Of a DNA stretch of 42,945 nt, positions 1 through 42,945 are shown piece by piece (the first letter of the stretch is position 1; the number at the start of each line of letters is the position of its first letter). The translations under genes were made by a program, and so were the position numbers. Location of the stretch: the NCBI GenBank assembly GCA_017623475.1, contig JAGAPC010000046.1:1-42945 (forward strand). Direction: 5' to 3'. The notes beneath the pieces were generated by a model. The model made no database searches. It was given only the letters and a program-made list of their open reading frames with translations, and was not told where the DNA came from. Source of the DNA: Clostridia bacterium (GTDB lineage: Bacteria; Bacillota; Clostridia; Oscillospirales; UBA644).

Positions 1-2932
1 CGCCTTCTTCGGAAGCGGTTTGGGTTTCTACCAGGGTGTCGCCCTGCCACAGCTGAACTTCTCTGCCGTTGTCGGCTTCGCCGTTCAGGGTGACGTTGAC
101 GACGACGGTGCCTTCGCCGGGCAGGTTGTAGTCGGTTTCGTTGCCGACGAGGGTTTCAACCTCTCCGGAATTGTTATCAAAGGACTTTCCGGTAACGAAA
201 CGAACGCCGTCCGCAACCACGGATCTTGCGTTGGACACGCTACCGTTTACGGAGCTTGCTACCAATTTTACGTCAGGTCCGATGGTCATAAATGCAGAAT
301 TGTCGCCCAGGGCGGTTTTGATTGCCTTCGCGGTAACCGTACCGCCGGTAATGATCAGATCTTTTTCATTTGCACGAATTGCGTAGTCGCCGTAGCTGCT
401 GTTGTCCGTCACGGTTTCCGCCGTTACGGTACCGCCGGAAATTTCGAGATCTTCGGTGCCGGCACAGATTACGTTTGCAGCCGCAACAACGTCAATGGTA
501 CCGCGGGTGATGGTAATACCTCCCGTAGCATAAACTCCGTAATAGCTAACGGAGGATCCGGTCAGCGTACCGCCGTTGAAAACGATGTCTCCCTTCGTCC
601 ACAGGATGGTGGGACCGGTCGTTGCCACGGAATTGACGGTTGCACCGTTTTGAGTCCAGGAGCCGTTATCAATATTGATGGAATATTCCTTGGAGGAAAC
701 GTTCAGGGAACCTTCCCCATCGACGGTTACGGAACCGTTGTAAACGCGGAAGATTCGGTTGCCTTCTGCATTGATAACGTTGTTTTCGCCGACGATTTCG
801 AGGGCGACGTCCTTGCGGACGTTGATGACGATGCTGACTGCGGTGACGTTGTTGAGGACAAGAGCACCGGTATCTGCATCGTAGGAAACGGTACCGCCGC
901 CGATTTCAACCGTAGTGGCGGTTGCGTCGCCTTCCGTATCCCCGAAGGTGACTGCGTCTTCTTCGGTGGTAACGGTGATGAACTTGTAGATGTTTTCAAA
1001 GACGTTGTCGCCGGTAACGGTGGTGGTTCCGTCTTCGTTGACCAATACGGAAATTTCTCTTTCCGCAACGTCATAGACGTAACCGTCCGCATCGGTGGCG
1101 ATTTGCTTCAGGGTGTAGGTAAGAACGTCATCGACAGAAACGCCGGTGAGGGAGAAGGTGGCAATACCGTTTGCATTGGTAACGGCAGTTGCAATTTCTT
1201 CGCCGTCCTGATAAAGACCAACGGTCTGACCTGCCTGGGCAGCGCCGTTCAGCGTAACGCTTGCATCAAAGGTGGTGTCGAAGGTTACGAGAGGAATGGT
1301 CTTGATCGCCGTTGCGGTGGCGGTCAGCTCTTTGCCTTCTTCCCAGGTAACGCCTTCTGCATTGACGGTGATGTTTGCTCCGGTAAATGCAGCGGTGGCG
1401 ATGGTCATATCCACGTCAGCGTAGGGGCTGACGGTGACCGAGTTGGCATTGGAGGCCTTTGCCTGAGTGATGAAAGAATCTACCGTACCGGTCAAACGAC
1501 CGCCGTTGAGCACGATGGCGGAATCGGCAACACGGAAATAGAACACTTCACTGTACGCGGCGTTGATTGCAAGAGAACCGCCGTTCAAAGTAAAGTTATT
1601 TTTTCTGATATCAAATACAGGATGGGCGTTATCATCAAGAACGTTCAGGGTAACGTCCCCGCCGTTTTGAGTATATCCTGCGCCGCCGATAATACCGTAG
1701 TTCGCGGCGTTGGGCTTCGCTTCGCCTACGACGGTACCGCCGTTAACCGTCGTCAACCCGGAACCGGAGTAGAAGGCGTATTCGCGACCGTAAGCGTAAA
1801 CGTAAGTACCCTCTCCGGTTTCCTCGTTGTATTCAGACCCGGAAATCGTAATGGTGCTGGCGGAATAAACGGTGTTTCCGGTACTGGAGGCTTCAACGTA
1901 AGAATTATCAATCACAATGCCGACCGAACCGGTGATAGCACCCTGACCGGTTCTTCCCGTTGACTTTACCGTACTGTTTTGAATATAAACGGTACCTACG
2001 ACAATGATTGCACCACTGTTTCCTTCTGCAGTTACCGTAGCACCGTCAGAGATTTTCAAATCGCCGGATGCAACATTGATGCTCTTGTTGCTGGATGCTG
2101 CGTTGGTGGTAACCACCGTATTTTCTCCGGAAATTTCAAGATTGCCGGCATCGATACGGATACAGTTGCCGGGGGCTTCTACGTCCACGGTACCGCCGGT
2201 AATGAACATACCGTTTTTCGCGGAAAAAAGAGGGCTGTTTGCCGTCGCCTTCGCAACGACGTTACCGCCGCTGATGAACATACCGTTCGTCGTTGCGGTA
2301 ATTCCGTATTTGGAAATTACCTCGGTACCTTCTTCGTCGAGATAGAAGTTTTTCACGGTACCGTCGTTAATGACGACCTTGTTTGCGTTAAGGGCTCTGT
2401 TGTTAGAAGAATACACCATAACGTTGGTGTCCGCGCCGTCGATCAAGACGGTTCCGCTGCACGAAAGTCCGTTCGCGGACGCATACGCGTTTACGGTAAC
2501 ACCGTTAATCGTAATATTGCCGGTGACCGAAATCGCCGTACCCGCAGTATAAGTTGCGTTCAGGGTGCCCGTACCGGTTAAGGTCATGTTCCCCGAAGTA
2601 GATTGAACCGCAACTCCTGCGCTGTTGGTTACGTTGTTTACACCGACGATTTCTACGGTGTAATCGCCGTTCATTGCAAAGACGATCTGTGCAACGGTAA
2701 GGGCGTTTAACGTAACTTTGTTGTTTGCAACGTCGTAGGTTGCAACACCGTCACCGATTTGGGCTTCGGTAATATCCTCGTCCAGGATTACCGCTTCCCC
2801 TTCGGTGGGGGTGATGGTGATGGTTCCCGGTGTGACTTCATCCGCAAAGGTCATGACGGGCACGAATGCGGAGCAAAGACACAAAACCAACGCAAATGCG
2901 ATGATCCGGGAAATTGCTGAGAATTTCTTCAT
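1..2932 (-). CDS. Secreted modular beta-helix surface protein, C-terminus cut off by window edge
   Basis: The reading frame stays open from an ATG at 2932 to the left edge, about 977 residues, so the C-terminus is missing. AGGAGG lies eight bases before the ATG. Residues 1-30 are a signal peptide (MKK start, hydrophobic core, cleavage near FADE). Visible modules: a beta-strand entry domain and a long repetitive region rich in NGGT, ITGGT and ISGG turns typical of right-handed beta-helices (about 35-540); a domain at about 540-650 ending in FENIY, resembling Spy0128/FctA-type pilin isopeptide domains; a second entry domain plus beta-helix (about 655-925); and the start of a second FctA-like domain at the edge. 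The architecture is thus a tandem duplication. The beta-helix resembles clostridial carbohydrate-binding surface proteins. Its role is probably extracellular adhesion or glycan binding (inference). A sorting signal would lie outside the window. Confidence 0.85.
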   Translation of the reverse strand, partial: MKKFSAISRIIAFALVLCLCSAFVPVMTFADEVTPGTITITPTEGEAVILDEDITEAQIGDGVATYDVANNKVTLNALTVAQIVFAMNGDYTVEIVGVNNVTNSAGVAVQSTSGNMTLTGTGTLNATYTAGTAISVTGNITINGVTVNAYASANGLSCSGTVLIDGADTNVMVYSSNNRALNANKVVINDGTVKNFYLDEEGTEVISKYGITATTNGMFISGGNVVAKATANSPLFSAKNGMFITGGTVDVEAPGNCIRIDAGNLEISGENTVVTTNAASSNKSINVASGDLKISDGATVTAEGNSGAIIVVGTVYIQNSTVKSTGRTGQGAITGSVGIVIDNSYVEASSTGNTVYSASTITISGSEYNEETGEGTYVYAYGREYAFYSGSGLTTVNGGTVVGEAKPNAANYGIIGGAGYTQNGGDVTLNVLDDNAHPVFDIRKNNFTLNGGSLAINAAYSEVFYFRVADSAIVLNGGRLTGTVDSFITQAKASNANSVTVSPYADVDMTIATAAFTGANITVNAEGVTWEEGKELTATATAIKTIPLVTFDTTFDASVTLNGAAQAGQTVGLYQDGEEIATAVTNANGIATFSLTGVSVDDVLTYTLKQIATDADGYVYDVAEREISVLVNEDGTTTVTGDNVFENIYKFITVTTEEDAVTFGDTEGDATATTVEIGGGTVSYDADTGALVLNNVTAVSIVINVRKDVALEIVGENNVINAEGNRIFRVYNGSVTVDGEGSLNVSSKEYSINIDNGSWTQNGATVNSVATTGPTILWTKGDIVFNGGTLTGSSVSYYGVYATGGITITRGTIDVVAAANVICAGTEDLEISGGTVTAETVTDNSSYGDYAIRANEKDLIITGGTVTAKAIKTALGDNSAFMTIGPDVKLVASSVNGSVSNARSVVADGVRFVTGKSFDNNSGEVETLVGNETDYNLPGEGTVVVNVTLNGEADNGREVQLWQGDTLVETQTASEEG

Positions 2933-2984
2933 GAGATTACCTCCTCATAATATTTTTGACGGAAGGATCCGTCATTGTACCGTT

Positions 2985-3013
2985 ATTATATCATAAATCT
3001 ACGGAGACTTCAA
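2985..3013 (-). promoter_or_regulatory. Sigma-A promoter of the left-edge surface protein
   Basis: Read on the minus strand, TTGAAG (3008-3013) and TATAAT (2985-2990) are separated by exactly 17 bases. The start codon is about 55 bases downstream. The leader contains a small hairpin, GACGGA/TCCGTC (2958-2973), not followed by a T tract, so it is not a terminator. Confidence 0.75.
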
Positions 3014-3085
3014 CATTGTTCACATATTTTACAAAAAAAAAAAAAACATTTGTTAACATTGTACAAAAAAAAGGGGGGGGTACGC

Positions 3086-3384
3086 CCTACCCAGACCATA
3101 GGGGTAGGCTAACGTGGGTGAGCTAACGTTTGGCTTCCCCTGGTAGGGGAAGCTGGCGCCGCAGGCGACTGATGAGGTTGTTTTGGTGGAGAATGTTACT
3201 ATTTGAATCTGTCGAAAGTTTTTTTCTTTAGACAATCTCATCCAGCTACTGCATAAGTTCAGTTTGCTAAAAATTCTACACCTGCGGCTTGAATTTTTAG
3301 AACTTCACTTAACCGCTTCGCGGTCCCCCTTCCCTTACTAAGGGAAGGCTAACGTTAAAGCCTCCCCGGTGTAAGGGGAGGCTT
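3086..3384. repeat. Composite intergenic inverted-repeat element
   Basis: No gene is seen between 2933 and 3405. The stretch is instead built of hairpins: CCTACCC/GGGTAGG (3086-3108), GCTTCCCCT/AGGGGAAGC (3133-3153), CTAAAAATTC/GAATTTTTAG (3267-3300, with AAGTTC/GAACTT just outside), ACCGC/GCGGT around 3312-3324, CCTTCCCTT/AAGGGAAGG (3328-3348) and AAGCCTCCCC/GGGGAGGCTT (3358-3384). GCTAACGT recurs three times (3108-3115, 3122-3129, 3348-3355), twice immediately after a hairpin. A run of A then G (3062-3080) abuts the left end. It resembles dispersed, non-coding palindromic elements of gut Clostridia; no transposase or target duplication was identified. Confidence 0.6.
3358..3384 (-). terminator. 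Hairpin downstream of the SDR gene
   Basis: A perfect 10-bp stem AAGCCTCCCC/GGGGAGGCTT with a 7-base loop lies 22 bases after the stop of the gene ending at 3406. There is no long T tract after it on the minus strand, so termination is plausible but not certain, and it may simply be part of the composite repeat. Confidence 0.45.
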
Positions 3385-3405
3385 ATGATGGGGTGCGTTT
3401 GTCGT

Positions 3406-4110
3406 TCAGATCACCAACCCGCCGTTGGGGGAAAGGGTTTGACCGGTGACGAAGGCGGCTTGATCGGTGGTGAGCCAATAGACGATTTGGGCGATCTCCT
3501 CGGGGGAACCCATCCGTCCGAGGGGTGTTTCCTCTGTCAGGGAGGTAATGGCGTCGGGGGAAAGGGCTTGGTTCATATCGGTACGAACCACCCCGGGGGC
3601 GACGCAGTTGACGCGGATTCCGGAGGGGCCGACCTCCTTTGCCAAGGCTTTGGTCAGACCGATGACCCCTGCCTTTGCGGCGGAATAATGCACCTCACAG
3701 GAAGCGCCCACCTGTCCCCACATGGATGAAATATTGACGATACAACCGCTTTTTTGGGCAATCATTTCGGGCAGAACCGCCTTGGTACAACGGAACGTGC
3801 CGCCCAGGTGGGTTTGTATCATTTGCTCCCAGGCATCCTCGGAGATATCCTGGAAAAGAGAAAATTCGGAGATCCCCGCGTTGTTCACTAAAACGTCAAA
3901 GGAAGGCAGGGACGAAAACGCCTTTGCCACCGCGGTTTTGTCCGAAACGTCGCACTTGACGGCGATTGCCCCGGTTTTTTGGGCGACGGCTTGGGCGGCG
4001 TCATCGTCGGAGCGATAGAAAAAATAGACCTTGTCGCCTGCGGCGGTAAATTTATCCACGCAGGACGCACCGATCCCTCGGCTTCCGCCGGTAATTAACA
4101 CGGTTCTCAT
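3406..4110 (-). CDS. Short-chain dehydrogenase/reductase, FabG-like
   Basis: A 234-residue NAD(P)-dependent oxidoreductase of the classical SDR family, closest in pattern to 3-oxoacyl-ACP reductase. It shows the cofactor motif TGGSRGIG at residues 7-14, NNAG, the catalytic serine in NISS, the YxxxK pair in YSAAKAG and a C-terminal TGQTLSPNGG. The frame is open further upstream, but the ATG at 4110 is chosen because the protein then begins directly at the first Rossmann strand (MRTVLITGG) and AGGTG precedes it. It starts one base after the stop of the upstream HAD gene, so the two are translationally coupled. No other fatty-acid genes are adjacent, so the FabG role is a family inference; another SDR substrate is possible. 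Confidence 0.85.
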   Translation of the reverse strand: MRTVLITGGSRGIGASCVDKFTAAGDKVYFFYRSDDDAAQAVAQKTGAIAVKCDVSDKTAVAKAFSSLPSFDVLVNNAGISEFSLFQDISEDAWEQMIQTHLGGTFRCTKAVLPEMIAQKSGCIVNISSMWGQVGASCEVHYSAAKAGVIGLTKALAKEVGPSGIRVNCVAPGVVRTDMNQALSPDAITSLTEETPLGRMGSPEEIAQIVYWLTTDQAAFVTGQTLSPNGGLVI

Positions 4111-4111
4111 A

Positions 4112-4882
4112 TCAAAGCACCTTTTCCAATTCGGTAATGTGAGAAATTTCGAAATCAACGGAGATATTTTCCGGGCGGGGCGCGGCGGCAGGATTGACCC
4201 AGCAGGTTAAAATGCCGGCGTTGTTTCCCCCTAACATATCCCCCGACAGGGAATCCCCGACGATCATAGTTTCACGCCGCTTTATCTCCGGATGATCCGC
4301 AAAGATACGGTCGAAAAATTCCGGGGCAGGCTTGGCAAACCCCACGTCCTCGGAAATGTAGATTCCCTTGACGGTTTCGGGAATTTTGGTTTTCAACATT
4401 CGGGCGGTCTGGACGTGCTTCAGACCGTTGGTGACGATATAAAGGGCGTACTTGCGGCTCAAACGCGCGCAAAGGGCTTCGGCGCCGTCGAAGGGGAAGG
4501 CGTATTTGCCCAGATTCCCCTCGTAGATTTTGGTGGCAAGGGCGGGATCGCCGGGAAGATTCAATTCCTCAAAGGTCAGACGAAACCGGCGCACCTTCAG
4601 CTCGTCCCGAGTGATTTCGCCGCGCTCCAACGCCTTCCAGCAGGCGTCGTTGTGCTTGTGATAGACGGCGTGGGTTTGGTCGGTAAAGGGGAAATTCAAT
4701 TCCGTAAAGGCTTCCCGCAGAGCCTCCTGCTCGGAACGGTTAAAATCCAAAAGCGTGCCGTCCGCATCCAGGAGGATGGTTTTGATTTTTGGCTTTATTA
4801 CCGCGTTTTTCAGGGATAAAATTACCCCGGCAAAAAAGACGAGAAGCAGCGCCGCCATAATACAGGCATGATACCAAGCCAT
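4112..4882 (-). CDS. Membrane-anchored HAD-superfamily hydrolase, YjjG-like
   Basis: A 256-residue HAD phosphatase with motif I DADGTLLDF (around residues 39-47), motif II in IVTNG, the lysine in GFAKPAPEFF and motif III in IVGDSLSGD. The pattern matches the YjjG family (TIGR02254, noncanonical pyrimidine 5'-nucleotidases), which normally begins a few residues before motif I. Here an additional N-terminal segment of about 30 residues contains a hydrophobic helix (about residues 5-24). AAGGAGA sits six bases before the ATG at 4882, and no later ATG with a site precedes motif I, so the extension looks genuinely translated. The enzyme would be tethered to the membrane, with the catalytic domain probably cytoplasmic. 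It is coupled to the downstream SDR gene. Substrate is unknown. Confidence 0.82.
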   Translation of the reverse strand: MAWYHACIMAALLLVFFAGVILSLKNAVIKPKIKTILLDADGTLLDFNRSEQEALREAFTELNFPFTDQTHAVYHKHNDACWKALERGEITRDELKVRRFRLTFEELNLPGDPALATKIYEGNLGKYAFPFDGAEALCARLSRKYALYIVTNGLKHVQTARMLKTKIPETVKGIYISEDVGFAKPAPEFFDRIFADHPEIKRRETMIVGDSLSGDMLGGNNAGILTCWVNPAAAPRPENISVDFEISHITELEKVL

Positions 4883-4909
4883 AGAATCTCCTTTTTCAAT
4901 CGATGCTCT

Positions 4910-4969
4910 CCCGAACAGTTTACCCCTTCCCCTGCAACAGGGGAAGGCAAAAGGGGGACGGTGTTCGGG
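4910..4969. repeat. Nested inverted repeat
   Basis: Outer arms CCCGAACA (4910-4917) and TGTTCGGG (4962-4969) enclose a perfect inner hairpin CCTTCCCCTG/CAGGGGAAGG (4925-4947), with extra C-run/G-run complementarity between. The element lies between the Mrp-like gene and the HAD gene, both on the minus strand. It resembles in style, but does not copy, the hairpins at 3133-3153 and 3328-3348. It could be a small dispersed repeat or an RNA structure in the Mrp-HAD transcript. Confidence 0.55.
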
Positions 4970-4993
4970 CAGAATTATTACACGTAATGCAAG

Positions 4994-5012
4994 GGGGAGC
5001 GAAACGCTCCCC
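4994..5012 (-). terminator. Hairpin after the Mrp-like gene
   Basis: GGGGAGCG/CGCTCCCC with an AAA loop lies five bases past the TGA at 5018-5020. The following minus-strand sequence is only modestly T-rich, so termination may be partial and the HAD-SDR pair may be read through; I see no convincing separate promoter for that pair. Confidence 0.5.
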
Positions 5013-5017
5013 TTCGA

Positions 5018-5830
5018 TCAGATTTTTTCTAACAGATCCGACGCGCGATCGAGGGAATCCCCCTCAAACAATTCGACCAAGCCGCTGTCGCATTGGCGGG
5101 CGAAATCCGGATCCAGGGGAATTTTGGCAAGGACGGGGAGGGAATATTCCTCGCTGACCTTGTCGATGTGGCTTTCCCCGAACAGCTCGATCCGCTTTCC
5201 GCAATCGGGACAGTTGAGATAACTGTAGTTTTCGATCAATCCCAAAATGGGAACGTTCATTTTGTTCGCCATCTTCACGGCTTTTGCCACGATCATGGAA
5301 ACCAGATCCTGGGGAGAGGTGACGATGACGATGCCGTCCACCGGCAGGGATTGGAAGACGGTGAGGGGGACGTCGCCGGTTCCCGGGGGCATATCGACGA
5401 ACATATAATCCACGTCGCCCCAAATAGCGTCGGTCCAGAATTGGGTGACCGTGCCTGCAATCACAGCCCCGCGCCAAATGACGGGGGTGGTTTCATCGGG
5501 CAACAGCAGGTTGGTGGAGACCACCGAAATCCCGGTTTTGGTTTTGGCGGGGTACATCCCCAGCTCATCCCCCTGCAAAGGCCCCTTGAGACCGAACAGC
5601 TTGGGGATGGAAGGACCGGTAATATCCGCGTCGAGAATGGCGGTTTTATATCCCTTGCGGTTCATCAACACGGCAAGCATGGCGCTGACGGAAGATTTCC
5701 CGACTCCGCCCTTACCGCTGACGACGGCAATCACTTTTTTTACGTTGCTCATTTCATGGGGCTTGGCTTTGAGGCTCTCCGCCCCTCCGCAGTTCTGCCC
5801 GCAGGTTTTACAATCGTGCGTACAACCCAT
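5018..5830 (-). CDS. Mrp/NBP35-type iron-sulfur cluster carrier ATPase
   Basis: A 270-residue P-loop ATPase of the Mrp/ApbC/NBP35 family, which binds and transfers Fe-S clusters in the cytoplasm. The deviant Walker A motif GKGGVGKS is near residues 38-45, followed by DADITGPS, DMPPGTGD and the bridging CPDC motif (in NCPDCGK) used for the cluster at the dimer interface. The N-terminus carries four cysteines (CTHDCKTCGQNC), a common clostridial feature that may bind a second cluster. AAGGAGG lies eight bases before the ATG at 5830. It is the first gene behind its own promoter, upstream of the HAD and SDR genes. Length is typical for the clostridial form. Confidence 0.92.
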   Translation of the reverse strand: MGCTHDCKTCGQNCGGAESLKAKPHEMSNVKKVIAVVSGKGGVGKSSVSAMLAVLMNRKGYKTAILDADITGPSIPKLFGLKGPLQGDELGMYPAKTKTGISVVSTNLLLPDETTPVIWRGAVIAGTVTQFWTDAIWGDVDYMFVDMPPGTGDVPLTVFQSLPVDGIVIVTSPQDLVSMIVAKAVKMANKMNVPILGLIENYSYLNCPDCGKRIELFGESHIDKVSEEYSLPVLAKIPLDPDFARQCDSGLVELFEGDSLDRASDLLEKI

Positions 5831-5869
5831 AATAAAATCCTCCTTGAGGGTAATGATATTCTACTGATT

Positions 5870-5898
5870 ATGATACCACACAAGGGAGAAAAAGTCAA
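5870..5898 (-). promoter_or_regulatory. Sigma-A promoter of the Mrp-like gene
   Basis: Minus-strand TTGACT (5893-5898) and TATCAT (5870-5875) are 17 bases apart, about 40 bases before the ATG. Confidence 0.75.
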
Positions 5899-5939
5899 GA
5901 GAAAATTTGAAAAATCAAAAAAGATTCGTCTTTTTTTAC

Positions 5940-5968
5940 TTGACAGACGCCCTTTTTAGTGATACAAT
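5940..5968 (+). promoter_or_regulatory. Sigma-A promoter of the SLOG-family gene
   Basis: TTGACA (5940-5945), a 17-base spacer and TACAAT (5963-5968), divergent from the Mrp promoter 42 bases to the left. The ATG is 28 bases downstream of the -10, so the leader is short. Confidence 0.8.
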
Positions 5969-5995
5969 AAAGAAAACGCAGGAAAGGGGAACGCC

Positions 5996-6586
5996 ATGGA
6001 AAAGAATATTTTGTGGAAGCCGTCGGGAGAGGTCTGCGCTTTTTCCGGATACCGACCGGCGAAATTGCCCTTCACCTCGGAAGAGGATCCGGCGTGTACC
6101 CTTTTGAAATTGCGGCTCAAGGACGAGATCTACAACGCCATCCAGCAGGGTTGCACCGATTTCGTCTGCGGCATGGCGCTGGGCACCGACACCTGGGCGG
6201 CGGAAATGGTTTTGGAAACCAGGGAAACGCTGCGGGAAATTAAGCCGGTATATCTCCACGCGTATCTCCCCTTCCCCGGGCAGGACGCCCGCTGGAGCGC
6301 GAAAAGCCGCCGAAGATACCGAAATATTTTATCACAATGCGATTCCGTCACCGTGATTTCGCCCCAATATTTGCCCGATTGCATGGAACGGAGAAACAGG
6401 GCGATGATCCATCGGGCAGACCGTCTGATTGCCGTTTTCGACGGCAAAAGCGGCGGAACGAAGAATACCGTCCGCATGGCCCACGAAAAGGGCATTGAAA
6501 TCCGCATCTTGTCCCCCATTCCCCCGGAATTTCCAAAATCATCCGAGACGGATTCGGACGACGGACAGATCAAATTATTTTTCTGA
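5996..6586 (+). CDS. SLOG-family protein, YpsA/DUF1273-like
   Basis: A 196-residue protein with SGYRPAKLPF near the start, GMALGTDTWAAE at about 60-71 and VFDGKSGGT near residues 145-153. These match the SLOG (SMF/DprA-LOG) Rossmann-like family containing Bacillus YpsA, thought to bind nucleotide-derived ligands; YpsA has been linked to cell division and to conflict systems, but no reaction is established. GAAAGGGG lies seven bases before the ATG. It is monocistronic, with its own promoter and a strong terminator, and convergent with the ABC locus. It is not part of a recognisable defence operon here. The family call is good, the function unknown. Confidence 0.85.
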   Translation: MEKNILWKPSGEVCAFSGYRPAKLPFTSEEDPACTLLKLRLKDEIYNAIQQGCTDFVCGMALGTDTWAAEMVLETRETLREIKPVYLHAYLPFPGQDARWSAKSRRRYRNILSQCDSVTVISPQYLPDCMERRNRAMIHRADRLIAVFDGKSGGTKNTVRMAHEKGIEIRILSPIPPEFPKSSETDSDDGQIKLFF

Positions 6587-6592
6587 TAAAAT

Positions 6593-6628
6593 CGAGGCAC
6601 TTGCAAATCACAAGTGCCTCGGCTTTTT
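6593..6628. terminator. Bidirectional intrinsic terminator
   Basis: A perfect 11-bp stem CGAGGCACTTG/CAAGTGCCTCG with a 7-base loop. It is followed by a seven-base T run on the plus strand, and by ATTTTATC on the minus strand, so it can serve both the SLOG gene and the convergent ABC locus. Confidence 0.9.
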
Positions 6629-6632
6629 TTAA

Positions 6633-7646
6633 TTATTCGACCAGACCGGAACGCTCGATACTCTGAATAAAGTACCGTTGTGCGAACAGGAACACGATCA
6701 GCAACGGCAGGATAATCAAAAGACAAGCCGTGTCGTTGATCGCCATCTGCTGGGCTTCGTCCTTGATGGAGGAGGCGACGTTTGCCGCCTTGTTGGCAAG
6801 GATCTCCAGCTTGGGCAACAGCATACTGTTGTAGGTGGTGTCGGTCCACTGCCAGGTAAAGCCGAACAGGAAGACGGTAATCATCATGTTTGCCGCGTTG
6901 GGAAGCATGATCGAGAAGAAGGTGCGGAAGAATCCGGCGCCGTCGATGTAGGCGGAATTTTCCAACTCCTTGGGAAGACCGCGGAAGAACTGACGCATCA
7001 GATAGATGTAAAGACCGTTCTTCAACCCCAGCCCCAAAGCAGACAAGATGACCAAAGGCCAATAGGTGTTGATCAAGCTCAAGTCCGTTCCAAGGAAATG
7101 GGAGAACCGGACGAACAAGGGCAGCTGAATGGTTTGGGCGGGGATCATCAAGGTCAGAAGGACCATAACGAACAACAGATCTCTGCCCTTGAACTTGAAC
7201 CGGGCAAAGCCGTATCCCACGACGCTTGCAACGAACAGCTGACAGGCCGCAACGATCAGGGACAGCAACGCCGTATTGATGAACGCCGTCCAATAGTTCA
7301 TATTGAGCATGGCACGTTCAATAAAGTACGTAGAGCCCTGGCGGGGAATGTACATTACCGTGTTATCCACGATGTCCTCGGTGCTGGAAAGAGCAACGAC
7401 GAACTTAACGAGGAAGGGGTACAGGATCATGTAAGAGATCCCAACGATGATTACGAACCGAAGGATGATCCATACCAATTTCCCTAACCCGTTCAGGTTC
7501 AGATTGCGGCGCTTCCAGGTTTCCCAATCCACCTTTTCCCGCGGAACCTTGTTGCCGGAGCGCATTTCCGCAAGGAAGGATTTCTTTCCGCCGGAGGGGA
7601 ACAGTTTTTCTTTGATTCCAAGAATAAATTCTTTGATCTTATCCAT
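6633..7646 (-). CDS. Carbohydrate ABC transporter permease, MalG type (second pair)
   Basis: A 337-residue inner permease of the carbohydrate uptake CUT1 class. After a long basic cytoplasmic N-terminus (about 60 residues) come six hydrophobic segments. The cytoplasmic EAA loop that docks the ATPase is LPKELENSAYIDGAGFFRTF, in the position expected for MalG-like proteins. AAAGGAGG precedes the ATG at 7646. It is the last gene of the eight-gene unit and lies 13 bases after the MalF-type partner. No ATP-binding subunit is encoded nearby, so a shared MsmX-like ATPase elsewhere is expected (inference). The substrate is probably an oligosaccharide. Confidence 0.9.
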   Translation of the reverse strand: MDKIKEFILGIKEKLFPSGGKKSFLAEMRSGNKVPREKVDWETWKRRNLNLNGLGKLVWIILRFVIIVGISYMILYPFLVKFVVALSSTEDIVDNTVMYIPRQGSTYFIERAMLNMNYWTAFINTALLSLIVAACQLFVASVVGYGFARFKFKGRDLLFVMVLLTLMIPAQTIQLPLFVRFSHFLGTDLSLINTYWPLVILSALGLGLKNGLYIYLMRQFFRGLPKELENSAYIDGAGFFRTFFSIMLPNAANMMITVFLFGFTWQWTDTTYNSMLLPKLEILANKAANVASSIKDEAQQMAINDTACLLIILPLLIVFLFAQRYFIQSIERSGLVE

Positions 7647-7659
7647 TTCGTTCCCTCCT

Positions 7660-8616
7660 TTAATCCTGATAGACGATCAGCTTGTTGACCAGCAGATACA
7701 CGACCCCGACGAAGAGAAGAAGCAGTACGGCGTACATCCAGGAGAACGCCGACGCCAGGGAGTAGGTGGCAACGTTCTCGTAATACTTGGCGATAAAGGA
7801 GATCGTTGCGTTATCCATGCTGGTAAACAGGTCGATAACGGTGTAGAGCAAATTGACCAAGATCAGGGGTGAGATCATGGGGAAGGAGATCTTCCAGAAC
7901 ACTTCCCAGCCGGTGGCGCCCTCTACCTTTGCGGCTTCGTACATATTGATGGAGATGGACTGCAAGCCGGAAAGGAAGATCAGCATCTGAACCCCGGAGG
8001 AGGTAATTACGGTGTAAAGTCCTTCGATTGCGCCGGAAACTACCGTTGCAAGCCCGGAGCTTCCCAGGGCAGAAAGGACCATCGCTTCAATCTCCATGGT
8101 GTTAAACCCGGCAACGCCGCCGCCTACGTCCAGCTTTTCCCCGGACTGGTATTGGTCCTGCAAGCTGGAAAGATTGTCAAAGTAGGTGACGATACCGGTG
8201 GACAAAACCACGGGGATGAAGAAGATCACGCGGGCGATGGATCTGCCGCGGAAGTTCTGATTCAGGATATTTGCCATAAAGAAGGCAAAGATCAGAATAA
8301 TGAAGATCTGCGGCAGCAACGCAATGGTCGAGGAATATACCGTCTGTAAAAAGTCGGTTTCCACGAACAGGGCGTCGTGATAATTGTCCCAGCCGACGTA
8401 GATGTTTTTCTCTCCGTAACGGCCGGCGTTTGCGGAAAAGGAATATTGGATCGATTGCACCAAAGAAGGAATATAGATCAGCGCTAATCCGAGAATGACC
8501 GGAGAGACGAAAACGTAGCCGAACAGACTCTTTTTACGCTCCAAAGAAAGCCGAGGCTTCTTCGCAGGCTTCTTTGCCGGTGCAGACACGGTTACTTCTG
8601 CAGTTTTTTCAGCCAT
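7660..8616 (-). CDS. Carbohydrate ABC transporter permease, MalF type (second pair)
   Basis: A 318-residue permease with a Lys/Pro/Ala-rich cytoplasmic N-terminus, first membrane helix near residues 33-52 and an EAA loop around NMYEAAKVEGATGWEVFWKI. Between the second and third core helices it carries an insertion rich in Gly and acidic residues (about 145-185), larger than in most CUT1 permeases. A TTG six bases upstream is in frame, but the ATG at 8616 is chosen because AGGAGGG then has a six-base gap. The start lies two bases after the stop of the DUF5696 gene. It would pair with the MalG-type permease just downstream. Confidence 0.88.
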   Translation of the reverse strand: MAEKTAEVTVSAPAKKPAKKPRLSLERKKSLFGYVFVSPVILGLALIYIPSLVQSIQYSFSANAGRYGEKNIYVGWDNYHDALFVETDFLQTVYSSTIALLPQIFIILIFAFFMANILNQNFRGRSIARVIFFIPVVLSTGIVTYFDNLSSLQDQYQSGEKLDVGGGVAGFNTMEIEAMVLSALGSSGLATVVSGAIEGLYTVITSSGVQMLIFLSGLQSISINMYEAAKVEGATGWEVFWKISFPMISPLILVNLLYTVIDLFTSMDNATISFIAKYYENVATYSLASAFSWMYAVLLLLFVGVVYLLVNKLIVYQD

Positions 8617-8618
8617 TT

Positions 8619-11600
8619 TCAACCCTCCTGATTCATAGTATCATCTGCGTTTTCCGTTACCGGGGGCGTGGGTGTGGGCTTTTCCTGGTAAGCGTTTCCG
8701 CTGATGACCTTTTTATATTCGTTCAAAGAAAGAACCAAATAAGATTTTGCCTTGATTTGGGTACGGTCGTTCAATTCCACGTCTTCGGAGTTGTAGTTGA
8801 CGAGAACGACCTTTTCGCCTCCGTACACGGTGGCGAAGACGCCGCCGCAGGAAATGCGCTTATGGGCAGGCTCGTAGGTGGGAAGCGTTCCGGGCTCCGA
8901 ACCTTCGGGCACGGGAACCTCCGTCCAGCCGATCAAGCCCTCCACGTCCAGCGCGTAGTACGCATCCACCGCCGTGTGATCGGTAATGGGCTCGTTGACC
9001 ACGTCGTTCAGAACGGAGGCGGCTTCCTTGTAGATCTTCACCGCACGCTCGATGGTGGAGGTGTAGTTCAAGGAGAAGTAATCGTAGAATTCCGTATAGT
9101 CAAACACGGAATCCTCCGCACCCATCCAACGGAAGGAGAAGGCAGAGCCGGTCTCCAACGCCAACAGAAGGGCGGTTTCGTAGTCGCCGGTCTGGTTGAG
9201 GGGTTCCATGGAATAGTTCACGTAACCGTGAAGCATGATCTGGGTAAAGGGAATGGCGGAGGAAGCCGTCAGATATTCGGAAGAACCGGTGGTCAATCCG
9301 AAGATATGAGAGGCGTAATTCCAGGTATAGAAATTGCCGGTGGAAACCATCACGTCGTATCCGTCAAAGGCTTGAAGAACCTTTACGTGATCCTTTTCTG
9401 CCCAGGCACGGGAGACGCCGTTGTTGGTTCTATAGTTGGAATGAAGCTCGTCGCCCAGATTTCCGAGGGCGATGGCGTTGTGATCGCCAAGCACCTTTTC
9501 AAAGGATGCCTTGTAGGTTTCCGCCATTTCCGCAGAAACGGCAGAAGAGACCAAAATCTTTTCGGTCAGATCGGAACGAAGGGAGCCGATGGCTTTCTTC
9601 CGTGCCACGATGGTGGCGGTAGAACGGTTCATCCGGCGCGCCGCATCCTGGGATTTGCTGAAGCCGTTTCCGGTAGAGGTAACGTGCAGGAATTCCACGG
9701 AGGGGAAGAAGCCCATGCCGTTTTCGTTGCAGTACTGAACCAGAGACGTCAGCTCTCCCTTCGAGCCCATGCAATCCAGCAATTCCAGATCCTTGGCGGC
9801 AACGTTGTTTTCCCCGCCGTTTGCCCAATAGGTATAACGGGAAACCACGTTGGTGATGCCGGATTCCTTCAGCTTGGTCAGAATCTCAAGGGCTTGCTCG
9901 TAGGTGGTTAAGGGAGTTTTGGTCTCCACGGGAATCCCGACGACCGTTTCGTTCATATCCACGCAGCCGATCAGATCGATGAAGAGGGGAAGCTCGGTTT
10001 CGTCCAGCTTCTCTTCCGGGAAAAGATCCTTGGAGATGAAATAATTTCTCAAATACGTTGCGTATTCCGAATAGGTCATACCGCCTTCGGTAAACAGGTA
10101 CTGAATCCGGTAAAGACCGGTTACCTCGTCCTTGGAAAGCAACAAACCGGAGCCGGTCTGATCTGCGGTAGCAACCAGAGAGGTAGCATAGGTACGGTAG
10201 TCCCGTTCCGAATAAACCACCTCGTAGTTGATGGTGGAAACGGGATAGGCAGCCCCCTGAATGGGACGTGCAACCACGCTTGCCTGCCCTGCTCCTTCTT
10301 CCATAATAGCAACGATACCGCCTCCGTTATAACGGGTGGCGTCGGAGGGGAATTCACCACGATCCAGGATCAAATAGGGTGCCAAAATCTGTTCGGCGTA
10401 GCTGGCGTCGTACTGCTTATTAAAGGAGCCGTCCGCGCCGTACACGCGCCCCTTGAAGATTTCGGTCTTCAGATTTCCCTTTACGGGAATCACGGCACCG
10501 GAGCCGTCGGGTACGATCATGTAGCCGTTGGGATAATTTGCTTTGGTAGCACCCAAGCCGCGGTACAGGTTAACGGTGTACAACCGCTGCTTGGTGGGAC
10601 CTAAGATCAGAGAAGAATCCATATTCACGGAAAGTCCGTTTTCATTCAACACCAAATCCACGGGAATGGTGTACAAAACGGAGCGTTCCGGACCTTGATA
10701 GTCTGCCTTTTCCATTTCCCGCTTTACGTCTTGGGCGGTAAAGCCGATGGTTTCCATCATGGTCTTGATTCTGCCTCTTTGCTTGGCGGAAACCTTATCG
10801 TAGGAAATGTACATGCTCATAACGTCGATGGTGGGGAAGGTGCTTTCAAAGCGTTCCTTATCCTCGATGCTGAGCTCCTGGCTCTTGTTTTCCGGGTTGG
10901 GGGTAATGTAACGGTAGCAGTCCTCAAGAACGTCGAGATACTTCAGATATTCCGCTTCGCTCAAGGTTCCGTCGAAATACTTTTCTTCCAACCCCTTCAG
11001 GATCACGTCTTCGTAGGTGTCCTTGGTAATGACCGGGGGGAACAGATCCTTATCCGGGTCGTTTCCGATGGTATAGATGATACGGATGGAGTTGTCGCCG
11101 GTCTTCAGCACGTAAAACGCGCCGTCGCCGTCCTCGTAACAGTTATCGTAGAAGTTGAAGGAATACCGTTTTCCCGAAGAATCGTACGCCTCAACCGAAA
11201 GAGGAGATGCAATATTGGATTGCTGGCTGGCGGTCAGAGAGGTGTCCGGATCGCGGTCCGGGTTGGAGTGATAGACGAATCCGGTATCCTTATCCAAAAC
11301 CGCAATATCGGTGGTTTCGAAATCGATATACAGCTCGTAGCCGTCGCTTTTCGCCACCAGGTACATATCGGTAAGACCGGTGGTACCGCCCTTACTCTTG
11401 CTGACCTTGGAGTAGCCGGAGGGAGCTTTTCCGTAAAGCTTCTCCCCTTCTTCATCCAAAATCTGGGGAGCGTAGAGGATTTCCACGCCCTCTTCCGACA
11501 GAAGTCCGTTGATGAATTCCTGACGGGCGGCGTCGGTCACTTCGTTGGATTCCAGAGAATCCAACCCGCAAGCGGAAAGTGCCAGCGCAACGAGCAGTAA

Positions 11601-11642
11601 GCTCGAAATTAAGAGGATCCATTTTTTCATCATTGATTTCAT
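8619..11642 (-). CDS. DUF5696-type large lipoprotein, possible glycan-active TIM-barrel protein
   Basis: A 1007-residue lipoprotein. The signal peptide ends in the lipobox LSAC near residues 21-24, so the mature protein is lipid-anchored outside the membrane. The sequence matches my memory of the Firmicutes DUF5696 family. The N-terminal half (about 60-500) is beta-rich and reminiscent of glycosidase beta-sandwich domains. The second half (about 545-880) alternates strands and helices like a TIM barrel, with acidic positions such as LGDELHSNY and SVEFLH. The C-terminus is a beta domain, then a Pro/Thr linker. AAGGAGG is flush against an ATG at 11651, so the ATG at 11642 (nine-base gap) is preferred. 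No catalytic role is proven; a binding protein or hydrolase are both possible. Confidence 0.8.
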   Translation of the reverse strand: MKSMMKKWILLISSLLLVALALSACGLDSLESNEVTDAARQEFINGLLSEEGVEILYAPQILDEEGEKLYGKAPSGYSKVSKSKGGTTGLTDMYLVAKSDGYELYIDFETTDIAVLDKDTGFVYHSNPDRDPDTSLTASQQSNIASPLSVEAYDSSGKRYSFNFYDNCYEDGDGAFYVLKTGDNSIRIIYTIGNDPDKDLFPPVITKDTYEDVILKGLEEKYFDGTLSEAEYLKYLDVLEDCYRYITPNPENKSQELSIEDKERFESTFPTIDVMSMYISYDKVSAKQRGRIKTMMETIGFTAQDVKREMEKADYQGPERSVLYTIPVDLVLNENGLSVNMDSSLILGPTKQRLYTVNLYRGLGATKANYPNGYMIVPDGSGAVIPVKGNLKTEIFKGRVYGADGSFNKQYDASYAEQILAPYLILDRGEFPSDATRYNGGGIVAIMEEGAGQASVVARPIQGAAYPVSTINYEVVYSERDYRTYATSLVATADQTGSGLLLSKDEVTGLYRIQYLFTEGGMTYSEYATYLRNYFISKDLFPEEKLDETELPLFIDLIGCVDMNETVVGIPVETKTPLTTYEQALEILTKLKESGITNVVSRYTYWANGGENNVAAKDLELLDCMGSKGELTSLVQYCNENGMGFFPSVEFLHVTSTGNGFSKSQDAARRMNRSTATIVARKKAIGSLRSDLTEKILVSSAVSAEMAETYKASFEKVLGDHNAIALGNLGDELHSNYRTNNGVSRAWAEKDHVKVLQAFDGYDVMVSTGNFYTWNYASHIFGLTTGSSEYLTASSAIPFTQIMLHGYVNYSMEPLNQTGDYETALLLALETGSAFSFRWMGAEDSVFDYTEFYDYFSLNYTSTIERAVKIYKEAASVLNDVVNEPITDHTAVDAYYALDVEGLIGWTEVPVPEGSEPGTLPTYEPAHKRISCGGVFATVYGGEKVVLVNYNSEDVELNDRTQIKAKSYLVLSLNEYKKVISGNAYQEKPTPTPPVTENADDTMNQEG

Positions 11643-11656
11643 GTCCTTCATCCTCC

Positions 11657-12391
11657 TTACTCATTCAGACGGAAAATAATTTCCGTTCCGAGTTCAATAA
11701 AGAAGTTGGAAACCTGTTGGAGCAGGAAGAAGATCAAAATTGCAACGAAGGCAATCACCGCCATACCAAGGATGGTCAGAACTGCCGTTCCGACGCCCTT
11801 CCCTACGGAATATTGGTGAACGGTAATCATGGCAAGGAAGACGTAAGCGTAACCCCAGATCATGCCCAGGCTTCCGATAAAGGCAAAAATGCTTGCCTCC
11901 GAAGAAGAGAGGAAGTGGCTGAGGGGAATCTGGATCAGATTACAAATGGTAATGGGCAAAATTGCGTAGCACGTTACCATGAATATGTCGGACAGCTTTC
12001 CGTCGCCGTCCATCAGCGAAGAGAAGCACCAATTGGAAACCGCCCACAGTACGAAGGGAAGAATTGCGGTCATCAAGCGAACGGGAACGTTCAACGCCAA
12101 CTGCGCCGCCTGATTTGCAAACAGATACCCGAGGGTCTGGAAGCGAATCAGATCCACCAGCGCGTAGATAATCAGCCATAAGACACCGCCTGCAACGGAG
12201 CGACGCTTCGGATCGTTTTTCAGATCGAAGAATCCGTCGAAGGGATGGAAGAGAATGTAGAAGGCGTAACCCATGCGCTTGACCGTGGTTTTCGTTCCTT
12301 GCCACAGCTTGGGCAGGAATCCTTTAAAGGCCGTCCACAGATCCGATAAGATCTTGGAAACGTTGATGGATTTCTTTTCAGCCTTTTCCAT
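11657..12391 (-). CDS. Yip1-family integral membrane protein
   Basis: A 244-residue polytopic protein with a hydrophilic N-terminus of about 45 residues and five likely membrane helices (about 68-90, 100-125, 135-160, 170-195, 205-230). The segment HPFDGFFDLKNDPKR and the following helices match the bacterial Yip1/YIPF-like domain family. Bacterial members have no established function. Its ATG overlaps the last base of the beta-propeller gene's stop, and AAAGGAGATGAG within that gene's end provides the ribosome site, so the two products are probably made in fixed ratio. By context it may be an assembly or scaffold partner of the transporter (inference). Confidence 0.82.
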   Translation of the reverse strand: MEKAEKKSINVSKILSDLWTAFKGFLPKLWQGTKTTVKRMGYAFYILFHPFDGFFDLKNDPKRRSVAGGVLWLIIYALVDLIRFQTLGYLFANQAAQLALNVPVRLMTAILPFVLWAVSNWCFSSLMDGDGKLSDIFMVTCYAILPITICNLIQIPLSHFLSSSEASIFAFIGSLGMIWGYAYVFLAMITVHQYSVGKGVGTAVLTILGMAVIAFVAILIFFLLQQVSNFFIELGTEIIFRLNE

Positions 12392-14106
12392 TAGTTCTCA
12401 TCTCCTTTCGCTTGATTGTATTTTTCAGCGGCGGCGGCTTGCCGTGCCAAAGCGGCGGCGAGCTTCTGCGCCTTTTCTTTTTTGCGCTTTTTCTGTTTTT
12501 TAACGATACTCAAAACGATGTAGCCCACGATCAAAAGGGCAATTGCACCGAAGATCAGACCGAAATATTTCTCCAGCTCGTTGGTACGGATGGCAACGTA
12601 AGCGGTGGAATAGTTGGTCTTTTCGTTGGCGCGGTCGTAGTAGAACATTGCGTTTTCGTAATGCTCCAGCGCCGTCATTCCGTCGGCGTCAACCTCATCG
12701 TCCAGAAGCTTGAACGCCAGCTGCATTTCCGAGTTCCCCAAGCTGATATTGGCAATATACATATTGGAGTTATAGCTCAACACGTCCTGCCACAGGGGGA
12801 TGGATTCTGCCCAAAGTCCTTCGGCGGTCGCCGCAGCGGCGCGGTTGATGGACAAAACGTAGGGCGTTGCTTTAAATACCGTAATGGTGTTGTTCGAGGT
12901 ATCTGCCACGTAAACGTAGTCCCCGTTGATCTCCAGGGCAGACGCCATCTGGAAGGTTCCGATCGAAGTACCGGAGCCACCGCAGATGTAGAGCAGATTT
13001 CCGTCATTATCATAGGTAGAGAACCGACCGGTGGTCTGATCCAAAATCGTGTAACGTCCGCTTTCGTCATCCACGGCAATATCCACGATCTTGGGAGAGT
13101 AATCCTTCACTCCGGGCCAGGTCAGATCGCCCATGGGAGCCGAAAGACCCTTGCGGCGGAGCATATCCGTTCCGTCGGCAGACAGCTTCCGCACCGGAGC
13201 GTAAGTAGTAGAGGTCGATTTTGCGGAAAGCGCCTTGACGGCGGCTGAATCCAGGGCGGAAATGGTGGTGTAAATAAATCCGCGGCGGTCAATGGTCAAG
13301 CTGCTGTATTCGGTGGGGGTGTAGGTCACCATCTGAGCCAACTGCTCTTCGGTGGCGAAGTTCCGCCAGATCCGGTCGCCCAGGCTGACGATAACGTCCG
13401 GCGTACCGAAGAAGGCGTTGAACTGACCTTCGCTGGTAATCTGCACGATTCCGCGGTTGATGCCGTTACAAATAACCTGGACGTCACCCACGTTATCAAC
13501 CACCAGGCGGGTGGGCTTGAACAGGTAATTGTCGCCGAGGACGGGGATTTTGATCGCCTGTAACACCTTGGAGACCTTACCGTTGATATCGCAGGCAAGG
13601 ATCCGCTGGTTTTCCGTATCGGAGATGTAAATCGTACCGTCGTCGGTAACGAAGATCCCCTGGGGAGCGTTGAGGGCGTATTTGTTGGAGGAGATCACAA
13701 CCTCCTGCTGTTCGCCGTCCTCTCCTTCCACGACCTCGGAGTTCAGCGCCAATTCCGGAATATCTCCGGTCAGGGTGCGGATGGTGGAAACCGGCTGATA
13801 CCGTTCATCCAAAACGTAAACGGAGTTTCCTTTAGAATCCAGAACGTACAGATAGCCGTTCTGAAAGCACAGATCCGCCGGCACGAACGCAGTCGTAACC
13901 GTAGCGTTGGGTACGATGTCCACCACGGAAATGTGCTTTTCTACCGTAAAGGAAAGAGGAGCTGCGGCGTCAACGCCATCTACATTATAAAAATAAGAGT
14001 TGTTGACGTTGTTGATGGGGAGCGCAGAAGCCGAAAGCACCGATCCTAAAACGACGGCGAAGGCAAGTACCGTAACAATGAGGCTTTTGATAAACTTTTG
14101 TTTCAT
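12391..14106 (-). CDS. Membrane-anchored extracellular NHL-type beta-propeller protein
   Basis: A 571-residue protein. Residues 1-28 are a signal peptide ending in ASALP. Residues about 45-410 contain repeated strand patterns such as ADLCFQNGYLYVLDSKGNSV, PQGIFVTDDGTIYISDTENQ and GDYVYVADTSNN, typical of six-bladed NHL propellers. A helical segment (about 411-505) follows, resembling a short TPR-like region, then a membrane helix (about 507-528) and a strongly basic Lys/Ala-rich cytoplasmic tail. GAAGGAGAG precedes the ATG. NHL propellers usually bind proteins, nucleic acids or sugars; here an extracellular glycan-binding or transporter-associated role is inferred from the operon only. Confidence 0.87.
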   Translation of the reverse strand: MKQKFIKSLIVTVLAFAVVLGSVLSASALPINNVNNSYFYNVDGVDAAAPLSFTVEKHISVVDIVPNATVTTAFVPADLCFQNGYLYVLDSKGNSVYVLDERYQPVSTIRTLTGDIPELALNSEVVEGEDGEQQEVVISSNKYALNAPQGIFVTDDGTIYISDTENQRILACDINGKVSKVLQAIKIPVLGDNYLFKPTRLVVDNVGDVQVICNGINRGIVQITSEGQFNAFFGTPDVIVSLGDRIWRNFATEEQLAQMVTYTPTEYSSLTIDRRGFIYTTISALDSAAVKALSAKSTSTTYAPVRKLSADGTDMLRRKGLSAPMGDLTWPGVKDYSPKIVDIAVDDESGRYTILDQTTGRFSTYDNDGNLLYICGGSGTSIGTFQMASALEINGDYVYVADTSNNTITVFKATPYVLSINRAAAATAEGLWAESIPLWQDVLSYNSNMYIANISLGNSEMQLAFKLLDDEVDADGMTALEHYENAMFYYDRANEKTNYSTAYVAIRTNELEKYFGLIFGAIALLIVGYIVLSIVKKQKKRKKEKAQKLAAALARQAAAAEKYNQAKGDEN

Positions 14107-14123
14107 TGTAATACTCTCCTTCC

Positions 14124-15080
14124 TTAGTCTTTCATACCGGACGTTGCCATCGTCTCGATGATATTACTTTGCGTGATCAAGAAGGTCAGAATCGGAACGA
14201 TCATCATCAGCACGCTGGTGGCGGTAGCAACGCCGGCGCGGGCAAGACCTTCCGAGGTGATCTGACTCAAGGCGTAGTTCAGAGTCTTCAATTCTTCCCG
14301 ATAAATATAGATCGAAGCACCCTGGTTCCAATAATCCTTGACCGAGAAGACGATCAACGTCATCCAGGCGGGCTTCATGTTGGGCATCAGGATATTCCAG
14401 AAGATCCGGAAGTCGCCGGCGCCGTCAATGCGGGCAGCCTCCAACACCGAATCGGGGAACGGATCCACGAATCCTCGGATCAGATACAGAGAGAAGGAAG
14501 ATCCGAGGGCTGGAATGAAATAAACGAGCCAGGTATCTACGAAGCCCAGGGCGGAAATAATCAGATAGGTAGCAAAGCCCGCCGCGGGCGCGGAGATCAT
14601 CAAGCTGGTGGTAATCAGTTTGTTGATTGCCTTCTTCCCCTTAAACTGCCATTTGGACAGGGGGTACGCCGCCATAGAGGCGGACACGATCCGCAGGAAG
14701 GTGGCAACGACGGTGATGAACAGCGTATTGAACAAATACCGGGAGAAGGGAATCATGGTATTGGACAAAATCGTGAACATATCCCGATAGTTGGAGACCG
14801 TGGGGTTCTTAACGATCAGGTTGGGGGGGAACAGCCACAGCTCGTGCAGGGGCTTGAAGGAGTTGGAAATGGCGTAAACCATGGGGAATACCATGATTAC
14901 ACCCACGGCAAGAAGGAACAGAATCATCGCAATATCGCCGCCGGCGGACCGGTTTACGCGGGTTTTGATGAGTTTTTTCTTCTTATAATAAATAAGTCTG
15001 CCTTCTTCGTCGTATTTGGGACGTTTCCGGAAGAATCCGACGGTTTCTTGTTTCGGAAGTTTCGCTTTTTTCGTTATCAT
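14124..15080 (-). CDS. Carbohydrate ABC transporter permease, MalG type (first pair)
   Basis: A 318-residue CUT1 permease with about six membrane helices and a MalG-like EAA loop (FPDSVLEAARIDGAGDFRIF). An in-frame GTG at 15098 would place the ribosome site inside the coding sequence, so the ATG at 15080, nine bases after GGAGG, is taken as the start. The ribosome site lies just past the stop of the upstream permease at 15095. It pairs with that MalF-type permease and presumably with the binding protein upstream. Confidence 0.92.
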   Translation of the reverse strand: MITKKAKLPKQETVGFFRKRPKYDEEGRLIYYKKKKLIKTRVNRSAGGDIAMILFLLAVGVIMVFPMVYAISNSFKPLHELWLFPPNLIVKNPTVSNYRDMFTILSNTMIPFSRYLFNTLFITVVATFLRIVSASMAAYPLSKWQFKGKKAINKLITTSLMISAPAAGFATYLIISALGFVDTWLVYFIPALGSSFSLYLIRGFVDPFPDSVLEAARIDGAGDFRIFWNILMPNMKPAWMTLIVFSVKDYWNQGASIYIYREELKTLNYALSQITSEGLARAGVATATSVLMMIVPILTFLITQSNIIETMATSGMKD

Positions 15081-15094
15081 TTCGTTCAACCTCC

Positions 15095-16000
15095 TCACTT
15101 ACCGATTCTGCCGATGATGAACCGAATGGCCTGGTTTGCAACGTAGGTCATAACGAACATAACCATCGCGATGGCGCAGGCGTAACCCATTTCGTAACGG
15201 GCTCCGCCGTAGTCATTCAGGTGCAGAGACAGGGTGTACAATGTGTAGTCCTGGGTGGGGCTTCCGAAAATGGTGGAGCCGACGCTGAAGGCACCGGTAA
15301 TGGCAAGCACCGCACCGAACAGCAGCTGACCGCGCATCTGGGGAAGGGTGATGAAATACAATTCCTGCCAACGGTTCTTGATTCCGTCCACCGCACCTGC
15401 CTCGTACAGAGATTTATCCACCGTCTGAAGACCGGCGATAAAGGTCAGGAAGGAGGTACCGATGGAAGACCACAACAGGATGATGATACAAACGGGCCAC
15501 ATCACGTCGGTGTCGATGGTCCAAAGGATCGGCTCGTTGATCAGGCCGAATTCCATCAGCCAGGCGTTGATATAACCGTATTTATCGTTGGAGAACAAGA
15601 GAGACCAAACGATATCCAGACCACCCGAAAGCGCGGGGGCGTAGAACAGAAGGGTCATAACCGACCGGGGCTTGGGCGGAATTTCGTTAATCAGCCACGC
15701 GAAGGCGAAGCACAGGATATATCCACCGGGACCGGTAATCGCGGCAAGGATCAGCGTGTTCTGAACGGCGGTGGGGAACAAGGTATCGTTCAGAAACAGT
15801 CTCATATAGTTTTCCAGACCGACGAAATCGGGGAATTCCAACATGTTGAAGTTGGTCAGGCTGACCAAGATCGAAACCAATACCGGAAGAACGGTAAAGA
15901 TTACGAACGCCAAAAGGAAAGGACCGAGGAAGAACGCAAGACTGAAAAACCGATTCCGATTCTGCCGTCTCAAGCTTGCGGATTTTACTGATTTTTTCAT
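15095..16000 (-). CDS. Carbohydrate ABC transporter permease, MalF type (first pair)
   Basis: A 301-residue CUT1 permease with a basic N-terminus, first helix near residues 18-40 (FFLGPFLLAFVIFTVLPVLV) and an EAA loop KSLYEAGAVDGIKNRWQELY. A TTG at 16021 is in frame but would translate through AAAGGAGG, so the ATG at 16000 is chosen. It begins 17 bases after the stop of the binding-protein gene. The tight spacing supports cotranscription as one importer. Confidence 0.92.
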   Translation of the reverse strand: MKKSVKSASLRRQNRNRFFSLAFFLGPFLLAFVIFTVLPVLVSILVSLTNFNMLEFPDFVGLENYMRLFLNDTLFPTAVQNTLILAAITGPGGYILCFAFAWLINEIPPKPRSVMTLLFYAPALSGGLDIVWSLLFSNDKYGYINAWLMEFGLINEPILWTIDTDVMWPVCIIILLWSSIGTSFLTFIAGLQTVDKSLYEAGAVDGIKNRWQELYFITLPQMRGQLLFGAVLAITGAFSVGSTIFGSPTQDYTLYTLSLHLNDYGGARYEMGYACAIAMVMFVMTYVANQAIRFIIGRIGK

Positions 16001-16017
16001 GCTGTTTCCTCCTTTCC

Positions 16018-19000
16018 TCAATTTGCGGCTTCTGCAGAGTTTGCAGTGCTCGTATTGGTGTCATAAGGGAGACCTAACTGTTCTCTCTTATACTTGATTT
16101 CTTTGTTGATTTCCTGAATGTATTTCAGGAGGGTTGCTCTTGCGTCGGAGTATTCGTTGATAACTTCGTTGTAAGCAAATCCGTAATAACGGGTGAAATA
16201 GTAGCCGCCGACCTCTTCCTCGTATCCAACGGTGTTTTCCCATTGTTCCATGATGGTCGCCAATTCCTTGGTGCTCCAGGGAAGGCGCTGCGCCGCCGCT
16301 ACGTTTGCGGTATTATAACGGGCGGCAATCCCGAGGGTTGCTTCCAATTCAATACCGTAATCGTACTGAACGTCTTCGCTGACCCACCATTGCATCCACG
16401 CCCAGCAGGCGTTGGCGTAATCGTCCCCTTGGCTGACGCCCCGGTTCAACAGGGCGATGGAGGAAACCGTTGCAACGGTCTTGGTGTTGATGACGGGATT
16501 TCCTTCCTCGTCAAGCACCACGTTACCGTTTTCGTCCGTTACCTCCGTGCCGGGGATGGTGGTAAAGGTCCAGGTGCCCTTGATTTCGGGGGCGGTGATC
16601 GCCAGGGTACTGTAGAAGGTCAAAGTCTGCATTCCGATGGGCATTTCGCCGAAACGGAAGCGGTTCTGGAAGTTGTAGGATTTGGGACAGTTATAAGTAA
16701 TGAAATAGTCGGTTGCGGTAATGAAGGATTGGATTGCGATTTCGGAATCCAGGTTGATCCGCTGACCGTCGTCCCGATACAGGGCTCCGCCGTTCTGATA
16801 GAGAATGGTCTGGAAATCCGGGGGTGCAAAGTCCATGTACCGTTTCTTCAAAACGGCGATCATGTCGTAAACCTCCGTCCAGGTTTTGGGAACTTCGATG
16901 CCGAGATCCGCCAGAACGTCTTCCCGGTAGAACAGAACGTCGAAGGATTGCTTTTCGGGAAGCCCGTAGATGTTGCTGACGATGCCCTGAGAGGGATCGC
17001 TTTCGTCTTTATAAACCTCCAGCGTAATGGGGGTGAAGGCAGAAGATTTGAACCAGGTTTTAACCTCCGCAAAGCCCGGAATGTCTTGATATCCCTCCTG
17101 GGCGCTTTCCAGGGTGAAGGAATCGAAATTATTCAACGCAACCAAGGCGTTACGGGATGCGTAGTTAATAATATCCGCAGAGCCGAGACCCATGACGATG
17201 TCCGGTCCCTTTCCTGCAAATACGGAAGGAAGCAACGCGCCGCCGGGAACCAACGCGATGTCGATCCCGATCTGATACTGATTGACGAAGGAACGCTCAA
17301 TCAAACGCTGCTTGACGTCGGCACGCTCCTTACCGGTGGTTGCCCAAATGGAAATTGTGGTGTCGAATTCCTGATCGCTGGTCGATCCGATGGCGTTGGT
17401 GTCCGAGGTAAAGGAAGCGGCAAACATAGCGATGTTGTGCCAAATATTTTCGAACACGCCCACGGAGCCGGAGCCTGCGTCGTAGGAAGGCTCAGCCACC
17501 AGGATATAGTCCAATTCCAACGGCTGATTCCGCATGGTGCTCAACCAGGAACCCAGATTGGTGATTTGGTTTTTAAAGTTACTGAAATAGGAAGGTATAT
17601 TGTCCGGCTCTTCCGCCATGTCGTACAGAACGTCGATGACGTTGTAGATGATGGCAGTCTGCTGTCCGTCTCCGCCCAGGATTTCGATCAGGTTGTTGTA
17701 GATACTCGTCAGAATATCGCCCTGCGCCTTCAGGTCGGAAATGACGTCGGGAATTTCTTCATCCAGCTTATAATCCCGGTATTCGTCGGGGGACGCACCG
17801 GTAATCTGCATGATTTTACGGTAGTCGTTGTTCAGCTTGGAAATGACCGTATCCACGGCGTTGATATACTCGCTCAATTCCCCGGTGGTGGCAGTGATGC
17901 GAATAACGTTCTCGCCTTCCGTGAACTTGAACAGCAATTCGTTGCCGTAATCGTCTTCCGGAGTGACCATCGCCCAATCCGAGGAATAGGGGAAGCGGAT
18001 CCGAGACGCTTCGGTGACCGGAGTTTCTCCGTTGACGGTGATCTGCCGGCTGGAGAAGGTTCCGGATACGATATTCTGACGTGCCCGAAGGACGATCTTA
18101 TACAGACCGGTTTTCGGCACGCTTACCTTATATTCCACGAACTGCCCGGAGGTGTTCCAGTTTTCGCCGCCGACCACGTTGTACTTCAGTACGGTGGACG
18201 ACTTGGGCTGGGTTGCGGCGGAAGAACGGTCATAGGTCGAATAGACGGAGGTGGAGGACTTATCGTAGGGATATTCCGCCTGAACCTTGGCGACCAGCTG
18301 ATCGCCCTCGATCCGATATTCCCCGTTCTGCGCCAAGAACTCCGTATAAGAGACCGAATCCTGTACGCCGTACAAACGCAGCTTGGAGAATGCGGCAGGC
18401 TCTCTGGAGGAGGTCAAACGAATGACGTTGACGCCCTTTTCCAGATAAAACTGCAACGCTCCGTCGTAAGAACCGGTGGAATCCTTGAAATAAGAATTCT
18501 CGATCCATCTCCGTTCCTCCTTGGAGTTCAAACGGATCTGGTTGCCGTCCAGATCTTCCGGATAGTAGCCGGAATAGATTCCGTCGGCATCGGGACCGGT
18601 AACCTTGCTCCAATCCACGTCGTCAACGAAGAGACGGTCCAACGCCGCCGTCTTGGCTTCGGAATAAGGACTTTCCCCGTTGATGGTAATGGAACGCTCG
18701 ATGGCAATTCCCTTCCCTTCCATGGGGTAGTAGTCACAACCGAGACCATACAACCCGGTGGTCGGAACCTCTACGGTAAATTCCACGTAGCCGCCTTCCT
18801 GGGTCACAAGGACGTTGTCTTTCCCTTCGTAGGTTTTGATTTCAACGCTCTCCCCTGCGGTGTACTTGGTAACGTCGATGTCGATGACGTCATCCGAAGA
18901 GGTCGCACGGGCGTGAGCCTGCAGATATTCGCCGTAAGACCCTGCCTTAAAAACGGCAACGAAGGGAATGTTGGAATCCAACTCCGTCAGCGCTTTCGCG

Positions 19001-19074
19001 GAAGAGGTCAATGCAAACATCTGGACCGCCATCACAGCAATCAGTATTACTGCGATAACTTTGTTTTTGCGCAC
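16018..19074 (-). CDS. Very large extracellular solute-binding protein with N-terminal carbohydrate-binding-like modules
   Basis: A 1018-residue secreted protein starting at GTG (19074) after AAGGAAGG. Residues 1-28 are a signal peptide ending SAKA; no lipobox cysteine is present. Two related beta-sandwich modules follow (about 90-235 and 275-400), each with GYVEFTVEVPTTGLY/GQFVEYKVSVPKTGLY, an ITVNGE turn and KGVNVIRLT/EGENVIRIT, a pattern common in CBM6/35-like modules. A helical segment (about 410-530) leads to a family 1 solute-binding domain (about 580-1000) with KGPDIVMGLGSAD, GIYGLPEKQS-like and DVLFYREDVLADLGI features. Typical sugar-binding proteins have about 420-450 residues. It should capture an oligosaccharide for the downstream permeases. 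How it stays at the cell surface without a lipid is unclear. Confidence 0.9.
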   Translation of the reverse strand: MRKNKVIAVILIAVMAVQMFALTSSAKALTELDSNIPFVAVFKAGSYGEYLQAHARATSSDDVIDIDVTKYTAGESVEIKTYEGKDNVLVTQEGGYVEFTVEVPTTGLYGLGCDYYPMEGKGIAIERSITINGESPYSEAKTAALDRLFVDDVDWSKVTGPDADGIYSGYYPEDLDGNQIRLNSKEERRWIENSYFKDSTGSYDGALQFYLEKGVNVIRLTSSREPAAFSKLRLYGVQDSVSYTEFLAQNGEYRIEGDQLVAKVQAEYPYDKSSTSVYSTYDRSSAATQPKSSTVLKYNVVGGENWNTSGQFVEYKVSVPKTGLYKIVLRARQNIVSGTFSSRQITVNGETPVTEASRIRFPYSSDWAMVTPEDDYGNELLFKFTEGENVIRITATTGELSEYINAVDTVISKLNNDYRKIMQITGASPDEYRDYKLDEEIPDVISDLKAQGDILTSIYNNLIEILGGDGQQTAIIYNVIDVLYDMAEEPDNIPSYFSNFKNQITNLGSWLSTMRNQPLELDYILVAEPSYDAGSGSVGVFENIWHNIAMFAASFTSDTNAIGSTSDQEFDTTISIWATTGKERADVKQRLIERSFVNQYQIGIDIALVPGGALLPSVFAGKGPDIVMGLGSADIINYASRNALVALNNFDSFTLESAQEGYQDIPGFAEVKTWFKSSAFTPITLEVYKDESDPSQGIVSNIYGLPEKQSFDVLFYREDVLADLGIEVPKTWTEVYDMIAVLKKRYMDFAPPDFQTILYQNGGALYRDDGQRINLDSEIAIQSFITATDYFITYNCPKSYNFQNRFRFGEMPIGMQTLTFYSTLAITAPEIKGTWTFTTIPGTEVTDENGNVVLDEEGNPVINTKTVATVSSIALLNRGVSQGDDYANACWAWMQWWVSEDVQYDYGIELEATLGIAARYNTANVAAAQRLPWSTKELATIMEQWENTVGYEEEVGGYYFTRYYGFAYNEVINEYSDARATLLKYIQEINKEIKYKREQLGLPYDTNTSTANSAEAAN

Positions 19075-19117
19075 TGCAAAACACCTTCCTTTTGGTTCAA
19101 ATATTGCCTTGGAGACG

Positions 19118-19149
19118 AAAAAGCGCCGGCGAAGGGAATTCGCTCGCGC
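19118..19149 (-). promoter_or_regulatory. Possible attenuator hairpin in the ABC-locus leader
   Basis: In the about 120-base leader, minus-strand GCGAA/TTCGC (19139-19143 with 19129-19133) stacks on GCGC/GCGC (19146-19149 with 19123-19126) across a 2x2 internal loop, followed directly by TTTTT (19122-19118). This is the shape of an intrinsic terminator placed before the first gene. A 23-codon frame (ATG at 19168, TGA at 19097-19099) spans the hairpin but has no ribosome site. Regulation by attenuation is an inference. Confidence 0.4.
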
Positions 19150-19202
19150 TCTCGGTATCTCCGTTCATTACGCAAAAAGAACAAATCTCTTTTTACTCGT
19201 AT

Positions 19203-19231
19203 ATTATAATATAAATAACGCGAATTGTCAA
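19203..19231 (-). promoter_or_regulatory. Consensus sigma-A promoter of the eight-gene ABC locus
   Basis: Minus-strand TTGACA (19226-19231), a 17-base spacer and TATAAT (19203-19208): a perfect consensus. Transcription would begin near 19195, giving a leader of about 120 bases before the GTG at 19074. No other convincing promoter is seen within the eight genes, whose gaps are all short. Confidence 0.88.
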
Positions 19232-19573
19232 GAGAAATTCTCCCATTTTCGATCAATATTTCCTGTAGATTTATATACTTTTGACGATAAAAGGTCCGTC
19301 TGTCGGAGAGTTTTTGTTGAATTTATGACCCATTTTTGACCGTCCGTTATGCGAGCATAACAACAAAATCGCAATATATAGTAGTTTTTATTGATTTTTT
19401 CACGATAGAAATCAAGATATTGTGCGTTTTGAATATCTGAAAAAATCGTCGAATGTGCAAGTTGCACAAAAAATTCCCCTAAAAAATAGATTCAAAAAAA
19501 CGATACAAAGGTTTCAAAATTTATTAACAATCTGCTCGTTTCTTGAAATTTTGCCGAACTTTTTCAACCATAA
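19232..19573. other. AT-rich intergenic region with a perfect palindrome
   Basis: No convincing gene is seen in this AT-rich stretch; short open frames on both strands lack ribosome sites and recognisable sequence. It contains GTTATGC-GA-GCATAAC (19346-19361), a 16-base palindrome about 115 bases upstream of the -35 of the ABC-locus promoter. A weak minus-strand promoter-like pair, GTGAAA then TATATA 17 bases later, lies just upstream of the palindrome (about 19375-19405). The palindrome could be a regulator-binding site. Confidence 0.4.
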
Positions 19574-19610
19574 AAAGCCGACGCTCTTCCATAAAAAAAG
19601 CGTCGGCTTT
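19569..19610 (-). terminator. Intrinsic terminator after the sortase gene
   Basis: A 12-bp stem AAAGCCGACGCT/AGCGTCGGCTTT (19574-19585 with 19599-19610), followed on the minus strand by a T run extending the arm. It lies 20 bases after the sortase stop codon. Confidence 0.85.
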
Positions 19611-19629
19611 CGATTGTTTTTTTAAGGTT

Positions 19630-20592
19630 TTACTTTACGACAGGCTCCCGTTTCTCAAACCCCTCCACGTATTCGTGCTTCACGAGAACGGCATGCATGG
19701 CGATCCGCACGTCGCTGTTGCTTCCTTTACAGGTGGATAAGGTAAGAATCCGATCGTCGGCGGTAAATTGAAAGGACTCAAAGGCAGAAATGGTATTTTT
19801 GGACTGCAGCGTGTTCAAAAAATTCACGTAATCCGTATCGTTGGAAAAATACGTGCGGATATAATTGAACGCCGTCGTCGTCTCGTACCAGGCAAAAACC
19901 TGCCAGACGGTGCGCTCCGTGGGGGTATTGATGTAGATGAAATGGTTGTTTCCGTCCTGCTGCCACTTGGTTTTGGAATTCAGATACCGCAATCCGCCGA
20001 ACATCAGATAACTGCGGGCGTGACCGTAAATGATGGTATTGCGATTATCAAGCAGATCCTTCATATTGCAACGGTAATCCACGTAGATCCAGCCGTTGCT
20101 GTTATTGCTTTTATCAAAGGATTTGTTGAGGTAATAATCGTTATTCGTGCTCTGAACCACCTGCCGGTTAAAGGGCAGCCCCTTGACGTCGGTGGTGGTC
20201 GGCCAATACATCCACGCCACCGTATCCGGATTCTGCTCCTTCAAGGAGTCAAAACCGACGGTCTGCAGAAAAGGAAGGGCATCCACGTCGATGTCTTCCG
20301 GCGCGATCTGCTGCCACTGTTTCGTCGGGTCGGTGGGCGTAAGGACCGAATCCTCATCCGCGTCGGAGGGAAGGGGAACGAACACGTCTCTCCCGATCTG
20401 TCCTGCCTCGGACTGCCCCGCAAGATCCAAAACCGACTGCTCAAACAACCCGAGAAGGCTGAAGGAAAACACGAAAGCGCACAATCCGAGAAGCACCAAA
20501 GAGAGAGGAGAATATTTTACGTAGGCTTTCCTCTCTTTTTTTGCCTTCCCCGATTGCACCTTATCGTCTTTGGGAGTGCTTTTTTCCGCCAT
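19630..20592 (-). CDS. srtB: Class B sortase
   Basis: A 320-residue membrane-anchored transpeptidase that cleaves sorting signals and links surface proteins to peptidoglycan or pilin partners. One N-terminal membrane helix (about residues 33-53) follows a basic cytoplasmic start. The catalytic histidine is in IIYGHARSYLMFG, the cysteine in LTLSTCKGS and the arginine in SDVRIAMHAVL; the spacing and the long helix-containing insertion before the cysteine match class B. The open frame extends 12 codons upstream, but the ATG at 20592 is chosen because GAAGGAGGGG precedes it. It sits 36 bases after the transketolase C-subunit stop, with no separate promoter seen, so it may be cotranscribed. CTCC/GGAG pairing could partly hide its ribosome site. 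Confidence 0.93.
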   Translation of the reverse strand: MAEKSTPKDDKVQSGKAKKERKAYVKYSPLSLVLLGLCAFVFSFSLLGLFEQSVLDLAGQSEAGQIGRDVFVPLPSDADEDSVLTPTDPTKQWQQIAPEDIDVDALPFLQTVGFDSLKEQNPDTVAWMYWPTTTDVKGLPFNRQVVQSTNNDYYLNKSFDKSNNSNGWIYVDYRCNMKDLLDNRNTIIYGHARSYLMFGGLRYLNSKTKWQQDGNNHFIYINTPTERTVWQVFAWYETTTAFNYIRTYFSNDTDYVNFLNTLQSKNTISAFESFQFTADDRILTLSTCKGSNSDVRIAMHAVLVKHEYVEGFEKREPVVK

Positions 20593-20628
20593 AAAACCCC
20601 TCCTTCGGGGAGATCGTAAACCCTTCAA

Positions 20629-21597
20629 TTACAGCTGGGACAACTTTTCGGGCGCTTTGACCGCAAGGATCTTACGGCAGACGTTTTCCGCGGTAAATCC
20701 GTATTTTTCCATCAGCTGTGCGGGGGTTCCGGACTTGCCGAAGGCGTCCTCCACGCCGATACGGATCACGGACGGACCGTTGGTTGCAACGTTGCATCCG
20801 CAGGCCGCTTCACAGACGGCAGAACCGAATCCGCCGTTGATGTTGTGATCTTCAAAGGTAACGATCAATCCGGTATCTCTCAAAGCGTCTTCGATGGCTT
20901 TGTTATCGACAGGTTTGACCGAAGGCATATCGACGATTCGGCAGGTAAGACCGAATTTTTCCAACATTTCCTTTACTTGCGCCGTCAATTCGTGGAAATG
21001 ACCGCAGAAGATCAGCGTCACGTCGTCTCCTTCCGCGATGCGGTAAGACTGACCGGCGGTATAAGTAATGCTTCCTTCCTCGTAAACCACGGGAACTGCC
21101 AGCCGTCCGCCCCGAATATAGACCGGTCCTTCGTGCTCGATGGCAAAGCGAACCGCCGCCTTCATCTGAACCGCGTCGGAGGGATTGATAACCACCATTC
21201 CGGGAATGGAACGCATCAACGCCAGATCCTCCAGGCATTGATGGGTTGCACCGTCTTCCCCGACGGTCAGCCCGGAGTGCGTACCCACCACCTTGACGTT
21301 CAAATGGGGATAGGCAACGCCGTTGCGGATCTGCTCAAAGGCACGTCCGGCGGCAAACATGGAAAAGGAGGAGGCAAAAACGGTATTTCCGCAGGCGGCA
21401 AGCCCGGCAGCAACGCCGATCATATTCCCCTCCGCAATTCCACAGTCGATGAACCGATCGGGATATTTCTTTTTGAAGGTAATGGTTTTCGTAGCTTTCG
21501 CCAGATCTGCGTCCAAAACGTAAAAATCGGGATATTCCTCCGCCAGCGCTACGAGACCTTCCCCGTAAGCGTCGCGGGTCGCTTTCAAATCAGCCAT
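20629..21597 (-). CDS. Transketolase, C-terminal subunit
   Basis: A 322-residue protein carrying the pyrimidine-binding and C-terminal domains of a split transketolase. It shows the catalytic glutamate in DCGIAEGNMIGVAAGLA, the SSFSMFAAGRAFEQIRN segment and THSGLTVGEDGATHQ. Together with the N-terminal subunit it transfers two-carbon units between sugar phosphates in the pentose phosphate pathway. Its ATG at 21597 overlaps the end of the N-subunit gene by eight bases and AAGGAG lies within that gene, so the two chains are translationally coupled. A xylulose-phosphate or related ketose role is general; substrate preference cannot be read here. Confidence 0.94.
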   Translation of the reverse strand: MADLKATRDAYGEGLVALAEEYPDFYVLDADLAKATKTITFKKKYPDRFIDCGIAEGNMIGVAAGLAACGNTVFASSFSMFAAGRAFEQIRNGVAYPHLNVKVVGTHSGLTVGEDGATHQCLEDLALMRSIPGMVVINPSDAVQMKAAVRFAIEHEGPVYIRGGRLAVPVVYEEGSITYTAGQSYRIAEGDDVTLIFCGHFHELTAQVKEMLEKFGLTCRIVDMPSVKPVDNKAIEDALRDTGLIVTFEDHNINGGFGSAVCEAACGCNVATNGPSVIRIGVEDAFGKSGTPAQLMEKYGFTAENVCRKILAVKAPEKLSQL

Positions 21598-22399
21598 GTT
21601 GCTCCAACTCCTTCATCGCAATTTCATAATCCTCCTGCTTGGGGGCGTTTCCGTGCCAATCACAGACGTTTTCCATGTAAGAAACGCCCTTACCCTTGAC
21701 GGTATGCGCCACGATGCAGGTGGGCTTTCCCTTGGTTTCTCTGGCTTTTTTCAGGGCGGCACGGATCTCGTCGTAGTTATGTCCGTCGATTTCCACCACT
21801 TCCAGACCAAAGGCGCGCATTTTATCGGGAACCGGATCGGACCCCATGACCTCACTGGTCTTACCGTCGATCTGAAGGCCGTTCAGATCCACGAAAACGC
21901 ACAGGTTGTCCAGCTTATAGTGGGCAGAGAACATCATCGCCTCCCACACCTGTCCTTCTTCGATTTCCCCATCGCCCAAAACCGCGTAAACACGGTAATC
22001 CTTGTTGGTCAGCTTTGCGGAAAGAGCCATACCGCAGGCGGCAGAAATGCCCTGACCCAACGAGCCGGAGGACATATCCACGCCGGGGGTGGATTTCATG
22101 CTGGGATGCCCCTCCAGGTAGCTGTCGATCTTACGAAGGGTCAGCATATCCTCCTTGGGGAAATACCCTTTGACCGCCAGGGCGGCGTACAAGGCGGGGG
22201 CGGCGTGTCCCTTGGACAAAACGAACCGATCCCGAAGAGGATGTTTCGGTTCGGCAGGATTCACGTTCATCTCCTCGTTGTAAAGCACCGCCAAAATATC
22301 GGTGCAGGACAACGATCCACCGGGATGACCGCTTTTTGCGTGATACAGAGACGTCAGGATCAGCTTACGCATCTCCAACGCCATGCTTTCGGTGTTCAT
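21590..22399 (-). CDS. Transketolase, N-terminal subunit
   Basis: A 269-residue thiamine-diphosphate-binding subunit. It contains the GHPGGSLS segment, the SKGHAAPALYAAL segment, MSSGSLGQGISAACGMA and the cofactor/Mg motif GDGEIEEGQVWEA followed by FVDLNGLQIDG. Length is standard for split transketolases of Clostridia and archaea. AAGGAGAA lies eight bases before the ATG at 22399. It is the first gene of the transketolase-sortase unit, behind a promoter with an overlapping palindrome. Confidence 0.94.
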   Translation of the reverse strand: MNTESMALEMRKLILTSLYHAKSGHPGGSLSCTDILAVLYNEEMNVNPAEPKHPLRDRFVLSKGHAAPALYAALAVKGYFPKEDMLTLRKIDSYLEGHPSMKSTPGVDMSSGSLGQGISAACGMALSAKLTNKDYRVYAVLGDGEIEEGQVWEAMMFSAHYKLDNLCVFVDLNGLQIDGKTSEVMGSDPVPDKMRAFGLEVVEIDGHNYDEIRAALKKARETKGKPTCIVAHTVKGKGVSYMENVCDWHGNAPKQEDYEIAMKELEQHG

Positions 22400-22456
22400 G
22401 CTTTTATTCTCCTTATTCCCTCCCCCGAGAAAGGCGGGGGTTCTATTCTATGATAC

Positions 22457-22485
22457 AGTATATCATAAAAAGAGAATAATTGCAA
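22457..22485 (-). promoter_or_regulatory. Promoter of the transketolase unit with palindrome over the -10
   Basis: Minus-strand TTGCAA (22480-22485), 17 bases, TATACT (22457-22462). The palindrome TATGATA-CAGTA-TATCATA (22449-22467) covers the -10, as an operator would. The leader then contains a CCCCCG/CGGGGG hairpin near 22425-22440. Confidence 0.7.
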
Positions 22486-22537
22486 GGGGGTACGGCGAGA
22501 TTCCAAAATTTTGCCCATCTTTTTTCTCAAATCCATC

Positions 22538-22566
22538 TTGCAATCCGACGAAAAATGTGTTATACT
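22538..22566 (+). promoter_or_regulatory. Sigma-A promoter of the D-Ala-D-Ala carboxypeptidase gene
   Basis: TTGCAA (22538-22543), 17 bases, TATACT (22561-22566), about 42 bases before the ATG. It uses the same -35 and -10 hexamers as the divergent transketolase promoter. Confidence 0.75.
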
Positions 22567-22607
22567 GAAAAAGAACCATCACAACAACCTCACAGGAAAG
22601 GACTCCC

Positions 22608-23648
22608 ATGAGACGAAAAAAGAAACCATCGGGGCTTCCCCGCTTTCTCCTTTTATTGGTCGTTTTCCTCGCAGCAGTAGGACTCGTAGCGTCAATGACG
22701 ACGACGTTCTCCCCCAAAAACCCTTCGGGAGACAATCCTGCGGGCAACACGGACACCCACGGGGCATCGGGAACGGATCTCCCAACGGCGGATTTGGAAA
22801 GTGAAACCTTAAAAGCCTTGGCGGCTTCCCTGTTTGCGGAAGAAAGCTTTTCTTCGGGGCATCTTGCGGTCTATGACGTCACCGCAGAGGTGATGCTCTA
22901 CGAAAAGGACGCGCAAGCCAAAATCACCGCCGCCTCCACCACAAAATTACTTACGGCGCTCACGTTGTTAGAATACGTGGGGCAGGACACGGTTTTTACC
23001 GTGGGCAGTGAATTATCCCTGGTCGGCGCAGGATCTTCCTCTGCCGATTTGGTGCAGGGGCAAAGGCTGACCGTGGAACAAATCCTGGACGCATTGCTCA
23101 TCCCCTCGGGCAACGACGCCGCTTACGTCATCGCCGCCCACGTGGGACGGAATCTTTCGGGAGATCCCCAGATCACCGATCAGGATGCGGTCAACGTATT
23201 TTTGGAAAAGATGAACGACAAAGCGAAATCCCTGGGGGTAAAAAACTCCCTGTTCACCTGCCCCGACGGATATCCGGACGGGAAGCAGTACACCACCGCG
23301 GAGGACATGATGCTCATCTCCGTTGCGGCGGCAAAAAATGCAACAATTCGCAAAACGGTTGAAAAAACCTATTCCGAGATCGTCTTCCCCAACGGAAACA
23401 CCGTGGGGTACGTCAACACCAACCAGCTGATGGTGCCGTCGTCCTCCTATTATTATGAGGGGACCTTCGGCATAAAGACCGGCTCAACCCCCGGGGCGGG
23501 ACAATGCCTGATTGCGGGGGCAACCGCCTACGGACACGAGCTGATCGTCGCCCTGTTCAAAGCCAACGGAAACGACGCCCGCTACACCGACGCCCGCAAC
23601 GCCCTGGACGCCGGCTTTGAGGCGGTAAGACAAGCAAAAATGAAATAA
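22608..23648 (+). CDS. D-alanyl-D-alanine carboxypeptidase (PBP5/DacA-like)
   Basis: A 346-residue serine peptidase that trims the terminal D-alanine from peptidoglycan stem peptides outside the cell. Residues about 13-30 form an N-terminal membrane anchor or signal sequence. The catalytic SxxK is in AASTTKLL, the SxN in IPSGNDAAY and the KTG in GIKTGSTPG, in the order and spacing of S11 peptidases. The protein ends soon after the KTG domain and lacks the C-terminal PBP5 beta domain and amphipathic helix, so the N-terminal helix is probably the anchor. AGGAAAGGA precedes the ATG. It is followed 15 bases later by an ECF-type S component. Confidence 0.93.
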   Translation: MRRKKKPSGLPRFLLLLVVFLAAVGLVASMTTTFSPKNPSGDNPAGNTDTHGASGTDLPTADLESETLKALAASLFAEESFSSGHLAVYDVTAEVMLYEKDAQAKITAASTTKLLTALTLLEYVGQDTVFTVGSELSLVGAGSSSADLVQGQRLTVEQILDALLIPSGNDAAYVIAAHVGRNLSGDPQITDQDAVNVFLEKMNDKAKSLGVKNSLFTCPDGYPDGKQYTTAEDMMLISVAAAKNATIRKTVEKTYSEIVFPNGNTVGYVNTNQLMVPSSSYYYEGTFGIKTGSTPGAGQCLIAGATAYGHELIVALFKANGNDARYTDARNALDAGFEAVRQAKMK

Positions 23649-23662
23649 GAAGGACTTGAATT

Positions 23663-24202
23663 ATGAAGCAAACAAAGGTATCCACGTTGGTTTTGGCAGC
23701 GCTGTTTCTTGCCGTCGGAATGATTCTCCCCTTCCTTACCGGACAGATCAAAGAGATTGGAAACACCCTGCTTCCCATGCACCTGCCTGTAATGATGTGC
23801 GGACTTGTCTGCGGTTGGAAATACGGCGCCGCCGTGGGATTTATCCTGCCCTTTCTCCGATCGGTCTGCTTCGGAATGCCTCCCCTGTACCCCAACGCCG
23901 TCACCATGGCGGCGGAGCTGTGCGCCTACGGACTTTTGATCGGGATTTTTTATCAAATCTTTAAGAAAAAAACCATCCTTACCGTCTATGCAAGCCTGAT
24001 CCTTTCCATGATCGGCGGACGGTTGATCTGGGGGATTGCAAAGGTCCTCGTTTTAGGGCTTTCGGGGAAAGGATTCACCCTCGCCGCCTTCTGGGCAGGG
24101 GGATTTGTCGATGCGCTTCCCGGAATCATCCTGCAGTTGATTTTGATTCCATCACTGATGGCGTTAATCAACACTTTGACAAAAAAGAAGAAAAGAAATT
24201 AA
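23663..24202 (+). CDS. ECF transporter S component, substrate unknown
   Basis: A 179-residue membrane protein with about six helices, a short basic C-terminus (KKKKRN) and the early AALFLAVGMILPF segment characteristic of ECF-type vitamin transporter S components. The region TLLPMHLPVMMCGLVCG and the paired PPLYPNAVTMAAEL motif match clostridial members that I cannot assign to one vitamin. It would work with an energizing EcfAAT module encoded elsewhere. GAAGGA lies before the ATG, 15 bases after the carboxypeptidase stop, so the two are cotranscribed. No riboswitch is evident upstream. Confidence 0.82.
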   Translation: MKQTKVSTLVLAALFLAVGMILPFLTGQIKEIGNTLLPMHLPVMMCGLVCGWKYGAAVGFILPFLRSVCFGMPPLYPNAVTMAAELCAYGLLIGIFYQIFKKKTILTVYASLILSMIGGRLIWGIAKVLVLGLSGKGFTLAAFWAGGFVDALPGIILQLILIPSLMALINTLTKKKKRN

Positions 24203-24211
24203 GCACAATAA

Positions 24212-24242
24212 AAAAACGCTGACCGAAACGGTCAGCGTTTTT
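24212..24242. terminator. Bidirectional intrinsic terminator
   Basis: A perfect stem AAAAACGCTGACCG/CGGTCAGCGTTTTT with an AAA loop lies between the convergent ECF and RNase H genes. A and T runs on the two sides allow termination in both directions. Confidence 0.9.
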
Positions 24243-24260
24243 CATTATTACGGTATTTTA

Positions 24261-24953
24261 TTACTCAATTCCAAGAGCGTCCTTTGCCAGGCGGTCAGCC
24301 ATTTCGTTATACTTCACGCCGGTGTGGGCGGCGATCTTTTCAAAGGTAACCGACAACACACCGCGGTACGCCTCCGTTGCGGCGACGTATTCCTTCGCAA
24401 CGTAGGAGGAAGCCTTCCACTCCCCCTTGAACCAGGCGGCAATTCCGCTGTAATCGTGGCAGATGCGGACGTTTTTATATCCCATCTCTTCTGCCCGCTT
24501 CAGGGCTGTCAAGGTGGCGCGCAATTCCCCCGCAACGTTTCGGGCAGAGACCGCTTGGGGATGGTCTCCCCATCCGTTTTCGCAAATTTCCCGTCCGTCG
24601 TCGGTCAAAAGCACGCACCCGAATCCGTAGCGCCCGGTCTTTGCGTCGTAGCTTCCGTCCACGAAGGCGACCAGCATCCCTTGAGGAACCTCGTAAGAAA
24701 CCTCCGGTTCGGGGGAATCGTCCTTCTTCTTCCGGGGTTTTTTCGGGGCTTCCGGTTCGTCCGGCGCCTCTCCGGGCAGCACGGCAATCGGTCCGTCTCC
24801 GGCGTTCAGATATTCTTCCGCCTGCGCTTCCGTCGGGAAAGACTTGTATTTTGCCCCCTTGACGCCGAAAATCTGCGGCTCACATTCTGCCCACGTGTGG
24901 TAGATCCCGGGAGTGATCCCCACCCGGACGGCGTAAAACTTCGGTCCTGCCAT
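24261..24953 (-). CDS. rnhA: Ribonuclease H with N-terminal viroplasmin-type domain
   Basis: A 230-residue type 1 RNase H that cleaves RNA in RNA-DNA hybrids. Residues about 3-55 (KFYAVRVGITPGIYHTWAEC) are the hybrid-binding/caulimovirus viroplasmin domain. A Pro/Lys/Glu-rich linker (about 60-85) leads to the catalytic domain with the acidic residues in AFVDGSYD, VAGEL, CHDYSG and NEMADRLAK. AAGGAG precedes the ATG at 24953. This domain order is normal for clostridial RNase H. No clear promoter is seen, so it may depend on read-through from rpmB; TTGCAAAA/TTTTGCAA (24979-24996) forms a palindrome in the gap. Confidence 0.93.
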   Translation of the reverse strand: MAGPKFYAVRVGITPGIYHTWAECEPQIFGVKGAKYKSFPTEAQAEEYLNAGDGPIAVLPGEAPDEPEAPKKPRKKKDDSPEPEVSYEVPQGMLVAFVDGSYDAKTGRYGFGCVLLTDDGREICENGWGDHPQAVSARNVAGELRATLTALKRAEEMGYKNVRICHDYSGIAAWFKGEWKASSYVAKEYVAATEAYRGVLSVTFEKIAAHTGVKYNEMADRLAKDALGIE

Positions 24954-25020
24954 AAAATCTCCTTAAAATAAAAAAGCCTTGCAAAATTTTTTGCAAAACC
25001 TCCGTTCGTCTTTTTGAAAC

Positions 25021-25065
25021 AAAAACAAGACAGCACAGCGGACGGAAAAATCCGCACCTCTGTGC
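25021..25065 (-). terminator. Terminator after rpmB
   Basis: Minus-strand GCACA/TGTGC and GCGGA/TCCGC stems (25033-25042 with 25051-25065) stack across a five-base bulge and are followed by a T-rich run including TTTTTG. The bulge makes it weaker than the other terminators here. Confidence 0.6.
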
Positions 25066-25095
25066 CGTTATGCTCTGTTTTGGTTGTTTACTTCA

Positions 25096-25284
25096 TCAGA
25101 CAGCTCTCTGCACCTTACCGGAACGCAGGCAGGCAGTGCAAGCGTAAACGTGCTTTGCCTGACCGTTAACGATAGCCTTGACACGTCTGACGTTGGGCTT
25201 CCAAGTGCGGTTGGAACGTCTGTGGGAGTGAGACACCTTAATGCCGAAAGCAACGTCCTTGCCACAGTATTCACATTTTGCCAT
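25096..25284 (-). CDS. rpmB: 50S ribosomal protein L28
   Basis: A 62-residue ribosomal protein with the L28 signatures GIKVSHSHRRSNRTWKPN and a C-terminal basic end. It has two cysteine pairs, CEYC near the start and CTAC later, marking the zinc-binding form. The longer frame begins five codons upstream, but the ATG at 25284 is chosen because GGAGGTGG precedes it and the protein then begins MAKCEYCG as in relatives. It is monocistronic or leads into RNase H, and is divergent from smc. Confidence 0.96.
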   Translation of the reverse strand: MAKCEYCGKDVAFGIKVSHSHRRSNRTWKPNVRRVKAIVNGQAKHVYACTACLRSGKVQRAV

Positions 25285-25327
25285 TCTTTCCACCTCCAAG
25301 CGAGTGTTTGTTCATTCAGCACGCATT

Positions 25328-25356
25328 ATTATAGCAAAAAAAACGGCGGATTGCAA
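25328..25356 (-). promoter_or_regulatory. Sigma-A promoter of rpmB
   Basis: Minus-strand TTGCAA (25351-25356), 17 bases, TATAAT (25328-25333), about 45 bases before the ATG. Confidence 0.82.
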
Positions 25357-25409
25357 TACACTTAACAAAAAATTCATAAATTTGTCGGAACCAGGTCGGT
25401 GCAAAGGGG

Positions 25410-25438
25410 TTGAAAAAGGCGGAAAAATATGTTATTAT
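25410..25438 (+). promoter_or_regulatory. Sigma-A promoter of the smc operon
   Basis: TTGAAA (25410-25415), 17 bases, TATTAT (25433-25438), about 37 bases before the smc start. It is the only clear promoter at the head of the housekeeping block. Confidence 0.75.
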
Positions 25439-25474
25439 ATTTAAGTATAATCTATTTAAGAAGAGGGAACGATC

Positions 25475-28400
25475 TTGTTGAACGAAAAAAATGTCGGAAT
25501 CATCCCGGAAAACCGTCTGCGCCGTCTGGAGCTGCAGGGGTTCAAATCCTTTCCGGACAAAACCGTTATTGACTTCCGCGAAGGGATCACTGCCATCGTA
25601 GGTCCCAACGGAAGCGGAAAAAGTAATATTGCCGACGCCTTGCGCTGGGTTTTGGGAGAAACCTCCACGAAGACCCTGCGCGGCGCAAAAATGGAAGACG
25701 TTATCTTTAACGGAACGAAGGAACGCAAGCCCATGGGGTACGCGGAGGTTTCCATCGTTCTGGACAACGCCGACCAAATGTTTGACATCGACTACGCCGA
25801 AATCGTCGTCACCCGCCGCTTTTATCGGTCGGGAGACAGCGAATATCTTTTAAACCGCGCTCCGGTTCGCCTTCGGGATATCCGCGAGCTGTTCCGGGAC
25901 ACGGGCTTGGGCAGAGACGGGTATTCGGTCATCGGTCAGGGTATGATTACCGAAATCATCAAGGCAAAGCCGGCAGACCGCCGCTTCCTCTTTGAAGAAG
26001 CCGCCGGAATCGCGGGGCTGAAATTCAAAAAAGAAGAAAGCGCACGGAAATTGCGCCAGGCGGAAGAAAATCTCGTTCGGGTCGGGGATATTATCACCGA
26101 GCTTGCCGACCGACTCCCCTCCCTGGAGCATAAATCCAAAAACGCCCGCAAATTTTTGGACTACAGCGCGGAAAAGAAGGATCTGGAGCTGTTCGTCTGG
26201 CAAAAGCAATCGGAAAAGTACGCAGAAGATTTGGGGAAAGCCGTAGAAGTCAAAAAGACCTTTGACGATCAGCTGGAAGCGTCTGCGGAATATTTTGCCC
26301 GTGCAGAGGAAAAGGAAGAAGAACAAAACCAACGGATCCGGGAATTGAGCGAGGCTATGGACGAGGAGCATCGCCGCAAATCCGAAACCGAAGCCCAGGC
26401 CGCCGCGGCAGACGCGGAAATCCTGGTTCTTCAAAACGATCTTTCCCATTTGGAAGAGGAAAAAGAGCGTCTCCGCCGGGAGGACGAGCAGTCCGACGCC
26501 ATGAAGGCAGTCCTTTCGGAAGAAAAGAACCGCACCCTTTCGACGATCGCCGAAGGGGAAGAAACGGTTCGAAGCTTGGAAGAAAAAATCGCCGCCGTCG
26601 CTGCCCGCAGAGACCTTTCTAAAAAAACCGAAGAGGATTTCGGCTCCGAAGCAGGAAAAACCGCGGAAGAAACGGCGCAAAAGGTCTCCGAACTGACCGC
26701 CCTGCGCATCCGCAAGGCGTCGGCGGAGCAATCTCTGTGCGACATAAACGCCAAGCTGGACGATCTTGCCCTGGACGAGCAGGACGCAGAAGAAAAATTG
26801 GCGTCGCTGAAAAAAGCGCAGAAGGAATCCAAAAACGAGGTGGACAAATTCACGTCCATCATCAACGATAACAAAAACCGTCTGGAAGGATATCGGCTTC
26901 GCTTCGAAAACCGAAGGAATCAGATGGAAAAGAAGGACGCGGCGTTGCAGGAATTACGCATCGCCCTGTCGAAAAAACAGAGCCGCTTGCAGCTGCTTTC
27001 CGATATGGAAAAGCATTTTGAAGGCTTCAACTTTGCCGTCCGCACCGTCATGCAGGAATCCCAGCGGGGAATTTTGAAGGGCGAAATGGCAACGGTCGCC
27101 TCGGTGATTACCGTAGATCCAAAATACGCCGCCGCCGTGGAGATCGCCCTGGGGGCTGCCATTCAGAACATCATTACCGACGACGAACAATGCGCCAAGG
27201 CGGCCATGATGATGCTGAAAAACAAAAACGCCGGCAGAGCCACCTTCCTGCCCCGCACCACCATCAAGGGAAACCGCCTTGCGGTAAAGGGCTTGGAGCA
27301 GGAAAACGGCTATGTGGGCTTGGGCTGCGACTTAATTGAATACGATAAAAAATACGAATCGGTCATGGTCTTTTTGTTGGGAAGAACCGCCATCGCCGAA
27401 GATATCGACTCCGCCCTGGCGCTTTCCAAGCATCACGACCGAGCCTTCCGCATCGTCACCCTGGACGGGCAGGTGGTCAACGCCGGCGGATCGCTGACCG
27501 GGGGCAGTTTATCGAAGAATACCGGAATTCTGACCCGCCGCAACGAGATCGAAACCCTGACCGAGGAATTGGCAAAGCAGGAGGAATCCCTGAAAACCGC
27601 CGAGGGCGAATTGAGAGCCATGCGGGAGGAGGTTTCCGGCGCAGAAAAAATGATCGGAGAGATCAACGCCCAATCGGAAGCCGCCCAGCAAAACCGCATC
27701 AAGGCCCAGGCGGAATACGATAATTACGCTTCTTATATCGCCAACGTCAACCGCGCCCGGGAAGAACGGGCGTTGCAGACCGAGGCGTTACGGTTGAGAG
27801 AACGAGAACTTAAAACCCAAATGGCGGACTTCGATAAGCAAGCAGAGGCATTGACCCTTGCCATCGCCGCCGGAGAATCGTCGGCAAAAGCCGCGGAAGA
27901 GAAGCTGGCACAGCTGAAGGCGGAGCAGGAAGCCATCGCCGAAGAATTGCATCAGATCCAGCTGGAAATTCTCTCGGAGCAAAAGAACATCGAGCAAAAC
28001 AAAACCACCGTGGCGTCTTTGGATCAACGGATCGCCGATTGCGGACGAAGCGGAGAAGAAACCCGGCTTCAAGCAGAAGAAAATCTCCGTAAAACGGAAG
28101 AGGCAAACCAAGCCGTCGCCGAAGCGGAGGAAAAGAAAAACGCTCTGCTCAAGGCGGTTTCCGATCTGACCGAAAGGATCCGGGATCTTGCGGATCAACG
28201 CAGTAAGATCGAGGCAGAACAAAATCGGATGCGCGCCGAACAGAAGGAAATTTACGACACCAGAGAACGGCTGACCCGGGAATCGGAACGCACCCAGGCA
28301 AGGATCGACCAATTAACCGAGGCAAACAACGCCATTCTCTCCCGATTCTGGGACGAATACGAATTGACCTTGAGCGAAGTGGTCGCCATGAATCTTTCCT

Positions 28401-29080
28401 TCGATCTGCCCACCGCAAGAAAACGTACCGCGGAACTGAAGGATATGATCCGCGCCCTGGGACACGTGGACGTTTCTTCCATTGAGGAATACGCCGCGGT
28501 CAAGGAACGGCACGACAATCTGGCAGAGCAGTTCGACGATATCAACAAGGCGAAGGCAGAGCTGGAAACCATGATCGCCGGGCTGGAAGAAGAAATGGCG
28601 AAGATCTTTGAGGAGCAATTACATACCATCAACGAGGCCTTTGCGGAAACCTTCAAGGAAATGTTCAACGGCGGGGAAGCAAAACTGCGCCTCGACGAAC
28701 CGGACAATATTTTGGAATCGGGGGTTGAGATCTACGCCGCGCCTCCGGGGAAGATCATCAAAAACCTGGTCTCCCTTTCCGGCGGCGAGCAGGCGCTGAC
28801 CGCCATCGCGCTGTACTTCGCCATCCTGAAGATCAAGCCCTCTCCCTTCTGTCTTTTGGACGAAATTGAGGCAGCTCTGGACGACGTCAACGTTGCCCGA
28901 TACGCCGCCTATCTCCACCGTCTCTCGGCAAAAACCCAATTCGTCACCATCACCCACCGCCGCGGTACGATGGAAGAGGCGGACAAGCTGTACGGCGTCA
29001 CGATGGTCAACAAGGGGATCTCCCGCGTCATCGCCATCGACGTGGACGAAGTCAGCCGCATGAACCTGGATAAACAATAA
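25475..29080 (+). CDS. smc: Chromosome segregation ATPase SMC
   Basis: A 1201-residue condensin subunit that organises and segregates the chromosome with ScpA and ScpB. Walker A GPNGSGKSN is near residues 46-54 after LELQGFKSF. Two long coiled coils (about 175-510 and 680-1010) flank the hinge (about 515-660, with ATVASVITVDPKYAAAVEIA). The C-terminal head has the signature LSGGEQALTAIA and Walker B LLDEIEAALDD. The start is TTG, at 25475 or the adjacent 25478, after GAGGG; no in-frame ATG precedes the conserved region, and the N-terminus is about ten residues longer than usual. ftsY follows 11 bases later, the standard Firmicutes order. Confidence 0.96.
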   Translation: MLNEKNVGIIPENRLRRLELQGFKSFPDKTVIDFREGITAIVGPNGSGKSNIADALRWVLGETSTKTLRGAKMEDVIFNGTKERKPMGYAEVSIVLDNADQMFDIDYAEIVVTRRFYRSGDSEYLLNRAPVRLRDIRELFRDTGLGRDGYSVIGQGMITEIIKAKPADRRFLFEEAAGIAGLKFKKEESARKLRQAEENLVRVGDIITELADRLPSLEHKSKNARKFLDYSAEKKDLELFVWQKQSEKYAEDLGKAVEVKKTFDDQLEASAEYFARAEEKEEEQNQRIRELSEAMDEEHRRKSETEAQAAAADAEILVLQNDLSHLEEEKERLRREDEQSDAMKAVLSEEKNRTLSTIAEGEETVRSLEEKIAAVAARRDLSKKTEEDFGSEAGKTAEETAQKVSELTALRIRKASAEQSLCDINAKLDDLALDEQDAEEKLASLKKAQKESKNEVDKFTSIINDNKNRLEGYRLRFENRRNQMEKKDAALQELRIALSKKQSRLQLLSDMEKHFEGFNFAVRTVMQESQRGILKGEMATVASVITVDPKYAAAVEIALGAAIQNIITDDEQCAKAAMMMLKNKNAGRATFLPRTTIKGNRLAVKGLEQENGYVGLGCDLIEYDKKYESVMVFLLGRTAIAEDIDSALALSKHHDRAFRIVTLDGQVVNAGGSLTGGSLSKNTGILTRRNEIETLTEELAKQEESLKTAEGELRAMREEVSGAEKMIGEINAQSEAAQQNRIKAQAEYDNYASYIANVNRAREERALQTEALRLRERELKTQMADFDKQAEALTLAIAAGESSAKAAEEKLAQLKAEQEAIAEELHQIQLEILSEQKNIEQNKTTVASLDQRIADCGRSGEETRLQAEENLRKTEEANQAVAEAEEKKNALLKAVSDLTERIRDLADQRSKIEAEQNRMRAEQKEIYDTRERLTRESERTQARIDQLTEANNAILSRFWDEYELTLSEVVAMNLSFDLPTARKRTAELKDMIRALGHVDVSSIEEYAAVKERHDNLAEQFDDINKAKAELETMIAGLEEEMAKIFEEQLHTINEAFAETFKEMFNGGEAKLRLDEPDNILESGVEIYAAPPGKIIKNLVSLSGGEQALTAIALYFAILKIKPSPFCLLDEIEAALDDVNVARYAAYLHRLSAKTQFVTITHRRGTMEEADKLYGVTMVNKGISRVIAIDVDEVSRMNLDKQ

Positions 29081-29091
29081 GGATTGATTTT

Positions 29092-30003
29092 ATGGGATTT
29101 TTTGAAAAAATCAAACAAGGATTAAAACGCACTAAAGATTCCATCGGGGAAGGATTGAACGGCATTTTTGCCACCTTCCGCAAGGTAGATGAAGACCTTC
29201 TGGAGGAATTGGAGGAGCTTTTGATTTTAGCCGACGTGGGCTTTGAAACCACCGAAAAGATCATCGACACCCTGCGGGATCGGGCAAAAAAGGAAAGCAT
29301 TGATTCCGCCGATCAGCTTCGCCAAACCCTGGAGGAGATCCTGGCGGAATTTATGGAGGGAGATCACGCCCTTCATCTTTCCACGAAGCCCTCGGTCGTC
29401 CTGGTCGTTGGGGTCAACGGAGTGGGAAAAACCACCACCATCGGAAAATACGCAAACAAATTAAAGAACGACGGGAAATCGGTTCTCATCGCCGCCGCCG
29501 ACACCTTCCGCGCCGCCGCCATCGAGCAGTTGGAGGTCTGGGCGGATCGGGCAGGAGCGCAAATGGTGCGCCACGCCGAAGGATCGGATCCCGCCGCCGT
29601 GGTTTACGACGGAATCAAAGCCGCCGAAGGTCGCGGGATCGACGTTCTGATCTGCGATACGGCAGGGCGTCTTCACAATAAAAAGAATTTGATGGAAGAA
29701 TTGAGCAAGATCATGCGGATCATCAATCGGGAACTGCCCGACGCAGACAAAGAGATCCTCTTGGTTTTGGACGCCACCACCGGAACCAACGCCGTGGAAC
29801 AGGCGAAATATTTCAACGACGTCGTTCCCCTGACCGGAATCGTTCTGACCAAATTGGACGGCACGGCAAAGGGCGGAGTAACGCTGGCAGTTAAGGACGT
29901 GACCGGAATTCCCATCAAGCTGGTTTGCGTGGGCGAGCAGATCGACGACCTGCAGTATTTTGAACCGAAAGCCTTCGCCAAGGCACTGATCGAAAACAAC
30001 TGA
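29092..30003 (+). CDS. ftsY: Signal recognition particle receptor FtsY
   Basis: A 303-residue GTPase that receives SRP-ribosome complexes at the membrane. It contains the N domain (about 1-90) and the G domain with [33 protein letters not shown] and [10 protein letters not shown]. The acidic A domain of E. coli FtsY is absent, as usual in Firmicutes; a short amphipathic start ([11 protein letters not shown]) probably contacts the membrane. The ATG follows smc by 11 bases, with GGATTGATTTT giving a modest ribosome site. Confidence 0.96.
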
Positions 30004-30020
30004 ATTTTAGGAGATATTTT

Positions 30021-30335
30021 ATGCTGACGAGCAAACAACGCGCCTACCTTCGGGGGCTTGCCAACTCCATGAACGATCTGTTTCAGGTGGGGAAGGGCGG
30101 AATTACCGAAAATCTGATCACCCAAACCGACGAAGCCTTAGAAGCGCGGGAGCTGATCAAGCTCCGCTGCCTGGAGACCGCCGGGATCACCAGCCGGGAA
30201 GCGGCGGATATTTTGGCGGAAAAGTGCCGCGCCAATTCGGTGCAGGTCATCGGCAGTAAATTTATCCTTTACCGCCCCGCCTCCGACCCGAAAAAGCGGA
30301 AGATCGAGCTTCCGGCGGAGAAAAAGAGAAAATGA
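30021..30335 (+). CDS. yhbY: CRM-domain RNA-binding protein YhbY
   Basis: A 104-residue protein made almost entirely of one CRM domain, with the LTSKQRAYLRGLA start and the QVGKGGITENL loop (GxxG type) used for RNA contact. Family members associate with pre-50S ribosomal particles. A basic tail (KKRKIELPAEKKRK) closes the protein. TTAGGAGA precedes the ATG. The stop overlaps the start of nadD. Confidence 0.93.
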   Translation: MLTSKQRAYLRGLANSMNDLFQVGKGGITENLITQTDEALEARELIKLRCLETAGITSREAADILAEKCRANSVQVIGSKFILYRPASDPKKRKIELPAEKKRK

Positions 30336-31534
30336 GCCGCATCGGCATTTTCGGGGGAACCTTTGCCCCCTTTCACAAAGGACACGAGCAAGCATTAAAA
30401 TCCTTTTTAAATCTTGCCGAGATCGACCTTTGCCTGGTCATTCCCGCAGGAACCCCTCCCCACAAGACGAAAACGCAGATGTTTACCGACCGACAGCGGC
30501 TGGAAATGACACAGCGCGCCTGCGATGGGATCGAAGGGGTTACCGTCAGCGACTTTGAACTCCAAAAGGAAAGCAAAAGCTATACCTATCAGACCCTGGG
30601 ATGGTTGAAGGAGCAATATCCCGACGACACCCTGATTCTGTACGTAGGCTCGGACATGCTTCTGACGCTGCAACAATGGGTGCGCCCGGAAGAAATCTTT
30701 GCTTTGGCGGAAATCGCCGCCTTTTCCCGAACGGGAACGGATCTGACCGAATTAAAAAATCACGCAAGCGCCTTGGAGAAAACCTTTCCGGGGGCACGGA
30801 TTACCGTTTATCGGGAGCCACCCTTTGCCGTATCTTCCACCGAGATTCGGGAAAAATGGGAACGGGGCGAGGATTTATCCGACCTTATCCCGGAGGGCGT
30901 GAATGAATATCTGACCCTGTTGCGGTACGAAAATTTCCTGCGCTCCCACCTGTCGGAGCATCGGTTAAACCATTCCCTCGGCGTCATGAAGGAAGCGGAG
31001 GCGCTGGCAGAGATCCACGGGGCTGACGTGAAAAAAGCCCGCATTGCCGGACTTCTGCACGACATGACCAAGGAATATCCCAAGGAAGAGCATTTCCGAC
31101 TGTTTGAAAAATACTCCGTTGATTTGGATGAAAATCTGAAAACCAATAAAAACCTGTGGCACGCCGTCTCCGCCTCGGTGGCAATTACCGAGGTCTTCGG
31201 CATCACCGATCCGGAAATCGCCTCGGCGATTCGATTCCATACCACGGGCAAGGCAACGATGAGCCTTCTGGAAGCCATCCTTTATATCGCCGATCTGACC
31301 GACGAAACGAGGGATTACGACGACGTGGATTTCTACCGCGCCCTTGCCCGGGAAAACGTGGAAAAAGCCGTACTGATCGCCCTGCGCTGGTGTAAAAACG
31401 ACGTGGAAGAACGGGGACTGAACGTCCACAAAGACATGATCGACGCCATCGCGTGGCTGACCGAAAAATACCCCCATATTACCGAAGAAACCGAAAAAAC
31501 ACGAATGAAATACCCCATGAAAGGATCATTATAA
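30332..31534 (+). CDS. nadD: Fused nicotinate-nucleotide adenylyltransferase and YqeK-type HD hydrolase
   Basis: A 400-residue fusion. Residues 1-195 are NadD, which adenylates nicotinate mononucleotide in NAD synthesis: GIFGGTFAPFHKGHEQAL holds the GTF-H-GH adenylyltransferase motif, with IPAGTPPHK and a late SSTEIREKWERG. Residues about 205-390 are an HD-domain protein of the YqeK family, with NHSLGVMKEAEAL, LLHDMTKEYP and IADLTDETRDY; YqeK enzymes cleave diadenosine tetraphosphate symmetrically. In most Firmicutes these are adjacent separate genes; here the frame is continuous without a stop. The ATG overlaps the yhbY stop (ATGA), and the end overlaps the rsfS start (TAATG). Confidence 0.94.
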   Translation: MSRIGIFGGTFAPFHKGHEQALKSFLNLAEIDLCLVIPAGTPPHKTKTQMFTDRQRLEMTQRACDGIEGVTVSDFELQKESKSYTYQTLGWLKEQYPDDTLILYVGSDMLLTLQQWVRPEEIFALAEIAAFSRTGTDLTELKNHASALEKTFPGARITVYREPPFAVSSTEIREKWERGEDLSDLIPEGVNEYLTLLRYENFLRSHLSEHRLNHSLGVMKEAEALAEIHGADVKKARIAGLLHDMTKEYPKEEHFRLFEKYSVDLDENLKTNKNLWHAVSASVAITEVFGITDPEIASAIRFHTTGKATMSLLEAILYIADLTDETRDYDDVDFYRALARENVEKAVLIALRWCKNDVEERGLNVHKDMIDAIAWLTEKYPHITEETEKTRMKYPMKGSL

Positions 31535-31884
31535 TGGAAAATACGCTGAAAACCATCGTCAAAGCCTTGGACGAGAAAAAAGCCGTTGACATCAAGGTTC
31601 TGAAGATCGACGACATTACCTCCCTGTGCGATCATTTCGTCATCTGCAACGGCACGTCCACCACCCACGTCAAGACCCTCGCCGACGAATGTGAGGTTGC
31701 CACCGACAAGATCGGATCTAAGGTCCGCAATCGGGAGGGCATGGACGCCGGCAGTTGGATCCTGTTGGACTACGGCGATATCATCGTCCACATTTACAAC
31801 AAAGACACCCGGAACTTCTACAACCTGGAAAAGGTGTGGAGAGACGGCATTGAAATTGAAATCAACGACCTTTTGGAGGATTGA
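31534..31884 (+). CDS. rsfS: Ribosome silencing factor RsfS
   Basis: A 116-residue protein of the RsfS/DUF143 family, which binds L14 and blocks subunit joining under starvation. It shows CDHFVICNGTSTTHVKTLAD, the GSWILLDYGDIIVHIY segment and FYNLEKVW near the end. The open frame extends 27 codons upstream into nadD, but the ATG at 31534, in TAATG with AAAGGA before it, gives the family's usual length. leuS follows after five bases. Confidence 0.95.
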   Translation: MENTLKTIVKALDEKKAVDIKVLKIDDITSLCDHFVICNGTSTTHVKTLADECEVATDKIGSKVRNREGMDAGSWILLDYGDIIVHIYNKDTRNFYNLEKVWRDGIEIEINDLLED

Positions 31885-31889
31885 GCAAT

Positions 31890-34295
31890 ATGGAATACAA
31901 TTTTTCCGAAATTGAAGCCAAATGGCAAAAGAAATGGGAAGAGACCGGCGCGTTTCACGCCGACGATCTTTCCGACAAAAAGAAATTCTACGCTTTGGTA
32001 GAATTCCCCTATCCCAGCGGTGCCGGGATGCACGTGGGACACATCAAGGCGTATTCCGGGCTGGAGGTCATCTCCCGGAAGCGGAGAATGGACGGCTACA
32101 ACGTCATGTTCCCCATCGGCTTTGACGCCTTCGGTCTTCCCACCGAAAACTACGCCATCAAAACCGGAACCCACCCCCGCACCGTCACCGACACCAACAT
32201 CAAAAACTTTACGTCCCAATTAAAGAGAGTCGGGTTCTCCTTCGATTGGTCGAGAGTCATCGACACCACCGAGGAAGACTACTACAAGTGGACCCAATGG
32301 ATCTTTTTGAAGATGTTTGAAAACGGTCTTGCTTTCCGGGACAAAACTCTGGTCAACTACTGCCCCTCCTGTAAGGTGGTTTTGTCCAACGAGGACTCCC
32401 AGGGGGGCAAGTGCGATATCTGCCACAGCGACGTTATTCAAAAATCCAAGGACGTATGGTATCTGCGGATCACCGAATACGCCGACAAGCTTTTGAACGG
32501 CCTGGAGCAGGTGGATTACTTACCCAACGTCAAAATGCAGCAGGTCAACTGGATCGGAAAATCCACCGGGGCGTTCGTCAACTTCTCCCTGAAGGATACC
32601 GACGAAACCCTGCGGATCTACACCACCCGTCCCGACACTCTGTTCGGCGTTACCTTCATGGTCATGGCGCCGGAGCATCCGCTGTTGGACAAATATCGGG
32701 ATCGGATCGCCAACGCCGACGCTTTGGACGCTTACCGCACCGAATGCGCCAAGAAAACCGAATTTGAGCGCACCCAGCTGGTTAAGGACAAGACCGGGGT
32801 GTGCATCCAGGGGCTTTCCGCCGTCAATCCGGTCAACGGAAAGGAAATTCCCATTTACGTTGCAGACTACGTCATGATGGGCTACGGCACGGGGGCAATC
32901 ATGGCAGTTCCCGCCCACGACGAAAGAGACTACGCCTTTGCCAAGAAATTCGGCATTGACATCATCGAGGTCATCAAGGGCGGAAATATGGACGAGGGCG
33001 CTTATACCGGCGACGGAGAAATGATCAACTCCGACTTTTTGAACGGACTTACCAACAAAAAAGATTCCATCGAAAAGATGGCTCTTTGGCTGACCGAACA
33101 AGGCATCGGCGAAAAGGGCGTTCAGTACAAGATGAAGGACTGGGCGTTCAACCGCCAGCGGTATTGGGGCGAGCCGATCCCCATCGTCCATTGTCCCCAT
33201 TGCGGAATGGTGGGCGTTCCCTACGAGGAATTGCCCCTGCGCCTGCCCAATGTGGAAAACTTTGAGCCCGGCTCCGACGGAGAATCCCCCTTGGCAAAGA
33301 TCGAATCCTACGTCAACTGCAAGTGTCCCAAATGCGGCGCTGACGCAAAGCGGGAAACCGACACCATGCCCCAATGGGCAGGCTCTTCCTGGTATTTCCT
33401 GCGGTACATTGATCCCAACAATACCGAAGCCTTAGCAGATCCCGAAAAATTGAACTATTGGCTGCCCGTCGATTGGTACAACGGCGGAATGGAGCACGTG
33501 ACCCGTCACATGATCTATTCCCGCTTCTGGCATCATTTCCTGTACGATCAGGGAATCGTTCCCACGGAAGAGCCTTACGCAAAACGCACCGCCCAGGGGC
33601 TGATTTTGGGCCCCGACGGCGATAAGATGAGCAAATCCAAGGGCAACGTGGTGGATCCCAACGACGTGGTCAACGTGTTCGGCGCAGACGTACTGCGTCT
33701 CTACGTTCTGTTCATGGGCGACTACGAAAAAGCCGCGCCCTGGTCGGAAAACAGCGTCCGCGGATGCAAGCGTTACGTGGATCGGGTTTGGAATCTGATG
33801 GAAAACGTCACCGACTCGGAGGAATATTCCCCCGAGCTGGAATCCGCCTTCCACAAGACCATCCGCAAGGTCACGTCCGACATTGAGAGCATGAAATTCA
33901 ATACCGCCATCGCCGCGCTGATGACGCTGATGAACGATATTTCCGCCAAGGGCAGCATTACCAAGGGCGAGCTGAAGACCTACCTGACCCTGTTGAATCC
34001 CTTTGCACCCCATATCACCGAAGAAATGTGGGAGCAGGCAGGCTTTGAGGGCATGATGGTCACCACCCCCTGGCCCGAATACGACGAAGCAAAAACCGTC
34101 GATAAGGAAATCGAAATTCCCGTTCAGATCTGCGGAAAATTGCGTTCCGTGCTGAAGATCGCCGCCGACGCGGACAAGGAAACCATTCTCGCCGCCGCAA
34201 AAGCCGACCCGAAGGTTCTCCCCTACACCGAAGGAAAAACCATCGTGAAGGAAATTTTCGTCCCCGGCAAGATGGTCAACTTGATTGTAAAATAA
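31890..34295 (+). CDS. leuS: Leucyl-tRNA synthetase
   Basis: An 801-residue class I aminoacyl-tRNA synthetase that charges tRNA-Leu. The HIGH-type motif is in PYPSGAGMHVGHIKAY, the editing (CP1) domain spans about 220-400 with TTRPDTLFGVTFMV and TGAIMAVPAHDERDYAFA, and the KMSKS motif is in GDKMSKSKGNVVDP. An extra CPSCK-type cysteine pair appears near residue 155. A TTG at 31881 is in frame but is only one base from GGAGG; the ATG at 31890, with a ten-base gap, is preferred. Length is normal for the bacterial form. Confidence 0.97.
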   Translation: MEYNFSEIEAKWQKKWEETGAFHADDLSDKKKFYALVEFPYPSGAGMHVGHIKAYSGLEVISRKRRMDGYNVMFPIGFDAFGLPTENYAIKTGTHPRTVTDTNIKNFTSQLKRVGFSFDWSRVIDTTEEDYYKWTQWIFLKMFENGLAFRDKTLVNYCPSCKVVLSNEDSQGGKCDICHSDVIQKSKDVWYLRITEYADKLLNGLEQVDYLPNVKMQQVNWIGKSTGAFVNFSLKDTDETLRIYTTRPDTLFGVTFMVMAPEHPLLDKYRDRIANADALDAYRTECAKKTEFERTQLVKDKTGVCIQGLSAVNPVNGKEIPIYVADYVMMGYGTGAIMAVPAHDERDYAFAKKFGIDIIEVIKGGNMDEGAYTGDGEMINSDFLNGLTNKKDSIEKMALWLTEQGIGEKGVQYKMKDWAFNRQRYWGEPIPIVHCPHCGMVGVPYEELPLRLPNVENFEPGSDGESPLAKIESYVNCKCPKCGADAKRETDTMPQWAGSSWYFLRYIDPNNTEALADPEKLNYWLPVDWYNGGMEHVTRHMIYSRFWHHFLYDQGIVPTEEPYAKRTAQGLILGPDGDKMSKSKGNVVDPNDVVNVFGADVLRLYVLFMGDYEKAAPWSENSVRGCKRYVDRVWNLMENVTDSEEYSPELESAFHKTIRKVTSDIESMKFNTAIAALMTLMNDISAKGSITKGELKTYLTLLNPFAPHITEEMWEQAGFEGMMVTTPWPEYDEAKTVDKEIEIPVQICGKLRSVLKIAADADKETILAAAKADPKVLPYTEGKTIVKEIFVPGKMVNLIVK

Positions 34296-34306
34296 AAGCG
34301 TCTTAA

Positions 34307-34426
34307 CGGCAACGCTATTTGATTGCCGAGGCGATATATTTCGCCTGCAGCGGAATTCGATATGCTTGCCTTAATGCAAGCTCGATATATGGTGCCAAGC
34401 ACCGCACGATATACCCCTTCGGGGTA
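34307..34426 (+). repeat. Array of five small hairpins separated by CGATAT words
   Basis: Five short perfect stems follow one another: CGGCAA/TTGCCG (34307-34328), AGGCGA/TCGCCT (34329-34346), GCTTGC/GCAAGC (34364-34381), GGTGC/GCACC (34391-34403) and TACCCC/GGGGTA (34412-34426). CGATAT recurs between or beside them (34332-34337 partly as GCGATATAT, 34358-34363, 34383-34388 and 34408-34413). The array sits between leuS and recD2 and ends five bases before the recD2 ribosome site. It resembles non-coding repeats dispersed in gut Clostridia genomes; no product is encoded. Confidence 0.65.
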
Positions 34427-34444
34427 AGAAAGGAGGAAAACCCC

Positions 34445-36637
34445 ATGCCCACGCTATCGGGAATCGTCGATAAGATCATCTACCAAAACCGGGACAACGG
34501 CTACACCGTCGCGGTGCTGGAGACCCCCGACGGAGAGATCACCGTCGTCGGGCTGTTACCCCTGGTGGCGGAAGGCGAGCAGATCGAGGTCGAGGGCGAA
34601 TACAAGCTGAACCCGAAGCACGGTCAGCAGTTTGAGGTTTCCTCCTTTTTAAGCAAATTGCCGGTGGAAGAAACGGCGATTTTACGGTACCTATCTTCCG
34701 GCATCGTCAAGGGCGTTCGGGCAAAGACTGCCAAGCTTTTGGTGGACGCCTTCGGTCCGAACACCTTGGATATCATCGAAAACGATCCGGAGCAGTTGGT
34801 ACAGATTCGGGGGATCTCTCCGGAAAAAGCGGAAAAGATCTCCCAAAGCATGAAAGAAACGGTGGGCGTCAAGACCATTTTGCTCTACTTTCAGCAATTC
34901 GGCATGACTCCCTCCGTCGCCTTCAAAATTTACAAGCAATTCGGGCTTCGCGCCTACGATCTGGTACGGCAAAATCCCTACCGCATCTGCGAAATTCAAG
35001 GGGTTTCCTTTGAAAAGGCAGACCGCATGGCAGAGCAAATGGGCTTTGACCGAACCTCGGATTTCCGTTTGAAGGCAGGCATTGAGTACATTTTAAATCA
35101 AAATCTTTACAACAACGGACATACCTTTATTCCGAGAGCAAAGTTAATTCCCCTGGCGGCGGAATTTCTCGACGCCGATCGGGAGACCGTTTCCGACCGC
35201 ATCGACGATATGTGCGCCCCCGGAGGCGATCTGCAGTACGTTCCGAAGATCGGCAACACCGACGGCGTGTATCTGCGCTGGGTTTACGACAGTGAGCGCA
35301 ATATTACGAATCGGGTGCTTTTAGCCTCCCGATTGGGAAGCGAATATCCTGGGAATTTCAACAGGGATATCGGGAAGATCGAAAGAGACCTGGACATTAC
35401 CTTCGACGAAAAGCAACGGAAGGCGGTCAAGGAATCCTGCTGTCATCAGATGATGATCCTCACCGGAGGTCCGGGAACGGGAAAAACCACCACCTTAAAC
35501 GGAATCATTCGGATCTTGGAAGAAAAAGGCGAAAAGGTCGGGCTTGCCACCCCCACCGGCAGAGCCGCGAAGCGGATCACCGAGCTGACGGGGCGGGAAG
35601 CAAAAACCATTCATCGGCTCTTGGAATACACCCAAACGGGAACGGAGCGCTGTTTTCAGCGGAATCACGGCAACCCCCTGGAATACGATGCCGTCGTCAT
35701 CGACGAGTGTTCTATGGTGGATCTGTGGTTGTTCGACCATTTGCTCGACGCACTCCCCTTGTCCTCCCGACTGATTTTGGTAGGAGACGTCAATCAGCTG
35801 CCCCCCGTCGGTCCCGGGAGCGTGCTGAAGGATATTTTATCCAGCGGCTGCGTTCCGTCGGTAGAGCTGACCGAAATTTTTCGGCAGGCACGGGAAAGCC
35901 TGATTATTACCAACGCCCACGCCGTATTACACGGAGAGATGCCGGTGCTGAACGAAACGAAAAAGGACTTTTTCTTTTTGCGTGCAGAAAATCCCTTGGG
36001 GGCGGTGCAGTTGGCGGTGGAATTGGCATCCCAGCGGCTGCCCAACGCCTATGATTTTTCTCCGGAAACGGAAATCCAGGTCTTATCCCCCACCCGCAAG
36101 GGGCTGACCGGAACGACCAACCTCAATCGGGAACTGCGGGAAAAGATCAACCCTGCCGCCTACAACAAAAAAGAGCTTACCTTCCGGGACGTCGTCTTTC
36201 GGGAAGGGGACAAGGTCATGCAGATCCGCAACAATTACGACCTGGTCACCGAACGGGACGACGGACATCTGGACGCGGGGATTTACAACGGAGACTTAGG
36301 CATCGTGGAATCGGTTCTTCCGGCGCAGGAAAGTCTGATCGTCCGCTTTGATGATAAGCGGGTCACCTACACCGGGGAAAATTTGGAAGAGCTGGAGCCT
36401 GCCTACGCCATCACCGTCCACAAAAGCCAGGGCAGTGAATTCAAGGCGGTCATTCTGATGGTTTCGGAGGGGGCGGACGTGCTTTTTACCCGAAACCTGC
36501 TCTACACCGCCATGACAAGAGCCAAGCAGTTGCTCATCTTGGTGGGCTCCCCCGCCCGGCTGTCGTATATGATCGGAAACGTCACCGCCGACAAGCGGTA
36601 CAGCGGACTGAAATTTATGTTAAAAAATTTAGGATAA
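34445..36637 (+). CDS. recD2: RecD2-like ATP-dependent DNA helicase
   Basis: A 730-residue superfamily 1B 5'-3' helicase of the RecD2/YrrC type, found without RecBC in Firmicutes. The N-terminal OB-like domain (about 1-75) and helix-hairpin-helix region (about 80-190) precede the motor. Walker A is GGPGTGKTTT (about 342-351), motif II VIDECSMVD, motif III GDVNQLPPVGPGS, and the C-terminal SH3-like/motif VI region contains ITVHKSQGSEFKAV and TAMTRAKQLL. The longer frame starts inside the hairpin array, but the ATG at 34445 follows AAAGGAGG and begins the protein where the family begins. It repairs or processes DNA ends; the exact role in this host is not shown. Confidence 0.95.
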   Translation: MPTLSGIVDKIIYQNRDNGYTVAVLETPDGEITVVGLLPLVAEGEQIEVEGEYKLNPKHGQQFEVSSFLSKLPVEETAILRYLSSGIVKGVRAKTAKLLVDAFGPNTLDIIENDPEQLVQIRGISPEKAEKISQSMKETVGVKTILLYFQQFGMTPSVAFKIYKQFGLRAYDLVRQNPYRICEIQGVSFEKADRMAEQMGFDRTSDFRLKAGIEYILNQNLYNNGHTFIPRAKLIPLAAEFLDADRETVSDRIDDMCAPGGDLQYVPKIGNTDGVYLRWVYDSERNITNRVLLASRLGSEYPGNFNRDIGKIERDLDITFDEKQRKAVKESCCHQMMILTGGPGTGKTTTLNGIIRILEEKGEKVGLATPTGRAAKRITELTGREAKTIHRLLEYTQTGTERCFQRNHGNPLEYDAVVIDECSMVDLWLFDHLLDALPLSSRLILVGDVNQLPPVGPGSVLKDILSSGCVPSVELTEIFRQARESLIITNAHAVLHGEMPVLNETKKDFFFLRAENPLGAVQLAVELASQRLPNAYDFSPETEIQVLSPTRKGLTGTTNLNRELREKINPAAYNKKELTFRDVVFREGDKVMQIRNNYDLVTERDDGHLDAGIYNGDLGIVESVLPAQESLIVRFDDKRVTYTGENLEELEPAYAITVHKSQGSEFKAVILMVSEGADVLFTRNLLYTAMTRAKQLLILVGSPARLSYMIGNVTADKRYSGLKFMLKNLG

Positions 36638-36641
36638 CGCT

Positions 36642-37475
36642 ATGGACTTAACGAACCCCACCCAAATCAAAGCCTTGCTGGAACGGCACAATTTTCATTT
36701 TTCCAAAACCTTCGGGCAGAATTTTCTGATTACCGCCCGCATCCCGGAAAAGATTGCCGAATCGGCGCAAATTGATGAAAATACCACCGTTTTGGAAATC
36801 GGACCGGGCATCGGCTGTCTGACCCAATGCCTGGCAAAGCGGGCAAAAAAAGTGGTCGCCGTGGAAATCGACGACCGACTGATCCCCATTTTACAGGAAA
36901 CTTTAGGGGCGCTTGACAACGTACAGGTGGTACACAACGATATTTTGAAAACCGATTTAAAGGCGTTGTTTGACGGAGAAGAAAAATTGGCGGTCTGCGC
37001 CAATCTCCCCTACAATATTACCACGCCGATCCTGGTATATCTGCTGGAAAGCGGATTGAAATTCGAGTCGATTACCGTCATGGTACAAAAGGAAGTGGCG
37101 CAACGGTTTTGTGCGGAAAAGGGAAGCAAGGATTACGGAGCGATCACCCTGTTTTTGAACTACTATACGAAGCCTAAACTGATGTTTCCCGTCGCCGCCG
37201 GCAACTTTTTGCCCAAGCCCAGAGTGGATTCGGCTGTCTTGCGCCTGCAAGCCATCGATCCGCCGGTGGATACCGATCCCAAGGACCTGTTCCGCATCGT
37301 TCGGGGGGCTTTTTCCATGCGCCGAAAAACCCTGCAAAACACCTTGGCGTCCATCGGAATAGCCAAAGAAAAAACCGCAAAGGCTTTGGAGGAATTATCC
37401 CTCTCCCCCTCTGCCCGGGGAGAAGAATTGGGTCTGCGGGAATACGCCGCTTTGACGGAAAAATTAAAAGGATAA
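36642..37475 (+). CDS. rsmA: 16S rRNA dimethyladenosine transferase
   Basis: A 277-residue SAM-dependent methyltransferase (KsgA) that dimethylates two adjacent adenosines near the 3' end of 16S rRNA. It shows FSKTFGQNFLI, the SAM-binding LEIGPGIGCLTQCLA, the acidic end of the second strand in VVAVEID, and the catalytic NLPYNITTPI. The ATG lies four bases after the recD2 stop, with TTAGGATAACG as a weak ribosome site. It is the last gene of the smc-to-rsmA block, followed by a strong terminator. Confidence 0.96.
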   Translation: MDLTNPTQIKALLERHNFHFSKTFGQNFLITARIPEKIAESAQIDENTTVLEIGPGIGCLTQCLAKRAKKVVAVEIDDRLIPILQETLGALDNVQVVHNDILKTDLKALFDGEEKLAVCANLPYNITTPILVYLLESGLKFESITVMVQKEVAQRFCAEKGSKDYGAITLFLNYYTKPKLMFPVAAGNFLPKPRVDSAVLRLQAIDPPVDTDPKDLFRIVRGAFSMRRKTLQNTLASIGIAKEKTAKALEELSLSPSARGEELGLREYAALTEKLKG

Positions 37476-37516
37476 AAAATCTCAAAGAACGTTGCGATAC
37501 GCTCTGACCGAAGTTA

Positions 37517-37547
37517 ACCGGAAGGCAAAATTGCCTTCCGGTTTTTT
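37517..37547 (+). terminator. Intrinsic terminator of the smc-rsmA block
   Basis: ACCGGAAGGCAA/TTGCCTTCCGGT, with the innermost bases forming the loop, is followed by a T run (37542-37547). Confidence 0.88.
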
Positions 37548-37574
37548 ATACCGTCAGGGGATATTTCGGCGAAC

Positions 37575-37607
37575 AAAAGACACCCTGCGGGGTTGTTCCG
37601 CAGGGTG
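37575..37607 (-). terminator. Intrinsic terminator of the minus-strand surface-protein gene
   Basis: A 10-bp stem CACCCTGCGG/CCGCAGGGTG (37581-37590 with 37598-37607) is followed on the minus strand by TCTTTTG. It lies 17 bases after the stop codon at 37624. Confidence 0.8.
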
Positions 37608-37623
37608 CCGTTACTAAAACGAT

Positions 37624-40077
37624 TTATTTGCAGTTCTTCTTTTTGCGATCGTTCCGAGCGATTCCGAGCAGGCATCCTCCGCTTACGAGCAAGAGTGCCA
37701 CCCACAACCAAAGATTGCCGTTATCGTCGGTCTGCGGAGGAACTACGGGTTCGGTTTCGGGAATTTCTTCTCCGTCGGCGATTTTTTCGCCGCACCCCTT
37801 GCAGTAGGTATCACCGGTATATCCCTTTTCGTCTTCCGTTGCTTCTTTCGCGTTTTTAAGTTCCGTTCCGCCGGAGTGATTTGCGGCGTTGAACTCCCCG
37901 TAGGGCTGATTACACTCGGAGCAGATTGCCTTCGTGCAACAGGTCGCCGAACCGCCGTTATGCTGCGTATGCTCCGGTTGTTGGCTTGCTTGTTCCGCCA
38001 AGGTGTAAATACTGAAGTGATCCGTTAAGAAGCTGACGGAATTTTCTTCTTCGTCGATGGTCACGGGATAAGGAATCGGCGTATCGTTTTCATCCACGTA
38101 GTAAACGATCAGATTTTCCTTGCCCTTAAATTTCTCGGGAAGGGGAATTTTAACCTCAAATTTCCCGTCCTCCAGCTTGGTAACGTATTCGTCAAGGGAA
38201 GCGGAATGGAGCTTGATGTCAAAGGTTTCGTTCTCTTCAACGTCAAGAATTTGAATAATTCTGTCGTAATCCGTGCCTTCGGTCAATTTACTTACTTCGA
38301 TCACGGTATCGAGGGGAACGGTGGAAGAATCGGTCGTTACCGAAACGTTCGTATCAAGATCCACCGTTGCATAAGAGGGAACGGAAAGCTTCGTATCGTC
38401 CTTAATAATTACGAATTTATAGGACTCCTCTTTTCCGACCACCTCTACGTTAAAGAAGAAATCTCCGGCAGCGTTTTTCAAAAATTGCAGATCTCCACCC
38501 TCTTGAAAGGAATCCATAAAATATTGCTTATATCCGGGCGTATAATCCAGCGTATTCTTGGCATCCCAATACGCGCTCCAATCACGCTCCGCGTCCGACT
38601 TTGCGGCTTCACGGTCAAAAACGATCTGCGCATTTGCGATTGCTTCGTCATATTCCGCGAGGGTGTTGTTATAATAGTCCGTTACCGTTTCGGTTGCGGC
38701 GGTAATCTTGATCACGTTTTCGCCGATGTAATCGTCGATTCTCTTTTGCGCCGCAGCGATCAGGGCATCCTTCGTGTCGGCGGTGCTTTCGGGAACGTAG
38801 ATCGCGTGCTCTGCCCGTGCGCCGATCATGGTGGAAGCAAAATATACCTTACCGTCGTGAATCAATTTTGCCGAGCCGATGCGTTCGGTATAGAAAACGT
38901 CGTCCGCGCCGCCGCGAATCTCCACGTTATACAGGAAATTGCTGTTGCCCAAAATCGATTTAAGCTCGCCGGAATAATTGGCAAGGGAATCGACCTCGGA
39001 ATCGGCGTTGCGGTTGACCCAATAATTTACAAGCTCCAGATCGGTGACGTTAAACCAAGGTCTGTCCTCCGGGAATTTTTCAATAAAGGATTGGGCTGTC
39101 TGCAATACGTCGGCATCATAATCCCAAACGACGTCAACGACGTGGAATTCTTCCTTTGCGGTTCCGTAATAAAGTCCAAGCTCTAATTTTGTAAAATCTT
39201 CCTTAAACCCTTCGGGGGCAAAATAGAACTCGGGATTGGCAATAGAGAAATCTTCCGCAATCAGCCATACCGCCTCGTCGTCAGCGGAAGGCTTTGCATA
39301 AGGAAAGACAACCTTGCCGTCGGTCAAAGGCTTGCTGAAATCGTCCGTCATTTCCTTGTCGCGAACGTAATAATTCTCGCCGTAAGTGCAGGTAACTTTT
39401 CCGTCCGCGGCGTATTCGCTTACGTCGTTGGTAAACTTACCGCCGTTAATAACCATCTCGCCGGGAACGGTGATTCCGACGCCTTCGTAATCAATTTCCG
39501 TAACGGTGCCGTTGCACACGACGTCCGTCAGCACTACCTTCGTGCCGGGCGCCGCAACGAATACGTAATCGGCTTCACAGCCTTCGGGGATTTCCTCGGT
39601 GTCGGCGTACTGTCCGCCGTTCACCGTCAGCGTAAAGGTCTTTTCAAAAGACTGCTCGGCTTCATTCCAATCGGTGCTGTTATCAATTCTTACAACACCC
39701 ATGTTCCCCGTATGCCCCATAGACTGCATCAAGGAATTATCATCCAGATTTACGGTAATATTCGCGCCATAACCAAAAATCACGGGCTGACCGTAGCCGG
39801 ATTCCGGATCTTTTGCCGTGACAAGCGCGGCGCTGACGAGGTTAAACGTGATATCTTTATTTTCGATATACAATCCCTCGTTCAGATACATATACACGTT
39901 TGCAATCGTGATTTCCCCAGAACCACCTGCAGGAATTGCCTCGATCGCCGCCTTCAGATCCTCCTCCGTCAAAACCGTCGCAGTTTGCGCATTCGCAAAA
40001 AGGACGGACGGCATTACAGACAAGACGAGTGCGACAACCAAGAGAAACGATAACAATTTTTTTCTGAAGAATTTCAT
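37624..40077 (-). CDS. Secreted surface protein with candidate sortase-sorting signal
   Basis: An 817-residue protein with a signal peptide (residues 1-30, ending FANA). Residues about 35-230 look beta-helical (VNGGQYADT, INGGKFTND). The middle (about 290-640) has no family I recognise. Residues about 725-780 carry cysteine pairs with histidines (CCTKAICSEC, HSGG, YCKGCG), resembling small metal- or disulfide-stabilised repeats of clostridial surface proteins. The C-terminus reads PPQTDDNGN, then a hydrophobic helix and a basic tail (RNDRKKKNCK), the layout of a sortase signal; PQT resembles class B targets such as NPQTN. GGAGGG before the ATG at 40077 selects this start over one 15 codons upstream. 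Cell-wall anchoring is an inference. Confidence 0.87.
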   Translation of the reverse strand: MKFFRKKLLSFLLVVALVLSVMPSVLFANAQTATVLTEEDLKAAIEAIPAGGSGEITIANVYMYLNEGLYIENKDITFNLVSAALVTAKDPESGYGQPVIFGYGANITVNLDDNSLMQSMGHTGNMGVVRIDNSTDWNEAEQSFEKTFTLTVNGGQYADTEEIPEGCEADYVFVAAPGTKVVLTDVVCNGTVTEIDYEGVGITVPGEMVINGGKFTNDVSEYAADGKVTCTYGENYYVRDKEMTDDFSKPLTDGKVVFPYAKPSADDEAVWLIAEDFSIANPEFYFAPEGFKEDFTKLELGLYYGTAKEEFHVVDVVWDYDADVLQTAQSFIEKFPEDRPWFNVTDLELVNYWVNRNADSEVDSLANYSGELKSILGNSNFLYNVEIRGGADDVFYTERIGSAKLIHDGKVYFASTMIGARAEHAIYVPESTADTKDALIAAAQKRIDDYIGENVIKITAATETVTDYYNNTLAEYDEAIANAQIVFDREAAKSDAERDWSAYWDAKNTLDYTPGYKQYFMDSFQEGGDLQFLKNAAGDFFFNVEVVGKEESYKFVIIKDDTKLSVPSYATVDLDTNVSVTTDSSTVPLDTVIEVSKLTEGTDYDRIIQILDVEENETFDIKLHSASLDEYVTKLEDGKFEVKIPLPEKFKGKENLIVYYVDENDTPIPYPVTIDEEENSVSFLTDHFSIYTLAEQASQQPEHTQHNGGSATCCTKAICSECNQPYGEFNAANHSGGTELKNAKEATEDEKGYTGDTYCKGCGEKIADGEEIPETEPVVPPQTDDNGNLWLWVALLLVSGGCLLGIARNDRKKKNCK

Positions 40078-40103
40078 AAAATTCCCTCCGTAAAAATTTA
40101 TTT

Positions 40104-40122
40104 TTGTTAACGCCTTTAACAA
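40104..40122. promoter_or_regulatory. Palindromic operator candidate upstream of the surface-protein gene
   Basis: TTGTTAA-CGCCT-TTAACAA is a perfect 7-bp inverted repeat with a five-base centre, 27 bases before the ATG at 40077. A weak promoter-like pair TTGTTG and TGTTAA overlaps it on the minus strand. No terminator is seen after the upstream lipoprotein gene (stop at 40187), so the gene may also be read from the promoter at 41441-41469. Confidence 0.45.
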
Positions 40123-40186
40123 GAGAAATTTCGGGATACAACAAAAAAATACGTAGCTCTGTCGGTTTGCTTAATTTTTTGCGTCC

Positions 40187-41386
40187 TTATTGCTCCGAGC
40201 CGCTGCCTGTGGTGTCGGAGAACTTGAACAGATCCGCAAGGTATTCGGGGCGGTAGGCGTCAATGACGTCCTCGTTATAAACGTAATTCAGGCGGCTCCG
40301 CCAATCGGTGTGCTTCGCCGAAAGATCGTCGGCGTACAAGGTCTTGAACACCGAATCCTTCACGTCGGTAAAGTAGGATTCCTTTTCGTTGTGATCAAGC
40401 CGCTGAATGATCCAGACCGAATCGTCGATGGTGACGGCGGCGTATTCTCCGTTCTTCAGAGAGAAGGCTTTATCCACGATATCCTCGTCCACGGTGATGT
40501 TGTAATAGGTCGCCAAGGATTCGCTGAACACGCCCTTATCGTTGATAATCAGCCCGTCCTCCAGCATAGTCTTGTTCTGCAGCTCCAACGATTCCTTTTC
40601 CGACGCGGTCAGATCGTCGGTAATTTCGGTGTAATCATCGGAATATTGAGGGATCAGCGCCGTGATATCCGTGCCCTTTTCCAATTCCGCAAGAACGGCG
40701 TTCTTGTTGGCTTCGATCTTCGCCATTTTCGTGTCGTTGTATTCGTTGCCGTCCGAGTCCTGGGTCATCATGACCACGTATTTGAAGCGGACGTAATTGT
40801 TGACGAAATGATCCTTCATCTCCTGCTCGGAGATCTCGTTGGGGCCCCCTTCGCCGTAGTAGTAGTCCAAAATCTTTTCGCTTTTGATGTTGCACGCCAT
40901 CAGATTGCGGAATTCGTCGTAAGACATTCCCAAGGTTTGGCGGATGGTGTTAAATCCGTCGTTGCCGTACAGCGCAACCCAATCCTGCTGAATGATGCGG
41001 TCCACTTCTTTTTCATCCTCCGCGTCCAGCGTAAGCCCAAGGGCGTCGAAGGTGACGTCGATGTAAAGATAGGTCATGTACTGATCCTTGGCGCTTTCGA
41101 TGATCGAATCGCTCAAGGTCATTTTTCCGCCGGAAAAGGACGTGTCCGCCAGCATTTCCGTCCAGGTCATTTTGGAATTGCTTTGAGACGCGATATAGCT
41201 CAAATAGGCGTAATAATAGTCGGTCATCCATTGTACGTAATAGCGGTACGGACCGACGGGGAATTCCTTCGTCTCTCCGTTGACCGTTCCGGTGACCGCG
41301 TAGGACAGGTCTTTTTTGTCGGAGCAGCCGGCAAAAACCGCCGCCGTAAGAATCAAAACGAGGAGCAGGGATAATACGTTTTTCAT
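40187..41386 (-). CDS. Parvulin/SurA-like lipoprotein, putative extracytoplasmic foldase
   Basis: A 399-residue lipoprotein with lipobox VFAGC near residues 18-22, so it is anchored to the outer face of the membrane. The N-terminal half is helical with Tyr-rich and Asp/Glu-rich stretches, like the chaperone region of SurA/PrsA-type proteins. Residues about 190-345 suggest a diverged parvulin domain: the EISEQEMKDHFVNNYVRFKY entry and VDKAFSLKNGEYAAVTIDDS with WIIQRLD match its last strands. Key catalytic residues cannot be confirmed by eye, so the isomerase activity is uncertain. The ATG at 41386 is preferred because AAAGGAAAC precedes it. It may fold the adjacent secreted protein (inference). 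Confidence 0.78.
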   Translation of the reverse strand: MKNVLSLLLVLILTAAVFAGCSDKKDLSYAVTGTVNGETKEFPVGPYRYYVQWMTDYYYAYLSYIASQSNSKMTWTEMLADTSFSGGKMTLSDSIIESAKDQYMTYLYIDVTFDALGLTLDAEDEKEVDRIIQQDWVALYGNDGFNTIRQTLGMSYDEFRNLMACNIKSEKILDYYYGEGGPNEISEQEMKDHFVNNYVRFKYVVMMTQDSDGNEYNDTKMAKIEANKNAVLAELEKGTDITALIPQYSDDYTEITDDLTASEKESLELQNKTMLEDGLIINDKGVFSESLATYYNITVDEDIVDKAFSLKNGEYAAVTIDDSVWIIQRLDHNEKESYFTDVKDSVFKTLYADDLSAKHTDWRSRLNYVYNEDVIDAYRPEYLADLFKFSDTTGSGSEQ

Positions 41387-41440
41387 AAGAAAGTTTCCTT
41401 TCAAGCCGCCAAAAATCGGCAAAAATTCTACATATATTTA

Positions 41441-41469
41441 AGTATAGCAAAAAACCGCCCGAAAGTCAA
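41441..41469 (-). promoter_or_regulatory. Sigma-A promoter of the parvulin-like lipoprotein gene
   Basis: Minus-strand TTGACT (41464-41469), 17 bases, TATACT (41441-41446), about 55 bases before the ATG. Confidence 0.82.
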
Positions 41470-41580
41470 GTGAGAAAATGTGACATTCGTGAAAGAAAAC
41501 GCACGGAGGCGCCCCCTTTCCCCGCGTGAAATGCGTAAAAATCATACGAAAAACGTCACGAAAAGTTCAAAAATATAGAC

Positions 41581-41586
41581 TATAAT
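41581..41586 (+). promoter_or_regulatory. Possible -10 element of the small lipoprotein gene
   Basis: A perfect TATAAT lies 38 bases before the ATG. The sequence 17 bases upstream (ACGAAA, 41559-41564 region) is a poor -35, so the promoter may need an activator or be weak. Confidence 0.4.
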
Positions 41587-41624
41587 AAACTCATCTAATA
41601 TAATTGTAGTTAAGTGAGAACGGT

Positions 41625-42038
41625 ATGAAAAAATTTCTCCTGCTTATTTTTCCGGTGCTTCTGCTCTCCTTCGCCGCCTGCGCCTCCGGGGAAGATCAAA
41701 AAAATTTCACCGCCCTGCACGAGGCGTACTCCGCCCGGGGGGAAGGAGTGGAGGGATACGAGGTAACGGAAATTGAAACCTACGACGGGTTTGACTTTTT
41801 TTGCGTCCGGGTGTGCCTGAATACCGACGACGCGGTTACCGTCGATGATTATATGTGGTACGAGGCAAACGTCATGCTGTTTTCTTCCCGGGAAGAGGCG
41901 GACGCCGCCTACGAGCAAAACCAACAAACGGGTCTGGGGGGCACTTGCCTGCAGCAAGGAAAGATTTTGATCTATTGGATGGAAAAGGACCCCTTCACGG
42001 ACTTGTATGAAGAAGTATTTTACAGCGTATTCGGATAA
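41625..42038 (+). CDS. Small lipoprotein, function unknown
   Basis: A 137-residue protein with a signal peptide ending in the lipobox FAAC (cysteine near residue 20). The mature part is acidic and contains two further cysteines that could pair (FFCVRVCL and GGTCLQQ), a TVDDYMWYEANVMLFSSREEADAAY segment and an aromatic end. I do not recognise a family. The ribosome site is weak (GTGAGAAC). It is followed 22 bases later by an AraC-family regulator gene on the same strand, suggesting cotranscription. It may sense or bind something at the surface, but nothing in the sequence proves this. Confidence 0.75.
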   Translation: MKKFLLLIFPVLLLSFAACASGEDQKNFTALHEAYSARGEGVEGYEVTEIETYDGFDFFCVRVCLNTDDAVTVDDYMWYEANVMLFSSREEADAAYEQNQQTGLGGTCLQQGKILIYWMEKDPFTDLYEEVFYSVFG

Positions 42039-42060
42039 AAACAGGAGGGACAACGCCGCC

Positions 42061-42882
42061 ATGAAAAAGGTAGAATATTCTGCCCATGCAAAAATCCCGC
42101 AAGCCCACGCCGTCTCGGTCTATTTCTGCGGGCGGGAACAATGCGAAAAGGGACATTCCTTCGGACCGATGATACGGACCCAATATCTGTTCCATTACGT
42201 GGTTTCGGGGAAGGGAATTTTCCGCACGAAAAACGCCGTTCATCGACTGACCGCAGGACAGGGCTTTATGATCCTGCCCGATCAGGTAACCTATTACGAG
42301 GCGGACGAGACCGATCCCTGGGAATATATCTGGATCGGATTTGACGGAACCGACGCCGCCCAAATCGTTGCAAACGTAGGGTTTTCGGAAAAATCCCCCA
42401 TCTTCAAGGGCGAGCCCGACGGACGGCTGGAGGGGATGCTCGTCAAGCTTTTGGACTGCTTCAAAAACGACCAGAACGACAAATACAGTATTCTCGGTAT
42501 GTTCTATTCGGTCATGGCGTTTCTCCAACAAAACACCGAAAACCGAAGGCAGGGCGAAAAGGGATACGTGGAAAAAGCCCTGGACTACATTCATCACAAC
42601 TACACCTATCGGATCAAGATCGAAGATATTGCCCGATACGTGGGGCTGGATCGCACCTATTTATTCAAGCTTTTCGTTAAAAACGAAGGCATCGCGCCCC
42701 AGGAATATCTGATCCGATACCGTCTGGAGCACGCCGCGGATATGCTGGCGCAGACCAAGCTTTCCACCACGCAGATCGCCTATTCCTGCGGATTTAGGGA
42801 TTCTCCGTCCTTTTGCAAGCACTTCAAAGCCCGGTATCAAATCTCACCCCTTGCCTATCGCAAGCAAGCAAAAGAAATCTGA
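42061..42882 (+). CDS. AraC-family transcriptional regulator
   Basis: A 273-residue regulator. Residues about 1-150 form an AraC-type cupin ligand-binding domain, with RTQYLFHYVVSGKGIFRTK, a GQGFMILPDQVTYYEAD loop and WEYIWIGFDG, as in sugar-responsive members. Residues about 170-270 hold two helix-turn-helix motifs: IEDIARYVGLDRTYLFKLFV and the AraC signature around IAYSCGFRDSPSFCKHFKARY followed by SPLAYRK. The ATG at 42061 follows AGGAGGG with an 11-base gap; an ATG at 42007 is in frame but overlaps the preceding gene without a site. The regulated genes are not evident; the nearby surface-protein genes or a sugar locus outside the window are possible. Confidence 0.93.
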   Translation: MKKVEYSAHAKIPQAHAVSVYFCGREQCEKGHSFGPMIRTQYLFHYVVSGKGIFRTKNAVHRLTAGQGFMILPDQVTYYEADETDPWEYIWIGFDGTDAAQIVANVGFSEKSPIFKGEPDGRLEGMLVKLLDCFKNDQNDKYSILGMFYSVMAFLQQNTENRRQGEKGYVEKALDYIHHNYTYRIKIEDIARYVGLDRTYLFKLFVKNEGIAPQEYLIRYRLEHAADMLAQTKLSTTQIAYSCGFRDSPSFCKHFKARYQISPLAYRKQAKEI

Positions 42883-42887
42883 AAAGC

Positions 42888-42922
42888 ACCGCCTCTCCGA
42901 ACCATCGGAAAGGCGGTTTTTT
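42888..42922 (+). terminator. Intrinsic terminator after the AraC-family gene
   Basis: ACCGCCT/AGGCGGT stacked on TCCGA/TCGGA across one mismatch, loop ACCA, followed by a T run. It begins six bases after the TGA at 42880-42882. Confidence 0.85.
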
Positions 42923-42945
42923 CACCATCCAAACAACCCTCTCCA

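Follow-up and report, generated by a model that had tools for sequence, protein, structure and literature searches.

The eight-gene locus described here probably encodes one conserved ABC importer of glycans, of the CUT1 type, whose products would be organized into two modules and may form a joint complex. The locus lies in the window, i.e. the whole analysed stretch of 42,945 nucleotides from a Clostridia bacterium. Module A would consist of a giant binding protein with CBM-like domains (SBP-L) and the permeases F1 and G1, while module B would consist of a second permease pair, F2 and G2, a membrane-anchored scaffold made of an NHL propeller and a Yip1 protein, and a DUF5696 lipoprotein with the fold of GH129, which is most likely a non-cleaving glycan binder. 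Small binding lipoproteins (SBP-S), whose genes adjoin the module in Paenibacillus and are found away from the locus in the genome of the window, would hand sugar to F2/G2, and a single ATPase of the UgpC/MsmK type would probably power both pairs. In the family to which the window belongs, several SBP-S proteins may be served by one module B, which would thereby work as a hub.

ABC sugar importers normally have one SBP and one permease pair. The system described here has two pairs, which over much of Bacillota stay linked to a propeller-Yip1 scaffold and a putative pseudo-glycosidase, and in one genus (g2, a sister genus) about 60 binding proteins seem to deliver to its four permeases. More tentatively, the locus may represent an undescribed Bacillota-wide class of importers, in which two coupled CUT1 pairs are combined with an NHL-Yip1 scaffold and a GH129-fold lipoprotein without catalysis into a hub for dozens of interchangeable SBPs, and stand in for the range of substrate-specific importers that other gut bacteria have; we regard this wider reading as possible rather than probable. 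The protein families themselves are known, and a literature search, outside of which most subscription papers lay, returned no description of their combination, of its conservation or of the SBP expansion, which make up the new part as far as the literature searched goes. If true, the proposal would assign functions to DUF5696 and bacterial NHL-Yip1 proteins and alter the way in which sugar uptake is predicted for Paenibacillus and for uncultured gut Clostridia; the sharing of one transporter by many binding proteins would also become testable.

Layout and conservation of the locus

All eight open reading frames listed in the initial annotation were found on the minus strand (Table 1), and Pfam bore out their families, with four BPD_transp_1 permeases, NHL, Yip1 and DUF5696 (419 bits), except for the giant SBP, which had no significant match in Pfam. 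The intergenic gaps are, in order, -4, -4, 17, -1, 5, -4 and 13 bases, in line with the overlapping or closely spaced start and stop codons described earlier. The perfect promoter that had been reported was also recovered, matching the σ70 consensus at 12 of 12 positions, which would be expected by chance about 0.004 times per 15 kb scanned, given the base composition. Such a 12/12 promoter is located 5' of the operon in 10 of the 13 same-family loci tested, i.e. the window and nine further loci (L064, L067, L068, L071, L073, L074, L075, L077 and L101), and its conservation is compatible with strong and steady expression of the operon. An Rfam search gave no match within the locus. Upstream, at 19630-22399 of the window, a sortase and a two-part transketolase are encoded in the same direction as the operon; both are likewise present at the same-family locus L067, and the sortase likewise at L078.

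Table 1. Features of the locus (window positions) and the SBP-S arrays of sister genus g2 (positions within the named loci)
Feature	Position	Strand	Remarks
SBP-L giant SBP	19074-16018	minus	1018 aa
F1 MalF-type permease	16021-15095	minus	EAA loop
G1 MalG-type permease	15098-14124	minus	EAA loop
NHL beta-propeller protein	14106-12391	minus	signal peptide, propeller, TPR-like helices, C-terminal transmembrane helix
Yip1-domain membrane protein	12391-11657	minus	~5 transmembrane helices; NHL-fused in many relatives
DUF5696 lipoprotein	11651-8619	minus	1010 aa; GH129-like fold, catalytic carboxylates not conserved
F2 second MalF-type permease	8622-7660	minus	EAA loop; 294-472 aa among relatives
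G2 second MalG-type permease	7646-6633	minus	EAA-type loop
Consensus sigma-70 promoter TTGACA-17-TATAAT	19231-19203	minus	12/12 match
Intrinsic terminator, strong	6621-6593	minus	13-pair stem, T-rich tail
SBP-S arrays, sister genus g2	L194:5190-18175; L195:2758-10192; L196:10028-14308; L197:4294-19098		

It had been suggested that the eight genes constitute one system, an idea that would fail if the accessory genes were rarely found beside such permeases. The opposite was observed, as the order SBP-F1-G1-NHL-Yip1-DUF5696-F2-G2 was found again in about 100 loci across Bacillota. DUF5696 is present in 41 of 59 relatives, and HMM maps of 40 of the relatives' loci, covering up to 20 kb around DUF5696, have the same order wherever the contig allows, one of them (L082) being a distant paralogue without the operon; in 12 loci that seemingly lack Yip1, it makes up the C-terminal portion of a fused NHL gene. 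Furthermore, scanning 84,980 species genomes with 11 DUF5696 sequences revealed at least 576 relatives, from which 78 loci in named genomes were kept, including those of Paenibacillus, Cohnella, Alkalihalobacillus, Lachnospiraceae and Oscillospiraceae. The order was found with separate NHL and Yip1 genes in 33 of these and with the fusion in 31; in the remainder, L170 is permuted, and most others are cut by a contig end or hold the second half only. Within one sample of 398 Bacillota genomes, 37 have strong DUF5696 matches (E < 1e-100); these 37 are also matched by the NHL-Yip1 profile, which finds one fragment besides. The conservation of the order together with this 37/37 co-occurrence leads us to reject a chance adjacency of the eight genes, and along with the NHL-Yip1 fusions it bears out the suggestion of one system. 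As a minor observation, at L209:7862-10721 (genome G209) G1 gave two separate matches about 1.6 kb apart, its frame possibly being interrupted by an insertion in the permease gene.

Transport components and the two proposed modules

The EAA loop, at which the ATPase docks, is kept in all four permeases, with conservation of 0.87-1.0 for its Glu and 1.0 for its Gly (92-103 sequences, both pairs). Outside the locus, on contig C1, the genome of the window has a lone gene beside proC for a UgpC/MsmK-type ATPase of 373 aa, which scores 492 bits (NF008653, cut-off 432), so that the missing ATPase, which the initial annotation had held to be unusual, is an ordinary arrangement. Besides those of the locus, the permeases of this genome comprise an Opp pair and a single SsuC-like protein, and the four of the locus are therefore the only CUT1 permeases in the assembly. 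As the genome thus holds MalF/MalG-type pairs with EAA loops, a sugar-type SBP and a UgpC-type ATPase, the features by which CUT1 systems are recognized, the locus is predicted to encode a CUT1-type importer, both permease pairs of which are probably driven by the one shared ATPase.

SBP-L is composed of two CBM-like beta domains, a helical linker and a family-1 sugar SBP domain (approximately residues 560-1000), and it carries a Sec signal and no lipobox. When compared with solved sugar SBPs, its profile matched Lin1841 (E 9e-30, profile positions 571-875), and its CBM-like region matched 5x7g. The NHL protein is recognized by PF01436 (42 bits) and by Foldseek, which matched it to NHL domains (E 1e-16), and the Yip1 Pfam domain was detected above the cut-off (E 2e-14). 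In a model of a natural NHL-Yip1 fusion (pLDDT 82.6), the NHL part comprises a signal peptide, the propeller, TPR-like helices and a single transmembrane helix, and the Yip1 part has five helices. The two proteins may serve as a membrane scaffold.

Pairwise distance correlations are 0.90-0.94 among NHL, DUF5696, F2 and G2 and 0.93 for F1 versus G1, and they are lower (0.82-0.90) between the two groups. Moreover, the order is permuted in L170, and module B occurs alone with SBP-S, as in genome G120, where a unit of NHL-Yip1, DUF5696, F2, G2 and a small SBP is encoded twice within 38 kb without F1/G1. Taken together, these data show two putative sub-modules, i.e. giant SBP-F1-G1 and NHL-Yip1-DUF5696-F2-G2. 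The two module copies of G120 are complete and lie on its contig C7 (L204-L206); this genome and G139 may hold many copies of the DUF5696 module, with 11 and 22 first-look candidates, respectively. Three small open reading frames located 5' of half-systems at L142:4363-6715 and L158:1-2193 are weakly similar to SBP-L (15-27 bits), and are perhaps a split SBP-L or an unrelated set of CBM type.

Small binding proteins and probable substrates

The SBP-S family was defined from the Paenibacillus neighbours of the locus. Its members lie inside the fetched flanks of 46 of the 78 named-genome loci, as against a single locus out of 40 in the window's taxonomic order, and are encoded beside F2/G2 in stand-alone half-systems that already hold DUF5696. 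A search of the genome of the window with SBP_bac_1 gave a sole separate match, a lipoprotein on contig C45, which matches the SBP-S family (E 4e-14). The initial annotation, which counted one binding protein, is hence right for the locus and wrong for the genome.

In eight genomes of g2, the SBP-S profile has 42-65 matches per genome, in tandem arrays of up to eight genes in a row that have no adjoining permeases and that adjoin GH29, GH38 and GH106 genes. The BPD permeases of all kinds number 8-14 per g2 genome where counted. In G011 all eight permeases were assigned, four to the hub locus, two to Opp and two to Pot, and no CUT1 permeases beyond the four of the locus were found in two incomplete metagenome-assembled genomes, those of the window (G000; 1.57 Mb, 84% complete, with the window on contig C10) and G011 (95% complete). 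The 42-65 SBP-S proteins against four CUT1 permeases, with every permease checked in one genome (G011), suggest that many SBP-S proteins dock on one shared transporter in g2; alternatively, they could bind at the surface and play no part in transport.

Outside the window's taxonomic order, the CAZyme genes around the locus include GH113, GH26, GH38, GH76, GH29, GH43 and GH53, and CAZymes for mannan, fucose and rhamnose adjoin the modules or SBP arrays; none was found as a neighbour of the locus in the window. Because of the flanking GH26, GH113, GH38 and GH76 genes, mannans are likely a frequent, though not the sole, substrate in the relatives, along with other glycans. These neighbours and the predicted folds support the role in handling surface glycans that had been proposed for the locus. 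The Thermoanaerobacter beta-1,2-mannan clusters were considered as a lead and set aside, since they are a different system, with one ordinary transporter and its own ATPases.

The DUF5696 protein, alternative readings and known systems

The AlphaFold model of DUF5696 (pLDDT 80.7) matches GH129 over its whole length, with Z scores of 30.5 for NagBb and 30.4 for ZgGH129, and matches GH101 more weakly (Z ~19). At the level of sequence profiles the similarity to GH129/GH101 is weak (E 2e-11), the Pfam GH129 model did not match the protein of the window, for which only DUF5696 was reported at E up to 1, and even with a larger DUF5696 profile the alignment to GH129 sequences stopped short of the catalytic strands. 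A fold shared throughout would agree with DUF5696 being a new GH129-related family of active alpha-glycosidases, which would trim surface glycan ahead of uptake. NagBb uses Asp435, ZgGH129 needs Asp486, Glu517 and Glu531, and active GH129-like enzymes already vary in their catalytic residues (PMC5698469). When DUF5696 is mapped to D435/D486 by strand order and spacing rather than by superposition with GH129, the nucleophile position falls on alignment column 731, after strand beta-4, which is D, T, S, N or E, with D in 32 of 105 sequences. Against an enzyme, not a single D or E is conserved at the barrel strand ends among these 105 sequences, column 773, the expected acid/base site, is Asn in 95 of them, and the protein of the window has Asn731 and Asn773. 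Arg748 is another conserved residue. Since a conserved carboxylate pair is lacking despite the whole GH129 fold, DUF5696 is probably a non-catalytic glycan binder, although some members may still be active; the processing of glycan suggested earlier is doubtful, and an active family appears unlikely. The same loss of catalysis would suit a binding subunit of F2/G2 that takes the place of an SBP, as the initial annotation had suggested, and DUF5696 is a lipoprotein in the window and is always encoded directly before F2. Nevertheless, a true small SBP is found near most loci outside the window's taxonomic order, no recognisable lipobox is present in 68 of 117 homologues, and F2/G2 have a small SBP lipoprotein beside them where module B stands alone. 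We therefore consider it improbable that DUF5696 is the binding subunit.

As for the locus as a whole, the occurrence of module B alone in G120, the permutation in L170 and the better correlation of distances within modules would also be expected of two ordinary sugar importers that share an operon by chance, with their own SBPs, loosely related helpers and no joint mechanism. A conserved neighbourhood alone does not imply one complex; yet the eight-gene order is kept in Paenibacillaceae, Lachnospiraceae, Oscillospiraceae and clostridial MAGs, over which genes adjacent by accident would have been separated, and NHL-Yip1 and DUF5696 keep company in 37/37 genomes. Such a pair of importers seems to us somewhat unlikely. 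We know of no importer with an NHL propeller or a Yip1 protein as a part, and the SBP arrays lie apart from permeases, as might be expected if the system were a glycan sensor or a surface adhesion apparatus, with the arrays as adhesins or sensory ligands. This is very improbable, as the EAA loop in all four permeases, the matching UgpC ATPase and CAZyme neighbours that fit nutrition all speak for import.

A two-module importer would resemble the MsmEFG and MsmK/UgpC-type CUT1 importers of Bacillota in having an SBP with a domain akin to family-1 sugar SBPs (e.g. Lin1841), an EAA-loop MalF/MalG-type pair, and an ATPase encoded elsewhere and probably shared; it differs in having two pairs per operon, a giant CBM-like SBP and the conserved NHL-Yip1 and DUF5696 proteins. 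Likewise, DUF5696 shares the fold of GH129 (NagBb, ZgGH129) and GH101 from the N-terminal sandwich to the C-terminal beta domain, and differs in having neither a Pfam GH129 match nor a conserved catalytic pair, and in being a lipoprotein tied to a transporter. Yip1-domain proteins have reportedly been found near ABC transporters in bacteriocin clusters, which are alike in placing a Yip1-family membrane protein near such a transporter; those clusters are for export, and an NHL propeller, an SBP or DUF5696 is not known there. In oligopeptide importers, one OppBCDF is common to several OppA proteins, so that many binding proteins likewise meet few permeases, whereas the system described here is of the carbohydrate class, with about 60 SBPs per genome in sister genus g2 and with accessory subunits.
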